Part shown: piece after piece, positions 1 through 64,000 of the stretch
How positions within the stretch are numbered: the first letter of the stretch is position 1
Layout of the letters: every line of letters starts with the position of its first letter
DNA from: Desulfosporosinus youngiae DSM 17734
GTDB taxonomy: Bacteria; Bacillota; Desulfitobacteriia; Desulfitobacteriales; Desulfitobacteriaceae
Direction: 5' to 3'
Assembly: GCF_000244895.1 (NCBI RefSeq)
Contig: NZ_CM001441.1
Location: forward strand, 3,740,226 to 3,804,225
DNA length: 64,000 nt
The notes under the pieces: generated by a model
Database searches by the model: none
Told to the model about the DNA's origin: nothing
Seen by the model: the letters and a program-made list of their open reading frames with translations, nothing else
Translations under genes and position numbers: made by a program

Positions 1-2
1 TA

Positions 3-18
3 ACTAATCTAGATTAGT
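3..18. repeat. 16-bp perfect palindrome
   Basis: The sequence ACTAATCTAGATTAGT is a perfect inverted repeat without a spacer. It lies downstream of the dihydrolipoyl dehydrogenase gene, in a 215-base stretch with no gene I can support. It could be an operator of a gene beyond the window edge. Nothing else in the stretch stands out. Confidence 0.35.
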
Positions 19-215
19 AAGATCTCAAAACAGCCGGTTTTTGAATCACCCGCAGCTATATTAAATTGCGGTATTCTCTTCTTCCATCCACAATGGCATA
101 GATAATAACTATTTCTCTTCTTTTAATTTATAAAACTCAGATGCCTCTCAACAATACTAACTCTATACCCCTGCTTTTTCAGAATTAAATACCTTGGTAA
201 AAACAGCATAAATTC

Positions 216-1631
216 TTATAGCTTAGAAATGGGATCATTCTTTTCCCTATCAATTAATTTTACCGCTTCTTCAGCAGCCTCCAGCAGAGTTTCCGGAAGT
301 GAGGGGTGGGCGTGAATTGTGTCTGCAATATCGTTAACCGCAGCTCCCAAATTAATGGCCAATGCTGCCTCAGAGATCAGGCTTGTGGCCTGGGCCCCAA
401 GGATATGCACACCCAGTATTTTGCCGCTGACTGCCTCGGCAACGATTTTAACTAATCCTTTATTTTCTCCCATGGCCAGAGCTTTACCGCTCCCGGTGAA
501 TTGAGACTTTCCGATAACAATCTTCAGGCCCCGGCTGACAGCCTGTTCTTCGCTAAGACCTACGCTGGCCAATTCCGGCGAGGTATAAATACAACTGGGT
601 ACAACCTTATAATTCATGTGTTTTTGGCCGCCCATAGCATTTACTGCCGCCACTGTCCCTTCGGCGGAGGCGACATGGGCCAGCAAAATTCCCCCTGTTA
701 CGTCCCCTATGGCATAAATGCCGGGAATATTTGTTTCCATTTTGGAATTAACTGCGATCTTCCCCTTTTCCACCGTGACGCCTATTTCCGGCAAACCCAA
801 ACCTTCATATTCCGGACGCCGGCCGACTGCTACCAACACTTTATCCGTCTGAATCTCTTTAAGCCCTTTAGGAGTCTCCACGTTAACCAGTAAACCCTCT
901 GCCGATTTTTGAATTCCGGCCACCTTAGATTCCGTTAAAACAACGATCTTCTCCCGTGCCATTAACTGTTTTAAAGCATCGCTGACCTCTCTGTCCGCAA
1001 AGGGTAAGATTCTGTCCATTGCTTCAACTAAGGTGACCTGCGCTCCAAGTTTCCGGTAGATGCTAGCGAATTCAACACCGATTGCTCCCCCGCCAATGAT
1101 TAAGAGTTTTTCTGGAATGCTTGTTAACATTAAGGCCTGGTCGCTGTTCATAATCCAATGTCCGTCCGGCTCCAGGCCCGGTATTGCAGCGGGCCTGGAG
1201 CCGGTGGCTATAATAATGTTTCGCGTTTTCAGAACAATTTGTTCGGAGGGGGTCGTTACGGTTACTTCATCGACTCCGGTAACTTTCCCTTCCCCCCTGA
1301 AAACTGTGATGTTATGACTCTTCATAAGAAATTCAACACCGGTATTGAGACGTTTAATAATCCCCTGTTTCCGGTTGAGGATCTTTTCCGGAGACACCTT
1401 TACTTCGCTGATATCCACGCCAAAATCTTTGGCCTTTTTAACGCTTTCCAGTACTTCAGTGGACTTCAGCAAGGTTTTGGTGGGGATACAGCCCAGATTC
1501 AAGCAGGTCCCCCCTAAAGCGCTTCTTTCCACAACCGCTGCCTTGCCACCCAGAGCACTGGCTTTGGCAGCGGCCGTATATCCTCCGGGTCCACCGCCGA
1601 TGACAATAACATCAAATCCTCCGTTTTGCAT
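216..1631 (-). CDS. lpdA: dihydrolipoyl dehydrogenase (E3)
   Basis: The product (471 residues, the usual family length) is an FAD-dependent enzyme that reoxidises dihydrolipoyl groups with NAD+. Seen: an N-terminal FAD-binding GGGPGG motif (residues 12-17), the redox-active disulfide motif GGTCLNLGCIPTK with Cys43 and Cys48, a second nucleotide fold near 180 (IIGGGAIGVEF), and the C-terminal catalytic HAHPSLPE motif. The start follows AAGGAGGACAA. It is the third gene after OsmC and the sodium symporter on the same strand, but a hairpin at 1677-1710 separates it from the symporter. No 2-oxoacid dehydrogenase E1/E2 genes are near. A lipoyl carrier (GcvH type) lies at 6.3-6.7 kb, so the partner may be that protein rather than a dehydrogenase complex. 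Confidence 0.95.
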   Translation of the reverse strand: MQNGGFDVIVIGGGPGGYTAAAKASALGGKAAVVERSALGGTCLNLGCIPTKTLLKSTEVLESVKKAKDFGVDISEVKVSPEKILNRKQGIIKRLNTGVEFLMKSHNITVFRGEGKVTGVDEVTVTTPSEQIVLKTRNIIIATGSRPAAIPGLEPDGHWIMNSDQALMLTSIPEKLLIIGGGAIGVEFASIYRKLGAQVTLVEAMDRILPFADREVSDALKQLMAREKIVVLTESKVAGIQKSAEGLLVNVETPKGLKEIQTDKVLVAVGRRPEYEGLGLPEIGVTVEKGKIAVNSKMETNIPGIYAIGDVTGGILLAHVASAEGTVAAVNAMGGQKHMNYKVVPSCIYTSPELASVGLSEEQAVSRGLKIVIGKSQFTGSGKALAMGENKGLVKIVAEAVSGKILGVHILGAQATSLISEAALAINLGAAVNDIADTIHAHPSLPETLLEAAEEAVKLIDREKNDPISKL

Positions 1632-1676
1632 ATAAAACTTTGTCCTCCTTGATCTTAACTATTTTCGTTAAAGAAT

Positions 1677-1710
1677 TAAGCTGGCAACGCATTGAACCAT
1701 TGCCAGCTTA
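1677..1710 (-). terminator. intergenic hairpin between symporter and lpdA
   Basis: A perfect 11-bp stem (TAAGCTGGCAA) with a 12-base loop lies between the symporter stop and the lpdA start. There is no strong T-run after it on the minus strand, so it may be a weak terminator or an mRNA processing/stability hairpin that sets the lpdA level relative to the upstream genes. Confidence 0.5.
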
Positions 1711-1767
1711 CCCCTCGTACACTTAAAACAACGGGCATTTACAGTTGCTTACAAATCCATTTGAACT

Positions 1768-3396
1768 TCAAGCTGCTTGTTCGGCAGCGGCCGTCTCTGA
1801 TGTTATGGGAACAATAAAGACCATCACATTCACAAAAATTGCCGTTACAATCAAGAAGAGATTTAAGCCAATCAAGCCTTTCTGGAAGAGCCAGTTAAAT
1901 TGGGTTAAGGCTGTAATTACAAAGATAACCATGGCTGCTGCGGATACAATCCCTAACGTCTTTCTGCCGGAGGACTGATCGAATTTGAATTTCCACTGTC
2001 CGGCTTTCTCTGTCATGGAAACCAGTACCATGAGTAAGATATTAAAGGTCATACCAATAAACACCGGATGTATATTATAGAAAAACTTAACGGGGTCCCA
2101 ACCACCCAAAGCATACCAGGCTAATCCGGAAATAAATCCGCCGACCAGGGCAGCTATCGCCCCGCGGCGCGTTGCCAACGGCCAAACCAGGGCCACAATC
2201 ACCGGGGCGAAGGTCGAGCCGTTCCGCAAGGTCCAGGCCAGAACATTCCACCAGGAAGCGTTTTCACTTCTCATCAGGCCTAATAAGATCATCTCAAGGG
2301 TTAGGGCGGCTAAAGCATATTTCGTGTAAGTGACTTTGCGTTGATCACTTAAGGACGGGTTAATGGCACCCATTACGTCACGTCCAAGACTTGTTGCCCC
2401 GGAAAACTGGCAGGGGGCACCCCAGCCCAGGGCCGCGGCCCAAATTCCCAGGAAGAACACCCCTACCAATGGGGCAGGCAGCACTTGAGCCAAATATTGA
2501 GGTATGGCAATCATCCCCCGGGCTCCGCCGGGTACCACAATAGCGGCTGACAAACCAAATAATACACCGAAAACAATGAAAAAGGCATTTGCCCCAAAAG
2601 CCATCAGCAAGCCTTTTCTGCCCTCCTCAGGAGTACGGCAGGATAAAGCCATCTGAAAGGCTGCCTGAGCTACAAACACATTGATCAAAAAGGTAGCAAA
2701 CCAGGCAATGATCACCTGCAAGCCGGCATTGGTTGCGGAAAACATGGCGGGTTGGGCGGCTGCTAATTGAGCTAACCCGCCAAGACCCGGTTCGATGAAG
2801 AAGGCAATACAGCCCACGATAAACATGGCTGCGAAAGCTAAGCTATTCGCTGTTTGAGTAACAACAATGGACCACATTCCACCTGATTGCAGGAAAATCA
2901 GCAGGGTTATACTTGTAATGGCAATGGAAACAGGCAGGGATAAGGAGGTATAAACGTGAAGGCCCGATGCAAAAGCAAGGGCGGTCGCCACGGACCACAT
3001 GGGAAAGGTAAAGGCAGTAATCGCACCGCTCACACCCAGGGCCAGACGCCCGAATTTATCCCCGATTAAACCGGAAACCGTCACCATTTTCAGTCTGCGC
3101 AAATTAGCAATTAACAATAGCGCAATGATTAAGACGTGAACCATTTCCGCTACACCATACCAGGCCGCCGAAATACCTACTTTATAGGATAATTCCAAAA
3201 CTGAAATAAACGACGATCCCGAAAATAAGCCCGTAATGCATACGAAGACCATCCAGGGTTTAAAGCTGCGTCCTCCGACCCAAAAGCTGTCGCCGCCGCC
3301 GGATTCCGCTTTCTTTTTGGCATATCTGCTCAGGACTATAAGGACAGCGGTATAGGTCAGCCATAATCCCACAATCCACGCTCCGAATGAATTCAT
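1768..3396 (-). CDS. sodium:solute symporter family transporter
   Basis: A 542-residue, strongly hydrophobic protein with about 13 predicted membrane segments. The pattern resembles the SSS family (GLFSGSSFISVLELSYKVG near residues 56-74, W-rich loops, a long C-terminal helix set). Such proteins use a sodium gradient to import organic solutes. The substrate cannot be read from the sequence. A good ribosome site (AGGAGG) precedes ATG at 3396. It lies 56 bases downstream of the OsmC gene and appears to be cotranscribed from the sigma-54 promoter at 3994-4010. The charged N-terminal loop GGGDSFWVGGRS is also typical of the family. Confidence 0.85.
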   Translation of the reverse strand: MNSFGAWIVGLWLTYTAVLIVLSRYAKKKAESGGGDSFWVGGRSFKPWMVFVCITGLFSGSSFISVLELSYKVGISAAWYGVAEMVHVLIIALLLIANLRRLKMVTVSGLIGDKFGRLALGVSGAITAFTFPMWSVATALAFASGLHVYTSLSLPVSIAITSITLLIFLQSGGMWSIVVTQTANSLAFAAMFIVGCIAFFIEPGLGGLAQLAAAQPAMFSATNAGLQVIIAWFATFLINVFVAQAAFQMALSCRTPEEGRKGLLMAFGANAFFIVFGVLFGLSAAIVVPGGARGMIAIPQYLAQVLPAPLVGVFFLGIWAAALGWGAPCQFSGATSLGRDVMGAINPSLSDQRKVTYTKYALAALTLEMILLGLMRSENASWWNVLAWTLRNGSTFAPVIVALVWPLATRRGAIAALVGGFISGLAWYALGGWDPVKFFYNIHPVFIGMTFNILLMVLVSMTEKAGQWKFKFDQSSGRKTLGIVSAAAMVIFVITALTQFNWLFQKGLIGLNLFLIVTAIFVNVMVFIVPITSETAAAEQAA

Positions 3397-3452
3397 TAGC
3401 GCTCCTCCTTCATGTTACCTAATCAAGACTTCCTATTCCCTAATGAATAGAA

Positions 3453-3890
3453 CTAAGCTTCGTAGGGATGGACCGTACCATTAATTTCTATGGAATAGGT
3501 AATTTCTGCAACTTCTTTAATCATATTCGACGCTGAACAATAAACCTGTTCAGCCATTTGCAAAGCTTTATTCACCTTTTCTACGGGGATATTCTCCCCG
3601 CTTAACCGATAGACAACCTGAATATCGCTGAACACCTTGGGATGCTCTTCTGCTCTATTGCCGCTGACTTCAATGTCTAAGCGGTCGTAGACGACTCTCA
3701 TTTTATTGAGAATGTGACCCAGCTCGATACCTGTGCACCCACCCAGGGACATCAGCATTAGTTCCATCGGCCTTATACCTTCATTTTTACCGCCATAAAT
3801 TGAGGAAGCATCCATAGGCACCTTAAATCCACTTTCATCTGTCCCTACAAATTTCATATTTCCTTCCCAGGTAATGTTTACTTTCGACAT
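3453..3890 (-). CDS. OsmC/Ohr-family protein
   Basis: The 145-residue product belongs to the OsmC/Ohr superfamily. Known members are thiol peroxidases that reduce organic hydroperoxides. Seen: the two family cysteines, Cys52 in LMSLGGCTG and Cys118 in QVYCSAS, with Arg40 and Glu43 in the conserved helix before the first. Length is normal. The start follows AAGGAGAG. It is the first gene behind the sigma-54 promoter, upstream of a sodium symporter and lpdA. In Ohr proteins the disulfide is reduced by lipoylated proteins and Lpd, which makes the linked lpdA and nearby gcvH-like gene meaningful. The substrate is unknown. It could also be a YhfA-type member without peroxidase activity. Confidence 0.88.
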   Translation of the reverse strand: MSKVNITWEGNMKFVGTDESGFKVPMDASSIYGGKNEGIRPMELMLMSLGGCTGIELGHILNKMRVVYDRLDIEVSGNRAEEHPKVFSDIQVVYRLSGENIPVEKVNKALQMAEQVYCSASNMIKEVAEITYSIEINGTVHPYEA

Positions 3891-3993
3891 AACTAATCTC
3901 TCCTTTTTATGAATTACTTCGCTGCCCTATTCAGATGACTTTAACCCTCACCACCTTCATAAGCACTCAATATCCTTGTCCTTGTGATTACAA

Positions 3994-4010
3994 TTGCAAG
4001 GGCCATGCCA
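3994..4010 (-). promoter_or_regulatory. sigma-54 (-24/-12) promoter of the OsmC gene
   Basis: On the minus strand TGGCATGGCCCTTGCA matches the sigma-54 consensus (TGGCAC, five bases, TTGCA) with the GG and GC doublets correctly spaced. Transcription would start about 95 bases upstream of the OsmC start codon. The gene for a sigma-54 activator lies directly upstream, which supports the call. Confidence 0.85.
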
Positions 4011-4220
4011 TATTAGCCAGGCTATAGAAATTTTATATAAGACCTATTAGAAAAGTTGGCCGGCACAGGCTACTGCCCTGGCTGCACACTTCAGAAGGCG
4101 GCACTGGAAAACTATCCTTACCTTTAAAAAGAAAAAACGCGGTGTCTTAATGCACCACGTAATAATCATCTCTCTATGTCTTGAGAAAAATACTCTCTGC
4201 AACAAGGCTTTTTCGTCCCG

Positions 4221-4257
4221 TTCCATTTTTGCACCGCGTTTTCCATTTTTGCACCGC
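4221..4257. promoter_or_regulatory. tandem 17-bp repeats, likely activator binding sites
   Basis: TTCCATTTTTGCACCGC occurs twice with a 20-bp period, ending four bases before the activator stop codon. A related inverted pair of half sites (GCGGTG at 4139-4144, TGCACC at 4151-4156) lies nearer the promoter. Position 220-250 bp upstream of a sigma-54 promoter is where enhancer sites are expected. The 370-base stretch 3891-4260 otherwise holds only the promoter. Confidence 0.6.
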
Positions 4258-4260
4258 TTC

Positions 4261-6009
4261 TTAGTCAGCGTAAGTTATACCTAATGCTCTAGCCTTCCTC
4301 AATAACGTAGAATGGGCTACTCCTAAGACCTCTCCGGCACGACGCAGGCTGTTATATTCCTTTAAAGCCTTAATAATCAACTCCGTCTCCACAATATCCC
4401 TGGCCTCTTTTAACGGGACAATCTGATCAACCGTTACCCGGAGAGGAGTTGAGGGCTGATTGACAGAGAACTCCTCGGGCAACTGGTCCGGGAAGATGGC
4501 ATCCTGTTCGGACATGATGACCAGACGTTCCACCAAATTAGCCAGTTCTCTGATGTTTCCGGGCCAATTATACTCTTCAAGGAGTTTATAGACCTCGTAG
4601 GAAAAATACTTTCGCATCTTATACCGTTCATTAACCTTATTCAAGAAATGCTTAGCCAAGGGTAAAATATCACTTTTCCGTTCCCGCAGCGCAGGAACTT
4701 TAATGGAAACCACATTAAGACGGTAGAACAGATCTTCGCGAAACTTCCTTTCTTTAACTAATTCCTCTAAATTCTTATTGGTGGCTGAGAGAATACGAAT
4801 GTTAAGCTTAATAGGTACACGGCCGCCGATACGGTATATCTCCTGCTCTTGGATTGCCCGCAATAATTTCACCTGAAGATTCAGGGGCATATCCCCAACC
4901 TCATCCAGCAATAACGTACCTCCGTTGGCCAGTTCCATCATCCCGGGCTTGCCTTCTTTATTAGCCCCTGTAAAGGATCCTCTCTCATAGCCGAACAACT
5001 CGGATTCCAGAAGATTCTCCGGTATCGCTCCGCTGTTTATTTGTATAAACGGCCCCTCTGCCCGGGGACTGTTTTGATGAATAGTTTTAGCTATTACTTC
5101 CTTCCCTACTCCCGATTCCCCTACAATCAGCACCGTCGAGTCCACACCCGATACCCGCAAGGCTTCGTTGACAACCCTCTCCATAGCGGCACTATGATAA
5201 ATAAGATCTTTCTGTTCTTTTACCCTAAGTGATTTCAGCTCATGAGAGTATTGCTCAGTCTGAAGTTTCAATTGATTGAGTTCGGTTAAATCACGAATGC
5301 TGATAACTACCCGAACAAGCTCGTCCAGTTCATCAAAGACAGGACTTCCCGTAATAACTAACTCAGTTAAATGTTTGCCTTTATACCGCTCAAACGTCAC
5401 CTTGCCCTTTGCCATCACACGCTGATACACCTGGATAAGAGCTTCCCGACAGACTATGGTTAGCTGCTCGATGGGTCCTCCCATGGGGTCGTGGTCAGAA
5501 CCTTGTACTCTGAAAAAGCTCTTATTGACCATTTGCACTGAGCCTTGACTATCAACGACTATGATCCCATCATAAGATGCTTCAATAACGCTTCTTAGTT
5601 CCTTGTTAATCTCATGGGCTTCAGCCAGTCTGTCCTCAGAGTTCATTAGAGCCCCGTGGACCTTATTGATTAGATCAATGCGGGTTAATACCCCTGTAAG
5701 CTTCTGCTCGTTATTATAAATCAGCAGCCGGTCCATGGTTTGTTCCCTGATATCATGGAAAGCCGTATTTTCGTCAATTATTTGTAAATGTCTCTCCATG
5801 ATCTGGTCAACAGTGGTTGCAAAGGTTGCCCCATCTTCAATTGCCTCAAGTAAGCGAAAGACTGTTAGAATTCCCACAACGGTATTCTGGTCATCCACAA
5901 TCGGAGCACAGTTAACATTGGTTTGCCTGTAAAGATGACAGGCATCCCTTATAGTTTGGCTATAATGCAAAGTCCGAGGGTTCTCTAACATTATTTGCTT
6001 AACTTTCAT
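4261..6009 (-). CDS. sigma-54-dependent activator, CBS-PAS-AAA-Fis
   Basis: An enhancer-binding protein that remodels sigma-54 RNA polymerase. I start it at ATG 6009 because GGAGGAGAC lies just upstream; an in-frame start at 6039 has no such site. The 582-residue product has two CBS domains (about 1-120, likely adenylate ligand sensing), a PAS domain (about 130-240, IIVVDSQGSVQMVNKSFF), an AAA+ domain with Walker A GESGVGKE, the loop GSFTGA that touches sigma-54 (usual form GAFTGA) and LLLDEVGDM, and a C-terminal Fis-type helix-turn-helix. It probably activates the adjacent OsmC-symporter-lpdA genes from the tandem repeats at its own 3' end. The signal is unknown. Confidence 0.93.
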   Translation of the reverse strand: MKVKQIMLENPRTLHYSQTIRDACHLYRQTNVNCAPIVDDQNTVVGILTVFRLLEAIEDGATFATTVDQIMERHLQIIDENTAFHDIREQTMDRLLIYNNEQKLTGVLTRIDLINKVHGALMNSEDRLAEAHEINKELRSVIEASYDGIIVVDSQGSVQMVNKSFFRVQGSDHDPMGGPIEQLTIVCREALIQVYQRVMAKGKVTFERYKGKHLTELVITGSPVFDELDELVRVVISIRDLTELNQLKLQTEQYSHELKSLRVKEQKDLIYHSAAMERVVNEALRVSGVDSTVLIVGESGVGKEVIAKTIHQNSPRAEGPFIQINSGAIPENLLESELFGYERGSFTGANKEGKPGMMELANGGTLLLDEVGDMPLNLQVKLLRAIQEQEIYRIGGRVPIKLNIRILSATNKNLEELVKERKFREDLFYRLNVVSIKVPALRERKSDILPLAKHFLNKVNERYKMRKYFSYEVYKLLEEYNWPGNIRELANLVERLVIMSEQDAIFPDQLPEEFSVNQPSTPLRVTVDQIVPLKEARDIVETELIIKALKEYNSLRRAGEVLGVAHSTLLRKARALGITYAD

Positions 6010-6091
6010 GATGTCTCCTCCAAATGCAAAATCCGACAATCTTCATTATTATAATACCCAATCCCGCCCAAGGCAAAAACTAACGCCTATA

Positions 6092-6115
6092 AAGAAAACC
6101 CGGCTTCGCCGAGCC
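6092..6115 (-). terminator. possible weak terminator in the activator leader
   Basis: On the minus strand GGCT and AGCC form a short stem around CGGCGA, followed by GGGTTTTCTTT. A second hairpin (CGAAGAC, three bases, GTCTTCG) lies at 6169-6185. Both are between gcvH and the sigma-54 activator start at 6009, so the activator mRNA may have a structured leader. Function is inferred only from shape. Confidence 0.3.
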
Positions 6116-6241
6116 TTAAACGCATACTCACAAATGAGGCGAAACCGTTGGTTGCCCTTATGCTTAGACGAAGACACTGTCTTCGCACGGGTTAGACCTT
6201 CTTGCAGTATAATAACGTAAGTTTTATACTTTCTAATAGTA

Positions 6242-6274
6242 TTAAAAATGCCCTGTGACCTTATATCACAGGGC
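6242..6274 (-). terminator. terminator of the gcvH-like gene
   Basis: GCCCTGTGA and TCACAGGGC form a perfect 9-bp stem with a 7-base loop. On the minus strand it is followed by a TTTTTAAT run. It lies 14 bases after the gcvH stop codon and separates gcvH from the sigma-54 activator. Confidence 0.85.
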
Positions 6275-6287
6275 CCCTTAGAGTTTG

Positions 6288-6653
6288 CTAACTGGAGAGG
6301 CCGGCTAAATATTCTTCTTTGGTCATCAGTTCATCGAGTTCCTTGGGGTTTTCCAGTCGGATTTCCGCAATCCAGGCTTCTCCCTCAGGGTCAGCGTTTA
6401 ACCTTTCCGGAGCATCCGCCAGTTCTTCCTTAATCGCCAATACTTCCCCGGATACAGGACAATAAATTTCAGATGAAGACTTGACAGATTCAACTCTTGC
6501 TATTACTTCTCCAGCCGCAAATTGATCATTTACCGCCGGCAGTTCTACAAAGACGATATCCCCTAATTGCTTGGCAGCAAATTCTGTTATCCCCAGATAA
6601 GCTTTCTCACCCTTTAACTCAACCCATTGATGTTCTCTGCTATACATTTTCAT
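6288..6653 (-). CDS. gcvH: glycine cleavage H-like lipoyl protein
   Basis: A 121-residue lipoyl carrier. In the glycine cleavage system it carries the aminomethyl group and is reoxidised by dihydrolipoyl dehydrogenase. Seen: the N-terminal H-protein pattern SREHQWVELKGEKAYLGIT, and the lipoylation site RVESVKSSSE with Lys58. Length is normal (about 125). No gcvP, gcvT or lipoate ligase gene lies nearby, and it has its own terminator, so this is a stand-alone copy. A stand-alone H protein may be a lipoyl electron carrier for other partners; here lpdA and an OsmC-family protein are within 6 kb. Confidence 0.93.
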   Translation of the reverse strand: MKMYSREHQWVELKGEKAYLGITEFAAKQLGDIVFVELPAVNDQFAAGEVIARVESVKSSSEIYCPVSGEVLAIKEELADAPERLNADPEGEAWIAEIRLENPKELDELMTKEEYLAGLSS

Positions 6654-6766
6654 AACCCTAGCTCTTCCCTTCTTGATAAATTAATTTCTGTCGCAATTAC
6701 TGCTAATGCAATTATCATTCCAAGAGCTAGCATTTCAGCGGACAACTTTATAATTAATAGCAAAAA

Positions 6767-6975
6767 TTATAGTTTCCGAGCCGGCAACCGCTGTTGCACT
6801 GTATCAGCCGTAAAGTATGCCATACTGTACCGTTCACCTAGATTTTCCCGGTTGTAATAAGCTCCGGCAAAATCGCCGTATTGATCATAAAGCTGAAGCA
6901 AATCTCGCCAACATTAGGAATCAGGCTGAACATGACAGCTGCGTTTTTATTCTGGTAGGATGATTTACTGACGAT
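6767..6975 (-). pseudogene. possible gene remnant downstream of the blaR1 relic
   Basis: The 328-base stretch 6654-6981 has no intact gene. On the minus strand two overlapping frames look protein-like: one reads GEICFSFMINTAILPELI and ends at a stop, the other reads LYDQYGDFAGAYYNRENLGE and ends at 6767. Neither has a start with a ribosome site. I do not recognise the family; this may be a decayed gene tail or chance. Confidence 0.25.
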
Positions 6976-6981
6976 TAGTAC

Positions 6982-8319
6982 CTACTGTTTAGCATAAGCT
7001 TGCACAATCGATTTCACTATAGTCTCGATAATCCCTTGCGATTCCGTCGAAGCAATCTCAAATCTTAAACCACCACTCATTTGAAACACAGCTGCCGGCA
7101 GACGATCCTTATAATTTTTACGCAGTTTAACGTCAATTCCGTCAATTCGTTTCGTATCAAAGGTTGAGTCCGGCGTTGACACTGGAGCGAACCAGGGGTG
7201 ATCTCCTTGGATCATCTGGACATTAATGAAAGGTGTTGCCGTGCCTTGCGTATTCGTATAGTATAACGAAAAGTTCTCTGACTTTTTGTCCCCTTGAATA
7301 TAGATCATGGAATTTTGCATATCAAATTTGTAGCCCTGGGGAATGACCACCTCCCCTGCTTGGAGAGTCTTAAAGCTTAACCCATCTGTAGCCGAAGTGC
7401 CTCCTTTTCCTATATAAATGTCTGAAGGCGGATTTTTAGCCGGAACTGCTATACTGGCACAGATTTTCTTTAACTCCTCGATGGAAATGCCCCCGCCGAT
7501 TATATTGTTGACGGTATACTCCACACCATCTTTTGTAAATCGAATAAAGGCATCACCAATCTCTCTGACGTATAATGTTGCCGGCAAATCACCTATTTGG
7601 ATTTGGGTTTTTGTAGAGTAATCCGAAATATTAGGCTCTATCCCCTTGGAGGGCCCTTCTGAGATTGTAAATGCTGCGTGGCTGCCATAGGCAGCTAAGT
7701 ACCCTACACCGGAAGTGTTGTCAGGAGGCATGTTTTGGCTGCAGCTGATCTGAGAAGAGGTAAGCTCGTAGCCCGCAGTGTAGCTGGGAAGCAAAGGGGT
7801 GAAGGGCAGATATTGCCGGTAATTAAAGCCTCCCTCAGGTACAGAAGAAGATTGATCAGACTGAGTTATAGTCTCACCCGCTTGGCCATTTGTCACGGCA
7901 GACACTTTGCCAACCGTACCGGAAGTGCTCACCTTAGCATTGGTCAAAGTAACCCATACCAGAACAGCTACGACTGGAATAACCAATAAAGCCCACTTTA
8001 AAGGTACTTTACGAAAATCTTTTATCATTTTGATTCTTCTCCTTATCTGTGACTGTGTACCCAACAAACTTGCCACACTGACAATTCCTGATACTTTCAA
8101 GTTGCTCTCCGCTAGCTTGAGCAGCGTAAGGGCATATTCCTCAGGGGTGCCAATTCCCATCTTTTCGATAGTCAAATAATCGCAGGCAATTTCCTGATCT
8201 TCCCGTAATTTTAGCAATGAGTACCAGAGCAGAGGGTTAAACCAATGGAGTATAAGCAACCCCTGGGTTAGCCAGTTTACCAATAGGTCCTTAGACTTGA
8301 AGTGAAAATGTCTCCTCCC
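6982..8319 (-). pseudogene. N-terminally deleted BlaR1/MecR1-like (M56) sensor
   Basis: The reading frame (about 440 codons) begins inside an M56 metallopeptidase domain. It reads HFKSKDLLVNWL, then HWFNPLLWYSLLKLREDQE and ACDYLTIEKMG, which in BlaR1-type proteins follow the zinc-binding HExxH. The N-terminal membrane helices and all but the last His of HExxH are missing. After one membrane segment (LKWALLVIPVVAVLVWVTL) comes a large outer domain like the DUF4367-type sensor domains. A strong ribosome site (GGGAGGAG, 8311-8318) is present, but no start codon lies at a useful distance after it. The upstream promoter and BlaI-type operator remain, so a deletion joined the regulatory region to the middle of the gene and removed any blaI. 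The relic is probably not functional. Confidence 0.7.
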
Positions 8320-8340
8320 TTTTACGTTTACTTTTGTAAT

Positions 8341-8370
8341 CATCATTACACTTGTAATTTTAATTGTCAA
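8341..8370 (-). promoter_or_regulatory. promoter with BlaI/CopY-type operator
   Basis: On the minus strand TTGACA (8365-8370), a 17-base spacer and AATGAT form a promoter. The palindrome ATTACA-AG-TGTAAT (8345-8358) overlaps the spacer and -10 region and matches the TACAnnTGTA core bound by BlaI/MecI/CopY repressors. No blaI gene is left next to it. Confidence 0.6.
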
Positions 8371-8378
8371 TCTCCTTT

Positions 8379-8600
8379 TTAAGCGGTCAAGTTGTGGAAA
8401 GTACTGGCCTTAGTATTACGCCAAATACAATTAGTAATAATATCACCTCTAAGTGAAATAAGAATTTTTTTACCACTGTTATCGTCAAACTGCAGACCGA
8501 ACAGGATTAAAGGAAGCGACGTTTCTTGGCTCTTAAAGTAGTAATACCCACTTAATTCCTTTTTGGTTATTTTCGATTCCATCTCATCCATTTTTCTCAT
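8379..8600 (-). CDS. small hypothetical protein
   Basis: 73 codons with a good ribosome site (GGAGGCTTAATT before ATG). The N-terminus is Lys/Glu rich (MDEMESKITKKELSGYY) and the rest mixed. I do not recognise a family. It lies upstream of the BlaR1 relic and its C-terminal part may be changed by the same rearrangement. It could be a truncated gene. Confidence 0.45.
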   Translation of the reverse strand: MRKMDEMESKITKKELSGYYYFKSQETSLPLILFGLQFDDNSGKKILISLRGDIITNCIWRNTKASTFHNLTA

Positions 8601-8711
8601 AATTAAGCCTCCGTAATGTCAAAAGCATTTTACATTTTGTTTCTTACACTTGCCGTCTGTTAACTGTCTTATCCGGTAATTTATATCTGCTTCCTTATGC
8701 ACCCTACCCAT

Positions 8712-9842
8712 TTACAGAAGGGATTTCTTTAAGCTCAGGAACAACTGTGCCGTCCAATTACTTGGTGAGATTGCCAACTCCCGCTGCAGGAGTTGGACGT
8801 AACGCTCATAATGCCGAATAAGGGAGGGCAGGTCGTTCTGCGCAGCATAAACTTGCATCAGAAAGCAGTGGGACTCTTCATCCAGCTCGTTTTTAGTCAC
8901 GAGCTTTTTAAAGACTTGCAGTGCTAAGGCTAAATTCTGATTCTCAAAAAGGTACCGGCCCAGCTTTTTAGCAAAGCTGGAATAGATATCCCACAATCTC
9001 TCTTTTTCAGCTAAAGACCATTGGTAATCCTTATCCCCAAAAAGTTCTCCGGCAAACAAATTAACTGTCTTGATTGCTTCTTGGAGATTAGCCTCGGTCA
9101 TACTCTGCAAGGTACGCACGTTGTTTTCGAACTCGATGAAATCAATATAGAAATCCTTTATTTCCATGACATAGCTCTCATTGGAGACCACAATGGCCGA
9201 TCGTTTTCCATATTGCTCTAATACTTTTCGTAACTTATAGATGGTTGTATTAAGGTAGGTTTCCGCATTCTGGGGTGACATGCCATGAAAAACATCCTCT
9301 ATAATTCTCCACTTTGAGGTCAGTCTTTCCCGATGGATTAAAAGATAGGCAAATAACTCCTGTCCTTTGGATGAATTAATAAGCACAAAATCGTCGTTGG
9401 TATTTCTAATATCCATTCCACCTAAACAATAGACAGATAGAACCTTGGAATGTTCAACTGTGTTCCTTGATGAACTCTCTGAAGCTTTGCGGTGTAGGGC
9501 GCGGCTTACCGTCCTTTCAAGCCTTTCCAGTTGGATCGGCTTGAGGATATAGTCAAATGCCTGTACTTCAAAGGCCTCCACGGCATAATCTTTATAGGCT
9601 GTCAAAAAAGCCACATAGAGGCCCGGGAATTCTGCCAAGCTTCTCCATGCAAAATCAAGTCCGCTTTCCCCTGGCATTTTGATGTCCACAAAGGCCAGAT
9701 CCACAGAGTTATGCTTAAGAAAATGATAAGCATCTCCGGCACTCAGGAATTCGCCTACGACTTCCACCCTGGGGATCTTGGCCAGCATTTTGTTCAGAAT
9801 AAATAACATCGGTTGATCATCATCGATAAGAATTGCCTTCAT
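8712..9842 (-). CDS. response regulator with SARP/BTAD-type output
   Basis: 376 residues. Receiver domain at 1-120 with the acidic pair in ILIDDDQP, the phosphoacceptor in AFVDIKMPGESG and the Lys in YILKPIQL. A winged-helix DNA-binding domain follows (about 140-235, LINSSKGQELFAYLLIHRER) and then a bacterial transcriptional activation (BTAD, TPR-like) domain to the end. Such regulators act as transcription activators; the target is unknown. The start codon overlaps the kinase stop by four bases (ATGA), so the two are translationally coupled. The kinase-regulator pair has no other gene in its operon here. Confidence 0.88.
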   Translation of the reverse strand: MKAILIDDDQPMLFILNKMLAKIPRVEVVGEFLSAGDAYHFLKHNSVDLAFVDIKMPGESGLDFAWRSLAEFPGLYVAFLTAYKDYAVEAFEVQAFDYILKPIQLERLERTVSRALHRKASESSSRNTVEHSKVLSVYCLGGMDIRNTNDDFVLINSSKGQELFAYLLIHRERLTSKWRIIEDVFHGMSPQNAETYLNTTIYKLRKVLEQYGKRSAIVVSNESYVMEIKDFYIDFIEFENNVRTLQSMTEANLQEAIKTVNLFAGELFGDKDYQWSLAEKERLWDIYSSFAKKLGRYLFENQNLALALQVFKKLVTKNELDEESHCFLMQVYAAQNDLPSLIRHYERYVQLLQRELAISPSNWTAQLFLSLKKSLL

Positions 9843-11374
9843 TCTTCACCCCCTGCAAGAATTGATTTACCGGATGTTGAGAGGGAAAAACTAAAGGTGC
9901 TTCCTTTTCCCAATTCACTTTCAACCCATATCTCCCCACCGTGACTATGCACGAATTCTTTACAGAGCTTAAGTCCCAGTCCTGAGCTCTTTTTTCCTTC
10001 CGTTCCCCGGGTCGATAGGGCAGAATCCTTAAATAGGGCTCTTAAACTTGCTGTGTCCATCCCTATTCCGGTATCAGTGACTGAAACAATCACGTCGGTT
10101 GCGGATGAGTGTGCCTGAATGGAGATTGTCCCGCCTTTGGCCGTAAATTTTATCGCGTTGTCCAGGAGATTGCGCAGAACAAATTCGATCAACTCCCTGT
10201 CTGCATAGACATTCAGATTGGCTTTGATCCTGTTTTTAACCTTTATCCCCTTCCATTCCGCTTGCTTGGCATAAAGCTTGAGGGCTTTTTGGGTGTTTAC
10301 ATATAAGTTGATCAGGGAAGGGTTTAGACTTACCCTCTCCTTCTGTTTTTGAAACCACTTCAACACATTTTCGACCATGGCATAGGTATATTTCAGCTGT
10401 TCTGACACTGTCGTTAAAAGGTTGTGATAGTCAGGGTCATGCTCCTTTTCCTCCATCAATTCCATCAGACTTACCAGAGTTGCGATGGGGTTGCGGATAT
10501 CATGGGTAACCGCCTGAATAAGCTGATCCTTTGTCATATTGAGCTCTATCAGATTCTGTGTCACCTGAGCCTGTCTTTTGCGAAGGATTTGATCCGTTAT
10601 ATCCTGGGTAAAGAATATAGCATAGGTGACGTTTCCTTCTTTATCATAAATAGGCGTTCCGTTAAACAATAAATGGGTCTCACCAGCTACCCTCTTCATC
10701 ACAAAGTGACATTGGGATATTTTTTCTCCGCTGAGCACTTTTATCTCCGGGATATCACAATAGTCCATTTCTATTCCGCCAGCAGAAAAATACAATCCTT
10801 TTCGAAAGGCCGAGCCAATCGTAAGGTCGGCAGCTGCTTCGACAAATTGGGCTTTGACGGCTTCGGTATAAAACAAGTATTTGCCGTTGCGATCCACAAT
10901 GGATAACAGCGCCAGGTCTGATATCGTGCTGAAAACCATCGCCATTTGCTGTTTAAGCAGAGTCAACTCATTTTTAACCAGTTCTCCCGTCCTTTCTGAA
11001 CCAGAGTCCTCCTGTCCCCGGATTCTTTCCTTCGTAATATCCGTAAGCAGCGAAACCGTTCCCCTTTTCCGGAAATTATATTCTTGAAGAGGATACACTT
11101 TTACCCTGAAGAATCTAGCTTTTCCCCAAGCCCAAACATCAATCTCAAATTCATCCTCATGCCCATTTTTACAGGCCGCTTGCCATTGGGGCCAGACAGA
11201 GAGCACCTGCGCAATGTTCTTGCCGATGACATTGCGCTTCACACCGATAATATCGTAGATAAACCTGTCTACGGCAACATTATGATCGATGACTCGGCCC
11301 TGTCCATCAACAATAATTATCCCTTCCTGAATCGCATCAATTGCTGATACTCTTGCCAGCTGATAAAACTTCAC
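9839..11374 (-). CDS. PAS-domain sensor histidine kinase
   Basis: 511 residues, no obvious membrane segment, so probably cytoplasmic. Seen: two or three PAS-like domains (from about residue 10, IIIVDGQGRVIDHN, and near 165-270), a HisKA domain with AVTHDIRNPIATLVSL carrying the phosphorylated His, and an ATPase domain with N box FVLRNLLDNAIKFT, DTGIGMD and SSGLGLKLCKEF. It phosphorylates the coupled regulator encoded at 8712-9842. The signal may be redox or a small ligand bound by PAS, which is inference. Confidence 0.92.
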   Translation of the reverse strand: MKFYQLARVSAIDAIQEGIIIVDGQGRVIDHNVAVDRFIYDIIGVKRNVIGKNIAQVLSVWPQWQAACKNGHEDEFEIDVWAWGKARFFRVKVYPLQEYNFRKRGTVSLLTDITKERIRGQEDSGSERTGELVKNELTLLKQQMAMVFSTISDLALLSIVDRNGKYLFYTEAVKAQFVEAAADLTIGSAFRKGLYFSAGGIEMDYCDIPEIKVLSGEKISQCHFVMKRVAGETHLLFNGTPIYDKEGNVTYAIFFTQDITDQILRKRQAQVTQNLIELNMTKDQLIQAVTHDIRNPIATLVSLMELMEEKEHDPDYHNLLTTVSEQLKYTYAMVENVLKWFQKQKERVSLNPSLINLYVNTQKALKLYAKQAEWKGIKVKNRIKANLNVYADRELIEFVLRNLLDNAIKFTAKGGTISIQAHSSATDVIVSVTDTGIGMDTASLRALFKDSALSTRGTEGKKSSGLGLKLCKEFVHSHGGEIWVESELGKGSTFSFSLSTSGKSILAGGEE

Positions 11375-11646
11375 TGAAACAAACCCCTAATCTAATTTTG
11401 GAATCCATCACTCAAATCAGTCTGACTTTATCGAAAATGTGCAGTTTACAACGATGTCTGCACTTTATCCTAGCATCACACTTGGGTTTTGCATAGCCAT
11501 GAGAAATCAACGACTCATGGCTTTGCTTTTTTGGGGAAGCTTTGCCAAAGATTTCTTCCGAATTTCATTTTTGCTAACAATAGCAAGCGGGTTGTCAGAA
11601 TTCTGTCAGATCGCTATAGTATTATGTTTACGAAAAAGTCCGTTAA

Positions 11647-12633
11647 TTGTCTATTAATGCAAATATATGTAAATCTATTGTTGATTTTAGAAACTTTGAG
11701 GAAAAGCTATGCTTTCCCTGGAAAGGCGTGGAAATATACGGAATGTATTACTTTGCTTTCAACAAATCATTGGAACCAATGTTATTTGCCGATCCCAACA
11801 CAGGAAGGATTTTCGATGTCAATCAAGCCTTTCTGGATCTGCTGGGTTATTCCAAGGATGAATTCATCGTTAAAACAGTGTTTGAGCTGGGATTATTGCC
11901 AGAGGAAGATAGCCGGTTCCTATCGATTAAAACCAAGAACGGCTCCTTAAAATCCGGGATGGCTTCAGCCAATAAATTATTGCATAACGAAAAAACGATG
12001 TGCCTTATGGTTTTTCAGGAACAAATCGCGAACGGCCACTTTACCCTTGAAGAAATGCTGACGCAAATCATTAGCCTTATCTCCAAAATCAGCGAATTTC
12101 GGGATCCCTATACTTCCGGACACCAAAAAAGGACGCAACAACTAGCTTGCGCCATTGCCTCGGAGATGAAGCTTTCAGGAGAAGGGATCAATAATCTTTC
12201 CATGGCTGCTGCAATTCATGATATCGGAAAAATATATATCAGCACCGATATTTTGAACAAACCGGGGGTGCTGACCCAACTTGAGTATCAAATGCTCCAA
12301 ACCCATGTGGAAGTTGGTAATGAAATTATTAAAGACTTCAAACTGCCTTGGAAAATCCCCAAAATCATCAGCCAGCACCACGAGCGCTTGGATGGCTCAG
12401 GCTATCCCAAGGGCCTGACCGCCTCACAGATCTTTCTTGAAAGTAAAATCCTCGCTGTGGCAGATGTTGTCGAAGCTATGAATTCACACCGCCCTTACAG
12501 GCCGGCCCTTGGGATAGAGGCTGCCCTTGATGAAATCTGCAATTTTAAAGGTGAAAAATATGATTCTGAAGTCGTTGAGCATTGCGTGAGACTTTTTAAA
12601 GAGAAAGACTTTAACTTTAGTTTCAGCAGTTGA
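11647..12633 (+). CDS. PAS/HD-GYP cyclic-di-GMP phosphodiesterase
   Basis: 328 residues if the TTG at 11647 is used. ATG at 11743 is the alternative, and neither has a clear ribosome site. A short PAS-like segment (FADPNTGRIFDVNQAFLDLL) is followed by an HD-GYP domain with HDIGK, the HHERLDGSGYPKGL signature and NSHRPYRPALG. HD-GYP proteins hydrolyse cyclic di-GMP. All catalytic motifs are present, so it is likely active. The next gene, cheW, starts 74 bases downstream and a chemoreceptor follows, suggesting control of motility or surface behaviour. Confidence 0.9.
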   Translation: MSINANICKSIVDFRNFEEKLCFPWKGVEIYGMYYFAFNKSLEPMLFADPNTGRIFDVNQAFLDLLGYSKDEFIVKTVFELGLLPEEDSRFLSIKTKNGSLKSGMASANKLLHNEKTMCLMVFQEQIANGHFTLEEMLTQIISLISKISEFRDPYTSGHQKRTQQLACAIASEMKLSGEGINNLSMAAAIHDIGKIYISTDILNKPGVLTQLEYQMLQTHVEVGNEIIKDFKLPWKIPKIISQHHERLDGSGYPKGLTASQIFLESKILAVADVVEAMNSHRPYRPALGIEAALDEICNFKGEKYDSEVVEHCVRLFKEKDFNFSFSS

Positions 12634-12707
12634 CCATCTGCCGCTTAAAAAGCACGCAATGGCAATTCGCTTTTTATGATTTTAACAGCAAAGGAGGGAT
12701 ACCACAC

Positions 12708-13133
12708 ATGCAGGTCGTCGTATTTAAACTTAATGATCAGGAGTTCGCTTTCCACATCCAATCGGTAAAAGAAATCATAAAACTAACAGCCATAACCCAT
12801 GTTCCCAATGCCCAAGAGTTTGTACAAGGAATTATCAATCTTAGAGGAATGGTTACACCGATTATTAACTTATCAGAGAAATTTGGCTTTAAGGAGAAGC
12901 CCATTACCGGGCATTCCCGAATCATTATTCTTAACATTTTCGAAAATACGGTTGGGGTTATGGTCGATAGCGTCACTGAAGTCTTGATGTTCAAGGATGA
13001 AGATATACTAGCCCCTGGTGATGAACCGCTGGTCGTTGAAACGTTCATTGATGGAATTGGAATGCTGGCCGATCGATTGCTTATTATCTTGAAGCCCGAG
13101 GAGATCCTGGGTGGAATACCTCAAAGCGCTTGA
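12708..13133 (+). CDS. cheW: CheW-like chemotaxis coupling protein
   Basis: 141 residues. I place the start at ATG 12708 because AAGGAGGG lies just upstream; the longer frame upstream lacks one. The CheW fold is seen in MQVVVFKLNDQEFAFHI, VPNAQEFVQGIINLRG, VTPIINLSEKFG and GVMVDSVTEVL. CheW links receptors to the kinase CheA. It is followed at 13212 by a chemoreceptor. No cheA or cheY is in the window, so this pair either joins an array encoded elsewhere or serves another pathway. Confidence 0.92.
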   Translation: MQVVVFKLNDQEFAFHIQSVKEIIKLTAITHVPNAQEFVQGIINLRGMVTPIINLSEKFGFKEKPITGHSRIIILNIFENTVGVMVDSVTEVLMFKDEDILAPGDEPLVVETFIDGIGMLADRLLIILKPEEILGGIPQSA

Positions 13134-13211
13134 GGCTTGATTTCTTGACTTATCTCAACTCGTATTGAACACAGAATTACCTTTAGATGAATTCCGGAAG
13201 GGAGAAACATA

Positions 13212-14930
13212 ATGAAAGCTTTACGCAATCTCAGGGTAGGAGCCAAAATAATTGCTCTTGTGATGTTAATGGCAGCCTTTCTTTCCGTGGTGGGTTACAC
13301 TGGATATTACAATAATCTGAAGTCCAATGATACTATTAGTACATTGTACAACGACAAACTCAGATCCATATCTTTGCTTAAAGAAGCCCGAGCAACTAAC
13401 CGCAATATTCAAGGCATCTCTTATCGGTTACTGACAGCCCCTCTCACTCAAACTGAATACCTCGATCTGAAAAACGAGATGGACGGTTTAATTACTCAAT
13501 TCAATGAAAGCTGGACCAATTACAAGCAGGCTAATCCAGATACTTATGAACAGGATATGTTCCCAACCTTTGAGTCAGAGTTGGAACAATATCGGACTGA
13601 GCGAGAAAAGGCGCTGGCCATTGCCTCAGCAGGGAATGAGGAGGAAGGATTCAGGTATTTTACAAGCGAAGTCACCCCCCATATGGAGAAGCTTAACTCC
13701 ATCCTGCTGGAAATATCCGATTACAACGATCGGACATCCAAAGAGATGATGGATCGGGCCAATGAAGATTTTAAAAGCTCTACTCGGGCCACTATCATCG
13801 TCTTAGCCGGCGCAGTAGTGTTGGCAATCGCCGTTGGCACGTTCATAGGCAGACTTATTTCAGTACCGTTAAATAAAGTCGTGGCCAATGTCAATGAGAT
13901 CGCCCGGGGCAATCTTACCATTGAAGCGGTTAAGCTGAACACGAAGGATGAAATCGGGATTTTGGCCCAAGCGGTAAACCAAATGACTGCTAATCTTAAA
14001 GACCTGATCAAACATGTCAGTGTCTCGGCTGAACAAGTGGCTTCTTCCTCAGAAGAACTCTCGGCAAGCTCTGAGCAGCAGGCACTTGCCACAAGCCAGG
14101 TTGCTACAGCCATTGCTGATGTAGCTGCTGGAACGGAAAAACAATCCATCGCCATTGACGAAACTTCTATGGCCATTGAACAGATATCTGCAGCGATTCA
14201 GCAAGTGGCCGCCACCAGCAGCGAGGTGGCCGAACAAGCCAGCAATACTTCCCTGGCGGCCCAAGATGGTCAGAAGGTCATTGACCAAGCCATAAAACAA
14301 ATGAATAGAATTGGTCATGCTACAGACGTCACTCAAGGCGTCGTTGACAAACTAGCGCAGGGCTCCAGAATGATTGGCGAGATAACGGATGTGATATCCG
14401 ACATTGCCTCTCAGACTAATTTACTGGCGCTTAATGCCGCAATCGAGGCCGCCCGTGCCGGCGAGCAGGGCCGCGGTTTTGCAGTTGTTGCTGAAGAAGT
14501 AAGAAAGCTGGCCGAACAATCCTCCAAGGCGGCAAACCAAATTGCGGAGTTAATCAACGAAAATCAAGTCAATATCAATAACGCCGTAACCGCCATGCAG
14601 GCTGGAAACCAGGATGTGAAGCATGGCATCGATATGGTCTCTTCTGTCGGTGTGACTTTTGAGGAAATTGCCGGCTCAATCAACCAATCCGTCAACAGCA
14701 TCCAGGAAGTATCCGCCAGTGTCGAGGAAATGGCCAGCGGAAGTCAACAGATCGTTAATGCCATCAACCAGATTGACACGATCAGCAAACAAAATCTTAG
14801 CCAAAGCCAGACCGTTTCAGCGGCCACTGAAGAACAAAGTGCTTCAGTAGAACAGATCTCTGCTTCCAGTCAGGGCTTAGCGAAAATGGCCCAGGATCTT
14901 CAGCTTGCTGTGAGCAAGTTCAGCGTCTAG
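13212..14930 (+). CDS. methyl-accepting chemotaxis protein
   Basis: 572 residues. A first membrane helix at about 12-32, a periplasm-facing four-helix-bundle domain (about 35-190), a second helix at about 194-215 ([17 protein letters not shown]), HAMP (215-270), and a long cytoplasmic coiled coil with the highly conserved tip [20 protein letters not shown]. It signals through CheW. The ribosome site GGGAGAAAC precedes ATG. The gene ends the HD-GYP, cheW, receptor series and is followed by a terminator. Confidence 0.95.
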
Positions 14931-14945
14931 GCAAAAAACCAAATC

Positions 14946-14978
14946 AGGCACTCTATGTTTTCGACGTAGGGTGCCTTT
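14946..14978 (+). terminator. terminator between chemoreceptor and HD gene
   Basis: AGGCACTCTATG and CGTAGGGTGCCT form an imperfect stem around TTTTCGA. It lies 16 bases after the receptor stop and just before the convergent HD-gene stop, so it may serve both strands. Confidence 0.75.
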
Positions 14979-14986
14979 ACAATCTC

Positions 14987-15478
14987 CTAATCTAAAATAA
15001 AACGTTCGTAAGCAATCTTTTTTCCTGAAGCTGTTTTAAAGTTTTCTTCTATGCATTTTTTTAGTTTCTGTTGTTCCTTTTGTTTATCTATAACTGTTAA
15101 ATTTTCCAGCAAATCTGCTTCCCATTGTATTTGAAAATCAAGACCATCAATTTTGGAAGGAGTATGATGGTTACCAATAATATAACAAATTCTTTCTATA
15201 TCCTTTGAATCCAATTCTTCTTTTTCCAATATTCTTCTTGCAACCGCCGGACCTTCTTTTTCTTGATAAACGCCCTCTATTGAACCATATTTACGTTGGG
15301 CCTCTACTGCACCGATATCGTGAAGTATGGCCGCTATTGATATTAATTCCCTTGCTTTGTCACTGACATTTTCTCCAGCCATTATTTCTTCAGCATTTTT
15401 AAGCACTTTAAGCGTATGTTCAATTCCAAAAGGAATTTCTTTAAAGATCTCTTTCATTTGCTGTATTACTTGATCCAT
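14987..15478 (-). CDS. HD-domain phosphohydrolase
   Basis: 163 residues with the HD pattern: His in IEHTLKVLKNAEEI, the HD pair in AAILHDIGAVEA, a histidine pair in IIGNHHTPSK and Asp in QWEADLLENL. The family removes phosphate from nucleotides or similar compounds; the substrate here is unknown. It is monocistronic and convergent with the chemoreceptor gene. Confidence 0.88.
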   Translation of the reverse strand: MDQVIQQMKEIFKEIPFGIEHTLKVLKNAEEIMAGENVSDKARELISIAAILHDIGAVEAQRKYGSIEGVYQEKEGPAVARRILEKEELDSKDIERICYIIGNHHTPSKIDGLDFQIQWEADLLENLTVIDKQKEQQKLKKCIEENFKTASGKKIAYERFILD

Positions 15479-15582
15479 GACATTACCTCATCTTTCGATA
15501 TAGTTCTAGAGAATAACTGGGTCTGAGGTTAATTCATTGAGCCAACATAGCCCCGATCAAAGATATTAAGGGCGTCAGATCT

Positions 15583-15640
15583 CCTTATAGTTAGAGATTT
15601 GGGCAAGAACTACCCTAACTCTAATTATAAGGATTTTTTT
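15583..15640 (+). terminator. orphan intrinsic terminator upstream of kup
   Basis: CCTTATAGTTAGAG and CTCTAATTATAAGG form a 14-bp stem (one G-T pair) with a 22-base loop, followed by seven T. No plus-strand gene ends before it; the previous terminator is at 14946. It may end a small RNA or an attenuated kup leader. The rest of 15479-15884 shows no gene, and I could not match the cyclic-di-AMP (ydaO) riboswitch core. Confidence 0.75.
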
Positions 15641-15884
15641 ATTGTTTTTACAGGAATAATCAGTAAGACAGCCAGGAAAATAACAAGAGACGGCAACTGG
15701 CAGATAAACTGTACCCTGTAGAGTAGCCACTTGAACGGGGCCTGGTTTTCACGTGAATTGATGGTATCTTTATGCGGCTGATTTTACCTTTATACTATCT
15801 TAATGTTAAAGCGGCTATACTAAAAAGACCTTGGATACTCATTACACTGCAGCTATAAAAAATTGTCATATGAGGGGATAAAAA

Positions 15885-17891
15885 ATGAATAAGGCAGCAA
15901 CTATCTGTAAAGAACGGCCCTTAACCTTGGCCGGAATGCTCGTAACCATCGGTGTTGTTTATGGTGATATTGGGACATCCCCCTTATATGTTATGAGGGC
16001 GTTAGTTGAAGGAAACGGAGGCTTGGCTTCCCTTACCAATGAGTTTGTATACGGTTCCCTTTCGCTTGTTTTCTGGACAATTACTTTGCTTACAACCATA
16101 AAATACGTTCTGATCACACTCAAGGCGGATAATCATGGGGAAGGCGGCATCCTTGCCCTGTATTCACTGATTCGAAAAAGAAAAGCCTGGTTGATTGTTC
16201 CGGCAATGATTGGGGCAGCAACCCTTTTGGCAGATGGTATTTTAACACCGGCCGTTACCGTTACCAGCGCTGTGGAAGGATTAAAAGGGATTCCCGCCTA
16301 TGTGAACAGCTTTGGTTCAAGCCAATCCACCGTGATTATCATTACCATCTTTATTCTTTGTTTTCTGTTTCTGCTCCAACGAACCGGCACTGAGATACTG
16401 GGACGATTATTCGGACCTATTATGCTTTTATGGTTTCTCATGCTGGGCATTTTAGGTGCTGCCCATGTTTTGGGAAACCTGGATATCCTGAAATCCCTTT
16501 CTCCGCACTATGGAATTCAATTTTTGTTTAGTGACCATAATAAAGCCGGTCTGGCGATTTTAGGCAGCGTATTCCTGGCTACAACCGGAGCCGAAGCTTT
16601 GTACTCCGATTTAGGGCATGTAGGACGGAGAAACATCTACGGAACATGGCCTTTTATTAAAGTTGCTTTGCTCTTGAACTATTTTGGCCAAGGGGCTTGG
16701 CTGTTACATGCCAAGGGAAATGCAGAGCTGCAGCAAATCATCGGTTTTAATCCGTTTTTTGAACTGATGCCGGGAAATTTCCGCATCGTCGGTGTCCTCT
16801 TAGCGACTTTAGCCGCGATCATTGCCTCCCAGGCCTTAATCAGCGGTTCCTTTACACTGGTTTCGGAAGCAATTAAGTTAGATTTACTGCCGAGATTAAA
16901 AATCTACTATCCGGCATTGTCCAAAGGCCAAATGTACATCCCCATCGTCAATACCCTTTTAATGCTTTCCTGTATCGGCGTGGTCCTGTTCTTTCAAACA
17001 TCTGCCCATATGGAGGCTGCTTATGGGTTAGCGATTACGGTTACCATGCTCATGACCACCATCCTGCTGTTCAATTGGCTTATGAAAAAAAAGATATCTC
17101 GGTTGCTCTCCCTGCTGGTGGTTATCATTTTTGGGACTTTAGAGACCGCTTTTTTCATTGCGAGCGCTTCGAAATTTTTCCACGGCGGGTTTGTAACTGT
17201 CATTATTGCCTTTTTCATTTTAACACTCATGATGTTATGGCATAAAGCCACCATCATTGAGCAAGCCGTGATCAAAGAAGTTTCCCTGGACGATTATATT
17301 TTTAAGCTTGAAAAACTTAGAAAAGATGAACACTTTCCCCTCTATGCAACCAACTTGGTTTATTTAACCAGCAAGTCAAAGCCGGGAAAAGTCAACAATG
17401 AAATCATCTATTCTATTCTGGATAAGCGCCCCAAAAGAGCGGACGTTTATTGGTTCATCAATGTACAGGTTACCGATGAACCAAGGACCATGGAATACTC
17501 CATTGAAAATTTTGGCACGGATTATATTTTTAAAATCCAATTACACTTGGGGTTTAGGGTTGAACAAAGAGTGAGTACCTATTTAAAACAAATTGTTACG
17601 GATCTCATGAAATCACACGAAATAAAGAAACAGTTTCAATTTTATTCTTCAAGCGATATTAACCGCCATATCGGGGATTTTTGTTTTGTTTTGGTCCGTG
17701 AAGAACTGGCCCATGATACTGCCCTTCCCTTATTTAAACGACTGATCCTCTTATTTAAACTTAAGCTCAAGAAAATTTCAGTTTCCCCTGTTCGTTGGTT
17801 TGGTCTTGAGCATACCGACGTTAAAATTGAATATGTTCCCTTGCGTCTGGGGGCAAGCAAGTCAATAATCCTGAAGAGGAGGCCCACCTAA
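15885..17891 (+). CDS. kup: Kup-family potassium uptake transporter
   Basis: 668 residues, about 12 membrane segments in the first 450, then a cytoplasmic domain. The family signature GVVYGDIGTSPLYV is at about residue 23. LGSVFLATTGAEALYSDLGHVG is also typical. Kup proteins import K+ with protons. Ribosome site GAGGGG before ATG. The upstream region contains an intrinsic terminator, so expression may be attenuated. Length is in the normal range (about 620-680). Confidence 0.95.
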   Translation: MNKAATICKERPLTLAGMLVTIGVVYGDIGTSPLYVMRALVEGNGGLASLTNEFVYGSLSLVFWTITLLTTIKYVLITLKADNHGEGGILALYSLIRKRKAWLIVPAMIGAATLLADGILTPAVTVTSAVEGLKGIPAYVNSFGSSQSTVIIITIFILCFLFLLQRTGTEILGRLFGPIMLLWFLMLGILGAAHVLGNLDILKSLSPHYGIQFLFSDHNKAGLAILGSVFLATTGAEALYSDLGHVGRRNIYGTWPFIKVALLLNYFGQGAWLLHAKGNAELQQIIGFNPFFELMPGNFRIVGVLLATLAAIIASQALISGSFTLVSEAIKLDLLPRLKIYYPALSKGQMYIPIVNTLLMLSCIGVVLFFQTSAHMEAAYGLAITVTMLMTTILLFNWLMKKKISRLLSLLVVIIFGTLETAFFIASASKFFHGGFVTVIIAFFILTLMMLWHKATIIEQAVIKEVSLDDYIFKLEKLRKDEHFPLYATNLVYLTSKSKPGKVNNEIIYSILDKRPKRADVYWFINVQVTDEPRTMEYSIENFGTDYIFKIQLHLGFRVEQRVSTYLKQIVTDLMKSHEIKKQFQFYSSSDINRHIGDFCFVLVREELAHDTALPLFKRLILLFKLKLKKISVSPVRWFGLEHTDVKIEYVPLRLGASKSIILKRRPT

Positions 17892-18016
17892 GGGTTCAAG
17901 ATAATTGGCTTTCCTGCCTGAAGCATTAAGCAGCTTTGCGTTTTACTTTGTTTATCCAATAGAAATGTACGCGGGGTTGACAGCTGATTAGAAAAAATTA
18001 TATAAATCAATGCGGT

Positions 18017-18120
18017 TTACTTTTCCTCCTTCTTGCTGATGATGGCCAAAAATATTTCTTCCAACGTCAGCTGTTAGCCTGCATCTATAACCAAGATCTG
18101 TAGCCGCCCCTCCAGAAAAA
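18017..18120 (-). pseudogene. tail of an ABC-transporter ATPase gene
   Basis: The stretch 17892-18232 has no intact gene. On the minus strand one frame reads LEGRLQILVIDAG, a TAA stop, then QLTLEEIFLAIISKKEEK and a final stop at 18017. The second part is the typical end of ABC-2-type ATPases (LTLEEIFL). The in-frame stop and absence of the rest of the domain mark it as a relic. Confidence 0.6.
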
Positions 18121-18232
18121 GCATCTATTTCCCAGTACAGCCGGCAGGTTAATTGTCTTGAATATTCTCATCCCGCCAATAAAAAATGGCCCCGGACTGC
18201 TTAATGCAGCCCAAGACCACAGGCCTTCCGCG

Positions 18233-19171
18233 TTAATTCATTAGTTTTCTGATTTCATCCTCAGCCAGTCCTGTCGCCTTGATAATCATGTCTACTTCCA
18301 TACCCAGCCTCAGCAAATTCTCCGCCACTTCCAGCTTGCCCTTTTCCATGCCTTCCTCCAGGCCCCTCTCCATGCCTTCTGTGATCAGCTTTTCGGCAAT
18401 AGTCATAAGGACTTCACTCCTTTCCAAAGAAATCTCTTTGGCCAGATCGTAGACCGTTTGAAATTCCAAGTCATTTCTGGCATTCATAATATATCGGATA
18501 AACGTCTCGAAGTACTCCGACTCCTTGTCTTGCTTTTCCAGCTCATCCAGGGCCCGAAGGGATTCTTGTAAAGTCTTCAGAAATACCCCGTAATCTTCTT
18601 CAAAGATATCTCGCAATAATTTCAGAAAGATTTGCAGCTTCATGCTGCCCTTGATGTCGGCGTTGCTGTAGGCGGAGATATTATAGAGCAGATAAGAAAA
18701 ATCCGGCAGGCAGTTGGCAACGGCTAGGGGCAGCTGCTCATAATCCTCAATCAGACCCGAGAGTTTCAACGGGCTGTTCCAGCGTGCTTGACCGTGATAG
18801 ACTACCAGGGGGATGATGACGGGCAGTTTGGCCGCGGGCCGACCCGCTGTTTTTAATTCCCAAATGTTCAGCATGTATTTTAACAATTGAAGGGCAACCT
18901 TGGGCGAGGGGTAGCTTTTGTGCTCAAAGAGCAGGTAAAGATAACTGTCCTTATGGTTGATTTTGGTTTGAAATAACAAGTCGGAAAAGGTTTCTTCCAA
19001 CTCTTTTTCAATAAAGCTGTCCTTATGCAGGGTAACAGTCTCCAAGTCCATGAATTCCAGAAGTTCCTGGGGCAGATAGTTTTGCAAAAAATCCTGAGTC
19101 GTCCGAAGATCACTGAGGGTCTCTTTAAAAAACTTGTCATGGGGTTTATGGATAAGGTTCAATTCCCTCAC
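18233..19171 (-). CDS. Rpn-family PD-(D/E)XK nuclease
   Basis: 312 residues of the Rpn/YhgA family, once called transposase_31, known as recombination-promoting DNA endonucleases. Seen: N-terminal HKPHDKFFKETLSD, the nuclease core with Asp in FSDLLFQTK and the ExK motif in YLLFEHKSYP, then WELKTAGRPAAKLPVIIPLVVYHG, and a Glu-rich tail (MERGLEEGMEKG) ending GMEVDMIIKATGLAEDEI. It is full length and looks intact. It lies 150 bases from a CRISPR array. A tail remnant of a second family member is at 53.7 kb. Confidence 0.9.
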   Translation of the reverse strand: MRELNLIHKPHDKFFKETLSDLRTTQDFLQNYLPQELLEFMDLETVTLHKDSFIEKELEETFSDLLFQTKINHKDSYLYLLFEHKSYPSPKVALQLLKYMLNIWELKTAGRPAAKLPVIIPLVVYHGQARWNSPLKLSGLIEDYEQLPLAVANCLPDFSYLLYNISAYSNADIKGSMKLQIFLKLLRDIFEEDYGVFLKTLQESLRALDELEKQDKESEYFETFIRYIMNARNDLEFQTVYDLAKEISLERSEVLMTIAEKLITEGMERGLEEGMEKGKLEVAENLLRLGMEVDMIIKATGLAEDEIRKLMN

Positions 19172-19322
19172 TCCTTCTGAGCGCTAACGGGGATTTGCCG
19201 GCAAAACAAGGTTCGGTGCCTAAACCGCATCACTAATGTTTCTTATAAAGGTTAACTATAGGATAATTATAACATACCTTACCGCGGGGCGAAACGAAGT
19301 TCTTCTAGGACTCCTTAGTGTC

Positions 19323-19686
19323 ATTTCAATCCACGCTCCCATGTAGAGAGCGACAGAGACCCTTTTGATGCGCTTTTATGCGATAGCATATTTCAATCCA
19401 CGCTCCCATGTAGAGAGCGACGAAAATATATGTGCGTAGGTACATCATTATGTGTGTATTTCAATCCACGCTCCCATGTAGAGAGCGACTCGCGTCCGAT
19501 GAAGCGAAGGATCCTACTGTGATATTTCAATCCACGCTCCCATGTAGAGAGCGACTTAGCCCCACTGCCGTGGCCGCCCCGTAACGCTATTTCAATCCAC
19601 GCTCCCATGTAGAGAGCGACTACCGCCCGATAGAATCCACGCGCGCCCATCGTTATTTCAATCCACGCTCCCATGTAGAGAGCGAC
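19323..19686 (-). CRISPR. type I-C CRISPR array, 6 repeats, 5 spacers
   Basis: Six identical 32-bp repeats start at 19323, 19390, 19458, 19524, 19589 and 19655. They begin ATTTCAATCCACGC and end GTAGAGAGCGAC on the plus strand. Spacers are 35, 36, 34, 33 and 34 bases. The reverse complement (GTCGCTC to GATTGAAAT) is the type I-C/Dvulg form, so transcription runs on the minus strand with the leader on the right. No cas gene is within the window on either side. Repeats are all identical, with no degenerate terminal copy. Confidence 0.97.
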
Positions 19687-19860
19687 AGCAAAAACTAATT
19701 AAAATCGTCTCATCTTAAAACTATTCACCAATTTTGTGACAGTTTTCTTTCAAATACCACTTCTTCCTTCACTATACTCTACACTTTTCAACAAATTCCT
19801 TCAAATCTCGAGGTGCGAACCTCCCAGGGATTTTATGTTCACTTCACATTCGCACTAGAT
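19687..19860 (-). promoter_or_regulatory. CRISPR leader
   Basis: The AT-rich sequence next to repeat 6, read on the minus strand, contains ACATAAAATCCCTGGGAGG and TTCGCACCTC about 120 bases before the first repeat, an arrangement I know from type I-C leaders. It should drive crRNA transcription and mark the insertion end. The stretch 19861-20187 shows no gene I can support; in complete loci cas2 would lie here. Confidence 0.6.
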
Positions 19861-20187
19861 AATTCCAAGTATCCAACAGCATCAAAAAACTCCTTATGCC
19901 TAAACGCACTTTAACATTTATCTCCAACTTTCCTTCACCATTCACACTATTATACCTTCATTGATAACTCTATGAAAGTCCTACCGGTAGAATGGGATTA
20001 TCAGGTTCCTTTTGGACTCCTTTATTCCCCTTCCCCTTCGGATACCGTTCGCTCCCTTATTTATGCAGTAACGAAAGTTTTTGATCTGGAAAAATCGTAA
20101 TAGCAGTTTAACACATGAGGCCCGCAATCGCTTTGCTCCAGGGGCGAAAAATCATCTCAGTATTTCCTTTCGGGGAAAATATAATTT

Positions 20188-20646
20188 TCACTCGACGCCT
20201 GGGACCCCCTTCGCCTTTTCCCGTGCATTACGAAATTCCTTTGGCACTTCATCTTCTTTCATTGCTGCGTGTACGGCACAAGTACCGGCTTTCTCAGCGG
20301 TTTCATAATACCAGTGCTTATAGTCAAGCATAGCCAGCGTTTCTTTCATCTGCTCCATCTGGGCAAGTACCGCTTCCCGTTGTCTGTCAACGAGGGCGAG
20401 CCGCTGGCCGATGGTATCATCCCCCTCCAGACACCAGCCGATGAATACCCTGATGTCCCTTATGGTCATGCCGGTTTTTTTCAGGCACTCAATGGTGGAG
20501 AGGTACTCAAAATCCTCGTCCCGGAACACGCGGATACCCCCGCCGGAACGCTCTAAAAAAGGAAGAAGGCCCTCCTTATCGTAATATCGCAGTGTGGAGG
20601 GTGCTACTCCCAACTTTTTCGCCATTTCACCAACTGTATACAGCAT
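20188..20646 (-). CDS. MerR-family regulator
   Basis: 152 residues: N-terminal winged helix (LYTVGEMAKKLGVAPSTLRYYDKEGLL), then a coiled coil and a C-terminal part with one cysteine (AEKAGTCAVHAAM). The pattern is like the AdhR group that senses aldehydes through a cysteine, but Cys position alone is weak evidence. It is divergent from an iron alcohol dehydrogenase gene whose promoter has the MerR-type long spacer. Confidence 0.92.
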   Translation of the reverse strand: MLYTVGEMAKKLGVAPSTLRYYDKEGLLPFLERSGGGIRVFRDEDFEYLSTIECLKKTGMTIRDIRVFIGWCLEGDDTIGQRLALVDRQREAVLAQMEQMKETLAMLDYKHWYYETAEKAGTCAVHAAMKEDEVPKEFRNAREKAKGVPGVE

Positions 20647-20700
20647 CGCTTTCCCTTCCTCTTTTCGTCTTTTTTGTTTTCTATCTTTTTTTATTTTTTG

Positions 20701-20731
20701 TTGACTTAAAGTATGGTTTAAGTTGTAGTAT
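20701..20731 (+). promoter_or_regulatory. MerR-type promoter of the alcohol dehydrogenase gene
   Basis: TTGACT (20701-20706) and TAGTAT (20726-20731) are 19 bases apart, the long spacer typical of MerR-activated promoters. A perfect dyad, CTTAAA, six bases, TTTAAG (20705-20722), lies in the spacer. The regulator is encoded divergently, so it can twist this promoter into an active form. Confidence 0.8.
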
Positions 20732-20797
20732 AACGATTAAGTTGTAGGATGAATTATAACGAACAAGACGATATTCGTCAATTAGGAGGAAGAAAAA

Positions 20798-21970
20798 ATG
20801 AGTTTTCAAATGTATGTACCGACAAGAATTCTATTTGGTCAAGGTCAGTTGGATAATTTACGCAACCAACAGATGCCGGGGAAAAAGGCGTTGATTGTCA
20901 TTTCCGATGGCAAGTCCTCAAAAACCAACGGCTCCCTTAGCAAAACACAAGAGCAGCTAAAACAAGCCGGTGTAGAGTGGACAGTCTTTGACCGCATTAT
21001 GGCAAACCCCTTGAAGTCTACGGTTATGGATGGAGCTGCCTGTGCGCGTGAAAATAACTGTGATTTTATCGTTGCCCTTGGTGGCGGCAGTGTGATGGAC
21101 GCATCCAAGGCAATCGCAGCGATGGCGACCAATGACGGCGATCTGTGGGATTATATCTTCGGAGGAACCGGCAAGGGGAAACCGCTGACCAATGAACCGC
21201 TCCCGATCATTGCAATTACTACCACGGCAGGCACCGGCAGTGAGGTTGACCAGTACGGTGTCATCTCCAATAAAGAAACCCATGAAAAAATCGGCTTTGG
21301 CGGGTCTGACTCCCTGTTCCCGAAAATTGCAATTGTCGATCCTGAGCTTATGAAAACTGTGCCGCCTAAGTTTACCGCATTACAGGGCTTTGACGCCCTG
21401 TTCCACAGCGTCGAATGTTATATTTCGACTGCGGCCAATCTGATGAGTGATATGTATGCACTCACTGCTATTGAGAATATCGGCAGGTATCTTGCCCGTG
21501 CGGTCAAGGATGGCTCCGATAGGGAAGCAAGAGAACATGTTGCCTTTGCCAACACCCTATCCGGAGTTGTGATGACTATCAGCGTCTGCACCAGTGAGCA
21601 TTCTCTGGAGCATGCCATGAGTGCTTATCATCAAGATCTGCCTCACGGTGCAGGGCTGATTATGATTTCAAAGGCATATTTTACCCACTTCATTGAAACC
21701 CGGGCCTGTGATGAGCGCTTTGTACGAATGGCACAGGTTCTTGGCGTGGAGGATGCAGCGGAGCCTCTGGATTTCATTACTGCCCTTGTAAAATTGCAAG
21801 AAGAATGCGGCGTTGCCGATTTAAAAATGTCCGATTACGGTATTCGCCCAGATGAATTCATGACGATGGCACAGAATGCCCGTGCGACTATGGGCGGGTT
21901 GTTTACCGTTGACCGTGTGCCTCTGTCCGACGAGGATTGCGCGGCAATTTTTGAAAAATCATACCGGTAA
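20798..21970 (+). CDS. iron-containing alcohol dehydrogenase
   Basis: 390 residues of the type III (iron) dehydrogenase family, which interconverts alcohols and aldehydes with NAD(P)H. Seen: cofactor-binding GGGSVMDASKA, the TTAGTGSEVD motif, and the metal-binding region with DALFHSVECY and EHSLEHAMSAY...LPHGAG. Ribosome site AGGAGG. It is the first gene of the MerR-controlled set. Downstream remnants of flavodoxin and other oxidoreductase genes suggest a reactive-aldehyde or redox stress response. Confidence 0.93.
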   Translation: MSFQMYVPTRILFGQGQLDNLRNQQMPGKKALIVISDGKSSKTNGSLSKTQEQLKQAGVEWTVFDRIMANPLKSTVMDGAACARENNCDFIVALGGGSVMDASKAIAAMATNDGDLWDYIFGGTGKGKPLTNEPLPIIAITTTAGTGSEVDQYGVISNKETHEKIGFGGSDSLFPKIAIVDPELMKTVPPKFTALQGFDALFHSVECYISTAANLMSDMYALTAIENIGRYLARAVKDGSDREAREHVAFANTLSGVVMTISVCTSEHSLEHAMSAYHQDLPHGAGLIMISKAYFTHFIETRACDERFVRMAQVLGVEDAAEPLDFITALVKLQEECGVADLKMSDYGIRPDEFMTMAQNARATMGGLFTVDRVPLSDEDCAAIFEKSYR

Positions 21971-21981
21971 GGGAGGCCCCT

Positions 21982-22112
21982 ATGAAAGCATTGGTTCTTT
22001 ATTATTCTTACGGCGGCATATCAACAGGATTGCCCAACATATCAGAAAAGCCCTGGACTGTGATATTGCTGAAATACAGACCGTAACACCCTATTCTGAA
22101 AAAGTGGATTGA
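21982..22112 (+). pseudogene. flavodoxin gene remnant
   Basis: It starts with ATG behind GGGAGG and reads MKALVLYYSYGG, the flavodoxin N-terminus, then must shift frame to read INRIAQHIRKALDCDIAE and stop at 22112. The remaining two thirds of the protein are gone. Confidence 0.7.
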
Positions 22113-22133
22113 GCGGCTCAAGGAGGCAATTCA

Positions 22134-22214
22134 ATGAAGAATGTCATGATTTTGACCAGCGCCGGACAGATTGGCATATCGGTGTTGCTGCATCTTACTT
22201 TTACGATCCATTGA
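22134..22214 (+). pseudogene. remnant of a small oxidoreductase gene
   Basis: A strong ribosome site (AGGAGG) precedes ATG 22134; the frame reads MKNVMILTSAGQIG, like the start of an NAD(P)-binding (SDR/NmrA) protein, and stops after 26 codons. Another frame over the same bases ends GVAASYFYDPLKPEN. Only two ends of a gene or two genes remain, probably joined by a deletion. Confidence 0.5.
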
Positions 22215-22246
22215 AACCGGAAAATTAAACGAACGGAAGGATAAGA

Positions 22247-22969
22247 ATGGACAGACCTTATATCTTTTGCCACATGATGACTTCCGTAGATGGGAAAATC
22301 ATGGGCTCCTATATGGAAACACCCGAAGGCAATGCGGCAGGCGATGTGTTCTACAACATTGCATTCGGCAGCAATCCCCATTATAAACATCAAGGGTGGT
22401 TATCCGGCAGAGTGACCACCGATGACAATTTTACACTTTACCGCAAGCCTGTACTGGACGAGAATGTCCCGCTGGTACGGTCGGGCGACTTTGTTGCCCT
22501 TCCCAATGCACCAATGTACTATGTTTCGGTAGACCCTTCCGGCAAGCTGGGCTGGGAAAGTAATACGCTGACCTACGGTGATACCACTGCCCATGTGCTG
22601 GAGGTGCTCACCGGAAAAGCAAGCAATGCCTATAAAGCTTTTCTGCGCAAGCTGGGCATCTCTTACATCATTGCCGGCGAGGACTCTCTGGACTATGCCC
22701 TCGCCATGGAAAAGCTGAAAACTTTGTTTGGCATTGAAACCCTGATGCTGGGCGGCGGAGGCGTTCTGAACTGGTCGTTTATACAGGCGGGTATGTGTGA
22801 TGAGCTGAGTGTTGTCATTGCTGCGGCCGCCGATGGTTCCTCAGAAACTCCTGCGCTATTTGAGACACGGGGCGGCATGGCAACAAATAAAGCGGTCGGC
22901 TTTACCCTCAAAAGTGCTGAAGTCAAGGATGGCGGCAGTGTTTGGCTGCGCTATAGGATTAACAAATAA
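22247..22969 (+). CDS. RibD C-terminal (dihydrofolate reductase-like) protein
   Basis: 240 residues with the RibD_C fold: MTSVDGKI near the start, a central segment YIIAGEDSLDYALAMEKL, and LGGGGVLNWSFIQAG as the nucleotide-binding glycine loop. Members reduce pterin- or ribityl-like compounds with NADPH; many stand-alone copies are uncharacterised. It belongs to the MerR/alcohol-dehydrogenase set and is intact, unlike its neighbours. Confidence 0.88.
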   Translation: MDRPYIFCHMMTSVDGKIMGSYMETPEGNAAGDVFYNIAFGSNPHYKHQGWLSGRVTTDDNFTLYRKPVLDENVPLVRSGDFVALPNAPMYYVSVDPSGKLGWESNTLTYGDTTAHVLEVLTGKASNAYKAFLRKLGISYIIAGEDSLDYALAMEKLKTLFGIETLMLGGGGVLNWSFIQAGMCDELSVVIAAAADGSSETPALFETRGGMATNKAVGFTLKSAEVKDGGSVWLRYRINK

Positions 22970-22991
22970 ACCAATTGGGAGGATGGAATTC

Positions 22992-23399
22992 ATGATAAAT
23001 ACGCAAGATTTTAAGAGCATTTTTCCCACAGGAGTAAAAAACGATGCTTATGCAAAATATTTCGTTGGACAAAGCTATTTGAATATGCTGACTACCACAG
23101 GAGTGGGAATCGGCAACGTGACGTTTGAACCGGGCTGCCGAAACAACTGGCACATTCATCACAAGGGCGGGCAGATTCTGCTTGTAACCGCAGGCCGGGG
23201 CTACTATCAGGAGTGGGGACAGCCTGCAAGGGAACTACATCCCGGTGATGTGGTAAATATCCCGCCGGAGGTGAAGCATTGGCATGGAGCGGCACCGGAT
23301 AGCTGGTTTGCCCATCTTGCCGTTGAGGTTCCCGCCGAGGGAGCATCCAATGAATGGCTGGAGGCTGTATCTGACGAGGACTATGCTAAATTAAAATAG
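22992..23399 (+). CDS. cupin-domain protein
   Basis: 135 residues. I start at ATG 22992, eight bases after GGGAGGA; ATG 22983 is an alternative. The metal-binding cupin motifs are seen as GCRNNWHIHHKGGQ and later PGDVVNIPPEVKHWHGA. Such cupins often accompany carboxymuconolactone decarboxylase-like proteins in stress operons, and a fragment of such a gene follows at 23412. The reaction is unknown. Confidence 0.9.
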   Translation: MINTQDFKSIFPTGVKNDAYAKYFVGQSYLNMLTTTGVGIGNVTFEPGCRNNWHIHHKGGQILLVTAGRGYYQEWGQPARELHPGDVVNIPPEVKHWHGAAPDSWFAHLAVEVPAEGASNEWLEAVSDEDYAKLK

Positions 23400-23411
23400 G
23401 AGTCGATTCAA

Positions 23412-23696
23412 ATGAAAAAAGTAACTGCCGATCGGGATGCCTTGGGGGAATTTGCTCCCCAATTTGCGGCATTTAACGATGATGTACTGTTCGGAGAAGT
23501 GTGGCCCCGTGAGAAGCGCCTCCCTGCCAAGCTGCGGAGCATTATTACTGTTTCTGCTTTGCTGCCGGATGGCCCAAGGCGTGGGCAGCCTTTCGTATGG
23601 CAAAGGAAATCTACTGTGATTGATGGAGAAAAAAGAAGTCCGCGGGGAAAATTCCCTGCGGGGCTTGCCACAAAGGCAATGAATCTCAATCGATGA
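23412..23696 (+). pseudogene. truncated carboxymuconolactone decarboxylase-like gene
   Basis: It begins with a good ribosome site and MKKVTADRDALGEFAPQFAA, then FGEVWPREKRLPAKLRSIIT, the N-terminal part of this peroxidase-like family. After VSALL the frame becomes unlike the family (Arg/Pro-rich) while the next frame reads MAQGVGSLSYGKGN. The catalytic CxxC region is absent, so this is a frameshifted and truncated relic that overlaps the convergent acetyltransferase gene. Confidence 0.65.
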
Positions 23697-24222
23697 AAAA
23701 TCCCATGCTGAAAGAATCGTAAAACACTCCATTGATACAAACATCCCTTGTAAGAATGCCCTCTTTGATAAAACCGTATTTTTCATACAAGCTTATCGCG
23801 GTTGTGTTATCCGTACGGGTCAAAAGGTTGATCTTTCTAACAGTTTCCGTATTTCTCGCCCATTCAATAAGAGCTTCCACAAGAAGATTCCCGATTCCTT
23901 TTCCCCAATATTTTTTTCTTACGGCAATCCCCATATCTCCGGAGTGCTTTTTTCGGACTCTGAAGCCGCCATTGAACGTGACAAAACCAGCAATTTCCTC
24001 ATTAACTATGGCAAGTATAATCACGGAATTCTCTGCTAAGTTAGCAGATTGAATCAGCCGAGCTTGAGACTCAGCTGATTCTTCTATTTCGTTTGCTCCA
24101 TAGGAGAGGAAATCCGATTCCTGGCTGATATATTGTTTGAACAGATCCATCTGTTCAGCATCATCCACCTCCGCCTTTCGAATCACAATTTCTGAGCCGT
24201 CTTTTAACTTCACCGTTTTCAT
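23686..24222 (-). CDS. GNAT-family N-acetyltransferase
   Basis: 178 residues with the acetyl-CoA-binding pattern MGIAVRKKYWGKGIGNLLVE and the later KYGFIKEGILTRD. Members acetylate amino groups of small molecules or proteins; the substrate is unknown. Length is normal for the RimJ/SpeG-like group. It has its own ribosome site (AAAGGAA). Confidence 0.9.
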   Translation of the reverse strand: MKTVKLKDGSEIVIRKAEVDDAEQMDLFKQYISQESDFLSYGANEIEESAESQARLIQSANLAENSVIILAIVNEEIAGFVTFNGGFRVRKKHSGDMGIAVRKKYWGKGIGNLLVEALIEWARNTETVRKINLLTRTDNTTAISLYEKYGFIKEGILTRDVCINGVFYDSFSMGFFID

Positions 24223-24342
24223 ATTGAGTATTCCTTTCTAGCATAAAGATTAGTTCCTGGCCAAGCTCCTTTTAACTGATATATCCTCAGAGAAGAGAAA
24301 ACCACTTGCGAATGTCATGCTCGACTTCCCGTAAGTGGGTTA

Positions 24343-24600
24343 ACTATGACCACGCATCGATACTACCTGCGACATAAAAGGATTCCGTCGATGAATTCCT
24401 TCCGCTCCTCTTCCGGTAAGCCAGCAGGAGGAGGACCTGGGTGTAAGTCAAAATCGACACTGGTGTCGATTTTGAACTGCCAGACCCGTCAGGAAAGCTG
24501 AACCCATACTCTTCGTAGAGCTTCATCAGTCTGCCTGCAGTTTTCTGTGAGTAGCTCACGGACTCTTCCAGCCACTTGCCCCACCGTAAGCTCTGAATTT
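24343..24600 (-). pseudogene. DUF3102 gene remnant, copy 1
   Basis: The frame reads VSYSQKTAGRLMKLYEEYG and SFPDGSGSSKSTPVSILTY, then needs a shift to read LPEEERKEFIDG. This is the DUF3102 pattern of Clostridia. Start and the rest are missing. A 13-bp inverted repeat (TCAAAATCGACAC at 24448-24460, complement at 24463-24475) lies inside it. Similar fragments lie at 32.6 and 35.0 kb. Confidence 0.6.
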
Positions 24601-24645
24601 ATTTACTTCACACTAAGTTTTTATGTTTGGTTTCCCGGCGATTGT

Positions 24646-24870
24646 CTTTTTTCCTGGTAATAGCCCAGGATACCCTGTTCCCCACAGTGCAGCCGGGCTT
24701 TATTGCGGTAACGCCAGGGATCATCCATCCCGATGGTCGGCTGAATCGTTGCACTATCCAGCGGAATTTTTCCAATCCTGACCAGAGCGTCAGCCACCCA
24801 CTGCTTCTTCCAAACCAAGGTCTGCTCATACTTCAGGTGCTGCAGCTGGCAGCCGCCGCAGACAGAAAAT
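24646..24870 (-). pseudogene. partial duplicate of rlmD (internal segment)
   Basis: 225 bases match 59544-59768 inside the intact rlmD without gaps; I count nine differences, about 96% identity. It encodes VCGGCQLQHLKYEQTLVWKK and on to GYYQEK. Both flanks are unrelated to rlmD. The rest of 24223-25059 holds only the DUF3102 remnant and the promoter region of the next gene. Confidence 0.9.
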
Positions 24871-25059
24871 TCATGCCCTACGAATACAAAATAAATAACC
24901 AATTAGAAATTTAGGAAGAAGCTGATGCCAACATTCTATCTCACTTACTCATAATAACACCACCCAATTGGAATATAGTTCAAAAAATCTATAACAAATT
25001 ATCCTTTGTCTAAATATACTGAAAATAAGGTAAGCTAATAAATAGTGGGAGGACAAATA

Positions 25060-25440
25060 ATGAGTACCCAATTATTCAAGCTTGTCATCGACGCCGCTAC
25101 TACAACCGATACAACGATTAATCCAGCCATTGAAAAATATTTTTATGAATTGAGAGAAGATGAAAGAACCGGCGGAATTGTTACTATTCCGGCTACTCAA
25201 TTTATAGATGATGACGGCAATGTCATGACAGGCAATCTTACCCCTGCGACTGCAGACAACGGATATTATCTCTTGTTTATAAACGGTGTATTGCAGCAAT
25301 CCAGTTTATATACTGTCAGTGCTGACGGTTCGCAGGTTGTTATCAATGATGCTGCTACAGTTCCTGTCGGTGCACCGATTACCTTGATCGTAACCAACTT
25401 CGCTCCTGTTTCTGATTCTGATACTACAATTACAACCTAA
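25060..25440 (+). CDS. DUF4183-like surface/spore protein
   Basis: 126 residues. Start at ATG 25060 after GTGGGAGGAC. The C-terminal half (NGYYLLFINGVLQQSSLYTV...) shares the FINGxLQ pattern with the three repeats in the next protein, the DUF4183 type known from exosporium and other spore-surface proteins. The N-terminus is Thr-rich, without a signal peptide. It is the first of four linked genes on the plus strand (25.1-29.9 kb) of similar style. Confidence 0.75.
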   Translation: MSTQLFKLVIDAATTTDTTINPAIEKYFYELREDERTGGIVTIPATQFIDDDGNVMTGNLTPATADNGYYLLFINGVLQQSSLYTVSADGSQVVINDAATVPVGAPITLIVTNFAPVSDSDTTITT

Positions 25441-25509
25441 TGATTCAAATTACGGATGTGAAGGGGCAGTTGTAAAACAAGCCCCTTCTTTCCAGCTTTA
25501 TTTCCTTAA

Positions 25510-28587
<3,078 letters not shown>

Positions 28588-28641
28588 ACAACGTGTCATA
28601 TAATTAATTATGATAAAAATATGTGCTATAGGAGTTTTCTT

Positions 28642-29007
28642 ATGGGCGATCAAACCAGACTCATGAGTATTGTTTTAGAAGAGCCCTTGGTTACAAGAGA
28701 ATATCCGTCCGATATCGTCTTCTTCCGGACATTCACTACCGCTCAAACCAATACAACGATTTGGACACCGGCTTCCGGCCAAAGCATATTCATGACGGCA
28801 TGGCAGGTTTCTGCCTCTGTTCCGGTGGTCATTCAGCTAAACAGAGGAAGCAACTCTGTTTTCATGTCGATTATGCTTACCAGCAGCCTGGCCACCTGCA
28901 GTGAAAGCTTCCTATCCCCTATTCGCTTTAATCCGGATGAAGCGGTGTCTGTTACCACAAGTGCTGCCGGAACCGTCAATGTCACCCTGATAGGGTATGA
29001 GTTATAA
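28642..29007 (+). CDS. hypothetical beta-rich protein of the surface cluster
   Basis: 121 residues from ATG 28642 (AGGAG upstream). Pattern: YPSDIVFFRTFTTAQTNTTI, WTPASGQSIFMTAWQVSAS, SESFLSPIRFNPDEAVSV and the end LIGYEL. The protein encoded at 29055 has the same order of motifs, so the two are paralogs. Sequence is Ser/Thr/Val-rich with no charged clusters, as in assembled fibre or shell subunits. I do not recognise a named family. Confidence 0.7.
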   Translation: MGDQTRLMSIVLEEPLVTREYPSDIVFFRTFTTAQTNTTIWTPASGQSIFMTAWQVSASVPVVIQLNRGSNSVFMSIMLTSSLATCSESFLSPIRFNPDEAVSVTTSAAGTVNVTLIGYEL

Positions 29008-29054
29008 GGCCAGGCATTCAAGGCCAGGTCAAAAAATCAAAGGAGAGCCGGTTA

Positions 29055-29912
29055 ATGAGCAGTCCTCAGCAAATTCCAGCAGCTATTGAAAAAAACTCAA
29101 ACCTGATTAAATATGCCAGCTTTGGCGTCCTGACCAGCGGAATAACTCTTTGGACTCCGGAGGCGCAGAAAAGCGTCTGTCTGACAGCAGTGCAAGCATC
29201 GGCTTCTCAGGCGGTATCCCTCCTGTTAAGTAATGGAAATAATGATTTCCTTTCCCTCAGAATAACAGAGCCTTTCAGTACGGTAAGTCAAAGTTTTTAT
29301 TCTCCTTATAATCTCAGTCCAAACACTCCTCTTATGGTAAGAACATCTGATGAGCAAATAAAATGCAATACTTCCGGGGCTGTTACAGCTACTCAGACAG
29401 CCTATAACGGCAGGACTGATTTCACCAATGTTAATAATGCCGTGGGACTTCATAATGGCAGCGTTGCCTCTTTAGCCTCAGGCTTGCTTACACAGACCGG
29501 AGGAAATATCATCTTAGGGTACAGCCTGCTTCCGGCAATGTCTAATTATTTGGATATTGAGCAGGTTGTTATAAAATTCTACTGCAGACTCAGTCTGACC
29601 GTTGCCGTAGGGGTCAGTTCAATGATCTTTTCCTGGCGGCCCAATGCTCAGGCAGCCTGGACCGGACTGGGGCAGGTAAGCCGTTCCTTAATCGGTACTG
29701 CCGATTATCTGACAAATCCCCTTGAACAGGATATAACCGCTGCAGTACTGGGGGCACCTGCTCCCTGGGACGTAATAAATAATCTTCAGACATCATTTGT
29801 GGGAAGCCATACCGGGCTGGGCCTGGGCAATACGATTCAATTAGATGCTGTAGAGGTTGCAATCTGCACCACCGGCAAAAATCAAATGACACTTTTTGGA
29901 TATGAAGCTTAA
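29055..29912 (+). CDS. hypothetical two-part protein, paralog of the previous
   Basis: 285 residues, ribosome site AGGAG. The first about 115 residues ([54 protein letters not shown]) mirror the preceding protein. The rest ([34 protein letters not shown]) looks like a jelly-roll type beta sandwich and ends LFGYEA, like the paralog's end. It closes the four-gene cluster. Structural role is inferred. Confidence 0.7.
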
Positions 29913-30174
29913 TCGCCCTAGGCGGAGGCCTTTTGATTACTTTGCAGGGGTTACCCGCGGCAATTACATTGTCAGGTATATCCTTAGTCACCACACTCCC
30001 CACGCCTATCGTCAGGTTATCTCCGATTGTCACTCCCGGGCAGATAATGGTTCCGCCGCCAATCCAAACATTATTTGTCTCTCCGCGGGGTCAGTAGGAT
30101 GCCCAACCGTATAGATTTGAACATTTGGTCCTAAAAACGCCTGATAGCATTTTCTCTTTTTCACTTTTAACCAT
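29905..30174 (-). pseudogene. maltose/galactoside O-acetyltransferase remnant
   Basis: Three in-order pieces in different frames: MVKSEKEKMLSG at the start (30174), then [20 protein letters not shown], then [18 protein letters not shown] and [20 protein letters not shown]. Each matches successive parts of hexapeptide-repeat sugar acetyltransferases, with the parts between deleted. The remnant runs into the convergent surface-protein gene. Confidence 0.75.
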
Positions 30175-30679
30175 ATGCTTCACCCCTATTACTGAGTAAT
30201 AAGGATATTTTTGCTGAAATCCATGGTATTAGAAACCAGGGTTTTCTTGAACATTGATAAATCATTCGATCTTTTGCTAAGTGAAATATCTGCTAAAAAA
30301 TCCGGATAAATGTCATGGAGTCGGTCAATATAGCGTATTCTTGGCCTTCTTTCCCGCTTTCCATTCCTTCCAGTTTTACGGATCTTCTGACTCAATAAAA
30401 ATATACCTCTCCAATCTAGTTCTTTAAAAAAGCGTGTTACACGAAAATTAATAAAAACATTGATAAACAGGAATTTTGTGCAGTATAATAACAGAGGAAA
30501 CGTATAATTCATGTTTACGTAGGTTCGACAATCAGATCCATAAGCCTCATTTTTCTTACCAATATTAAATATAAACAAACAAAGCTATTATCCAACATTT
30601 GAATGTTCCCGAGATAATCAGATAACAGTCAATGGTGCTGGTTTTAACGGTAAATTCAAGATTTAAAATTAAAAAACGA

Positions 30680-30859
30680 ATCTCCGAGCCGGGATGAACC
30701 TAAAGAGCAATCTATGGACACCGGACAGGGTCTAGAACCCTCGGGGTATACTTGGAAACGGGTATGCCTTCACGTTTTGAAAAGGAGGTGGATTAAAGCC
30801 AACTGGATTTAAAATCAGTTATGGCTCCGCTTTCTATTGGCGGAGCCATTTATTTTTTT
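30680..30859 (+). ncRNA. structured RNA or leader with terminator
   Basis: Seen in order: a GGGT-CTAG-AACCC hairpin region (30728-30740), a 10-bp stem GGTATACTTG/CGGGTATGCC (30745-30768) closed by a GAAA tetraloop, an AAAAGGAGGTGG tract (30779-30790), an imperfect stem AGCC-AACTG/CAGTT-AT-GGCT (30797-30825), and a terminator: ATGGCTCCGC and GCGGAGCCAT (30821-30849) followed by TTATTTTTTT. The next gene starts 43 bases later. It could be a stand-alone RNA, an attenuated leader, or the right end/omega-RNA of an IS200/IS605-type element without its tnpB. Upstream stretch 30175-30680 has no gene I trust. Confidence 0.55.
30821..30859 (+). terminator. intrinsic terminator before the coiled-coil gene
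   Basis: A perfect 10-bp GC-rich stem with a 9-base loop and a run of seven T. It faces the gene at 30902 and would stop any transcript coming from the left, so that gene is either attenuated or has a promoter within the last 40 bases. Confidence 0.9.
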
Positions 30860-30901
30860 CGAGTACCAATGCATTTCAAAATTGTTAGGTGGTGAATTTC
30901 A

Positions 30902-32440
30902 TTGGCAAGTATAAAAATGAAACAAGTCATGGAATTTTTCTCAGAGAATCATGATATTGACCTAAATGATGCAGAAGAATATTTTATGGCAATTATTTCT
31001 GTGGGATTGTCTTTAAATAAGGAAATGAGAAAAGATATAGCTTCCATTTATAATCAGAATAAATTAATGTTCTTTGAAAACGCTAAAAACTTTTCAGGAT
31101 ATAATCATGTCTTACTAAGTAACGGTGACTTGGAACAAGAAATTTATGCTAAAAAAACTTTGGGTATTTTACTAAGCGCCGAACAATCCGAGCTGATAAA
31201 AGTGAAGGTCTTACGGCTCATCAAGAAATATTACAAAGATGTATATATTCATGCTCAAAATAATAATTACGATGGATTTAGAAAAAATTTGCCAGCAATA
31301 GAAGACACCAATAAAAACCTCAAGTTAACTGAAACGCTGATTGTTTTATATTTTTACACCATGAAACAAATGAATGAAAATTTACTCAACCTGCAAGTTG
31401 TGGAAAACGCATTTAATGTGGCAAGTTTGTTTATTAACATTAACCCTATTAATACTGATATTGAAAGTGAATTAAAAAGAGAAAATAGATTAGCCAAAGT
31501 AAAACAGATAGTCAAGAATGAACTTGGAGTAATAAAAAATTCCTCAGATATTCTTTATAGTAAGAATAAAGAGATAAAAAATATTGTAAGTTGTTTACGC
31601 AATCTCCTTTTAATCCATAAATTAGATGTTGATTCCATTTCTCCTAAGCTTAACCAAAATGATTTAGATAAAGTTATGCTGGCATTTATAAAAACTACGA
31701 GAAAATCGGAATTTGATAAAACTCAGGTTGTGCAATCATTCGGTGCCGGATATATTGTAAAAATGCTGCTTAATGAATACTTAAGAGCAAGGGAACTTTA
31801 TCTTACTTATAGTGATGAAGATGCCCTATATTCCGAATTGAAAGCTCTTAAGGAGAAGTTAGATATTGCATCATCAGAAAAAGACACTGTTGAAATCCAG
31901 GCACAAAAACTAAAAAGTGAGATTGAAAATTATGAGTTTAAACTGAAAAATGCCTTATCTGAGCAAAGCAGATTTTATGAAGCACAAATTAATGAGCTAA
32001 ATAAGAAGATCGATAAACTTAAAATAAACCTAAATACTGAAATGAAAAATAGACAGGAACTTTTTCAACTTCGGGAGTTTTTCATCGATCTTAAAAATGA
32101 TTATTTACCCACAGAGACTTCATTAGATTTATCGAAGTTTATCACCAATAAGAAGCTCTTAATCATCGGAGGGACCCCAAGTTGGAGAAAACGGTTAAAG
32201 GCTAAATTTCCCACAATTCTTACGATAGATGGCTTTAATGACAAGATTGAATTTAGAAGTTTTGGAGAGATAGATTTTGTTCTCTTTTATTCAAAATATA
32301 TGAGCCACAAAACCTATTATAAAACTGTCGATTTCATAAGAGCAAATGATATTCCGGCAGGTTATATTGGTAAAACAAATATCGATTTAGTCGAATTAGA
32401 AATAGCTGAAGAATTAAATAAGAGATTAGCAGCTCATTAG
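30902..32440 (+). CDS. coiled-coil protein with DUF2325-like C-terminus
   Basis: 512 residues from TTG 30902 (AGGTGGTG upstream); ATG 30917 is possible. Residues 1-300 are helical and Lys/Asn-rich without known motifs, 305-395 form a coiled coil (LKALKEKLDIASSEKDTVE), and the last about 95 residues (KKLLIIGGTPSWRKRLKAKF, IDFVLFYSKYMSHKTYYKTV, RANDIPAGYIGKTN) match the small Rossmann-like DUF2325 pattern. The gene is clearly more AT-rich than its surroundings and stands alone, so it was probably acquired by transfer. No function is known to me; a defence or stress role is a guess. Confidence 0.75.
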   Translation: MASIKMKQVMEFFSENHDIDLNDAEEYFMAIISVGLSLNKEMRKDIASIYNQNKLMFFENAKNFSGYNHVLLSNGDLEQEIYAKKTLGILLSAEQSELIKVKVLRLIKKYYKDVYIHAQNNNYDGFRKNLPAIEDTNKNLKLTETLIVLYFYTMKQMNENLLNLQVVENAFNVASLFININPINTDIESELKRENRLAKVKQIVKNELGVIKNSSDILYSKNKEIKNIVSCLRNLLLIHKLDVDSISPKLNQNDLDKVMLAFIKTTRKSEFDKTQVVQSFGAGYIVKMLLNEYLRARELYLTYSDEDALYSELKALKEKLDIASSEKDTVEIQAQKLKSEIENYEFKLKNALSEQSRFYEAQINELNKKIDKLKINLNTEMKNRQELFQLREFFIDLKNDYLPTETSLDLSKFITNKKLLIIGGTPSWRKRLKAKFPTILTIDGFNDKIEFRSFGEIDFVLFYSKYMSHKTYYKTVDFIRANDIPAGYIGKTNIDLVELEIAEELNKRLAAH

Positions 32441-32599
32441 TGGGGGTTTGATCATGATTTCCAAAGTGTATCAATAATTTCGTCCGTAAGGTGCATCCAT
32501 TTTGTCTATTTTCAGCGTAAACCTATTGCTATATGGGGAGTTATCTATTCAGTGATCATCCATAAAAAAACCGTACACAACCCTTCCTGCACTGGAATA

Positions 32600-32770
32600 C
32601 GGCGAATACCCTAAGGGCCTGCTCTTTCTCCTGCATGGCCTGGCTCCCTATCTTTCAAGGCCTGCTGGAGCTCCTGTTTCGTCATGCCGGCCACATCGTT
32701 TTGGGCGATGAATTCCTTCCGCTCCTCTTCCGATAATCCCAGAAGGAGTAAACTTAAGTCAATTCACTCA
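32600..32770 (-). pseudogene. DUF3102 gene remnant, C-terminal piece
   Basis: Minus strand reads LLLLGLSEEERKEFIAQNDV, AGMTKQELQQALKDRE, then shifts to QAMQEKEQALR. This is the C-terminal part of a DUF3102 protein; the part up to the first piece is missing. The rest of 32441-32844 shows no gene. Confidence 0.6.
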
Positions 32771-32844
32771 AAAACACCTCAACTTGGCTATTTTCTGTAA
32801 ATTTTCAGGTAAACCCAGCCCGCATAAGTAGCAGCAACAAACCC

Positions 32845-33369
32845 TTACTTTGAATCTTTTCTTTGCACTCCAATTGATTGTGTATCTTGTGACGATAGCT
32901 CGCTTATCCTCTCATCAATGACACGCTTTCCTTCAATTGAATTTATATACTCTCTGATCTCATCCCTTATAGAATTAGTTTTATCAAATGATGATTTTTT
33001 TGTTCTTTCTGTTTTGAACCCAATTAGTGCTATTGCGATACCTAAGCTAACTAATGTAATAGCGTCACTCAATGCATTAACTTGTTTTACAGGAATATTG
33101 ATTTTCAGATAGGGTAAAACGATTACAGCTATCAGTGAACCCGCAAGGAGGACTGAAGGTAGGTGATTTAATGTTTTATTCAGTTTAACCTCTCTCTTTA
33201 CTGCTATACCTTCGATGTAGAACTCTATTAGGTCAGATAATATTAGAAAAAACGCTGCAAGCGAAACATATAGCAACCACTTCCCAGTTGCATTTATAAA
33301 GGGTGTAAGTCTTAGCACTGATAATAAAATAAAACAAAATCCAGCGAATTTTGTAAACGTTATGGTCAA
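32845..33369 (-). CDS. hypothetical membrane protein
   Basis: 174 residues with about four membrane helices (FAGFCFILLSVLRL, WLLYVSLAAFFLILSDLIEF, VLLAGSLIAVIVLPYL, AITLVSLGIAIALIGF) and a charged C-terminal tail (about 120-174, SIRDEIREYINSIEGKRVI). I do not recognise a family. AT-rich and monocistronic in an accessory region. Confidence 0.6.
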   Translation of the reverse strand: MTITFTKFAGFCFILLSVLRLTPFINATGKWLLYVSLAAFFLILSDLIEFYIEGIAVKREVKLNKTLNHLPSVLLAGSLIAVIVLPYLKINIPVKQVNALSDAITLVSLGIAIALIGFKTERTKKSSFDKTNSIRDEIREYINSIEGKRVIDERISELSSQDTQSIGVQRKDSK

Positions 33370-33586
33370 GCAATGTTTCCCCCTTTATCTTATTGACCTT
33401 GGTAATTGAAATAATTGTTTTGGCCACCGACTCGTTTTGACTACAACATCCTTGATGTGCTATTCCTTTACCTCCTTTAGGTTTATATATTATTGTGCAT
33501 ACCCCGGTTTCTTGTACAAGCGTTTAGCTCAAATATAAATTCAATATTTACTGTAATTTTAGAAAGACAGAAAATAATTACAAAGC

Positions 33587-34735
33587 TCAATCCCCGTTTC
33601 GCATGTTACTAATGACTGAAGGAATCGTTTCCAGCAGATAATCCATATCCTCTTCACTGTTATGTTCATTCAGACTAATCCTCAGGCTGCCATAAGCAAG
33701 GGACTCCGATGCGCCGGTTGCCAGCAGTATCCGGGAAGGGTTGATGGAGCCTGCAGTGCATGCGCTTGCCGAGCTTGCCAAGATACCTGCCTTGCTTAAG
33801 GTGGTTACCAGGGGCTTTTTGTCCATTCCCGCAAAGGCAAACGATGCCATACCGGGCAGGCGGTTTTCAGGATCCCCCGTCAAATAGGAGCCGGGGATTT
33901 TCAATATCCCCTGAATCAACCTGTCCCTCATCGCAACAACCTTCCGGTTCTTTTCTGCCATGGTTGCCACGGCTTCTTCCAAGGCAGCGGCCATACCCAC
34001 GATGCCAGGAACATTTTCCGTCCCTGCCCTTGAACCCTTTTCCTGACCTCCTCCATGGATCAGGGGCGGCAGAATCCGCCCGATTTTTACGAACAAGGCG
34101 CCCACACCCTTGGGTCCCTGGAATTTGTGCGCAGACATGGAAAGCAGGTCAACGTTCAAATCCCTAACGTCAATTTTCACCTGTCCTACAGCCTGCACCG
34201 CGTCGGTGTGAAAAAGCACATTCCGCTGACGGGCAACCTGACACAGGTCCTTTATGGGCAATATAGTGCCGATTTCGTTGTTGGCCATCATGATGCTCAC
34301 TAAAACGGTGTCCTCCCGGATCGCCTCTGCCAGCTGTTCCGGTGTTATCCGGCCATAGTAGTCCACAGGGAGGTAGGTTACCTCATACCCTTGTTTTTCC
34401 AGAGCTTCCGCAGTCTTGAGCACAGCGTTATGCTCGATCGAGGTGGTGATGATGTGCTTTCCTTTGGAACTGCGCTGGGCCACCGCTCCCAGAATGGCCC
34501 AGTTGTCTGATTCTGTCCCCCCTGAGGTGAAGAAGATCTCATTGTTCTTAGCGCCTATGGCCTTGGCGATCATCCTTCGTGAGCGTTCTACCCCAGCTTT
34601 GGCATTCACTCCGTACTCATGAATCGCTGAAGGATTGGCAAAGGTGTCTCCAAAATACGGCAGCATGGCCTGGAAAGCAGTAGTGGATAGCGCAGTCGTC
34701 GCTGCATGGTCAACATATACCTTTCTTAATCCCAT
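33587..34735 (-). CDS. NifS/IscS-like cysteine desulfurase
   Basis: 382 residues from ATG 34735, which has GGGAGG eight to nine bases upstream. The frame runs on upstream into a TetR fragment but that is not part of the protein. Seen: VYVDHAATT, the PLP lysine in SAHKFQGPKGVGALF, the GTEN motif in SRAGTENVPG, and the active cysteine in SSASACTAGS. The enzyme removes sulfur from cysteine for Fe-S clusters or tRNA thiolation. No iscU or thiI is next to it, so the acceptor is unknown. Confidence 0.93.
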   Translation of the reverse strand: MGLRKVYVDHAATTALSTTAFQAMLPYFGDTFANPSAIHEYGVNAKAGVERSRRMIAKAIGAKNNEIFFTSGGTESDNWAILGAVAQRSSKGKHIITTSIEHNAVLKTAEALEKQGYEVTYLPVDYYGRITPEQLAEAIREDTVLVSIMMANNEIGTILPIKDLCQVARQRNVLFHTDAVQAVGQVKIDVRDLNVDLLSMSAHKFQGPKGVGALFVKIGRILPPLIHGGGQEKGSRAGTENVPGIVGMAAALEEAVATMAEKNRKVVAMRDRLIQGILKIPGSYLTGDPENRLPGMASFAFAGMDKKPLVTTLSKAGILASSASACTAGSINPSRILLATGASESLAYGSLRISLNEHNSEEDMDYLLETIPSVISNMRNGD

Positions 34736-34741
34736 CACTTT

Positions 34742-34987
34742 ATAACCTCCCTCTTCCCTCTTATCTAACCCCAAGGTCCGAATAAAAAAACGCCTGACCC
34801 CGTCATTCAGGAATACAATCCCGCCGCTAGCTCCGATATCCTGAATGACTTCCGACAGAGTCTGGTCCAGCAGATCAAACTTGTCCTTGTAGTACAGATA
34901 AAAGGTCCCCCGGTTGATGTTGGCCCTTGTGATGATATCTTTCACCGCTAAGGCCTCAAATCCCTTTTCATCGATCAGAATTACCCA
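34742..34987 (-). pseudogene. TetR-family regulator remnant
   Basis: The frame reads KGFEALAVKDIITRANINRG and TFYLYYKDKFDLLDQTLSE, the TetR helix-turn-helix, then only about 35 further residues (FFIRTLGLDKREE) before running into nifS. The start and nearly the whole ligand domain are missing. It is joined to a DUF3102 fragment on its other side. Confidence 0.75.
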
Positions 34988-35070
34988 AAGCTAAGTAAAG
35001 TATCGAGGTCAAATTCGGCACTGGTGACCAATTTGAGCTGCTCTGTCCGTCGGAGAAGCTAGACCCATAC
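34985..35070 (-). pseudogene. DUF3102 gene remnant, copy 3
   Basis: Minus strand reads YGSSFSDGQSSSNWSPVPNL then TSILYLALG, matching the middle of copy 1 (YGFSFPDG...) at 24.4 kb but diverged. It sits between a TetR fragment and a frameshifted small gene, both cut at the joints. Confidence 0.5.
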
Positions 35071-35211
35071 TCTTAGCCGCTATCACCATTCTTGGAAATA
35101 AATCAGGGTGTGCCGTTACGTTTATACCTAAACGTGAGAATAATCATTTATGCTCTTCTTTATTTCATCATCTATTTTACTTTTCTTTTTGAAGAAATCG
35201 AATATGCCCAT
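35071..35211 (-). pseudogene. frameshifted small gene, 5' part
   Basis: A strong site (AAAGGAGGG) precedes ATG 35211. The frame gives MGIFDFFKKKSKIDDEIKKS and stops after 27 codons at 35128; dropping the frame by one base continues as GINVTAHPDLFPRMVIAAKS up to the DUF3102 joint. So a one-base frameshift and a deletion removed the gene. The family is not recognised. Confidence 0.5.
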
Positions 35212-35272
35212 TTGCGTCCCTCCTTTACATTATTGGCTCATAACCACCAACTATCGGTATCCCCTTGGCAAA

Positions 35273-35497
35273 TTAATCAGAGAAATTTGCAAATAGATTC
35301 TTCAATTCTGATTTATCATAAATCTCTTCGTCACTAATGAATTTCTCTATTTCAATATTCCCATCTGAAAAGAATTCTACCTCCCACCTTTGTCCTGGCA
35401 CAGCGATTTCAACCATAATGCTATCCCTAACTTTGTTTAAACGGTAGTAGCTTTTGCGGTTTTCTAATTCATTAAGAAATTCAATGATTTCATTCAT
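35273..35497 (-). CDS. small immunity-like protein
   Basis: 74 residues, ribosome site GGAGAAG. It reads MNEIIEFLNELENRKSYYRL, then NKVRDSIMVEIAVPGQRWEV and EFFSDGNIEIEKF. Such short proteins are common as presumed immunity proteins beside polymorphic (Rhs/WapA-type) toxins; I know the pattern but not a proven function. No toxin gene is in the window. It appears intact, while its upstream neighbours are broken. Confidence 0.65.
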   Translation of the reverse strand: MNEIIEFLNELENRKSYYRLNKVRDSIMVEIAVPGQRWEVEFFSDGNIEIEKFISDEEIYDKSELKNLFANFSD

Positions 35498-35554
35498 CTT
35501 ACATTCTTCTCCTTAGACAATTTCGCTTTATTGCGCTCTATCAAAGCAAAAGTG

Positions 35555-36243
35555 TCAAGATTCATTGTCCTTTATTTCTATCAATTTTCGTCTGGTATGC
35601 TCAATGAGTTTACCATTGATCGATTCATTTTTTCGTTCTATATCAATCCTATATTTCTTGTCAAATACCTGCGATATAACTTTTTTAGATTGTACCCTTA
35701 ATTCTTCCCAGAGGGGGTTACTCTTTAATTGTTCAATATCCCAATAAAAATCCTCAACATGACCGTCATACTTATCAAGAAATCTATCAAACTCATCCAT
35801 ATCCGTATTTGCCTATCATCAAATACATTGTTATCTAAATAAAATTGCTTTCTATCATTATAGAAATTGCTGAAGTCTTCGAGAATCTCATCACCCGCGT
35901 ACCCTATCCCTATCATATATTTTTGTTCTTTGGCCGGTAAGGACATTGTGACTAATGACATTATTAATTCTTCATAGAAATATTTGATTAAATATTCATT
36001 TTCAGTCGGCTTTCGAACATGAGGAATCATATCCTGCCTGCAAGCGCCGAAATTATTAAAACTCTTCTGCGCCTGGACTAAGCTAACCCTATTGGCTCCG
36101 CCTTCATATATCGGTTTTTCCAGTTGAAGCGGATCATCTTCCCAAAAACAGATCGAGCAAATATCAAAGCTGCCGTCATGATGGGTTTTAACCGGTTTAT
36201 TCTCAAAAGTGTAATAGCCACAACATGGGCATTTATATTTCAT
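35555..36243 (-). pseudogene. CPCC cysteine-rich immunity-like gene with frameshift
   Basis: The first frame (36243-35725) starts with MKYKCPCCGYYTFENKPV, ICSICFWEDDPLQLEKP and GGANRVSLVQAQ, the CPCC zinc-binding domain seen in toxin-linked immunity loci. After RQIRIWM it becomes hydrophobic nonsense (ISMTVMLRIFIGILNN). The overlapping frame (35800-35555) carries a natural-looking continuation: MDEFDRFLDKYDGHVEDFYW and LKSNPLWEELRVQSKK. I read this as one gene of about 220 codons split by a frameshift near 35795. Two overlapping genes cannot be excluded. Confidence 0.55.
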
Positions 36244-36267
36244 TTTTTACCTCTCAAAGTGCAGGCG

Positions 36268-37319
36268 TTAAGTAATAAAGTATTTATCAATAATTTTCTT
36301 TATCTCCGGATGCTCTTTATCGCCCTCTATAAGGTATTCTATAAAGAAATTCTCAACTTCTTCATCTTTTATTTCTGCCAGCAGCCCATAAATCTTATAC
36401 CAAACGGGCGCATAGGAATAGTTCTTACAGAAAAAGAATGCTATTTCTTTAAATTTCGGATTTCTTAAGTAATATAAAGCCACCGCAATATTTAGGGCGT
36501 CTTGGTCTGATACAACTTCCTGATTCGTTAATATACCGTCTAACCTTTCATCCGATGTATCCCCTGCCCATTGTTGCCTTGCGACAGTTAAAGCATCCGG
36601 GAAGACCTTTTCAACTTCCAATATTTCCTGTGGCCATTCATAGTTTTTATCAAAATCAGTATTCCGCATTGATAAGTATTTTTCTGTTTCACCTTTGCTT
36701 AGCTGCCCAAATTTAAATGATTTCATTATTTGTTCTATAGGCGTAATCAACTCATCTGGATCTAAAAGTACGCCATTTATTAATATTCCACCTTTATAAT
36801 TTTGGTTGTCATTCGGTATAGATATTAAACTTGTGGGGATTATAACAAGCGCTTTTAGTTTTTTCTTGTCCATTGCCGCAGCTACAGCCTTATGATGCCC
36901 ATCGAGCAATGCGCACAGATATCCGTCCATATGATAAGCAATCGCCCTATAGCCATCATTAATTCTATAAAACTCAGCCTGCTGATGATTATAGTGGGGC
37001 ACAATTCTGTATCAACGAGTGCATAGTAGCCTGCTGGCAATAATCTCAATAAAAGCTGAAGGTTTTCAAGGGACTTCTCGAGTGATATAAATTTATGATT
37101 CAAAACTTCCCGCAACTCGGATATTACTTTTTGGTCGCTCATTTCAAGACCATATCCGGCAGCAACAAGCTTTTCACGTGTTGGGCAGAAATAGGCTTCA
37201 TCCGCTTGGAATTTTATAAGTGGAGTATCTCCATAGACTAAAGTGGCCAACGCTTCATTTTCTAAATAGCCATACTTAGTGGATAGCAGACCTTTCCCGT
37301 TTTTTACATAGAAAACCAA
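36268..37319 (-). pseudogene. frameshifted gene with ParB-like DGHHKA motif
   Basis: The 5' frame (37319-36882) reads MVFYVKNGKGLLSTKYGYLE, FQADEAYFCPTREKLVAAGY and LLPAGYYALVDTEL. The 3' frame (to 36268) goes on with PHYNHQQAEFYRI, MDGYLCALLDGHHKAVAAAM and a helical C-terminal half. Adding one base in GAATTGTGCCCC near 37005 joins both into one protein of about 350 residues. DGHHKA resembles the sulfiredoxin/ParB-type motif. The function is unknown; position suggests part of the same immunity or accessory island. Confidence 0.6.
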
Positions 37320-37386
37320 TCCATCGCCGCCCCACTAACCCCAAAGACATTGTATAGCATATTATAGGCTCTGAAGCACTGAAATT

Positions 37387-37487
37387 ACTGGCTTTATCGG
37401 CAATGTCATCTGTCATTGATTCTGCCAAAACCCTTTGTTTTCAATGGTTTTAGGCTCGTTCAAGCATGATCACGCACTCAACGTGGC
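37387..37487 (-). pseudogene. 3'-end remnant of a second rlmD copy
   Basis: The region resembles the end and 3' flank of the intact rlmD (58544-58677). The minus strand ends with HVECVIMLERA and a stop, against HVECVVTLEQA in rlmD, and the downstream sequence (CCAAAACCCTTTGTTTTCAA) is also shared. The rest of rlmD is absent. The other parts of 37320-37854 hold only the hairpin at 37772. Confidence 0.7.
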
Positions 37488-37771
37488 TTAAGGATATGAA
37501 AAATATGCCGCCTAAAGCTAGCATCCCCTTGGCGGCAGGATCTGAAACAGCCGCTTTCGCAGGCCAATTTTCTCATCAGTTTGACTCTGCTTTCTCCTTA
37601 CAATTAGTGCAGTGCGGTGAATTTTGCCAACGAATATTTCACCATATGCTTACAACATAATTTATTTTGAAATGCCCGTAAATATGGAGTTTCAATCAAT
37701 CAAATCAGGCTGCTTGTGAAAGCCCTTCATATGACGCCCAAAGGTATTATCAGTCAGAAGCTTTTAGGATG

Positions 37772-37809
37772 ACAAAGCCTGCCCCTTCGTTAATGAGGGC
37801 AGGCTTTGT
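37772..37809. terminator. 13-bp perfect hairpin, likely bidirectional terminator
   Basis: ACAAAGCCTGCCC and its complement flank a 12-base loop. It lies just after the end of the surface-protein operon on the minus strand. T-runs are weak on both sides. Confidence 0.6.
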
Positions 37810-37829
37810 TCGGCTTCCGGCAACCAGGC

Positions 37830-38142
37830 TATCATAGCGCTTAGGTATAGTTGCTCATAATGACCGCCATCTGCTCACATTGGCATTTGCCATCCGTCCG
37901 AGAGCGGTAACGAACATTCCTCTCGTAATGGCGGTGTTCGGGCTGAAGGTAGTGTTGGAAGTGCCGCTGAACAATCCACGGCTTACCACAAACTCAATAT
38001 CTTCCTTTGCCCAATGGCCTGCAATATCCGTAAATGCGGCGCTGACCTGATTGGCTCCCAGGGCCGGAACCGGGATGGGAGCGAAATAGGTGAGGGCGAT
38101 GAGGAGGATCAGGATAAGTCCGTCGGATGCTCTTCTGTTCAT
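37830..38142 (-). pseudogene. SLH-domain gene with internal deletion
   Basis: Start ATG 38142 has TGAGG before it; ATG 38154 overlaps the stop of the giant gene (TAATG). The frame gives a signal peptide (LILILLIALTYFAPIPVPAL) and one SLH domain (AFTDIAGHWAKEDIEFVVSR, NTAITRGMFVTALGRMA). It then ends NVSRWRSL at 37855. In another frame the same bases read MAVIMSNY, a piece of a later SLH repeat, so a deletion removed the middle and shifted frame. It may still make a 95-residue secreted single-SLH protein. Confidence 0.6.
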
Positions 38143-38153
38143 GCTATGCCTCA

Positions 38154-41100
38154 TTATAAATTGGTTTTTAATGCAGGATATTGCTCTGAAACCCCGGCAC
38201 CCAGCAGGGCTCTCATTCTGTCCACCATACTCTCGGGAACAACAGCTTCCCCGCCGAAAACATGGAAAGCCTCTACTCTTTCCTTTGCCTCCGACAGCCG
38301 GCTTTCCTGCTCTGCAGTCAGCCCTGTTCCGCTATTGGCTCCGATCAGCACCAGCCAGCCGTTTCTTTGAGCCGCCACCGCAGCTCCGGCCAGGGCGTCG
38401 GCAAATCCTTTTCCTGTGGCGGCATATACTTCTGTGGCCTCCGGCTGCAGCTCTTTCAGCACTATGGCATTGGTGTCATACCGGGTCTCTCCCCCATATC
38501 GCTTGGGAGCAGGGACTTTGCCTTCCAATGCTGCCGGTAAAACAGCCGTCCCTCCGATCAGGATCGTCCGCGTGATGCCCAGCTCCGCCAAGGCTTTGGC
38601 CGTTCCTGTCGGCAATGAGTCTTTGCCGCTGTCCGCGTAGAGAATAGGGATGCCGTTATAGCCTGCCCATGCCGAGATGCTCAGGACATCGGCAAAGGTT
38701 TTTTCATACATATCCCCATTGACGATGACTGCCTGGCCGCTTGCTCCTCCGACCCGCTTGGCAATCTCATAGGCTGTATCATAATGGGTCTCTCCATAAA
38801 TCCGTTCCACCGTCAATCCGTCGGCTTTAAGCACTGCCTCCACGCTGTCCCCCACCGCTCCCGGACCGCCGATGATGATCACTTTTTTGGCCCTCAGTCT
38901 TTCGATAGTGTTCAAGACACCGGAGGGCAGCTGATCTGGTTCGGTCAGGAGCAGAGGGGCATTGCAGAGCTTGGCCAGCGGAACAGCCGGTAAAGCGTCG
39001 GCGGAGATATCTCCCCTGGCCAGAATAACCAGGTCAGTGCCGCTTCCAAAGTAAGCTTCGGCGATCGCTGCGGCTGTATCATAGCGTGTTTCTCCGGACA
39101 ATCTCGTTTCCTGTGGATTAACGTGGGGCTCGGGCCGGGGGATGATGTCATCCTTGTAGCCCACACCGTAGACGGAAAAATGATTGGTGGAGAAGATGAG
39201 GCTCCGGCGCACCGTATCATAGTAAGCACCTCTGAGATAGGTTACTTCTCCCCGTTCATTGACATACACCGCCCGGATGTTCTCCGCCTTCTCATCCGCT
39301 TGCAGCGTATAGGGAATTTCCACCGTGACACTGCCGCCGCCGAAATCGCTCACCCTTTGGCCGCCATTTTGATAGAGGGCCGCCAGGTCGTAGGCCGGCC
39401 GGCTGCCGATGGCATTCTGAGCGGCTTCGCCATGTTCGGAGGCATCAGTTCGGGTCGCGGTGATCTGAACGTCCGCCTTGGCCTGCCGGTTGATTTCGGT
39501 TACGGCGGATAAATCCATTGCCAGCTTGACATCAGGCCGTTCCACCACAATCAGGGTGCTGACAATTTTTCTGCTGATGATAGTCTCCTGTACGCTTTTG
39601 GTGAGGTTTACGCTGACAGCCGAAGCTGTTTTGCCGCCGGTGTCCACACGAAGTACCACGGTGACGCCATTTTGCTCGTTACCGTTTTTCCTGGCCTCAG
39701 CCAGTGCTTTGTCAAAGGCGTCGGTCACAGTTTTGTCAGTGATATTCACTGTGACATTGCCGTTGCTGTCCACTGTGCCGGGAACCTTGATTTCCCCCTG
39801 CGTGGGTGAATCCGGCCTGTCCGCTGCGGGTGGGATAACGATGACATGGCTGCTGTCGTCCGAAGAACTTCCGCCTCCGCCGGAGCCACCGCCATCACCG
39901 CCGGAGCTGTTTTGACGATAGTTTGGGGTAACGGTTACCGCTTTTGCAGGCATGGTAAAGGTTGTTGTCTTTGCGGTTGCATCAGCAAAGGTTACATCCG
40001 TGCCGCTCCAGCCTGTGAACGTATAGCCGCTTCTGTCATTTGCTGCAATGGTAACGGTCGCACCCTCGGCATAGCTTCCACTGCCTGTGCCGTTTGTTAC
40101 CGTGACAGTGAATAGCCGCTCTGCCACAGTTAAGATGCCTTTTGTATAGGTAATGTTATAGCTTGCAGCGTTTGCCACTACTCCGTCTGAGATGGTAATG
40201 TCAAAGGTGCCGACAGCATTTCCATTTGCGGCGGTAGATATCGTAGGTGCAGTTGTCACAGCATCACTGTTCACCAAACCTGTGGCTGTATAAGTAAAGG
40301 CCGGTAATCCATCGCCTTTCGTCATACTCTTGTCATCTGCTTTCAGCGTAAGCGCTTTGGAGGCAACGGTCACTGTATAGCTTGCCGCAGCCTGTGCATG
40401 GGTACCCGTTTCTGCAGCGGTGGCGGTGATTGTGGCGTTTCCGTCCCCTACAGCCATGATGATCACCGCGCCGGTGTTGGGGTCGACCATTGCCACGGAA
40501 GTATCATCACTGGCATAGGTGATTGTGCCGTTTACGGTTGTTTGTGACAGCGGATTTGTAAACAGGGCATCACCATAAGTCTTGGTTATGACGGCTGTGG
40601 CATAGGAAATTACCTGCGGCGTCTTTGCCGTGGAGGTAACCGTTACAATAATAGTGCAATCGCTGTAGTTGGTGGCGCCTGTTACCGGAATCGTCATAGT
40701 GCCGGTTTGTCCTGCTGTGCTGGGGGGTGCGGTATAAGTCAATGTGGTGCCGGCAATGCTCATAGCGGTCATCGTTATGGCGCCGCCTGTCGTTGGCGTG
40801 CCGTAGCTTGCGCCTGCCGGCAGAGTAGGAAGGATTACCGTCGCCCCTGTTTGCCCGCTTACCAAAACGATTGCCGACACAGTCGTTGGGCCTGTATAGG
40901 CAACTTTATTGATGGTGTAGCTGCCCAGGGGTAGATCTGTAACTGCGTTATATTCAGCGCTTCCGGCAATATTCACCGTGACGGCATAAGTGCCCGCATT
41001 GATGGGTGGTGCGGCGGTGATGCCGTTATATATGACGGTGATTGCACCCAAAGTCTTGCCCGAGTCTGCCGTTACGGATACCGGCTTTTCGGTGCCGTCA

Positions 41101-44100
41101 TAGTCCACGGCGGCCAAACTGTAAATCAAATCCGCTACAGTCGGTGTTGTCTTGGTAAAGGAGGCAATGTTTACCGTAGCATCCAAGCTTGCCAGTGCTG
41201 TGCCGGCGGCCTTGAGGCGCACAAGGTATTCGCCGGGAGCAAGGCCCATTGCCGTGCTGCCGCTGATGGTGGTGTAACTTGCAGCACCGGATTTTTTATA
41301 CTCCATCAGGTTGCTCACGCCGGTGATGGTGCCGTTGTTCAGGGCCGAAGTTTCGTCCGTTTTACCGATTGACGGCGCTGACGGCTGGGTAATATCAATG
41401 GTCTGGATGGCACCAGCATGATGGGTGGTGATTTCTTTTACCCGCACCTGAATGTCCTTTTCTGCCGTAATTCTGCCGAGACTGGCAGTCAAATCCATAG
41501 TTTCGGTGCAGTCTGTCCAACTGCTGCCGCCATCCAAGCTGTATTCCATCGAAGCGGTTGCACCCATAAGTTTGTTGGCGTTTGCGTCGTCAAAGGAGAA
41601 GCTGACGCTGGGTGCACCAGGGCCGTCGGCCTTTTCGATCCTCCATGAGATATCTTTTGCTGCGGTAGTAGTATCGCTCCACGCATAGCCGGATTTTGGC
41701 GTTGCCGTGGCGGTATAGTCGCCTACGTCCGTTGCCTCATAATCTCCGCTCAGGGTATAGCCCGTGCCGCCGTTCACGCCGGTTTGCGCGCTGCCGGTCC
41801 ATTTAAGGCCGGTATTTGCCGTGGGTACGGCGATCTTCGTAACGCCCGCCGAAACGGTCACGCTGGCGTATGCACCTGCCTCATGAGTAGCGGTGGCCTT
41901 CACACGCACATAGTAGGTTCCCGCGGAAAGACCGATGATTTCAGTGCCGAGGCAATCCTGAACACCGGCAAAGCTGCTATCATCCGCATACTCCATAGCC
42001 GTGGTTGCTCCGGTTATCTTGCCGTCCGTGCCGCCCGCACTGCTTGGCGCAACGCCCGAAAGCTCTGTAGGCGCAGCGGGGCCGTCGGCCTTGGTAACGG
42101 TGATGGTTAGGGAGGTGATAATGCTTGTGCCGTTGGCCGTAAGGGTGATCGTAGTATCGCTCATATTAAGATCACCCTGTGGGCTGAAATTGTAGTCTAT
42201 AAAGGCCGGATTTACCGTCCCGTCGTCGTAGGTGGCCTTGACGACCATGCCTGTGGCATCGAAACTTTCCTTATATTTGTAACCCGTCTTGGCAGGTAGT
42301 GTGGTGACGGCAATGGATGCCAACTCTTTCGCTGCTGTGGCCGGGAAGGTAACCGCTGCCGATAAGGTATTCCCGCTGCCTGCGGCATGGGTAACAGAGG
42401 CGGCGGTAAATGTAAAACTGTTTTCCGCTAGGCCGCTGAAGGTATAGCCCGGTTTCGCCGTCAACGATACATTGGCTGTGTAGGCTGTTCCACCGAGGAA
42501 TGTCACGGGAGAACCGGACCAAGCTACCGTACCTGTGTACTGCGCTGTCTCTATGCCTGTGGTAATAGGCGTCGCATTCTTGAGCGGAGCCGTCAGCTTA
42601 CCGCTCAAATCAAGGGCATCGACCTTGCTCACCGGTCCAAAGGCTAAGTATTTGTAGGTGCCGATGGCGTCGGGGCTGTAGACGGGAACAGGGTCCGTTC
42701 CGTCGAAATTCTCACTGGCGCTGACGCCGGCGTTTTCCAGGGTAAGGGCATAGCCGTCAGCCAGAACTTTATCACCACCCTTGAATGTAGCGCTGCCGGC
42801 GGCCGGGATATTTATTTTAACCGTGGCGAGATTCGCTCCAAAGGTATTACCGATGACCGACTTGTGCGTGGACTCCAGTGTCCCCCCCTTCACAAGTATC
42901 GTGTTACTTGACAAGACATCAATCACATAGCCTGTAGTACCTGTATGCGTCAGGGTTCCGCCGGTGATTTCCAGAATCGGCTCAGATGATGCGCTGCCAT
43001 ACAGCCAAATACCCCGATATACTGCGGTAATGGCTGCTGCTTCCGATATGATGATTTTGCCGCTGCTGCCGTAACCTCGGGCAATTGCCGTACCGGCGTT
43101 GTTTGTGGATTCCACCGTTCCGCCGGAAATCATCACATTGCCTGAGCCTGCGCTACTACCTGAGACTGCGCTACTAATCGTCAGCCCGGGACCAGTCGAT
43201 TTGACGATTCCGCCGGAAATAGTTACATCCCCCGATCCTAGATTCTCGATTGCTCCCATAGATGTTTCTATTGTACCGCTTAAAAGGGTCACCGAACCGT
43301 TATTCGTAATCTTAATCGTTAAAGCGCGGCCGTCTGACGATGTGTTCGCAATTTTCCCGCCGCTGCTACTGTCCCGAATCGTCAGGGTACCGCCGCCCTC
43401 ATGCTGAATCGTTGTCAGAACAGAAGAATTGCTGCTGATTGTCTTGCCCTTCAGGTCAAGGGTGAAGCTGCTTACCTTGGAGCTGGAGATAGTGACCGGT
43501 TCCGTCAGGCTGATATTACCCAGCAGTTCGATGGTTTCTCCAACTCCCACCGCATTCATCGCCGCCTGCAGGGCGGAGTAGCCTGTGCCGCCGATTTGGG
43601 CGACATCTGCCGGAGGCTCAAACTGGAGGTATTTGTAGAGGTGGATGCTCACCGCAGCGTACTCGTTCAGCGGCGAGCCGCTGTAATTCAAGCTGGCTCT
43701 TGCCTGCATACCCGCACCCAACTCCGGGGCTTTGTTCATCGCCACATCGCCGCCCTTGATGATGACCGGGCCGCTTGGGATGACGATTTTACCGCTGGCG
43801 TTGTTATAAATCGCCTTGCCGGATGAGGTATTCTCTATCGTGCCGCCTGTAATCTCAAGGACTGTATCAGAGGCATCTCCTCCAAACAGATAAATCGTGC
43901 TACCGTAGCTGCTATGGGTAGGTGCGCCTGTGACTACAGCGTTGCCGCTGACCGTGATCTTTCCGGTGCTGGAATTATAAATCGCAAGGCCTGTGCCGGT
44001 GTTTTTCACCGTACCTCCGGAAACGCTCACACTGCCGGTGCTTTGATTCTCTATCGCTACCCCGGGAAAAGCGGCGCTGGATTCCACTGTGCCGCCGGTC

Positions 44101-44624
44101 ACGCTTACGCTGCCGGTTGATTTGTTAGTTATTGACCCATACTTAGATTGCACTGTGCCGCCGTTCACAACAACGCTGCCGACACCCTCATTGAATATTG
44201 CCAGTCCAGTGGTAGCCGTATTTGCCACTGTACCGCCGGTAACAACAACGCTGCCGACCTTTAGCTCAATCGTACCTAAATCGTAGGCGCAGGTGATTTT
44301 GCCGCCACCGCCGCCGGCGGTATCGGTGATGGTCAGCGTACCGCTTCCATTGTGTACGATGGCAGAGTTGCCGGTACTGCTGACCAATGTCTTGCCATTC
44401 AGGTCAAGGGTAAAGCTTTTAGTATTGCCGCTGGCGATAGTAACTGTAGCTGTGAGGGCAATGCCATTTCCCAGAATGATAGTGCCGCCCTCCGGCACAT
44501 TCGTAATGGCGGTATTTAGGTCCGCTTCATTGCTCACGCCAGATCCTTCCGCCAGTGCGGTCCCCGGAAGCATGGTCACCACCATGCATAACACCAGAAA
44601 CATACTGAGTATTTTTTTCATCAT
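38154..44624 (-). CDS. giant CWB2-anchored surface protein
   Basis: 2156 residues. Signal peptide (MMKKILSMFLVLCMVVTMLP). Residues about 35-640 are Gly/Thr/Ser-rich turns (SVSVTGGTVES and like) as in beta-helix adhesins, arranged in two similar blocks each starting with AIxNVxEGxTI-like or YSALQAAMNAVGVGETIEL. About 650-1420 hold Ig/MBG-like modules, about 1420-1560 an MBG and an InlB-type repeat (GSYAEGATVTIAANDRSGYT). A Gly/Ser linker and a conserved region follow, and three CWB2 cell-wall-binding repeats (from about 1820: RLSGETRYDTAAAIAEAYF). CWB2 domains bind anionic wall polymers. It overlaps the zinc-ribbon gene by ATGA, so it is part of the LemA operon. Confidence 0.9.
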   Translation of the reverse strand: MMKKILSMFLVLCMVVTMLPGTALAEGSGVSNEADLNTAITNVPEGGTIILGNGIALTATVTIASGNTKSFTLDLNGKTLVSSTGNSAIVHNGSGTLTITDTAGGGGGKITCAYDLGTIELKVGSVVVTGGTVANTATTGLAIFNEGVGSVVVNGGTVQSKYGSITNKSTGSVSVTGGTVESSAAFPGVAIENQSTGSVSVSGGTVKNTGTGLAIYNSSTGKITVSGNAVVTGAPTHSSYGSTIYLFGGDASDTVLEITGGTIENTSSGKAIYNNASGKIVIPSGPVIIKGGDVAMNKAPELGAGMQARASLNYSGSPLNEYAAVSIHLYKYLQFEPPADVAQIGGTGYSALQAAMNAVGVGETIELLGNISLTEPVTISSSKVSSFTLDLKGKTISSNSSVLTTIQHEGGGTLTIRDSSSGGKIANTSSDGRALTIKITNNGSVTLLSGTIETSMGAIENLGSGDVTISGGIVKSTGPGLTISSAVSGSSAGSGNVMISGGTVESTNNAGTAIARGYGSSGKIIISEAAAITAVYRGIWLYGSASSEPILEITGGTLTHTGTTGYVIDVLSSNTILVKGGTLESTHKSVIGNTFGANLATVKINIPAAGSATFKGGDKVLADGYALTLENAGVSASENFDGTDPVPVYSPDAIGTYKYLAFGPVSKVDALDLSGKLTAPLKNATPITTGIETAQYTGTVAWSGSPVTFLGGTAYTANVSLTAKPGYTFSGLAENSFTFTAASVTHAAGSGNTLSAAVTFPATAAKELASIAVTTLPAKTGYKYKESFDATGMVVKATYDDGTVNPAFIDYNFSPQGDLNMSDTTITLTANGTSIITSLTITVTKADGPAAPTELSGVAPSSAGGTDGKITGATTAMEYADDSSFAGVQDCLGTEIIGLSAGTYYVRVKATATHEAGAYASVTVSAGVTKIAVPTANTGLKWTGSAQTGVNGGTGYTLSGDYEATDVGDYTATATPKSGYAWSDTTTAAKDISWRIEKADGPGAPSVSFSFDDANANKLMGATASMEYSLDGGSSWTDCTETMDLTASLGRITAEKDIQVRVKEITTHHAGAIQTIDITQPSAPSIGKTDETSALNNGTITGVSNLMEYKKSGAASYTTISGSTAMGLAPGEYLVRLKAAGTALASLDATVNIASFTKTTPTVADLIYSLAAVDYDGTEKPVSVTADSGKTLGAITVIYNGITAAPPINAGTYAVTVNIAGSAEYNAVTDLPLGSYTINKVAYTGPTTVSAIVLVSGQTGATVILPTLPAGASYGTPTTGGAITMTAMSIAGTTLTYTAPPSTAGQTGTMTIPVTGATNYSDCTIIVTVTSTAKTPQVISYATAVITKTYGDALFTNPLSQTTVNGTITYASDDTSVAMVDPNTGAVIIMAVGDGNATITATAAETGTHAQAAASYTVTVASKALTLKADDKSMTKGDGLPAFTYTATGLVNSDAVTTAPTISTAANGNAVGTFDITISDGVVANAASYNITYTKGILTVAERLFTVTVTNGTGSGSYAEGATVTIAANDRSGYTFTGWSGTDVTFADATAKTTTFTMPAKAVTVTPNYRQNSSGGDGGGSGGGGSSSDDSSHVIVIPPAADRPDSPTQGEIKVPGTVDSNGNVTVNITDKTVTDAFDKALAEARKNGNEQNGVTVVLRVDTGGKTASAVSVNLTKSVQETIISRKIVSTLIVVERPDVKLAMDLSAVTEINRQAKADVQITATRTDASEHGEAAQNAIGSRPAYDLAALYQNGGQRVSDFGGGSVTVEIPYTLQADEKAENIRAVYVNERGEVTYLRGAYYDTVRRSLIFSTNHFSVYGVGYKDDIIPRPEPHVNPQETRLSGETRYDTAAAIAEAYFGSGTDLVILARGDISADALPAVPLAKLCNAPLLLTEPDQLPSGVLNTIERLRAKKVIIIGGPGAVGDSVEAVLKADGLTVERIYGETHYDTAYEIAKRVGGASGQAVIVNGDMYEKTFADVLSISAWAGYNGIPILYADSGKDSLPTGTAKALAELGITRTILIGGTAVLPAALEGKVPAPKRYGGETRYDTNAIVLKELQPEATEVYAATGKGFADALAGAAVAAQRNGWLVLIGANSGTGLTAEQESRLSEAKERVEAFHVFGGEAVVPESMVDRMRALLGAGVSEQYPALKTNL

Positions 44625-44797
44625 GTCTGTCCTCCCTTGATTCGTAAAGCTGCTTTTCCTTGTTCCAAAAGCTTCTCCAGCCTCCCGGCTTCCTCCGCGG
44701 TGGCCGGGCGGACGTTATTTTTTTCACAGGAAGGGCAATCCTTTACCGCTCCCACCCGGTAGAATAAAAAGCCGCAGTCCTCGCAGGCGTAAGTCAT
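44621..44797 (-). CDS. small zinc-ribbon protein
   Basis: 58 residues from ATG 44797 (GGGAGGAATAAC upstream; the longer frame has no site). Two Cys pairs, YACEDCGFLF and KDCPSCEKNN, make a rubredoxin/zinc-ribbon knuckle; then a short helix rich in Lys/Glu. Stop overlaps the giant gene start by ATGA, indicating coupled translation. Role unknown. Confidence 0.75.
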   Translation of the reverse strand: MTYACEDCGFLFYRVGAVKDCPSCEKNNVRPATAEEAGRLEKLLEQGKAALRIKGGQT

Positions 44798-44835
44798 GTT
44801 ATTCCTCCCTTGACCCATAGATTCGGTGATTTTCT

Positions 44836-45744
44836 TCAAATCCCCAGGAGCTGTTTTTTCTTGGCTTCAAACTCTTGCTGGGAAATGATGCCCTCCTCCA
44901 TAAGGGTCTTGTATTTCTTGATTTCTTCGATGGGGTCGGTAGGGGGAGCCATAGTGGTATATGCCGCTTGCATTCCAACTGCGCCAAGGCCGACAGACTG
45001 CTCGGCTGTGCCGGGAAAGGCCACTGTTCTAAGTGCGGCCACCAGCTTTTCCAGTTCTTCTATGCTTTGCTGGTAGGAGCGGAGGTAGTTGTTCACATCC
45101 GGGAGGGTGTTATTAAACCGGGGCCCGTCCATATCACATTTGAGCACCGTCCAGTTGGGGTGGTCGAAATGCAGCTCCACGTTAAATGCCTGAAAGGGTT
45201 CAGGAATGTCAAAATACTGTACGGTTGCGGAGTTGTTTACCTTGCCGTCATCCAGCCTGTCCAGGGTTCGTGCCATCCGCTTGCTCGCTGCATACTGTGC
45301 GATTTGCGGCGCCATCGCCATGGCCCGCTCGGTGACGGTGCTGGCATAACGGCGTAGGCCTGCCGCCGAACCCTCAAACAGGGGGAGGCTGTCCTCCTTA
45401 ATGGTAAAGGATTTCAATTGTTGGCCTTCAAATACGGTTTTATCGGGGTTTTTGCTCATGCAGAACAGCTTGTTCCGGTGATCAAAGATGATTTTGGTAT
45501 CCCAAAGGCCGAAGTCAATCCGCTCAGAAATCACGAACTGTTCTTTCAGTCTTTGGTTTTGCTCGTAAAAGGCCAGATACTCCCGAAGGCCCTGCATGGT
45601 CAGATGGCTTTCCTGATCGGCACCCATATCAATTTTGTTATAGCAGTTGTTGCAAATATATTCGTCCTCGATTTTCGAGGGTAGGATCAGGGGAATCTTG
45701 CCGCCGCAGATGGGGCAAGGGGGTTTTTTAGAAAATAGTCCCAT
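44836..45744 (-). CDS. DUF4428/SHOCT-domain protein
   Basis: 302 residues. N-terminal zinc finger (CPICGGKIPL, ICNNCYNKI; DUF4428 type), a middle domain of about 180 residues like a PH-type fold (FDHRNKLFCMSKNPDKTVFE), and a C-terminal SHOCT motif (IEEIKKYKTLMEEGIISQQE, FEAKKKQLLG). SHOCT helices often mediate oligomerisation. No signal peptide, so cytoplasmic. It lies 24 bases after the DUF2207 gene and 38 before the zinc ribbon. Confidence 0.85.
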   Translation of the reverse strand: MGLFSKKPPCPICGGKIPLILPSKIEDEYICNNCYNKIDMGADQESHLTMQGLREYLAFYEQNQRLKEQFVISERIDFGLWDTKIIFDHRNKLFCMSKNPDKTVFEGQQLKSFTIKEDSLPLFEGSAAGLRRYASTVTERAMAMAPQIAQYAASKRMARTLDRLDDGKVNNSATVQYFDIPEPFQAFNVELHFDHPNWTVLKCDMDGPRFNNTLPDVNNYLRSYQQSIEELEKLVAALRTVAFPGTAEQSVGLGAVGMQAAYTTMAPPTDPIEEIKKYKTLMEEGIISQQEFEAKKKQLLGI

Positions 45745-45768
45745 TATCAGTTCCTCCCGTTATTCAGA

Positions 45769-47463
45769 TTATCTTGTCCCGCCCCCCGAACCGCCGCCGG
45801 TGGAGCCGCCGCCCCCGCCAAGGGAAGCCCATCCGCCCCCACCACCGCTGCGCTTTTCCTGTTCGCGCTGTTCTTCGGCTTCCTTCATATTTTTATAAAG
45901 CACATAGTGATAGGAAGAGGCGGTCACCATGCTTTGGCTGTAATCGGTCAGCTGGTTGGAAATTTGCGGGTAGAGCTCTTTCATTTGCTCAGCCACCTGA
46001 TCGGCGATGCCAAACAGCATGGCATAGGTCAGCAGTTCCTGCCAAATCGGCATTTCTTTGACACCCCGCTGGTTAACCAGTGAGAAATCCGTCAGATATC
46101 GTTTCAGCCCCATCAGCTCGCCCAGCTCCTGTTCACCGGCGGGCGTCAGGTCGGTGAGTCTTCCCGGGGTATCCCACCGTTTCAGGCAGTGCTTTTGGTT
46201 CAAATAAGCTCTGCCCGCGCTGTCGCATTTCTGGATGTAGGCACGCAGCAGCTTGTCGTTTTGGCCGGCAAAGCGTTCCAGCTCCTTGGCCTGCAAGGTG
46301 GCGTCCGAACCGGCTGCGCTTTCCAATACCGTATAGAGGTACTCGTCATAGGCGTTCATTTTGTCATGTTGGCTGCCCATCAGCCGCAGGCTCACCGTTT
46401 CTTTGGTTTTGCCCATCAGGCCGACCTGCTGGGTTTCCACCGGGGACAGGCAGCCCAGCTGAATCAGCCGCAGCATTCCTGTGGCGAGAATCGCACCGTC
46501 CTCACAGACATCAAACAGTCGCCCTAAGGCATAGGTAGCGCTCAGATTGCCGCCGTTGGGAATGTCCCTGAAGTACCCGAACCCCTCTGTAAACCGTTGT
46601 CGTTTTTTCTCCGCATGTTTCTTTTTTAATTTGTGGAGCCAGATAATGAGTCCAATGGGAAGTCCGATGAACAGCAGTAGGATGACAATTGCTTCAAATG
46701 TGGATATTTCCTCGCCCGTGTATTCGGCGTCATCGTAATCACTGCCTGCAAAGGCAGTTTCTTTTACTTCTTCAAAGCTGCCCGGTTCTTGCCGGGTGGG
46801 GGACAGGATGTCCTTATTCAGAGCAAACAGTACCGTCAGATGGTTTTCGGGAGTAAGGGGGCTTTCCGTGTAAGCAAGAATGGCGCCATCTGAAAATTCC
46901 ACCTGTCCGTCATAGCCAAAGCCCCAGGCAGCGGCGTTTTGCTCAGTGATGGGCATGCCGTCCGCCAGCCGGATCTCCACCTTCACATCGGTAGGGGTGG
47001 TATTCATCCCAGGGTTGACAAAACGAAAGTTGACGCCGTCCCTGTCGCTGTAACCGCCCACCGCATTGTCCAGCTTATATTCAATGGCATAGCGGTTTTG
47101 CCCGTAATTACTGATGCCAAAGCAGATTTCATAGCCGCCGTCCGTAGCATGGATGCCGCATTTTCTCGCCTTTTCGGCAAAGCTCCAGTCAATATTCCAA
47201 TCCGGCAGGGTTTCATAGCTCCCGTTTTGGTCGGAGACCGTAAGCCGGCTGATAGTCAGGTAAGGGGGTGCGTTCATGGGAATGTAGCTTTCGGTTCCTT
47301 CGTTAAAATCCCCCGTCCAGACCTGTGCCACGTACATGGAGCCGTCCTCGTAAAGGACGGCCTGAATATCCATGGTTTCCACCCGATTCGCAGCAAAAGC
47401 GGGGAGAGGAAGGGCGAGCAGCAGGACAAAGCATAGCATCAGACCATGCACCTTTTTTCGCAT
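45769..47463 (-). CDS. DUF2207-domain membrane protein
   Basis: About 564 residues from ATG 47463 (GAGG seven bases upstream); ATG 47475 overlaps the lemA stop. Signal peptide (LMLCFVLLLALPLPAFA), an outer DUF2207 domain (about 30-230, VETMDIQAVLYEDGSMYVAQ), one membrane helix (AIVILLLFIGLPIGLIIWLH), a cytoplasmic helical part, and a Gly-rich end (GGGGGWASLGGGGGSTGGG). DUF2207 and LemA genes are often neighbours in bacteria; the pair is thought to act in the envelope. Exact function unknown. Confidence 0.88.
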   Translation of the reverse strand: MRKKVHGLMLCFVLLLALPLPAFAANRVETMDIQAVLYEDGSMYVAQVWTGDFNEGTESYIPMNAPPYLTISRLTVSDQNGSYETLPDWNIDWSFAEKARKCGIHATDGGYEICFGISNYGQNRYAIEYKLDNAVGGYSDRDGVNFRFVNPGMNTTPTDVKVEIRLADGMPITEQNAAAWGFGYDGQVEFSDGAILAYTESPLTPENHLTVLFALNKDILSPTRQEPGSFEEVKETAFAGSDYDDAEYTGEEISTFEAIVILLLFIGLPIGLIIWLHKLKKKHAEKKRQRFTEGFGYFRDIPNGGNLSATYALGRLFDVCEDGAILATGMLRLIQLGCLSPVETQQVGLMGKTKETVSLRLMGSQHDKMNAYDEYLYTVLESAAGSDATLQAKELERFAGQNDKLLRAYIQKCDSAGRAYLNQKHCLKRWDTPGRLTDLTPAGEQELGELMGLKRYLTDFSLVNQRGVKEMPIWQELLTYAMLFGIADQVAEQMKELYPQISNQLTDYSQSMVTASSYHYVLYKNMKEAEEQREQEKRSGGGGGWASLGGGGGSTGGGSGGGTR

Positions 47464-47471
47464 AGGGCACC

Positions 47472-48026
47472 TCATTTCATACTGGGCATAATGGCCTTGC
47501 CGGCCTGCTCCTCCAGGTAGTCCCTTTGCCGAAAGCCCAGCATCCCGGAAACCATGGAGACCGGGAACATGCGGATTTCACGGTTCAGCTTGGTGACGCT
47601 GTCGTTGTAGATCAGACGGCTGGTGCGCACCATGTTTTCAAAGGTCTGCACCGCGTCCATGGTTTTGATATAGGTCTGATTGGCCTTGAGTTCGGGGTAT
47701 TGCTCCGTTACCATGGCAATCCTGCCCAGGGCTTCGGAGATGATCCCTTCCTGGCGCAGCACGTCATCCGGTGTTGATTTTGCCGTGATGACACTTCTCC
47801 TGGATTTGATGGTTTCAATCAGGGTTTCGCTTTCATGCTTGGCATAGCCCTTTGTCAAATCCAAAAGGGCTGTCAGGGCATCGAAACGGCTGGACAGCTG
47901 CACCCCGATCTGGCTCATGGCATTGCTGATATTCTCATCCAGCACCACCAGTCTGCGCTGGGTAGAGATGATCCACAGGACAACCACCGCGATAATGACG
48001 GCGATGGTGATGAAAGTTGGCAGCAT
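47472..48026 (-). CDS. lemA: LemA-family protein
   Basis: 184 residues from ATG 48026 (AAAGGAGAC). An N-terminal membrane helix (FITIAVIIAVVVLWII), then the LemA helical bundle with MSQIGVQLSSRFDALTALLD, VTEQYPELKANQTYIKTMD and FPVSMVSGMLGFRQRDYLEE. LemA proteins are membrane-anchored with most of the chain outside or inside depending on species; function is unclear. It heads the series lemA, DUF2207, SHOCT, zinc ribbon, giant surface protein, all close or overlapping. Confidence 0.92.
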   Translation of the reverse strand: MLPTFITIAVIIAVVVLWIISTQRRLVVLDENISNAMSQIGVQLSSRFDALTALLDLTKGYAKHESETLIETIKSRRSVITAKSTPDDVLRQEGIISEALGRIAMVTEQYPELKANQTYIKTMDAVQTFENMVRTSRLIYNDSVTKLNREIRMFPVSMVSGMLGFRQRDYLEEQAGKAIMPSMK

Positions 48027-48190
48027 AATAAAGTCTCCTTTTTTAGTTTTGAATGGGCGGGCGGACCACAGTTTTGCCCGTCCACCCATTTTATTGCCCG
48101 TATGCGTGATTACTCCAAGGTGATACTCGGAAGTATTTCGGCCAGAGTTTGAATAATCAGGTATATATGTCAGGGAGACATTATCCCCGC

Positions 48191-50788
48191 TTATCTGCCC
48201 ACAATATTTTTCGCTATTACCCCTTCCCCTCCGAAAATATAGACCTGCTCCAATTTTTTTGCATCCAAATAGGCCTTTACGTCCTCATCTACATCGTCTT
48301 TTTTTATCAGCAGCAAGGGCAGACCTTTCTTTGCCGCTAACGCTGCCCCCGTTAAAGCATCGGGGTAATTCAGGCCCGTTGCCAGCGTGATCTTTGTGTA
48401 GGGAACCTTTTCAAAATGCTTTACAATGGCTAAGGCAGTATCATATCTGTCCTCACCAGCCAAACGGGTGACACCAATACCCATATTTTTCAGTTCATCT
48501 TCTACCGCCAGCGAGATGACACCGGTTCCCCCGGCAATAACAACCTGCTTAATGCCCCAGGCCAGAAGAGCTTCCCTGGTGTCGTCTCTTAGTTTGTCCT
48601 TTCCTGAAAAGAGAATAGGCATAGTGTTTTTAGCCGAAAACGGTGTTATTGCCAAAGCATCCGGAAAATCATTCTGAGTTGCCAGGGCTACGGTGTCAAA
48701 AGCCTTGATTTTTTTTACTTCTTCCCCTATTTTAGCGGCTGTATTAAACTGGTCGCTTCCTGAAATCCTGAGCACCTTATATTTATCCTTTAGCTCATTT
48801 TCGATTTCGAGGGATACTTCGTCCTTGTTTCCGATAATATAGACTGTTTTTGCCCTTAGTCTTTCTATTTCCCCGGCTGTCACGGAGGACAAAGATTTTG
48901 TATCCGTCAGCAATACCGGCGCATCTTTCAGGTAAGCCAGGCTGGATCCGACTAAAGCCCCGGAAAAACTGTTGCTATTAGCTAAAAACACATTTTCTGA
49001 TAATGCCCAGCCATTTTTGCTGATCTCTGCGGCTGTCTCAAACCTGTCCGAGCGGCTCAAACGTATACTCTCCTGCGCTGTCAGTAGGGAACCCCCGGGT
49101 GTGGCGGGTGTAGGTGTGACCGGAGCGAGTGTCTCAGACACTTTGTAGCCTTCGCCCCCGAAATAGACGTAGCCGTTTGCATAGCCGCAAGCACTGTTTA
49201 AAAGGGCGAAGTTGTTCTTTTGAACAGTGTCAACCACAATCTTACCGTTGCGGTCAAAAACAGACCAATAGCCTGGTATATACATACTACCTCCAATGTT
49301 CACAGGCGCATCGGTGGGCAGTTGGTGCAAGGCCAGCGTATAGCCGCCCCCTAAAGGCATGGCTTCCACATAGCCGTCCAGATTTCGGATTAGCTTGCCT
49401 GAATAGTCATACAACTCCGTGAATGACCACTCTTTTCCACCGCCTTTTGTGGGTACACCTTTCGCGTTCACTTCCGTGGTGTAGTTGTTCACGATCACGC
49501 CATCTTTCCATTGGAGTCCGAAATTTCTTGTAGGATACCATCTATCAGGGTTGGCCGGAAGGATAACCTTGCCTGTTTTATCCATTATGCCTCCCGGAGC
49601 ATATTTGACAAATCCGTCAGCTGACAAGCCTCCCTTTCCGAGGTACTCGAAGAAGCACACCAAGCCGTCTTTGTAGCTTAAGGCACTTCCGTCATAGAGG
49701 TTCTCGCCGCCGTACTGATACGGGATGACCAGTTTCCCTGTTGTGTCGATATAGCCAATCTTGCTATAAGAAAAGCCATATTGTGAGCCTTGGTACTGGA
49801 GCACCGTCGCCCGACCGTCCTGAAAGGAATAGGCTTCATCAAATTGCAGTGGTATGACCTCTTTTCCTGTTTTGTCAATAAAGCCGTATTTGAGTTCATA
49901 TTTTAGTTTTTTGCCGCTTTTCATCACGATTACTGTTTTATTATTTTCTGTTTCGCTGCTATATACGCCGTCCCCATTCATAATGGCGTTGACAACATCA
50001 TTTCCGTCGATTGCGACCCGCATCAAACCGCTATAAGCGATATGTCCGCTGGCGGCAGCGTCATATTTGAACGGTGTGATGAGTTTGCCTGTGGTGTCGA
50101 TATAGGCGGCCGCACCTTTAGCCTTATCGTAAATCCGTGCGATACCTTGAGAAAACTTTTCTGCGTCATCAAACTGAGCCTTAATCACGACCTTGCCGCT
50201 CTGGTCTTTGTAGCCCATCAACCCGTTTTCTTTATAAGTTGTCCATCTCTCACCGGTAGGATCTGCGGATATGTTGGTTGGAATAAATCGAAATTCGGCA
50301 TGATTGGGGGCGTCTAACGCCCCATGTGTCCATATAATAATGGCAGTTCCGTCAGCATTTTTCTCACCGGATGCATTAATGACCATTTTTGTAGCTTCGG
50401 GTGGACGCAAACTGAAAATGTCCGACTTTTCTTTGTTAAAGCTAGTGGCTTCCCAATGGATAAGCCAAGTGTAAGGGCTATTGACCGCTTTTACTCGCGC
50501 ACCGTCTTTTCTCGGATCCTCAAGCCCCAAATATCTGCCATCTTTCATTTTCAAGGTATATTGGCTGCCGCCCTTGCTTTCCACATAAAAAGCTTCATTT
50601 TCAGAAAGCTTGCGCAGCTCTGCCGCTCCGTCGGCAGTCAAATTGAGGTAATTGTTCATAGAGCGAAGATGGTACCAACCGTCAAAAATAGTATTACTTG
50701 TTGTCCACTCCGTCGCAAACGCCGTTGTTGGCAGCAAGGTAAGCATCATGCACAGGGTGAGCAGGATGCCTATAAATCGTTTCTTCAT
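48191..50788 (-). CDS. WG-repeat/CWB2 cell-surface protein
   Basis: 865 residues. Signal peptide (FIGILLTLCMMLTLLPTTAF), a small lectin-like N-terminal region (YHLRSMNNYLNLTADGAAEL), several WG/KWG repeats (about 185-520: GKVVIKAQFDDAEKFSQG, GKEVIPLQFDEAYSFQDG, GKLVIPYQYGG) and three CWB2 repeats at the C-terminus (from about 575, RLSRSDRFETAAEISKNG). It is secreted and bound to the wall. It has its own promoter region divergent from the LytTR regulator, which suggests control by it. Spacing to lemA is about 160 bases. Confidence 0.9.
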   Translation of the reverse strand: MKKRFIGILLTLCMMLTLLPTTAFATEWTTSNTIFDGWYHLRSMNNYLNLTADGAAELRKLSENEAFYVESKGGSQYTLKMKDGRYLGLEDPRKDGARVKAVNSPYTWLIHWEATSFNKEKSDIFSLRPPEATKMVINASGEKNADGTAIIIWTHGALDAPNHAEFRFIPTNISADPTGERWTTYKENGLMGYKDQSGKVVIKAQFDDAEKFSQGIARIYDKAKGAAAYIDTTGKLITPFKYDAAASGHIAYSGLMRVAIDGNDVVNAIMNGDGVYSSETENNKTVIVMKSGKKLKYELKYGFIDKTGKEVIPLQFDEAYSFQDGRATVLQYQGSQYGFSYSKIGYIDTTGKLVIPYQYGGENLYDGSALSYKDGLVCFFEYLGKGGLSADGFVKYAPGGIMDKTGKVILPANPDRWYPTRNFGLQWKDGVIVNNYTTEVNAKGVPTKGGGKEWSFTELYDYSGKLIRNLDGYVEAMPLGGGYTLALHQLPTDAPVNIGGSMYIPGYWSVFDRNGKIVVDTVQKNNFALLNSACGYANGYVYFGGEGYKVSETLAPVTPTPATPGGSLLTAQESIRLSRSDRFETAAEISKNGWALSENVFLANSNSFSGALVGSSLAYLKDAPVLLTDTKSLSSVTAGEIERLRAKTVYIIGNKDEVSLEIENELKDKYKVLRISGSDQFNTAAKIGEEVKKIKAFDTVALATQNDFPDALAITPFSAKNTMPILFSGKDKLRDDTREALLAWGIKQVVIAGGTGVISLAVEDELKNMGIGVTRLAGEDRYDTALAIVKHFEKVPYTKITLATGLNYPDALTGAALAAKKGLPLLLIKKDDVDEDVKAYLDAKKLEQVYIFGGEGVIAKNIVGR

Positions 50789-50808
50789 ACTGTTGTTCCT
50801 CCTTTAGT

Positions 50809-50823
50809 GCGCATATGATGCGC
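50809..50823. promoter_or_regulatory. palindrome upstream of the WG/CWB2 gene
   Basis: GCGCAT-ATG-ATGCGC is a perfect inverted repeat 20 bases upstream of the start codon on the minus strand. It could be an operator or an mRNA hairpin near the ribosome site. Confidence 0.35.
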
Positions 50824-50982
50824 TTTATAGTTTCAAGCTATCAGAAATTTCTTCCCAAAACCCTCTGCTGCATGAAACATGATTTTTTTGACATGAACCA
50901 TGGCTTCGGCTCGTCGGTTTTTATGGTAAAATTAGCTTGGAGAACCTTTTTCATTCATCAGTGGCCCGGTCTAACATCAGTG

Positions 50983-50998
50983 ATGCCGCACGCGGCAT
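50983..50998. promoter_or_regulatory. GC-rich palindrome upstream of the LytTR gene
   Basis: ATGCCGC-AC-GCGGCAT is a perfect inverted repeat 37 bases before the regulator start. It may be an operator or a leader hairpin. Clear LytTR direct repeats were not found by eye in 50789-51034. Confidence 0.35.
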
Positions 50999-51034
50999 GG
51001 AAGTCTGATATGCTAAAGAAATGGAGGAAGGCTT

Positions 51035-51760
51035 ATGCTGCAGATTGCGATCTGCGACGATAATATAGATGAACTTTCCAATATGGTGCAGCTGATCAAT
51101 CTCTATCGGTCAGCCAAAAATCTCAGTTGTGAATACGCTGTCTTTCCCAACGGATTTGAGCTGGTTGCAGCCCTGGAAAAAGGAAAACGGTTTGATGTCT
51201 ATTGTCTGGATATTATTATGCCGGGCTTTATGGGCATTGATGTGGCCAAGGAAATCCGCACCTTTGACAAAACCGCGCCGATCTTATTCTTTACCTCCTC
51301 CCCCGAGTTTGCCCTGGCAAGCTATGCGGTGAAAGCCATCAACTATGTACTGAAGCCCATCTCCAAAGAAAAGTTTTTCTTCACCTTTGATGAGATGCTG
51401 GAACAGATAGAAGCGAAAAAAGAGGAGGATGCGGTGATCGTGAAGAGCAGTGAGGGCCTGCAAAAGATACGGATTGCCAACTTGGTTTTTGCCGAGGTCA
51501 TTGGTAGAAATGTGCTCTATCATCTGCGCTCCGGCAAGGTTATCGAATGTACGGAAGCCTTTTCTTCTGCTTGCGCTAATCTTCTCAAATATGGATGTAT
51601 TATCAAGCCCCACCGTTCCTATCTTGTGAATATGCAGTATGTGGATACCATCGAAAATCATCAGATAACCTTACAGACCCTTTCCTCTGTCCCTATTGCC
51701 CAGGGCAAGGCACGGGAGATTAAGCAGCACTATCTGAATTATCAAATGGAGGGAGAATAA
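51035..51760 (+). CDS. LytTR-family response regulator
   Basis: 241 residues. Receiver domain (IAICDDNIDELSNM, phosphoacceptor in VYCLDIIMPGFMGI, YVLKPISKEKF) and a C-terminal LytTR DNA-binding domain (about 140-238, IRIANLVFAEVIGRNVLYHL, HRSYLVNMQYVDTI). Ribosome site GGAGGAAGG. The kinase gene starts four bases after its stop. Being divergent from the WG/CWB2 gene, it likely controls the neighbouring surface proteins. Confidence 0.93.
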   Translation: MLQIAICDDNIDELSNMVQLINLYRSAKNLSCEYAVFPNGFELVAALEKGKRFDVYCLDIIMPGFMGIDVAKEIRTFDKTAPILFFTSSPEFALASYAVKAINYVLKPISKEKFFFTFDEMLEQIEAKKEEDAVIVKSSEGLQKIRIANLVFAEVIGRNVLYHLRSGKVIECTEAFSSACANLLKYGCIIKPHRSYLVNMQYVDTIENHQITLQTLSSVPIAQGKAREIKQHYLNYQMEGE

Positions 51761-51764
51761 GGGG

Positions 51765-53036
51765 ATGATAGAAACTGCCATTGCCTTCTCCCGTTACTTT
51801 GTTGCCTTGATGTTCGGTGCGGCGGTTGCGGTCAGCTTCGCCGGAATAGCGCGTACACGGAAAAATTATCTGGTGCTGGGGTGTTTTACCGTCATTTTAT
51901 TTATGCTGCAACTGGCAAGTCTGCGGCTCTGGGGTATGGAGACAACCATAAAAATATATCCGCTGCTTTCCCACTTACCGGTTGCTGTTTTTATCGCCCT
52001 TTACTTAAAACGCTCGTGGCTTATTTCACTAACCAGTATGTTTGTCTCCTTTCTGTGCTGCCAGCCTCCCCGTTGGATCGGCACGGTTGCCGGCGAAATG
52101 TTTGACAGCGCTTCCATGGACCATGCCGGTTATATAGCCGGTGCCTTGCTGATGTACTATTTCCTGCAAAAATATGCGGTAAAATCAGTCCGGCATCTGA
52201 TGGAGCGTTCTCTGGAATCCTGCCTCCTCTTTGGCGCTATGCCGGCTTTTTACTATCTGTTCGACTATGCCGCCACGGTGTACACCAATTTTATGTACAG
52301 CGGGGCACGGGCTGCTGTACAATTCATGCCCTTTGTAACAGCGGCCTTTTATTTTGTGTTTGTCCTCCTGTACTATGCCGAAATCCAAAAACAGGCAGCT
52401 CTGCAAAGAGAGCGGGACATGCTGGACGCGCAGTTTCGGCTGGCCCAGACAGAATTTGCTTCTCTGCGGCAGATGCAGCAGAATGCCGCAGCCTATCGGC
52501 ACGATATGCGCCATCATTTCTCCCTTTTGCAGGGGCTGGCCGCCGAGGGACGCCTCGAGGAGCTGAGGGAGTATTTGCGGACCGCCCAGTCCGACATGGA
52601 CGCCATCACGCCCACGCACTTTTGCGAAAACGAAACCGTCAATCTGATTTTGTCCGCTTTTGCCGCCAAGGCAAAACAAGGGGGCATCTTGTTGACGATG
52701 GATGCCAGGCTGCCTGACTCCCTTCCCTTCAGCGATACCGAGCTTTGTTCCCTCTTGTCAAACGCTTTGGAAAACGCTATACAAGCCTCCGGACAGATAG
52801 CCGACAGCAGCAAACGCCTTATCCGGCTGCGTGTGTATACCAAGAATACGAAGCTGTGCCTTGACATTCGCAACAGCTATCAGACAGAACCGGTCTTTCA
52901 TCAGGGCCTGCCAGTATCAAAAGAACAGGGGCATGGCTTTGGCACAAAGAGCATGGCTCATATCGTGGAAAAGCATGGTGGTGTATTCCAGTTTTCAGTC
53001 AAGGATGGCTGGTTTATATTTCAGGCTACTGCATAA
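51765..53036 (+). CDS. GHKL-domain sensor histidine kinase (AgrC type)
   Basis: 423 residues. Six or seven membrane helices in the first 210, a linker, the His box YRHDMRHHFSLLQGLA, and a GHKL ATPase domain with LCSLLSNALENAIQAS and HGFGTKSMAHIVEKHGG. AgrC-like kinases often sense peptides, but no peptide precursor or AgrB gene is near. Partner is the LytTR regulator just upstream. Confidence 0.92.
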   Translation: MIETAIAFSRYFVALMFGAAVAVSFAGIARTRKNYLVLGCFTVILFMLQLASLRLWGMETTIKIYPLLSHLPVAVFIALYLKRSWLISLTSMFVSFLCCQPPRWIGTVAGEMFDSASMDHAGYIAGALLMYYFLQKYAVKSVRHLMERSLESCLLFGAMPAFYYLFDYAATVYTNFMYSGARAAVQFMPFVTAAFYFVFVLLYYAEIQKQAALQRERDMLDAQFRLAQTEFASLRQMQQNAAAYRHDMRHHFSLLQGLAAEGRLEELREYLRTAQSDMDAITPTHFCENETVNLILSAFAAKAKQGGILLTMDARLPDSLPFSDTELCSLLSNALENAIQASGQIADSSKRLIRLRVYTKNTKLCLDIRNSYQTEPVFHQGLPVSKEQGHGFGTKSMAHIVEKHGGVFQFSVKDGWFIFQATA

Positions 53037-53045
53037 AAGGTTGCT

Positions 53046-53180
53046 TTATTGCGTGCTGGTTTTCATGACAACAAAGTTACCCTTGGGAATGGATTTGAGT
53101 TCGTAAGGTGTCATGAGTGGACGCTGCTCTATCATCTGTAAGGACTGGCTGGGATCATTTTTCCACGGCTTACGCTGCCG
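53046..53180 (-). pseudogene. VirD4/TraG coupling-protein tail remnant
   Basis: Minus strand reads KPWKNDPSQSLQMIEQ, then PLMTPYELKSIPKGNF and VVMKTSTQ, stop at 53046. This is the pattern near the C-terminus of VirD4/TraG ATPases of integrative conjugative elements of Firmicutes. Only about 45 codons remain. It suggests a former conjugative element at this place. Confidence 0.55.
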
Positions 53181-53324
53181 CTCATGACGGTGCGTCTGCC
53201 CAACGCCTTACTCAGTACCTCGGCGTCGCCCCTTCTCCTCCATTCTTTTAAGTTTGAGTCCCTAAAAAAGGGCATAAAAAAGCGGGGTATCTTCGTTAGA
53301 AAATACACCCGCCGATTTTCGCAT

Positions 53325-53528
53325 TTAAGTTTTTAGCCCGTAGTGAATCATAAATTTGTGTCTTTGTATTGCTTCTTCAATTTTATTGGAGAGAATTTTT
53401 AGTCCAGTTAACCCTGTTGTATTAATTATCATTTTAAATTGAGGTAGCACTGACGGCGATATCAATGTTATCCCGGCATATTCAAGTCCATTGGTTGGAC
53501 GAGAAATCCTGTGAGAATATGTTTCCAT
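53325..53528 (-). CDS. small hypothetical, possibly truncated
   Basis: 67 residues reading SHRISRPTNGLEYAGITLIS and ending RHKFMIHYGLKT. The composition is protein-like but no clear ribosome site is seen and I do not recognise a family. It lies among mobile-element remnants and may be a fragment. Confidence 0.35.
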   Translation of the reverse strand: METYSHRISRPTNGLEYAGITLISPSVLPQFKMIINTTGLTGLKILSNKIEEAIQRHKFMIHYGLKT

Positions 53529-53535
53529 CAAACTC

Positions 53536-53645
53536 TATTCGGCGAAACATGCTTGAGGGTAATCATATATTGTCGTTTCGCATAGGTATCTGGAACCTGC
53601 GCGGAACAACAATATATGACAACCTGTTAGTCGTTCCGCCGAGTA
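53536..53645. repeat. 110-bp imperfect nested inverted repeat
   Basis: Inner arms of 24 bases (53564-53587 and 53595-53618, starting CATATATTGT, four differences) surround a 7-base loop; outer arms of 13 bases (53536-53548 and 53633-53645, core CGGCG) match with two differences. The whole can fold into one long hairpin. It could be a miniature element or a structured RNA. Confidence 0.6.
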
Positions 53646-53655
53646 TGGATTGGTG

Positions 53656-53769
53656 TCATCTTAAATTCTTTATCTCCTCTTCGGACATACCTGTAATGTC
53701 GGGGATTAACTTAAAATCCATACCCTTCTTAAGAAGTTTTTTTGTTACTTTCTTTTTTCTGCTGAGCAT
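53656..53769 (-). pseudogene. C-terminal remnant of an Rpn-family nuclease gene
   Basis: 37 codons reading VTKKLLKKGMDFKLIPDI and TGMSEEEIKNLR, then a stop. This matches the tail of the intact Rpn protein at 18.2 kb (NLLRLGMEVDMIIKATGLAE). The nuclease core is missing. Confidence 0.6.
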
Positions 53770-53828
53770 GTCACCAAACGTTTAAAACGTAGGCGCACAT
53801 GCTCCTTTGACATTAGGGGTTAGGAGAT

Positions 53829-54071
53829 TCACCCTACTTTAATCGCCCGCTCATGGCAGTTAATCTGACATTTTCTACACTGGGTGCAGGCCGATGCCTT
53901 AATGACATAAGCTCTTGAATTACCCTTGACTTTGATTTTCAATTTCCCAAACATACCAAGCCGGTCATAGTCCTCCTGCTGGATTTCTTTTAAGGCCAGT
54001 ACCTTAGCCGGACATTTGCTGTCACAGACACCGCAGCCATCGCAGCGATTCAAATTAACGTTTACACTCAT
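53829..54071 (-). CDS. 2[4Fe-4S] ferredoxin
   Basis: 80 residues. Two cluster motifs, CDGCGVCDSKCP near the N-terminus and CTQCRKCQINCHE near the end, separated by a longer loop of about 40 residues with basic stretches (GKLKIKVKGNS). It carries electrons between redox enzymes; the partner is unknown. It lies downstream of a kinase/regulator pair, about 80 bases after the regulator stop. The second motif has His where Pro is usual after the fourth Cys. Confidence 0.9.
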   Translation of the reverse strand: MSVNVNLNRCDGCGVCDSKCPAKVLALKEIQQEDYDRLGMFGKLKIKVKGNSRAYVIKASACTQCRKCQINCHERAIKVG

Positions 54072-54154
54072 AAATCAACACTCCTCTGACTACTTTGCAC
54101 TTTTTCTTTTAATGCTCATTAGATGCACGATTGATAACTTGAACTTATAAGTCT

Positions 54155-54841
54155 TCAGGAATTAAAGCGGTAACCAGTTCCCCAGAGGGTCTCTATATAT
54201 TCCGGATTGGCCGGATCTTTTTCAATCTTCTTCCTGATCTTTTGGATATGAACAGCCACAGTTGCCAGATCACCATAGTATTCCGCACTCCAAAGCTTAT
54301 CGAAAAGGTGCTCTTTACTGAACACCAGGTTGGGATTGGAGGCAAAAAAGAGCAAGAGTTCGTATTCCTTGGCCGTGAGCTGCACTTCTTTGCCGTTGAC
54401 ATAGACTTTATGGGCGGCTGTATTGATTTCCAGCCCGCGGTAATTGATGATTTCCAGAGCTGAATTCCTGCCCGTCAAGCGTTCATAGCGGTTTAAATGG
54501 GATTTGATGCGGGCCATCAGCTCCGCTGGACTAAAAGGCTTGGTCAGATAATCATCGGCCCCATAATCCAGTCCCTTGATTTTATCAATATCCTCACTCC
54601 TGGCCGACAGAACGATAATCGGAATCTCCAGCTTCCGCCGGACTTCTTTGATAATCGTAAAACCATCTTTTTGCGGCAGCATCAAATCCACAATCAGAAT
54701 GTCATAGACCCCGGTGAGAGCTTTCTGTAGCCCTGCCTCCCCATCCATAACGATGTCCACCTTATATCCGTTTAGCTGCAGGTAATCCCGCTCCATCTCC
54801 GCAATATTTAAATCATCCTCAACGATCAGGACACTTTTCAT
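54155..54841 (-). CDS. OmpR-family response regulator
   Basis: 228 residues from ATG 54841 (GGGAGAT upstream); the longer frame runs into the kinase gene. Receiver with VLIVEDDLNIAE, phosphoacceptor in ILIVDLMLPQKDG and DYLTKPFSPAEL, then a winged helix (VQLTAKEYELLLFFASNPN, HIQKIRKKIEKDP). It follows the kinase gene after 25 bases; the ferredoxin gene lies downstream and may be part of the regulon. Confidence 0.95.
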   Translation of the reverse strand: MKSVLIVEDDLNIAEMERDYLQLNGYKVDIVMDGEAGLQKALTGVYDILIVDLMLPQKDGFTIIKEVRRKLEIPIIVLSARSEDIDKIKGLDYGADDYLTKPFSPAELMARIKSHLNRYERLTGRNSALEIINYRGLEINTAAHKVYVNGKEVQLTAKEYELLLFFASNPNLVFSKEHLFDKLWSAEYYGDLATVAVHIQKIRKKIEKDPANPEYIETLWGTGYRFNS

Positions 54842-54866
54842 GATCTCCCACCCACTTTCATGACCT

Positions 54867-56024
54867 CTATTTCTGAACAGGCAGCTTGATTGTAAAACGG
54901 GACCCTTCCCCGCTGATACTGACAACCGCTATTTTTCCTCCCTGGGCCTCAATCAGCTCTTTGGCAATCGCCAGCCCCAGCCCTGTACTCACAAAATCCT
55001 TGGAACGTTCAAGGTCAATCCGGTAAAATCGGTCAAAGATGTGTGGGAGCCGGTCGGCCGGAATTCCCGGACCATTGTCTGCGATATTGATGCAAACATA
55101 CTCCTCCTGCTCAGATAACTCCATGACCACTTTTAAATCCTGCTCCGAACCATATTTCACAGCATTGTCCACAATATTCCTGATTGCCTGATAGACCCGT
55201 TTCCCGTCAATCCTGACCGGATAATCCTGGTCTGTCTGATCCCGGTAGGAAAACTCAAGTTGCTTTTCTTCAAATTCAAACTTCAGTTCAATTGCCAAAT
55301 CTTCCAGGTAGGCTTGGATGTTCAGGATTTCATAATTCATATTTAATTTGTCCATATCCAGTTTAGAGAATAAAAACAGGTCATCAATCAGCTTGTTCAT
55401 ATACACGGTATTACTGTAAATAGTCTTCAGGTACGGATTCAGTTGCTCCGGCTGGGTAACATATCCCTCCATGATCATTTCCAGGTAGCCCTGAATCGAC
55501 GTGATCGGCGTTTTTAAATCATGAGAAATGTTGGCGACCAAATTCTTTCTGTTTTCCTCATACTCCTGATTGATTCGTTCGCTTTCCTGGAGTTTAAGGG
55601 CCATCTCATTAAATGAATGAATTAACTGCGCAAACTCATTTTGAACCTCTGGCTGAATCGACACATTATAATTGCCTTGGCCGATTTCGGTGAATCCATT
55701 CTTCAGCTGTTCGATCGGCTTAAAGACCTTCTTTTCCAAGCGCCGGTAAAAGGTAAAGTGGACCATTTCCTTGGTAATAAGGATAAGTGCAAAAATTACG
55801 CCGATGGCCTTCAGTCCCATCCAATAGTACAGCAGGAATAAAAGAAACAGAGTTAAAAGGAAACCGATGGGGCGGAAAAACTTCATGGATCTGCGCATGC
55901 TGCGGAATTCCTCGTAATTCCAGTCCGGGAATTCCCCGTGCTTTAAATGACGATATTTCTCATGATGCAACTTTTCTTGATGAAGCCGATGATAAAACTT
56001 ACGAAAATCATGGTTTGATCTCAA
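54867..56024 (-). CDS. HAMP-domain sensor histidine kinase
   Basis: 385 residues from TTG 56024, eight bases after AAGGTG. The N-terminal 45 residues are very rich in His, Lys and Arg (HHEKYRHLKHGEF), followed by two closely spaced membrane helices (IGFLLTLFLLFLLYYWMG, AIGVIFALILIT), HAMP, HisKA (NISHDLKTPITSIQGYLEM), and ATPase motifs (IRNIVDNAVKYG, DNGPGIP, STGLGLAIAKELIEAQGG). There is almost no outer domain, so it senses inside the membrane or in the His-rich cytoplasmic part, possibly a metal (inference). Confidence 0.93.
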   Translation of the reverse strand: MRSNHDFRKFYHRLHQEKLHHEKYRHLKHGEFPDWNYEEFRSMRRSMKFFRPIGFLLTLFLLFLLYYWMGLKAIGVIFALILITKEMVHFTFYRRLEKKVFKPIEQLKNGFTEIGQGNYNVSIQPEVQNEFAQLIHSFNEMALKLQESERINQEYEENRKNLVANISHDLKTPITSIQGYLEMIMEGYVTQPEQLNPYLKTIYSNTVYMNKLIDDLFLFSKLDMDKLNMNYEILNIQAYLEDLAIELKFEFEEKQLEFSYRDQTDQDYPVRIDGKRVYQAIRNIVDNAVKYGSEQDLKVVMELSEQEEYVCINIADNGPGIPADRLPHIFDRFYRIDLERSKDFVSTGLGLAIAKELIEAQGGKIAVVSISGEGSRFTIKLPVQK

Positions 56025-56439
56025 CTTTGTTCACCTTCTTCCTTGATAATTTTTAACATTGTTTTTCCCTTTATCATAAACCGCTCCTGCTGTTCTCATG
56101 TGTTTATTTTAATTCATAGTTTTAAATATACTATAAAGCAATTTTAAAAACTTTATAAAAAATTTATGTTGGATCATTAGCGTTGCATTTAGTTAACTCC
56201 AGGTATGTCAAGTAAAATCAATCACCAGTGCTTGTTACTATTTATTTCAAAAATGATATATTTTAACAGATATTTTACAAGTACAATGGGTCGTAGGTTA
56301 TGTCATTCGCCCAGTCTGTTTCTTCATTCAGAACTTGATTCTCAGTCAGGTTGTACAGCAGTTTATTATCGACTCGCTTGATTCCTTTTGCCTTTTGTCG
56401 CCGGAGCTTACTCAAAAACGAGCTGTAGCTGTCGAAGAG

Positions 56440-56750
56440 GCATGCGATGCATCCAAAACGAGAAAGGCCTGACTTGGAGCGCAAAGATGCGGGAACTGCT
56501 GAGGGAGATGATCCACTACCGCAACAACCTGGAGCCGGATGAGGATTTAGACTCGGTCAAGGTCGAGGCGTTCAAGGAACGATTCGGGCAAATCCTCGAC
56601 CTTGCGGACCGCGAGTACGAATATGAACCTCCCAGCAAATACTACAGGAACGGGTTTAACCTAAAAGAAAGGCTGCGAGAGTTCAGGGAGGCGCACCTTC
56701 TGTTCCTCTACGATAAAATGTTCCTGCCCCTATGGGGGCTATCTTTTTAG
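56440..56750 (+). pseudogene. IS66-family transposase remnant
   Basis: The frame reads LTWSAKMRELLREMIHYRNN, FGQILDLADREYEYEPPSKY and FNLKERLREFREAHLLFLYD, the DDE-domain region of IS66 transposases, then is cut before the NNxxER motif and joined to other sequence. Start and catalytic ends are missing. A short GCCCC/GGGGC hairpin with T-run follows at 56726. The stretch 56060-56440 shows no other gene. Confidence 0.75.
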
Positions 56751-56831
56751 TAGGCGTCAGTATTACACCCCGTCTGAACAGTAACTAATGGAAGACTACA
56801 CTCCTATAATTTATTCAAATAGCTGTTTATT

Positions 56832-56849
56832 GTACGTGCTATACGTGTT
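56832..56849 (+). promoter_or_regulatory. hicAB promoter with 9-bp direct repeats
   Basis: TACGTGCTA and TACGTGTTA stand in tandem directly before the -10 box TATAAT (56849-56854 region); TTTATT 17 bases upstream can serve as -35. HicAB operons are autoregulated by HicB, so the repeats are likely operator half sites. Confidence 0.5.
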
Positions 56850-56879
56850 ATAATAAACACATTGAGAGACGGTTTACGA

Positions 56880-57062
56880 ATGAAACCCCGGGAACTTGAA
56901 AACATAGTTAAAGCCGATGGATGGCAATACACTGACACCAAAGGTTCTCACAAACATTATAAACATCCATCAAAACCGGGAAAAGTTACAATCTCATTTC
57001 ACGGAAAAGATTTAAAAACCAAAACAGTAAATTCTATCCTAAAACAAGCGGGGCTGAAATAA
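56880..57062 (+). CDS. hicA: HicA-family mRNA interferase toxin
   Basis: 60 residues from ATG 56880. It reads MKPRELENIVKADGWQY, then the HicA catalytic region KGSHKHYKHP with the essential His, and ends SILKQAGLK. HicA is a double-stranded RNA-binding-fold ribonuclease that stops translation. The antitoxin gene lies 76 bases downstream. Length is normal, so the toxin should be active. Confidence 0.92.
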   Translation: MKPRELENIVKADGWQYTDTKGSHKHYKHPSKPGKVTISFHGKDLKTKTVNSILKQAGLK

Positions 57063-57138
57063 GCCCCCTTGCCTAGAGTTTACGATAAGCATAGAAGCTG
57101 AAAATAATTAATTAACTAGACGAAAGGCGGAATAAGCA

Positions 57139-57534
57139 ATGAGACTTATTTATCCTGCTTGCTTTTACCCAAACGAAGATGGCTATACTGTGGTCTTTCC
57201 TGATTTACCAGGATGTGTAACCGAAGGCGATACTTTACCTGAAGCTATGGATATGGCTATCGACGCAGCTTCCGGTTGGCTGTTAGGCGAAGTTGAGGAG
57301 AATAAGCAATTACCTAAAGCTACAAATATTAAAAATGTAATCCCTAACGAATATGAGAATGGTTTCGTTAGTCTCATTGGTGTTGACTTAGACGAATACT
57401 CCCAAAAGCGCGGACATAAAGCTGTAAAGAAAACCCTTACAATCCCCGCTTGGTTAAACACTATTGCTGAGGAGAATAATGTAAACTTCTCTCAGGTTCT
57501 GCAAAGCGCTCTAAAAGATCAGCTTGGTATTTAG
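57139..57534 (+). CDS. hicB: HicB-family antitoxin
   Basis: 131 residues, ribosome site AAAGGCGGAAT. N-terminal HicB fold (YPACFYPNEDGYTVVFPDLP, GCVTEGDTLPEAMDMAIDA) that blocks HicA, and a C-terminal ribbon-helix-helix DNA-binding part (VKKTLTIPAWLNTIAEENNV) that represses the operon. Followed by a strong terminator. Confidence 0.93.
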   Translation: MRLIYPACFYPNEDGYTVVFPDLPGCVTEGDTLPEAMDMAIDAASGWLLGEVEENKQLPKATNIKNVIPNEYENGFVSLIGVDLDEYSQKRGHKAVKKTLTIPAWLNTIAEENNVNFSQVLQSALKDQLGI

Positions 57535-57550
57535 TAATAAAAATAATTTC

Positions 57551-57574
57551 AGCAGCCTAACCGGCTGCTTTTTT
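57551..57574 (+). terminator. terminator of hicAB
   Basis: AGCAGCC and GGCTGCT form a 7-bp stem with a 5-base loop, followed by a run of six T, 17 bases after the hicB stop. Confidence 0.9.
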
Positions 57575-57635
57575 ATTGCCTAAAAACGCTGATTTATCTA
57601 GTTAAACTTGCTCAGCAATTAATTAATCTATAAGG

Positions 57636-58397
57636 TCATTTTGGAATTTTGAAAGATGCCGATACGTCAAACTTCTGGATTTTTCCATGAGGTGCGTCTT
57701 TCCATGTGATCAGTCCCATATGCTCTTTTTCTGCGTTTGCTCGGGTATAGATAACTTCTGAAGCAGTCTGCCCGTGAATCGCCCAGTGAAGCTTGTTCTG
57801 GATAGTAGCGAAAAACCGCTTTGTGGCGCTTGCATTTACATCATAATCGATGGATGTTGCATAAATATCAGTGATTTTCTGATAAAACTTCCGCTCGCTT
57901 AAACGAATTTCGCGAACACGCTGAAGCTGTTCCTCAAAATACTCCTCTGCCAGAATTGAGCCGCCATTTTTTAAGCGTTCATCGTCCATGGCAAATCCCT
58001 TGATCGTGTACTCCTTCACGATTTGATTCGCCCATTTGCGGAATTGAACGGCTCGTTCATTGTTTACTTTAAAGCCGATAGCAATGATCATTTGCAAATT
58101 ATAATGCTTAACATCGCGCGAGACTTGGCGCGATCCCTCTGTTTGAACTATCCGGAAATTCCGGATAGTTGCTCCCATTTCTAATTCATTATCTTCATAT
58201 ATCTTTTGTATATGCTCATTTATTGTACGGACATCTACGTCATATAGCGTTGCTAGCATCTTCTGCGTAAGCCAAATATTTTCGTCTTCATAACGCATTT
58301 CAAAGCTTTGAGGATTATCGCCCGTAGCCGCAACATATGTAAGGTATTCGGCCGCACTGGAACGGATGGTAATTTCGTTTTTCTTCTTCTTCACCAT
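57636..58397 (-). CDS. RhuM-family protein, C-terminally truncated
   Basis: 253 residues of the RhuM (virulence protein) family, often found on mobile islands. Seen: RYEDENIWLTQKMLATLYDV, TEGSRQVSRDVKHYNLQMII and IGFKVNNERAVQFRKWAN, all typical, and FFATIQNKLHWAIHGQTASE. Family members of full length run to about 330 residues. Here the frame ends KIQKFDVSASFKIPK soon after the conserved region, so a frameshift or deletion removed the tail. Function of the family is not known. It stands next to hicAB. Confidence 0.8.
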   Translation of the reverse strand: MVKKKKNEITIRSSAAEYLTYVAATGDNPQSFEMRYEDENIWLTQKMLATLYDVDVRTINEHIQKIYEDNELEMGATIRNFRIVQTEGSRQVSRDVKHYNLQMIIAIGFKVNNERAVQFRKWANQIVKEYTIKGFAMDDERLKNGGSILAEEYFEEQLQRVREIRLSERKFYQKITDIYATSIDYDVNASATKRFFATIQNKLHWAIHGQTASEVIYTRANAEKEHMGLITWKDAPHGKIQKFDVSASFKIPK

Positions 58398-58636
58398 TAG
58401 ATTTTTACCTCCACCCTTTAATAACCAATCAGTAACTACAATTTGTAGTCAACCAAATTTACCAAACATATGTTCTGTGCGCAACCTTGTTTCATCAGCC
58501 TCATACATTTGCTCTTCAGCCATGCCTCATTGGCATTGATTTCACTGGGTTTATCAGCAATGTCATTTGTTCTGTATCCTCAAGGGTAGCACTTAGATGT
58601 CATAGTTCCTGCTAAAACCCTTTATTTTCAACGGGT

Positions 58637-60031
58637 TTAAGCCTGTTCAAGGGTCACCACACACTCAACATGAACCGTCCACGGAAACATATCTACCGGC
58701 TGCACCTCAGCCACCCGGTATCCCCCGCTCTGCAGTATCTCCAAATCACGTGCCAACGTCCCCGGATCACAGGAGACATAAATGATCTGATCCGGTCCCA
58801 ATTCCAGCAATCGATCCAGCACTCTCTTGTGTGCTCCGGCCCGGGGCGGATCGAGAACCACAATATCCGGACGATCGATGATTTGCCGGAAAGTATCTTC
58901 CACTTTGCCAGCAATAAACTCTGCATTATTAATTCCGTTACGCCTGGCATTTTCCCGGGCATCTGCCACAGCGTAAGGATTTTCTTCGATTCCCCAAACC
59001 TTTTTAGCTTTGGACGCCAAGGCCAAGGTAATAGTCCCGATTCCGCAGTAAAGATCCCAAGCAACTTTCTCTGTTGAAAGCTCTGCCCAATCCAGCACTG
59101 TGCTATAAAGTCTGCGGGTCTGAGTTAGGTTGACTTGCAGGAACGCCAGAGGGGAGATCTTAAACTCCCCTCCCAGCACATCCTCCGTAAAATCCCCTTG
59201 ACCGGCGATGCGCTCCGGCTCTCCTGAACTGTTGATCCCCCAAACCCAGCGGAGCCCTGCACCTGCTTCCTTTGCGGGTTCTGCCCCCTTCCATTCTTTG
59301 CCCGGACCAACCCATTCTCCCAGCTTCTGGGCAACTGGCCAAGAAACATCTGCCAGAAAAGTATCCGGCAGGGAGTCCAGAATCAGCATCCCTTCTCCCC
59401 GGGAATTTTCCCGGAAGGTCATCGAGGTCAGCTGTGGGAAGGATTTCCTATCCCCTTTGCCCAGAAGCTCTTCTGCTTCTCGGACCCAGCGATTCATCTC
59501 CTCACTGATCAAAAGACAGTCGGCAAAGGGAACCGTCGCTTTGCTTTTTTCCTGGTAATAGCCCAGGATACCTTGTTCCCCATAGTGCAGCCGGGCTTTA
59601 TTGCGGTAACGCCAGGGATCATCCATCCCAATGGTCGGCTGAATCGTTACACTATCCAGCGGGATTTTGCCGATCCTGACCAGAGCGTCTGCCACCCACT
59701 GCTTCTTCCAAGCCAAGGTCTGCTCATACTTCAGGTGCTGCAGCTGGCAGCCGCCGCAGACAGAAAATACACTGCAAGGCGGCTTGACCCGGTCTGCAGA
59801 TGCTTTCAGAATTCCCAGCAGTTTTCCCCTCTGCCAGTTCTTCTTCACTTCCACAATCTGAACCTGGCCAATTTCCCCAGGCAGCAAACCAGGCACAAAG
59901 GTAGCTTTGCCTTCATAATATCCCACAGCCATTCCCTCTGAGGTAAGACGAAGGACTTCTAAATCAATAACCTTATTAATAACGCCGCCGGCAGCGTTGT
60001 TTTTCCCATTGACCGGATACTTTGATTTCAC
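58637..60031 (-). CDS. rlmD: 23S rRNA (uracil-5-)-methyltransferase RlmD
   Basis: About 464 residues from GTG 60031, which has GGGAGG ten bases upstream; ATG 60052 and 60121 are alternatives. N-terminal TRAM domain (VIDLEVLRLTSEGMAVGYYE), the 4Fe-4S cysteines (CSVFSVCGGCQLQHL), a SAM-binding site (DLYCGIGTITLALA), and the catalytic motif YVSCDPGTLARDLE with VLDPPRAG. It methylates U1939-type uridines in 23S rRNA. Parts of it are duplicated at 24646-24870 and 37387-37487. It has no operon partners here. Confidence 0.93.
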   Translation of the reverse strand: MKSKYPVNGKNNAAGGVINKVIDLEVLRLTSEGMAVGYYEGKATFVPGLLPGEIGQVQIVEVKKNWQRGKLLGILKASADRVKPPCSVFSVCGGCQLQHLKYEQTLAWKKQWVADALVRIGKIPLDSVTIQPTIGMDDPWRYRNKARLHYGEQGILGYYQEKSKATVPFADCLLISEEMNRWVREAEELLGKGDRKSFPQLTSMTFRENSRGEGMLILDSLPDTFLADVSWPVAQKLGEWVGPGKEWKGAEPAKEAGAGLRWVWGINSSGEPERIAGQGDFTEDVLGGEFKISPLAFLQVNLTQTRRLYSTVLDWAELSTEKVAWDLYCGIGTITLALASKAKKVWGIEENPYAVADARENARRNGINNAEFIAGKVEDTFRQIIDRPDIVVLDPPRAGAHKRVLDRLLELGPDQIIYVSCDPGTLARDLEILQSGGYRVAEVQPVDMFPWTVHVECVVTLEQA

Positions 60032-60319
60032 GGTTTTTTTCCTCCCAACCATATTCCAGTTCATTGTAAACCAAGGCGTCCCTCCTGTCCAACAGCTTCC
60101 CCTAGCAAAACCATAGGGCATGATCCCCTCCCCAGCTTGGATTCATGCCCTATGATTATTCTATCTCAAGTTTATTTTGCATTATTTATAGTAAACATTA
60201 GCGTTGCATAAAGTAATCAGCAAATAGTCAAATCACCAATACTGTAGGAAACAAGAGAAAAACAATGGAATCGGTCAACATTCCCGATTACTGCTGTAAA
60301 CTAATAAAAAATCCATCAT

Positions 60320-60440
60320 ACTGTGAGAAATCGTCAAACAAGATGCTTTCGACAAACTCATGAATGTCTTCCAGGGCACTCGGTCATCCATGGCCGGCGT
60401 CCACTAAAGCAGCACCTGGAACGCAGGAAAAAAATAGAGT
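60320..60440 (-). pseudogene. possible short gene remnant
   Basis: The stretch 60122-60443 has no intact gene. One minus-strand frame reads ALEDIHEFVESILFDDFSQY, which looks protein-like but has no start or ribosome site and is not assigned. A motif ATTAGCGTTGCAT at 60196 is shared with 56178. Confidence 0.2.
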
Positions 60441-60443
60441 ATC

Positions 60444-61505
60444 CTAAGGAATACGTCTTATTCTGTTCAAAAATTCTGCCATTATCTGAACAAATTTATC
60501 CGGATGCTCGAAATGAATATCGTGGCCGGATTTTATAGTTGTCATCTCATTTCCTTTGATAAGGCTATGCACCTTTTCAGCATCTTCGTCACTGTTAGCT
60601 GCATAAAGTACCCCATCCTTGCCGTATTGGGTGGCTGCCTTGATATATACGGAAGGACAGTTGATTTGGGACAAGGTTTTTTGCTGATTAAACCCTTCAA
60701 ACCATGAGCCTGTATAAAAAGTCTCTGAAAAGCCCAGGTCAAAGTCGTCCAAATAAAGCGTCCCATGAATCCATTGATAGGGTACGTACCATAATTTTAA
60801 CGGTTCTCCCGGGTGTTCGGCCCGATACTTCCTTGCACTCGCCGCGACAAATTTTCGCAAGTCGCCAAACATTCCCCATAAATAGCTATTTTCCATATAG
60901 TACACTACATAATCATCCGTACCGGTTTGCTTTCTAAAGTTATGCACTGTTTCAAAGTTCTCCAGCCAGACAAAGGTATTCTGCATTTCTTCCGGCTCCA
61001 CACTAAAAAACGGCGGATCTTCCAGCACGATCCCTAAAACATCTTGCGGGGCATTGGCGGCGATCCAGGCTGCTAAGATACCGCCGGAAGAATGGCCTGA
61101 TACCACGCATGGTTCCCCAATGACATTTTCAATAAACCGGACAAAATCCTGCCCCATGGCAACCCCGGTATACTTTGCAGAATCATGACTGGATTCCCCA
61201 TGGCCATGACAATCGATGGCATAGACATGATAATACTCAGACAATCCCGGCAGGACTCTTGCATAATCTTCCCATTCCATAGACTGCCCGTGTATTAACA
61301 AAAGGGCTGGTCCATTATCCGGTCCTTCAGCATAATTAAGTATGGTTCCTCCGGCAAGAGTTATTTGCTTTTCCTGATAACCCGCCTTATAGGTTTTCTC
61401 TAATGGCCTTTTGTCATAATTCATATTCTTATAAGCATAAATACCAAGAGCACTTGCAGCAGCTGCAATGATAATGCCCAGCGCAAGCAATACTTTTTTC
61501 AGCAC
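60444..61505 (-). CDS. membrane-anchored alpha/beta hydrolase
   Basis: 353 residues. An N-terminal signal anchor (VLLALGIIIAAAASALGIYA), oxyanion region ALLLIHGQSMEWEDYARVLP, nucleophile elbow SGHSSGG, and the last catalytic His in KSGHDIHFEHP. Likely an outer-side esterase or lipase-like enzyme; the substrate is unknown. It has its own promoter region and is not linked to neighbours. Confidence 0.88.
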   Translation of the reverse strand: MLKKVLLALGIIIAAAASALGIYAYKNMNYDKRPLEKTYKAGYQEKQITLAGGTILNYAEGPDNGPALLLIHGQSMEWEDYARVLPGLSEYYHVYAIDCHGHGESSHDSAKYTGVAMGQDFVRFIENVIGEPCVVSGHSSGGILAAWIAANAPQDVLGIVLEDPPFFSVEPEEMQNTFVWLENFETVHNFRKQTGTDDYVVYYMENSYLWGMFGDLRKFVAASARKYRAEHPGEPLKLWYVPYQWIHGTLYLDDFDLGFSETFYTGSWFEGFNQQKTLSQINCPSVYIKAATQYGKDGVLYAANSDEDAEKVHSLIKGNEMTTIKSGHDIHFEHPDKFVQIMAEFLNRIRRIP

Positions 61506-61623
61506 TTTAATTTCCCCTTTACCAGCTGTTGTCCTTGATCCCTTTCTCTACCTCTCATTCACTCCGCTACTCCCCCGGTATGCTGCCAATACTTTACATA
61601 GCCTTTAGAGAAGAAGCTTTTTC

Positions 61624-61655
61624 TTTTGATACGATATAACTTTGATACGATGTAA
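61624..61655. repeat. 16-bp tandem direct repeat
   Basis: TTTGATACGATATAAC is followed at once by TTTGATACGATGTAAA. An inverted copy of the core (GTATCAAA) lies at about 61685. Possibly operator sites in the 684-base stretch 61506-62189, which otherwise holds the promoter and leader of the next gene. Confidence 0.35.
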
Positions 61656-61880
61656 ATTATAGGTAAAAAACAGAAAAACTACCTGTATCAAAATTACGTA
61701 GGTAGTTTCTACACTTTTGTTGCTTATTATATGATTACAGAGAGAATTATAACTGCGACTTGCTCTCATACTATCTATGGGGCAACCTCGCATGTATGGT
61801 TGTTCTGGTTAGTCCAAATCAATAAGTGATAAAGGCCATGCCTGACACTTACCGACTTATTCGTAAATTCCACAGCAGGC

Positions 61881-61909
61881 TTGAAACTCAGAATACCTTA
61901 TATTATACT
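61881..61909 (+). promoter_or_regulatory. promoter of the attenuated hydrolase gene
   Basis: TTGAAA (61881-61886) and TATACT (61904-61909) are separated by 17 bases. The transcript would start near 61916, just before a leader peptide with a strong ribosome site. Confidence 0.75.
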
Positions 61910-61941
61910 TTAACCATTCCGTTTAAATGGAGGGATTACGT

Positions 61942-61962
61942 GTGTTGATTTTTTCCCGATAA
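61942..61962 (+). CDS. leader peptide MLIFSR
   Basis: A six-codon frame, GTG TTG ATT TTT TCC CGA then TAA, stands seven bases after TGGAGGG. Such tiny frames in front of a conditional terminator sense ribosome stalling in attenuation of antibiotic-response genes. The call rests on the ribosome site, the promoter and the terminator; the peptide itself has no known match. Confidence 0.5.
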   Translation: MLIFSR

Positions 61963-62144
61963 AGAAAGCCTGCAAATAATTGCATCTTTTAACTCTGCCT
62001 GCTGCAGAATAATCGGGATTGGTCTGCCTATACGTAATACCTGCTCATTTTTTCTCAGAATGAAAGAACTTCCCCCCGCAGGGAGCGGTTGTTTTTTGTT
62101 TTGATAGAGTTCAGCACAGGCAGGGAGATGTCTGTGCTTTTTTA
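61959..62144 (+). promoter_or_regulatory. attenuator leader of the hydrolase gene
   Basis: After the leader peptide the RNA can pair CCCGAT (61955-61960) with ATCGGG (about 62012-62017) and has several GC-rich segments. It ends in a terminator: AGCACAG (62113-62119), a 12-base loop, CTGTGCT (62132-62138), then TTTTTT. The downstream gene starts 45 bases later behind AAAGGAGG. Confidence 0.6.
62113..62144 (+). terminator. intrinsic terminator inside the leader
   Basis: A 7-bp stem with a 12-base loop and a six-T run, between promoter and coding region of the same gene, so it can act only as an attenuator or as the end of a short RNA. Confidence 0.8.
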
Positions 62145-62189
62145 TTTCTTCTTAATTTTTATAGTTCTTTTTACTAAAGGAGGATTTTA

Positions 62190-63032
62190 ATGAACAAGCA
62201 AGTAACCTTTGAGCAAGTTTCACTGAACACTGAATGTTTTGGTAATCCGGATAACCCTGCAATTCTTTTAATTATGGGGGCGGCAAGTTCTATGATCTGG
62301 TGGGAAACCCCTTTCTGCCAACTACTAGCTGATCAAGGATTCTTTGTCATCCGCTACGACAACCGGGATACGGGTAAATCCACTTCTTATCCTCCCGGCA
62401 AGCCGGAATATACGTTCGAGGATTTGGCGGATGATGCAATCCGGGTACTGGATAGTTACACCGTAGAAAAGGCTGTTATTATGGGGATGTCTATGGGCGG
62501 CATGCTGACCCAAATGATAGCCCTGCGCCATCCTGAACGTGTACGCGGTATTGTCCTGTTATCGTCCATGTATTTTGCAGCCGGTGCTGAAAATTTGCCC
62601 TACTCCTCCGAGGAAGTTAACGAATTTTTTGCCTCATTCGGGCAAAATGAGCCGGAGAATGATCATGAACTTTTAGAATATGCAATCCGTCAATGGCGGG
62701 TTACTAATAAAAGCAGCCGTCCCAAAGATGTGGAACACATCAGAGCTATGCTTAAGCTGGATATTGAAAGAGCGGCCAACTATGCCAGCCGCGTCAATCA
62801 TTCTTATGCTCAGGTAACAGGTGACGAACTTGGCAGGATTGCTGAAATTCAAACTCCCGCCCTGGTTATTCACGGTACGGAGGATGTGGTCATTCCCTAT
62901 ATCCACGGTGAAATGCTGGCGGGAACTATCCCGGATTCAGTCCTTTACACCATGGAAGGGGCAGGCCACGAACTTCATCCCCAGGATTATATACCGGTGG
63001 TCAAACAAATTGTCAGCCGGTTTGCACCGTAA
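62190..63032 (+). CDS. alpha/beta hydrolase
   Basis: 280 residues. Oxyanion loop LLIMGAASSMIWWE, FVIRYDNRDTGKST, nucleophile elbow GMSMGGML, acid in HGTEDVVIPYIHG and His in EGAGHELHP. The pattern is like the RdmC/anthracycline-esterase type hydrolases. Ribosome site AAAGGAGG. The upstream attenuator suggests induction by a translation inhibitor, so a role in drug tolerance is possible; this is inference. It has no operon partner. Confidence 0.9.
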   Translation: MNKQVTFEQVSLNTECFGNPDNPAILLIMGAASSMIWWETPFCQLLADQGFFVIRYDNRDTGKSTSYPPGKPEYTFEDLADDAIRVLDSYTVEKAVIMGMSMGGMLTQMIALRHPERVRGIVLLSSMYFAAGAENLPYSSEEVNEFFASFGQNEPENDHELLEYAIRQWRVTNKSSRPKDVEHIRAMLKLDIERAANYASRVNHSYAQVTGDELGRIAEIQTPALVIHGTEDVVIPYIHGEMLAGTIPDSVLYTMEGAGHELHPQDYIPVVKQIVSRFAP

Positions 63033-63037
63033 TCATT

Positions 63038-64000
63038 TTATAAAGCACTTTTATTTGACAATAATTTATCCAAATATATGGATTTAAACTGTTTACTAGC
63101 CAGTATCTGCTTTAAAGGCGGCAATTTAAGAATAACTCCAAGCACTGCTGCCATGGCACGATGATTGGCAAATGCCTGGTTATCAAATATGAGATTTTGG
63201 AGGGTTCCTTTTTCGATTGCTTGCAGTACAAATCTATGGGTACTATTCACCGGTGTAATGACTTGAACCTCTCGGCCTACTAATTCAATGGCATTTTTGG
63301 GACAACTTCGCACACATACACCACAGCCAAGGCATACCTCATTATCTACTTGTGCCGCCGCCTTACCCTCTTTGTTGTCTGGCCTGGAAATTGCTGATAC
63401 CGGGCATACCGTTTCACATTTACCGCATCCTACGCATTCTTCCGAAATCTTAGGTATGTAATTTGTCGTGGCCACCGGCTGCATTGGGCTGAATTTTCTT
63501 GCTGCTTGCAGGGCTTCACAACAACAACCGCAACAATTGCAAATAAATGCCGGGTCTTCACGAACATTTTCGCCTATTTGCACCAGATTAGCTGCATAAG
63601 AACGTTCTAAGACATCCATTGCCTCTTTCTTATCAATTAATCTCGCATGCTGCCCATGTTCTGCAAGAGAACGGGCAACATTTCCAAAGGTGAGGCAAAC
63701 ATCCAATGGAGCATTTATTGCACAGGGGTGGCCTGTATGTAACATCTTATGCCTGCAATAACAAGTTCCCAGGCCTATATGAGCTGCTTCCTCAATAATA
63801 TGGCTTGCTCTTTCATAATCCAGAATATGAATTGTCTTATCATTCGTCAAAATTGGCTCCTGCACATAAACCCGCCCAAGACGGGTCTCTGTTGCGAAAA
63901 ATAAGTCCTTAACAAAATCTTCTTCTACATTCATGTATTGATAATACAATTCACTTAAATATTTCTGATCAATGTCGCCCCTTGTACGCATCAAGGCAAA
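63038..64000 (-). CDS. 4Fe-4S dicluster protein, partial at window edge
   Basis: At least 318 residues; the frame is open to the right edge (FALMRTRGD), so the N-terminus lies outside. Seen: an extra Cys region CYCRHKMLHTGHPC and CNCCGCCCEALQA, then two ferredoxin motifs CVGCGKCETVCP and CLGCGVCVRSCP. Such proteins are common in Desulfitobacterium-like genomes as electron carriers, often with N-terminal regions like winged helix domains. Partner enzyme unknown. It converges with the hydrolase gene, only five bases apart. Confidence 0.85.
   Translation of the reverse strand, partial: FALMRTRGDIDQKYLSELYYQYMNVEEDFVKDLFFATETRLGRVYVQEPILTNDKTIHILDYERASHIIEEAAHIGLGTCYCRHKMLHTGHPCAINAPLDVCLTFGNVARSLAEHGQHARLIDKKEAMDVLERSYAANLVQIGENVREDPAFICNCCGCCCEALQAARKFSPMQPVATTNYIPKISEECVGCGKCETVCPVSAISRPDNKEGKAAAQVDNEVCLGCGVCVRSCPKNAIELVGREVQVITPVNSTHRFVLQAIEKGTLQNLIFDNQAFANHRAMAAVLGVILKLPPLKQILASKQFKSIYLDKLLSNKSAL

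Follow-up and report, generated by a model that had tools for sequence, protein, structure and literature searches.

A LemA-DUF2207-SHOCT gene core between a LytTR two-component pair and a giant wall protein in Desulfosporosinus youngiae: a candidate horizontally exchanged surface-protein cassette

Contig NZ_CM001441.1 of Desulfosporosinus youngiae DSM 17734 carries, in the stretch of 64,000 nucleotides analysed here (positions 3,740,226 to 3,804,225, hereafter the window), a cassette extending from about 37.8 to 53.0 kb. In order, its parts are a LytTR two-component pair in divergent orientation, an operator, the gene of a secreted wall protein (protein A), lemA, a DUF2207 gene, a DUF4428-SHOCT gene, a gene for a small CxxC protein and a gene for a giant wall protein. 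The best explanation, to which we give an even chance, is that of a horizontally exchanged surface-protein cassette under two-component control, in which the core (lemA, DUF2207 and SHOCT, in many loci joined by the CxxC protein) would help the giant to its place; this help is the weakest link of the reading. The new elements described here are the direct-repeat operator, the two allelic types of kinase sensor and the fossil SLH anchor behind the giant, and no description of the cassette was found in the open-licence literature. A sequence-only reading of the same DNA had proposed a unit of five genes starting at lemA. That five-gene unit is real and forms the middle of the cassette, but the unit does not start at lemA, since protein A, the operator and the divergent regulator and kinase also belong to it; that reading lacked the regulator and the operator as well as this first surface gene, and it noted neither the mosaic structure nor the anchor swap.

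Genes of the cassette

The five genes from lemA to the giant are all encoded on the minus strand in the place and order originally proposed, with tight spacing, as both the Pfam scans and the ORF check agree. The lemA gene (47472..48026, minus strand) encodes a protein of 184 aa with a single N-terminal membrane segment by hydropathy; it matches PF04011 (2e-35), scoring 122 bits against a cut-off of 26.2, which places it in the LemA family, and in a PDB sequence search it matches the relative 2ETD at 3.9e-26. The DUF2207 protein (564 aa; 45769..47463, minus strand) scores 42.0 against a cut-off of 24.4 for PF09972 and 62.6 against 33 for PF20990, and its hydropathy indicates a signal peptide, a predicted outer domain, one membrane segment, a predicted inner domain and a Gly-rich tail. 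The likeness to known members, MamQ and the LemA of T. maritima on the one hand and SMU.243 of S. mutans on the other, is one of family membership, by Pfam for both families and also by the PDB sequence match for LemA, with the MamQ NCBIfam model below its cut-off; the difference is that here SHOCT, a regulator and a giant join these genes in an operon. The DUF4428-SHOCT protein (302 aa; 44836..45744, minus strand; PF14471 5e-14, PF09851 9e-7) has no membrane segment by hydropathy. It is followed by a 58-aa protein (44621..44797, minus strand) with two CxxC pairs, a zinc ribbon by inspection, which has no Pfam match and is kept beside SHOCT in several relatives. Structure predictions were too poor to use for both DUF2207 (10 sequences, mean pLDDT 53.7) and DUF4428-SHOCT (6 sequences, mean pLDDT 52.8); a PDB sequence search with the SHOCT profile found nothing, and the PDB matches of the DUF2207 profile (E 0.16-0.86) were taken as chance.

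The last gene (38154..44624, minus strand) does encode, as proposed, a wall-anchored protein of 2156 residues, with a signal peptide, repeats, a conserved linker of 232 aa and three CWB2 domains, as seen by Pfam, BLAST and hydropathy: PF04122 matches at 1.9e-44 in three stretches, an N-terminal hydrophobic segment is present, and the Pfam domains are three CWB2, one MBG_2 and one InlB-like repeat. Protein A (865 aa; 48191..50788, minus strand), which precedes lemA, is a second secreted wall protein, with WG repeats and three C-terminal CWB2 domains by Pfam. Divergently to it, the plus strand encodes a LytTR response regulator (241 aa; 51035..51760), whose receiver and LytTR domains both exceed the curated cut-offs (PF00072 3.9e-14, PF04397 3.7e-8), and a sensor histidine kinase of the GHKL/HATPase_c_5 type (423 aa; 51765..53036; PF14501 1.2e-16) with a hydrophobic N-terminal half. 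No integrase was recognised near the cassette by inspection of the gene calls, no tRNA was found in the window, and PADLOC assigned none of seven proteins to a defence family.

Gaps of 8, 24 and 38 nt separate lemA, DUF2207, SHOCT and the CxxC gene, and the latter overlaps the giant by the 4 nt of an ATGA. Such overlaps had been taken as a sign of tuned protein amounts. At the lemA-DUF2207 junction an ATGA start (47475) is indeed present, and 12 nt further on a second ATG (47463) stands behind GAGGTG; both candidates occur in all 16 of the lemA-DUF2207 junctions compared, and we prefer 47463 as the probable true start because GAGGTG would then serve as its Shine-Dalgarno sequence. The TAATG overlap at the end of the giant also exists, but what it links to the giant is an SLH remnant (37855-38154) and no intact partner gene. 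Directly ahead of the Shine-Dalgarno sequence of lemA lies a hairpin (48054..48084, minus strand), and stable hairpins occupy the matching position in many relatives; counts of sigma-70 promoter and terminator consensus sequences were not above those of shuffles. The GC content per kb is 0.525-0.565 in the 38-48 kb block and 0.30-0.53 in the other 1-kb windows. Across the core and the regulator dN/dS is 0.04-0.20 (0.04-0.06 for lemA, in two comparisons), therefore these genes are maintained by purifying selection.

The operator and the two sensor alleles

Between the regulator and protein A, 79 nt ahead of the latter, a pattern search locates an operator (50868..50897, minus strand) with two TTCATG half-sites 21 nt apart, reading TTCATGTCGAAAAAATCATGTTTCATGCAG. 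It occurs once in the window without mismatch and not once in 100 shuffles; a looser form of the pattern matches at 51 sites, spread over 16 of the 20 genomes searched, and the reversed control pattern has a single match. Of the four congeners lacking the cassette in this set, three (G003, G009 and G012) have no site and G007 has two weak ones. The 55 sites in the fetched loci have a called start within 250 nt in 42 cases, and at 70-95 nt in 30. A TGnTAnnnT stretch often lies downstream of the operator sites at a fixed distance and, from similar stretches in relatives, TGATAGCTT (50835..50843, minus strand) may be an extended -10 element in the window.

PMC4847170 describes the binding of the E. 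coli LytTR regulator YpdB to a direct repeat of GGCATTTCAT and, for LytTR sites in general, two repeats, each of 9-11 nt, that are 11-13 nt apart. The half-sites of the window and of its relatives, at 21 nt from start to start, follow this spacing and share with the YpdB site a TTTCAT core, from which we infer that the LytTR regulator binds this operator. The pair thus resembles other LytTR systems (AgrA/AgrC, YpdB/YpdA, VirR) in its receiver-LytTR regulator, GHKL-type kinase and direct repeats with a 21-nt period, and differs from them in its linkage to lemA-DUF2207-SHOCT and to giant wall proteins.

In 16 kinases compared, with the truncated L069 kinase and more divergent ones left out, the N-terminal sensor halves form two allelic groups with a sharp boundary. 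Seven loci (L017, L020, L021, L073, L087, L135 and L145) are 66-87% identical to the window kinase in this half and seven others (L013, L014, L016, L071, L133, L136 and L144) are 79-91% identical to L068; identity between the two groups is 44-52%, while the kinase halves remain at 70-95%. A polymorphic sensor joined to a conserved kinase is also a feature of quorum sensing of the Agr/Com type. The core of the window is closest to that of L068, whereas its kinase falls in the other sensor group, therefore the modules recombine.

Linkage of the core to giant surface genes

Synteny with giant surface genes had been named as the check on the proposed system, and such co-occurrence was found in other genomes. 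We compared 39 loci, 22 with SHOCT and 17 lemA-DUF2207 loci without it, a giant being counted where one of the next three genes downstream encodes a secreted protein of 900 aa or more. A giant is present in 14 of 20 evaluable SHOCT loci (13 of 19 without the window) and in none of the 17 others (Fisher 6e-6), and the two-component pair in 18 of 19 evaluable SHOCT loci and 1 of 15 others (Fisher 1.5e-7); these p values are optimistic, since most control loci hold lemA-DUF2207 pairs of greater distance (L015 and L071 alone belong to the same clade), since the loci share ancestry, and since the data had already been seen when the 900-aa limit was set. Loci cut by contig ends were left out, L021 and L087 from the count of giants, and L018, L019 and L128 together with the controls L015 and L081 from that of two-component pairs; L086 is on the contig of L013 and the two entered as one, L128 was kept as a further copy within the L013 genome, and L022 (25% identity) was used in alignment A3 only. 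The single SHOCT-less locus with a two-component pair is L071, of the same clade, which has lost SHOCT. The operator follows the same division, with 18 of 22 SHOCT loci (it was not found in L018, L072, L078 and L080) against 1 of 17.

The giant-bearing loci are the window, L013, L014, L018, L020, L068, L069, L072, L073, L074, L078, L080, L128 and L144, with SLH or CWB2 anchor domains seen in 12 of the 14 and also in a thirteenth, L144; six SHOCT loci (L016, L017, L019, L070, L077 and L145) have no giant in cis. Among the controls, a 971-aa gene in L090 looks like a cytoplasmic protease, and L094 has a 670-aa CWB2 protein further on. Around SHOCT the neighbourhood is recurrent: the LytTR regulator and the GHKL kinase, encoded divergently, are accompanied by a secreted protein A, in many cases by a small lipoprotein, and then by the core and a giant. 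The two-component genes are upstream and divergent in the common arrangement, upstream and co-directional in L078 and L080, and around or downstream of the core in L072, L074 and L077; in L074 one operator site lies 107 nt directly ahead of the giant. The core itself may be incomplete, as in L087 and L145, which have lemA and SHOCT without DUF2207, and in L129, where an operator-linked giant accompanies lemA without DUF2207 and SHOCT. In L018 a clostripain-type lipoprotein adjoins the giant, and by inspection similar lipoproteins are present in L074, L078 and L080.

The giants themselves are mosaics. In L013, L014, L068 and L069 the giant ends in the conserved linker with the SLH domains directly after it, and the linker of the window giant is 63-64% identical by BLAST, over 232 aa, to those of L013, L068 and L069. 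This similarity stops at residue 1825 and that to the SLH region begins at 38052, two points that are contiguous in L069; in the window they are separated by an insert of about 1.1 kb (38053..39149, minus strand; BLAST against L069) coding for the three CWB2 domains. Beyond the stop codon, similarity to L069 reveals a fossil of the ancestral SLH anchor and its 3' flank (37774..38052, minus strand), preserved as three pieces of 180, 35 and 65 nt that are 88, 97 and 77% identical, with about 133 and about 600 nt missing between them, and the window giant has no in-frame SLH triplet, only this broken remnant. The CWB2 domains were therefore inserted. Likewise, over residues 1-560 protein A has 69% identity to the protein of L068, in which CWB2 is missing, so that in this comparison the triplet is in the window copy only; the CWB2 triplets of the giant and of protein A are only 34% identical to each other and therefore not a recent duplication. 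Signal peptide, repeats and three SLH or CWB2 modules are shared with the C. difficile SlpA-type/S-layer proteins, from which the cassette differs in the exchange of its outer region and, in the window, in the replacement of the anchor with an SLH fossil left behind.

By BLAST, the giants of L018, L020, L078 and L080 are not similar to that of the window, while lemA, DUF2207 and SHOCT are conserved (DUF2207 identity to that of the window is 74% in L018 and 77% in L020). The L020 giant consists of two overlapping ORFs, of 1053 and 667 aa, and a frameshift is therefore likely. Homology does not extend to all of the giants, so the core stays the same while its partners change, and its conservation beside dissimilar proteins argues for a functional pairing.

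Possible roles of the core

It is plausible that the core exports or assembles the giant. The kinase would read an extracellular cue existing in at least two variants, and the phosphorylated regulator would bind the operator, so that protein A, core and giant would be switched on jointly. LemA, with its N-terminal membrane anchor and a helical bundle probably inside, DUF2207, with an outer domain, one membrane pass and an inner domain, and SHOCT would form a membrane complex, DUF2207 facing outward and LemA and SHOCT inward, which may aid the Sec-exported giant in its secretion, folding or placement in the wall. The same complex might also serve operator-driven giants encoded elsewhere in the genome.

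The genome of D. youngiae contains 83 CWB2 matches, by count 27 long genes and two short ORFs, and three operator sites, all preceding lipoprotein or CWB2 genes. The two sites outside the window, at 1317288 and 1320804, share a locus near 1.32 Mb, between a regulator and a kinase of its own that are more distant: one lies 179 nt before the gene of a 393-aa lipoprotein, followed by a 652-aa CWB2 gene, and the other 132 nt before a CWB2 giant of 3612 aa. In the 50-kb stretch around this locus there is no lemA, DUF2207 or SHOCT, therefore giants can be driven by the switch even where no core lies in cis. L132 similarly has the operator, a lipoprotein and an SLH giant of 1824 aa without lemA, DUF2207 and SHOCT, and its carrier, genome G063, has elsewhere the giant-less core L016, an arrangement that fits a core acting in trans. 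The idea of a dedicated system for export or assembly of the giant, put forward in the sequence-only reading, thus keeps its pairing (14 of 20 loci, with non-homologous giants); against a strict need stand the operator-driven giants without the core and the six SHOCT loci without a giant in cis. A bolder version, in which one LemA-DUF2207-SHOCT core would be a general machine dedicated to displaying giant wall proteins, serving operator-linked giants that change over time both in cis and in trans, governed by a polymorphic, quorum-like LytTR switch and with the cassette adapting to each new host by taking on the wall anchor found there, appears to us rather unlikely.

Unlikely, too, is that the core acts as a sensor or feedback module, in which DUF2207 and LemA would monitor the envelope load or stress of massive export and SHOCT would relay inside. 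The giants without a core in cis agree with it, as do the lower stress tolerance of an S. mutans DUF2207 deletion mutant, which is also impaired in biofilm formation (PMC10457818), and the proposal of SHOCT-like domains as inner-leaflet membrane anchors in envelope-stress operons (PMC11237479). That mutant was judged to be unaffected in envelope biogenesis, which counts against the role given to the core in the main reading. With these PSP/Lia operons the cassette shares membrane proteins, a SHOCT domain and, in some of them, LytTR or two-component regulators (PMC11237479); however, the Pfam scans of the cassette proteins found neither PspA nor Toastrack/LiaF, the downstream gene is that of a giant wall protein, and the core mostly precedes one giant and not a stress regulon. 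Other papers record a negative oligomerisation test for SHOCT (PMC3581485), a role of the LemA protein MamQ in magnetosome membrane formation (PMC4902198) and a threefold change, in one Fsr quorum-sensing background, of a lemA gene of E. faecalis (PMC3667150).

The horizontal exchange in the main reading rests on the distribution of these genes. Neither the SHOCT protein nor the DUF2207 clade is present in any of the 28 congeners searched, and SHOCT was found in 5 of 398 sampled genomes of the phylum, that of D. youngiae included (1e-12). Instead, unrelated Clostridia, among them Marasmitruncus massiliensis and Sporanaerobium hydrogeniformans, have DUF2207 relatives at 73-84% identity, and the core DNA of the window aligns with L068 over 3.6 kb (84.8% identity) and with L013 over 3.5 kb (84.7%), a similarity that stops at the signal peptide of the giant. 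Horizontal acquisition of the cassette is therefore probable: all 28 congeners lack SHOCT, yet the core recurs in distant Clostridia with about 84% identity at the DNA level. On one IMG/VR contig it stands beside VirB4-like and T2SSE-type ATPase genes of the conjugation type, which makes an integrative conjugative element a possible vehicle. No DUF2207 match was found in phages, and in the plasmid collection SHOCT matched twice, in records 2.6 and 0.86 Mb long; one match is in a cassette without DUF2207 (L145), and the other has no annotated lemA or giant alongside. 

That the core does not act on the giant, and that their linkage reflects co-regulation and co-transfer only, we hold to be improbable. 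The conjugation genes, the satellite loci consisting of operator and surface gene only (L131, L132 and L137) and the many decayed copies are what co-transfer alone would lead one to expect; against it stand the purifying selection on the core and its being kept directly ahead of non-homologous giants while the two-component genes change position.

A polymorphic social or competition system, in which an Agr/Com-like pheromone circuit would control a hypervariable adhesin for kin recognition and the core may process or present the ligand, suits the two sensor alleles with their sharp boundary and conserved kinase halves, the hypervariable giant and the clostripain-type lipoprotein beside it in L018 with its likes in other loci, but we hold it to be very unlikely. 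No peptide precursor, processing or export gene was recognised among the scanned cassette proteins and gene calls (ORFs of at least 50 aa), and, by inspection, the type of protein A does not track the sensor group, the window and L068 sharing the one and differing in the other.

Returning to the surface-protein cassette, LemA and DUF2207 proteins are widespread, and a biochemical role is known only for MamQ in magnetosomes. Here the regulator is defined, the operator spans 30 bp and one specific client lies downstream, therefore the role of LemA and DUF2207 becomes directly testable. The cassette is, moreover, a clear case of modular surface-locus evolution, in which a conserved core is combined with exchanged outer regions, allelic sensors and the conversion of an anchor that has left its fossil behind.

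Accessory elements of the cassette

Directly 5' of the lemA Shine-Dalgarno sequence lies a stable hairpin (window 48054-48084), which could possibly act as an attenuator separating the surface gene from the core; many relatives have a stable hairpin of varying sequence at the equivalent spot. In some carriers (loci L014, L068, L069 and L144) an HTH-like gene of 96 aa, at L014:6168-6458 in the first of these, is inserted between the regulator gene and that of protein A, the secreted wall protein encoded upstream of lemA. Other cassettes include a clostripain-type (C11) lipoprotein, recognized by Pfam at L018:3001-4995 and by similarity, on inspection, at L074:2846-3829, L078:8626-10662 and L080:9328-11298, and the giant wall protein may be its processing substrate.

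Conjugation genes beside the cassette

In IMGVR_UViG_3300017589_000168 (L144, L147), a contig classed as viral in its source collection, VirB4-like and T2SSE-type conjugation genes adjoin the cassette; an integrative conjugative element is a likelier identity for this contig than a phage.

Related loci and remnants in D. youngiae

The genome that contains the window has a second operator-controlled locus (G000:C1:1317288-1331800; L125, L126), which carries a LytTR regulator gene and a kinase gene of its own together with genes for a lipoprotein of 393 aa and for two CWB2 proteins, one of 652 aa and the other a giant of 3612 aa; lemA-DUF2207-SHOCT is absent from this locus. Elsewhere, at G000:C1:2556503-2556649 (L012, L143), a fragment of a second SHOCT gene, with 67% identity over 49 residues, is the leftover of another cassette copy. 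Past the stop codon of the giant in the window, a fossil SLH anchor with its 3' flank occupies positions 37774-38154, a region with two internal deletions, and this fossil is the sequence record of the replacement of the giant's anchor, from SLH to CWB2.
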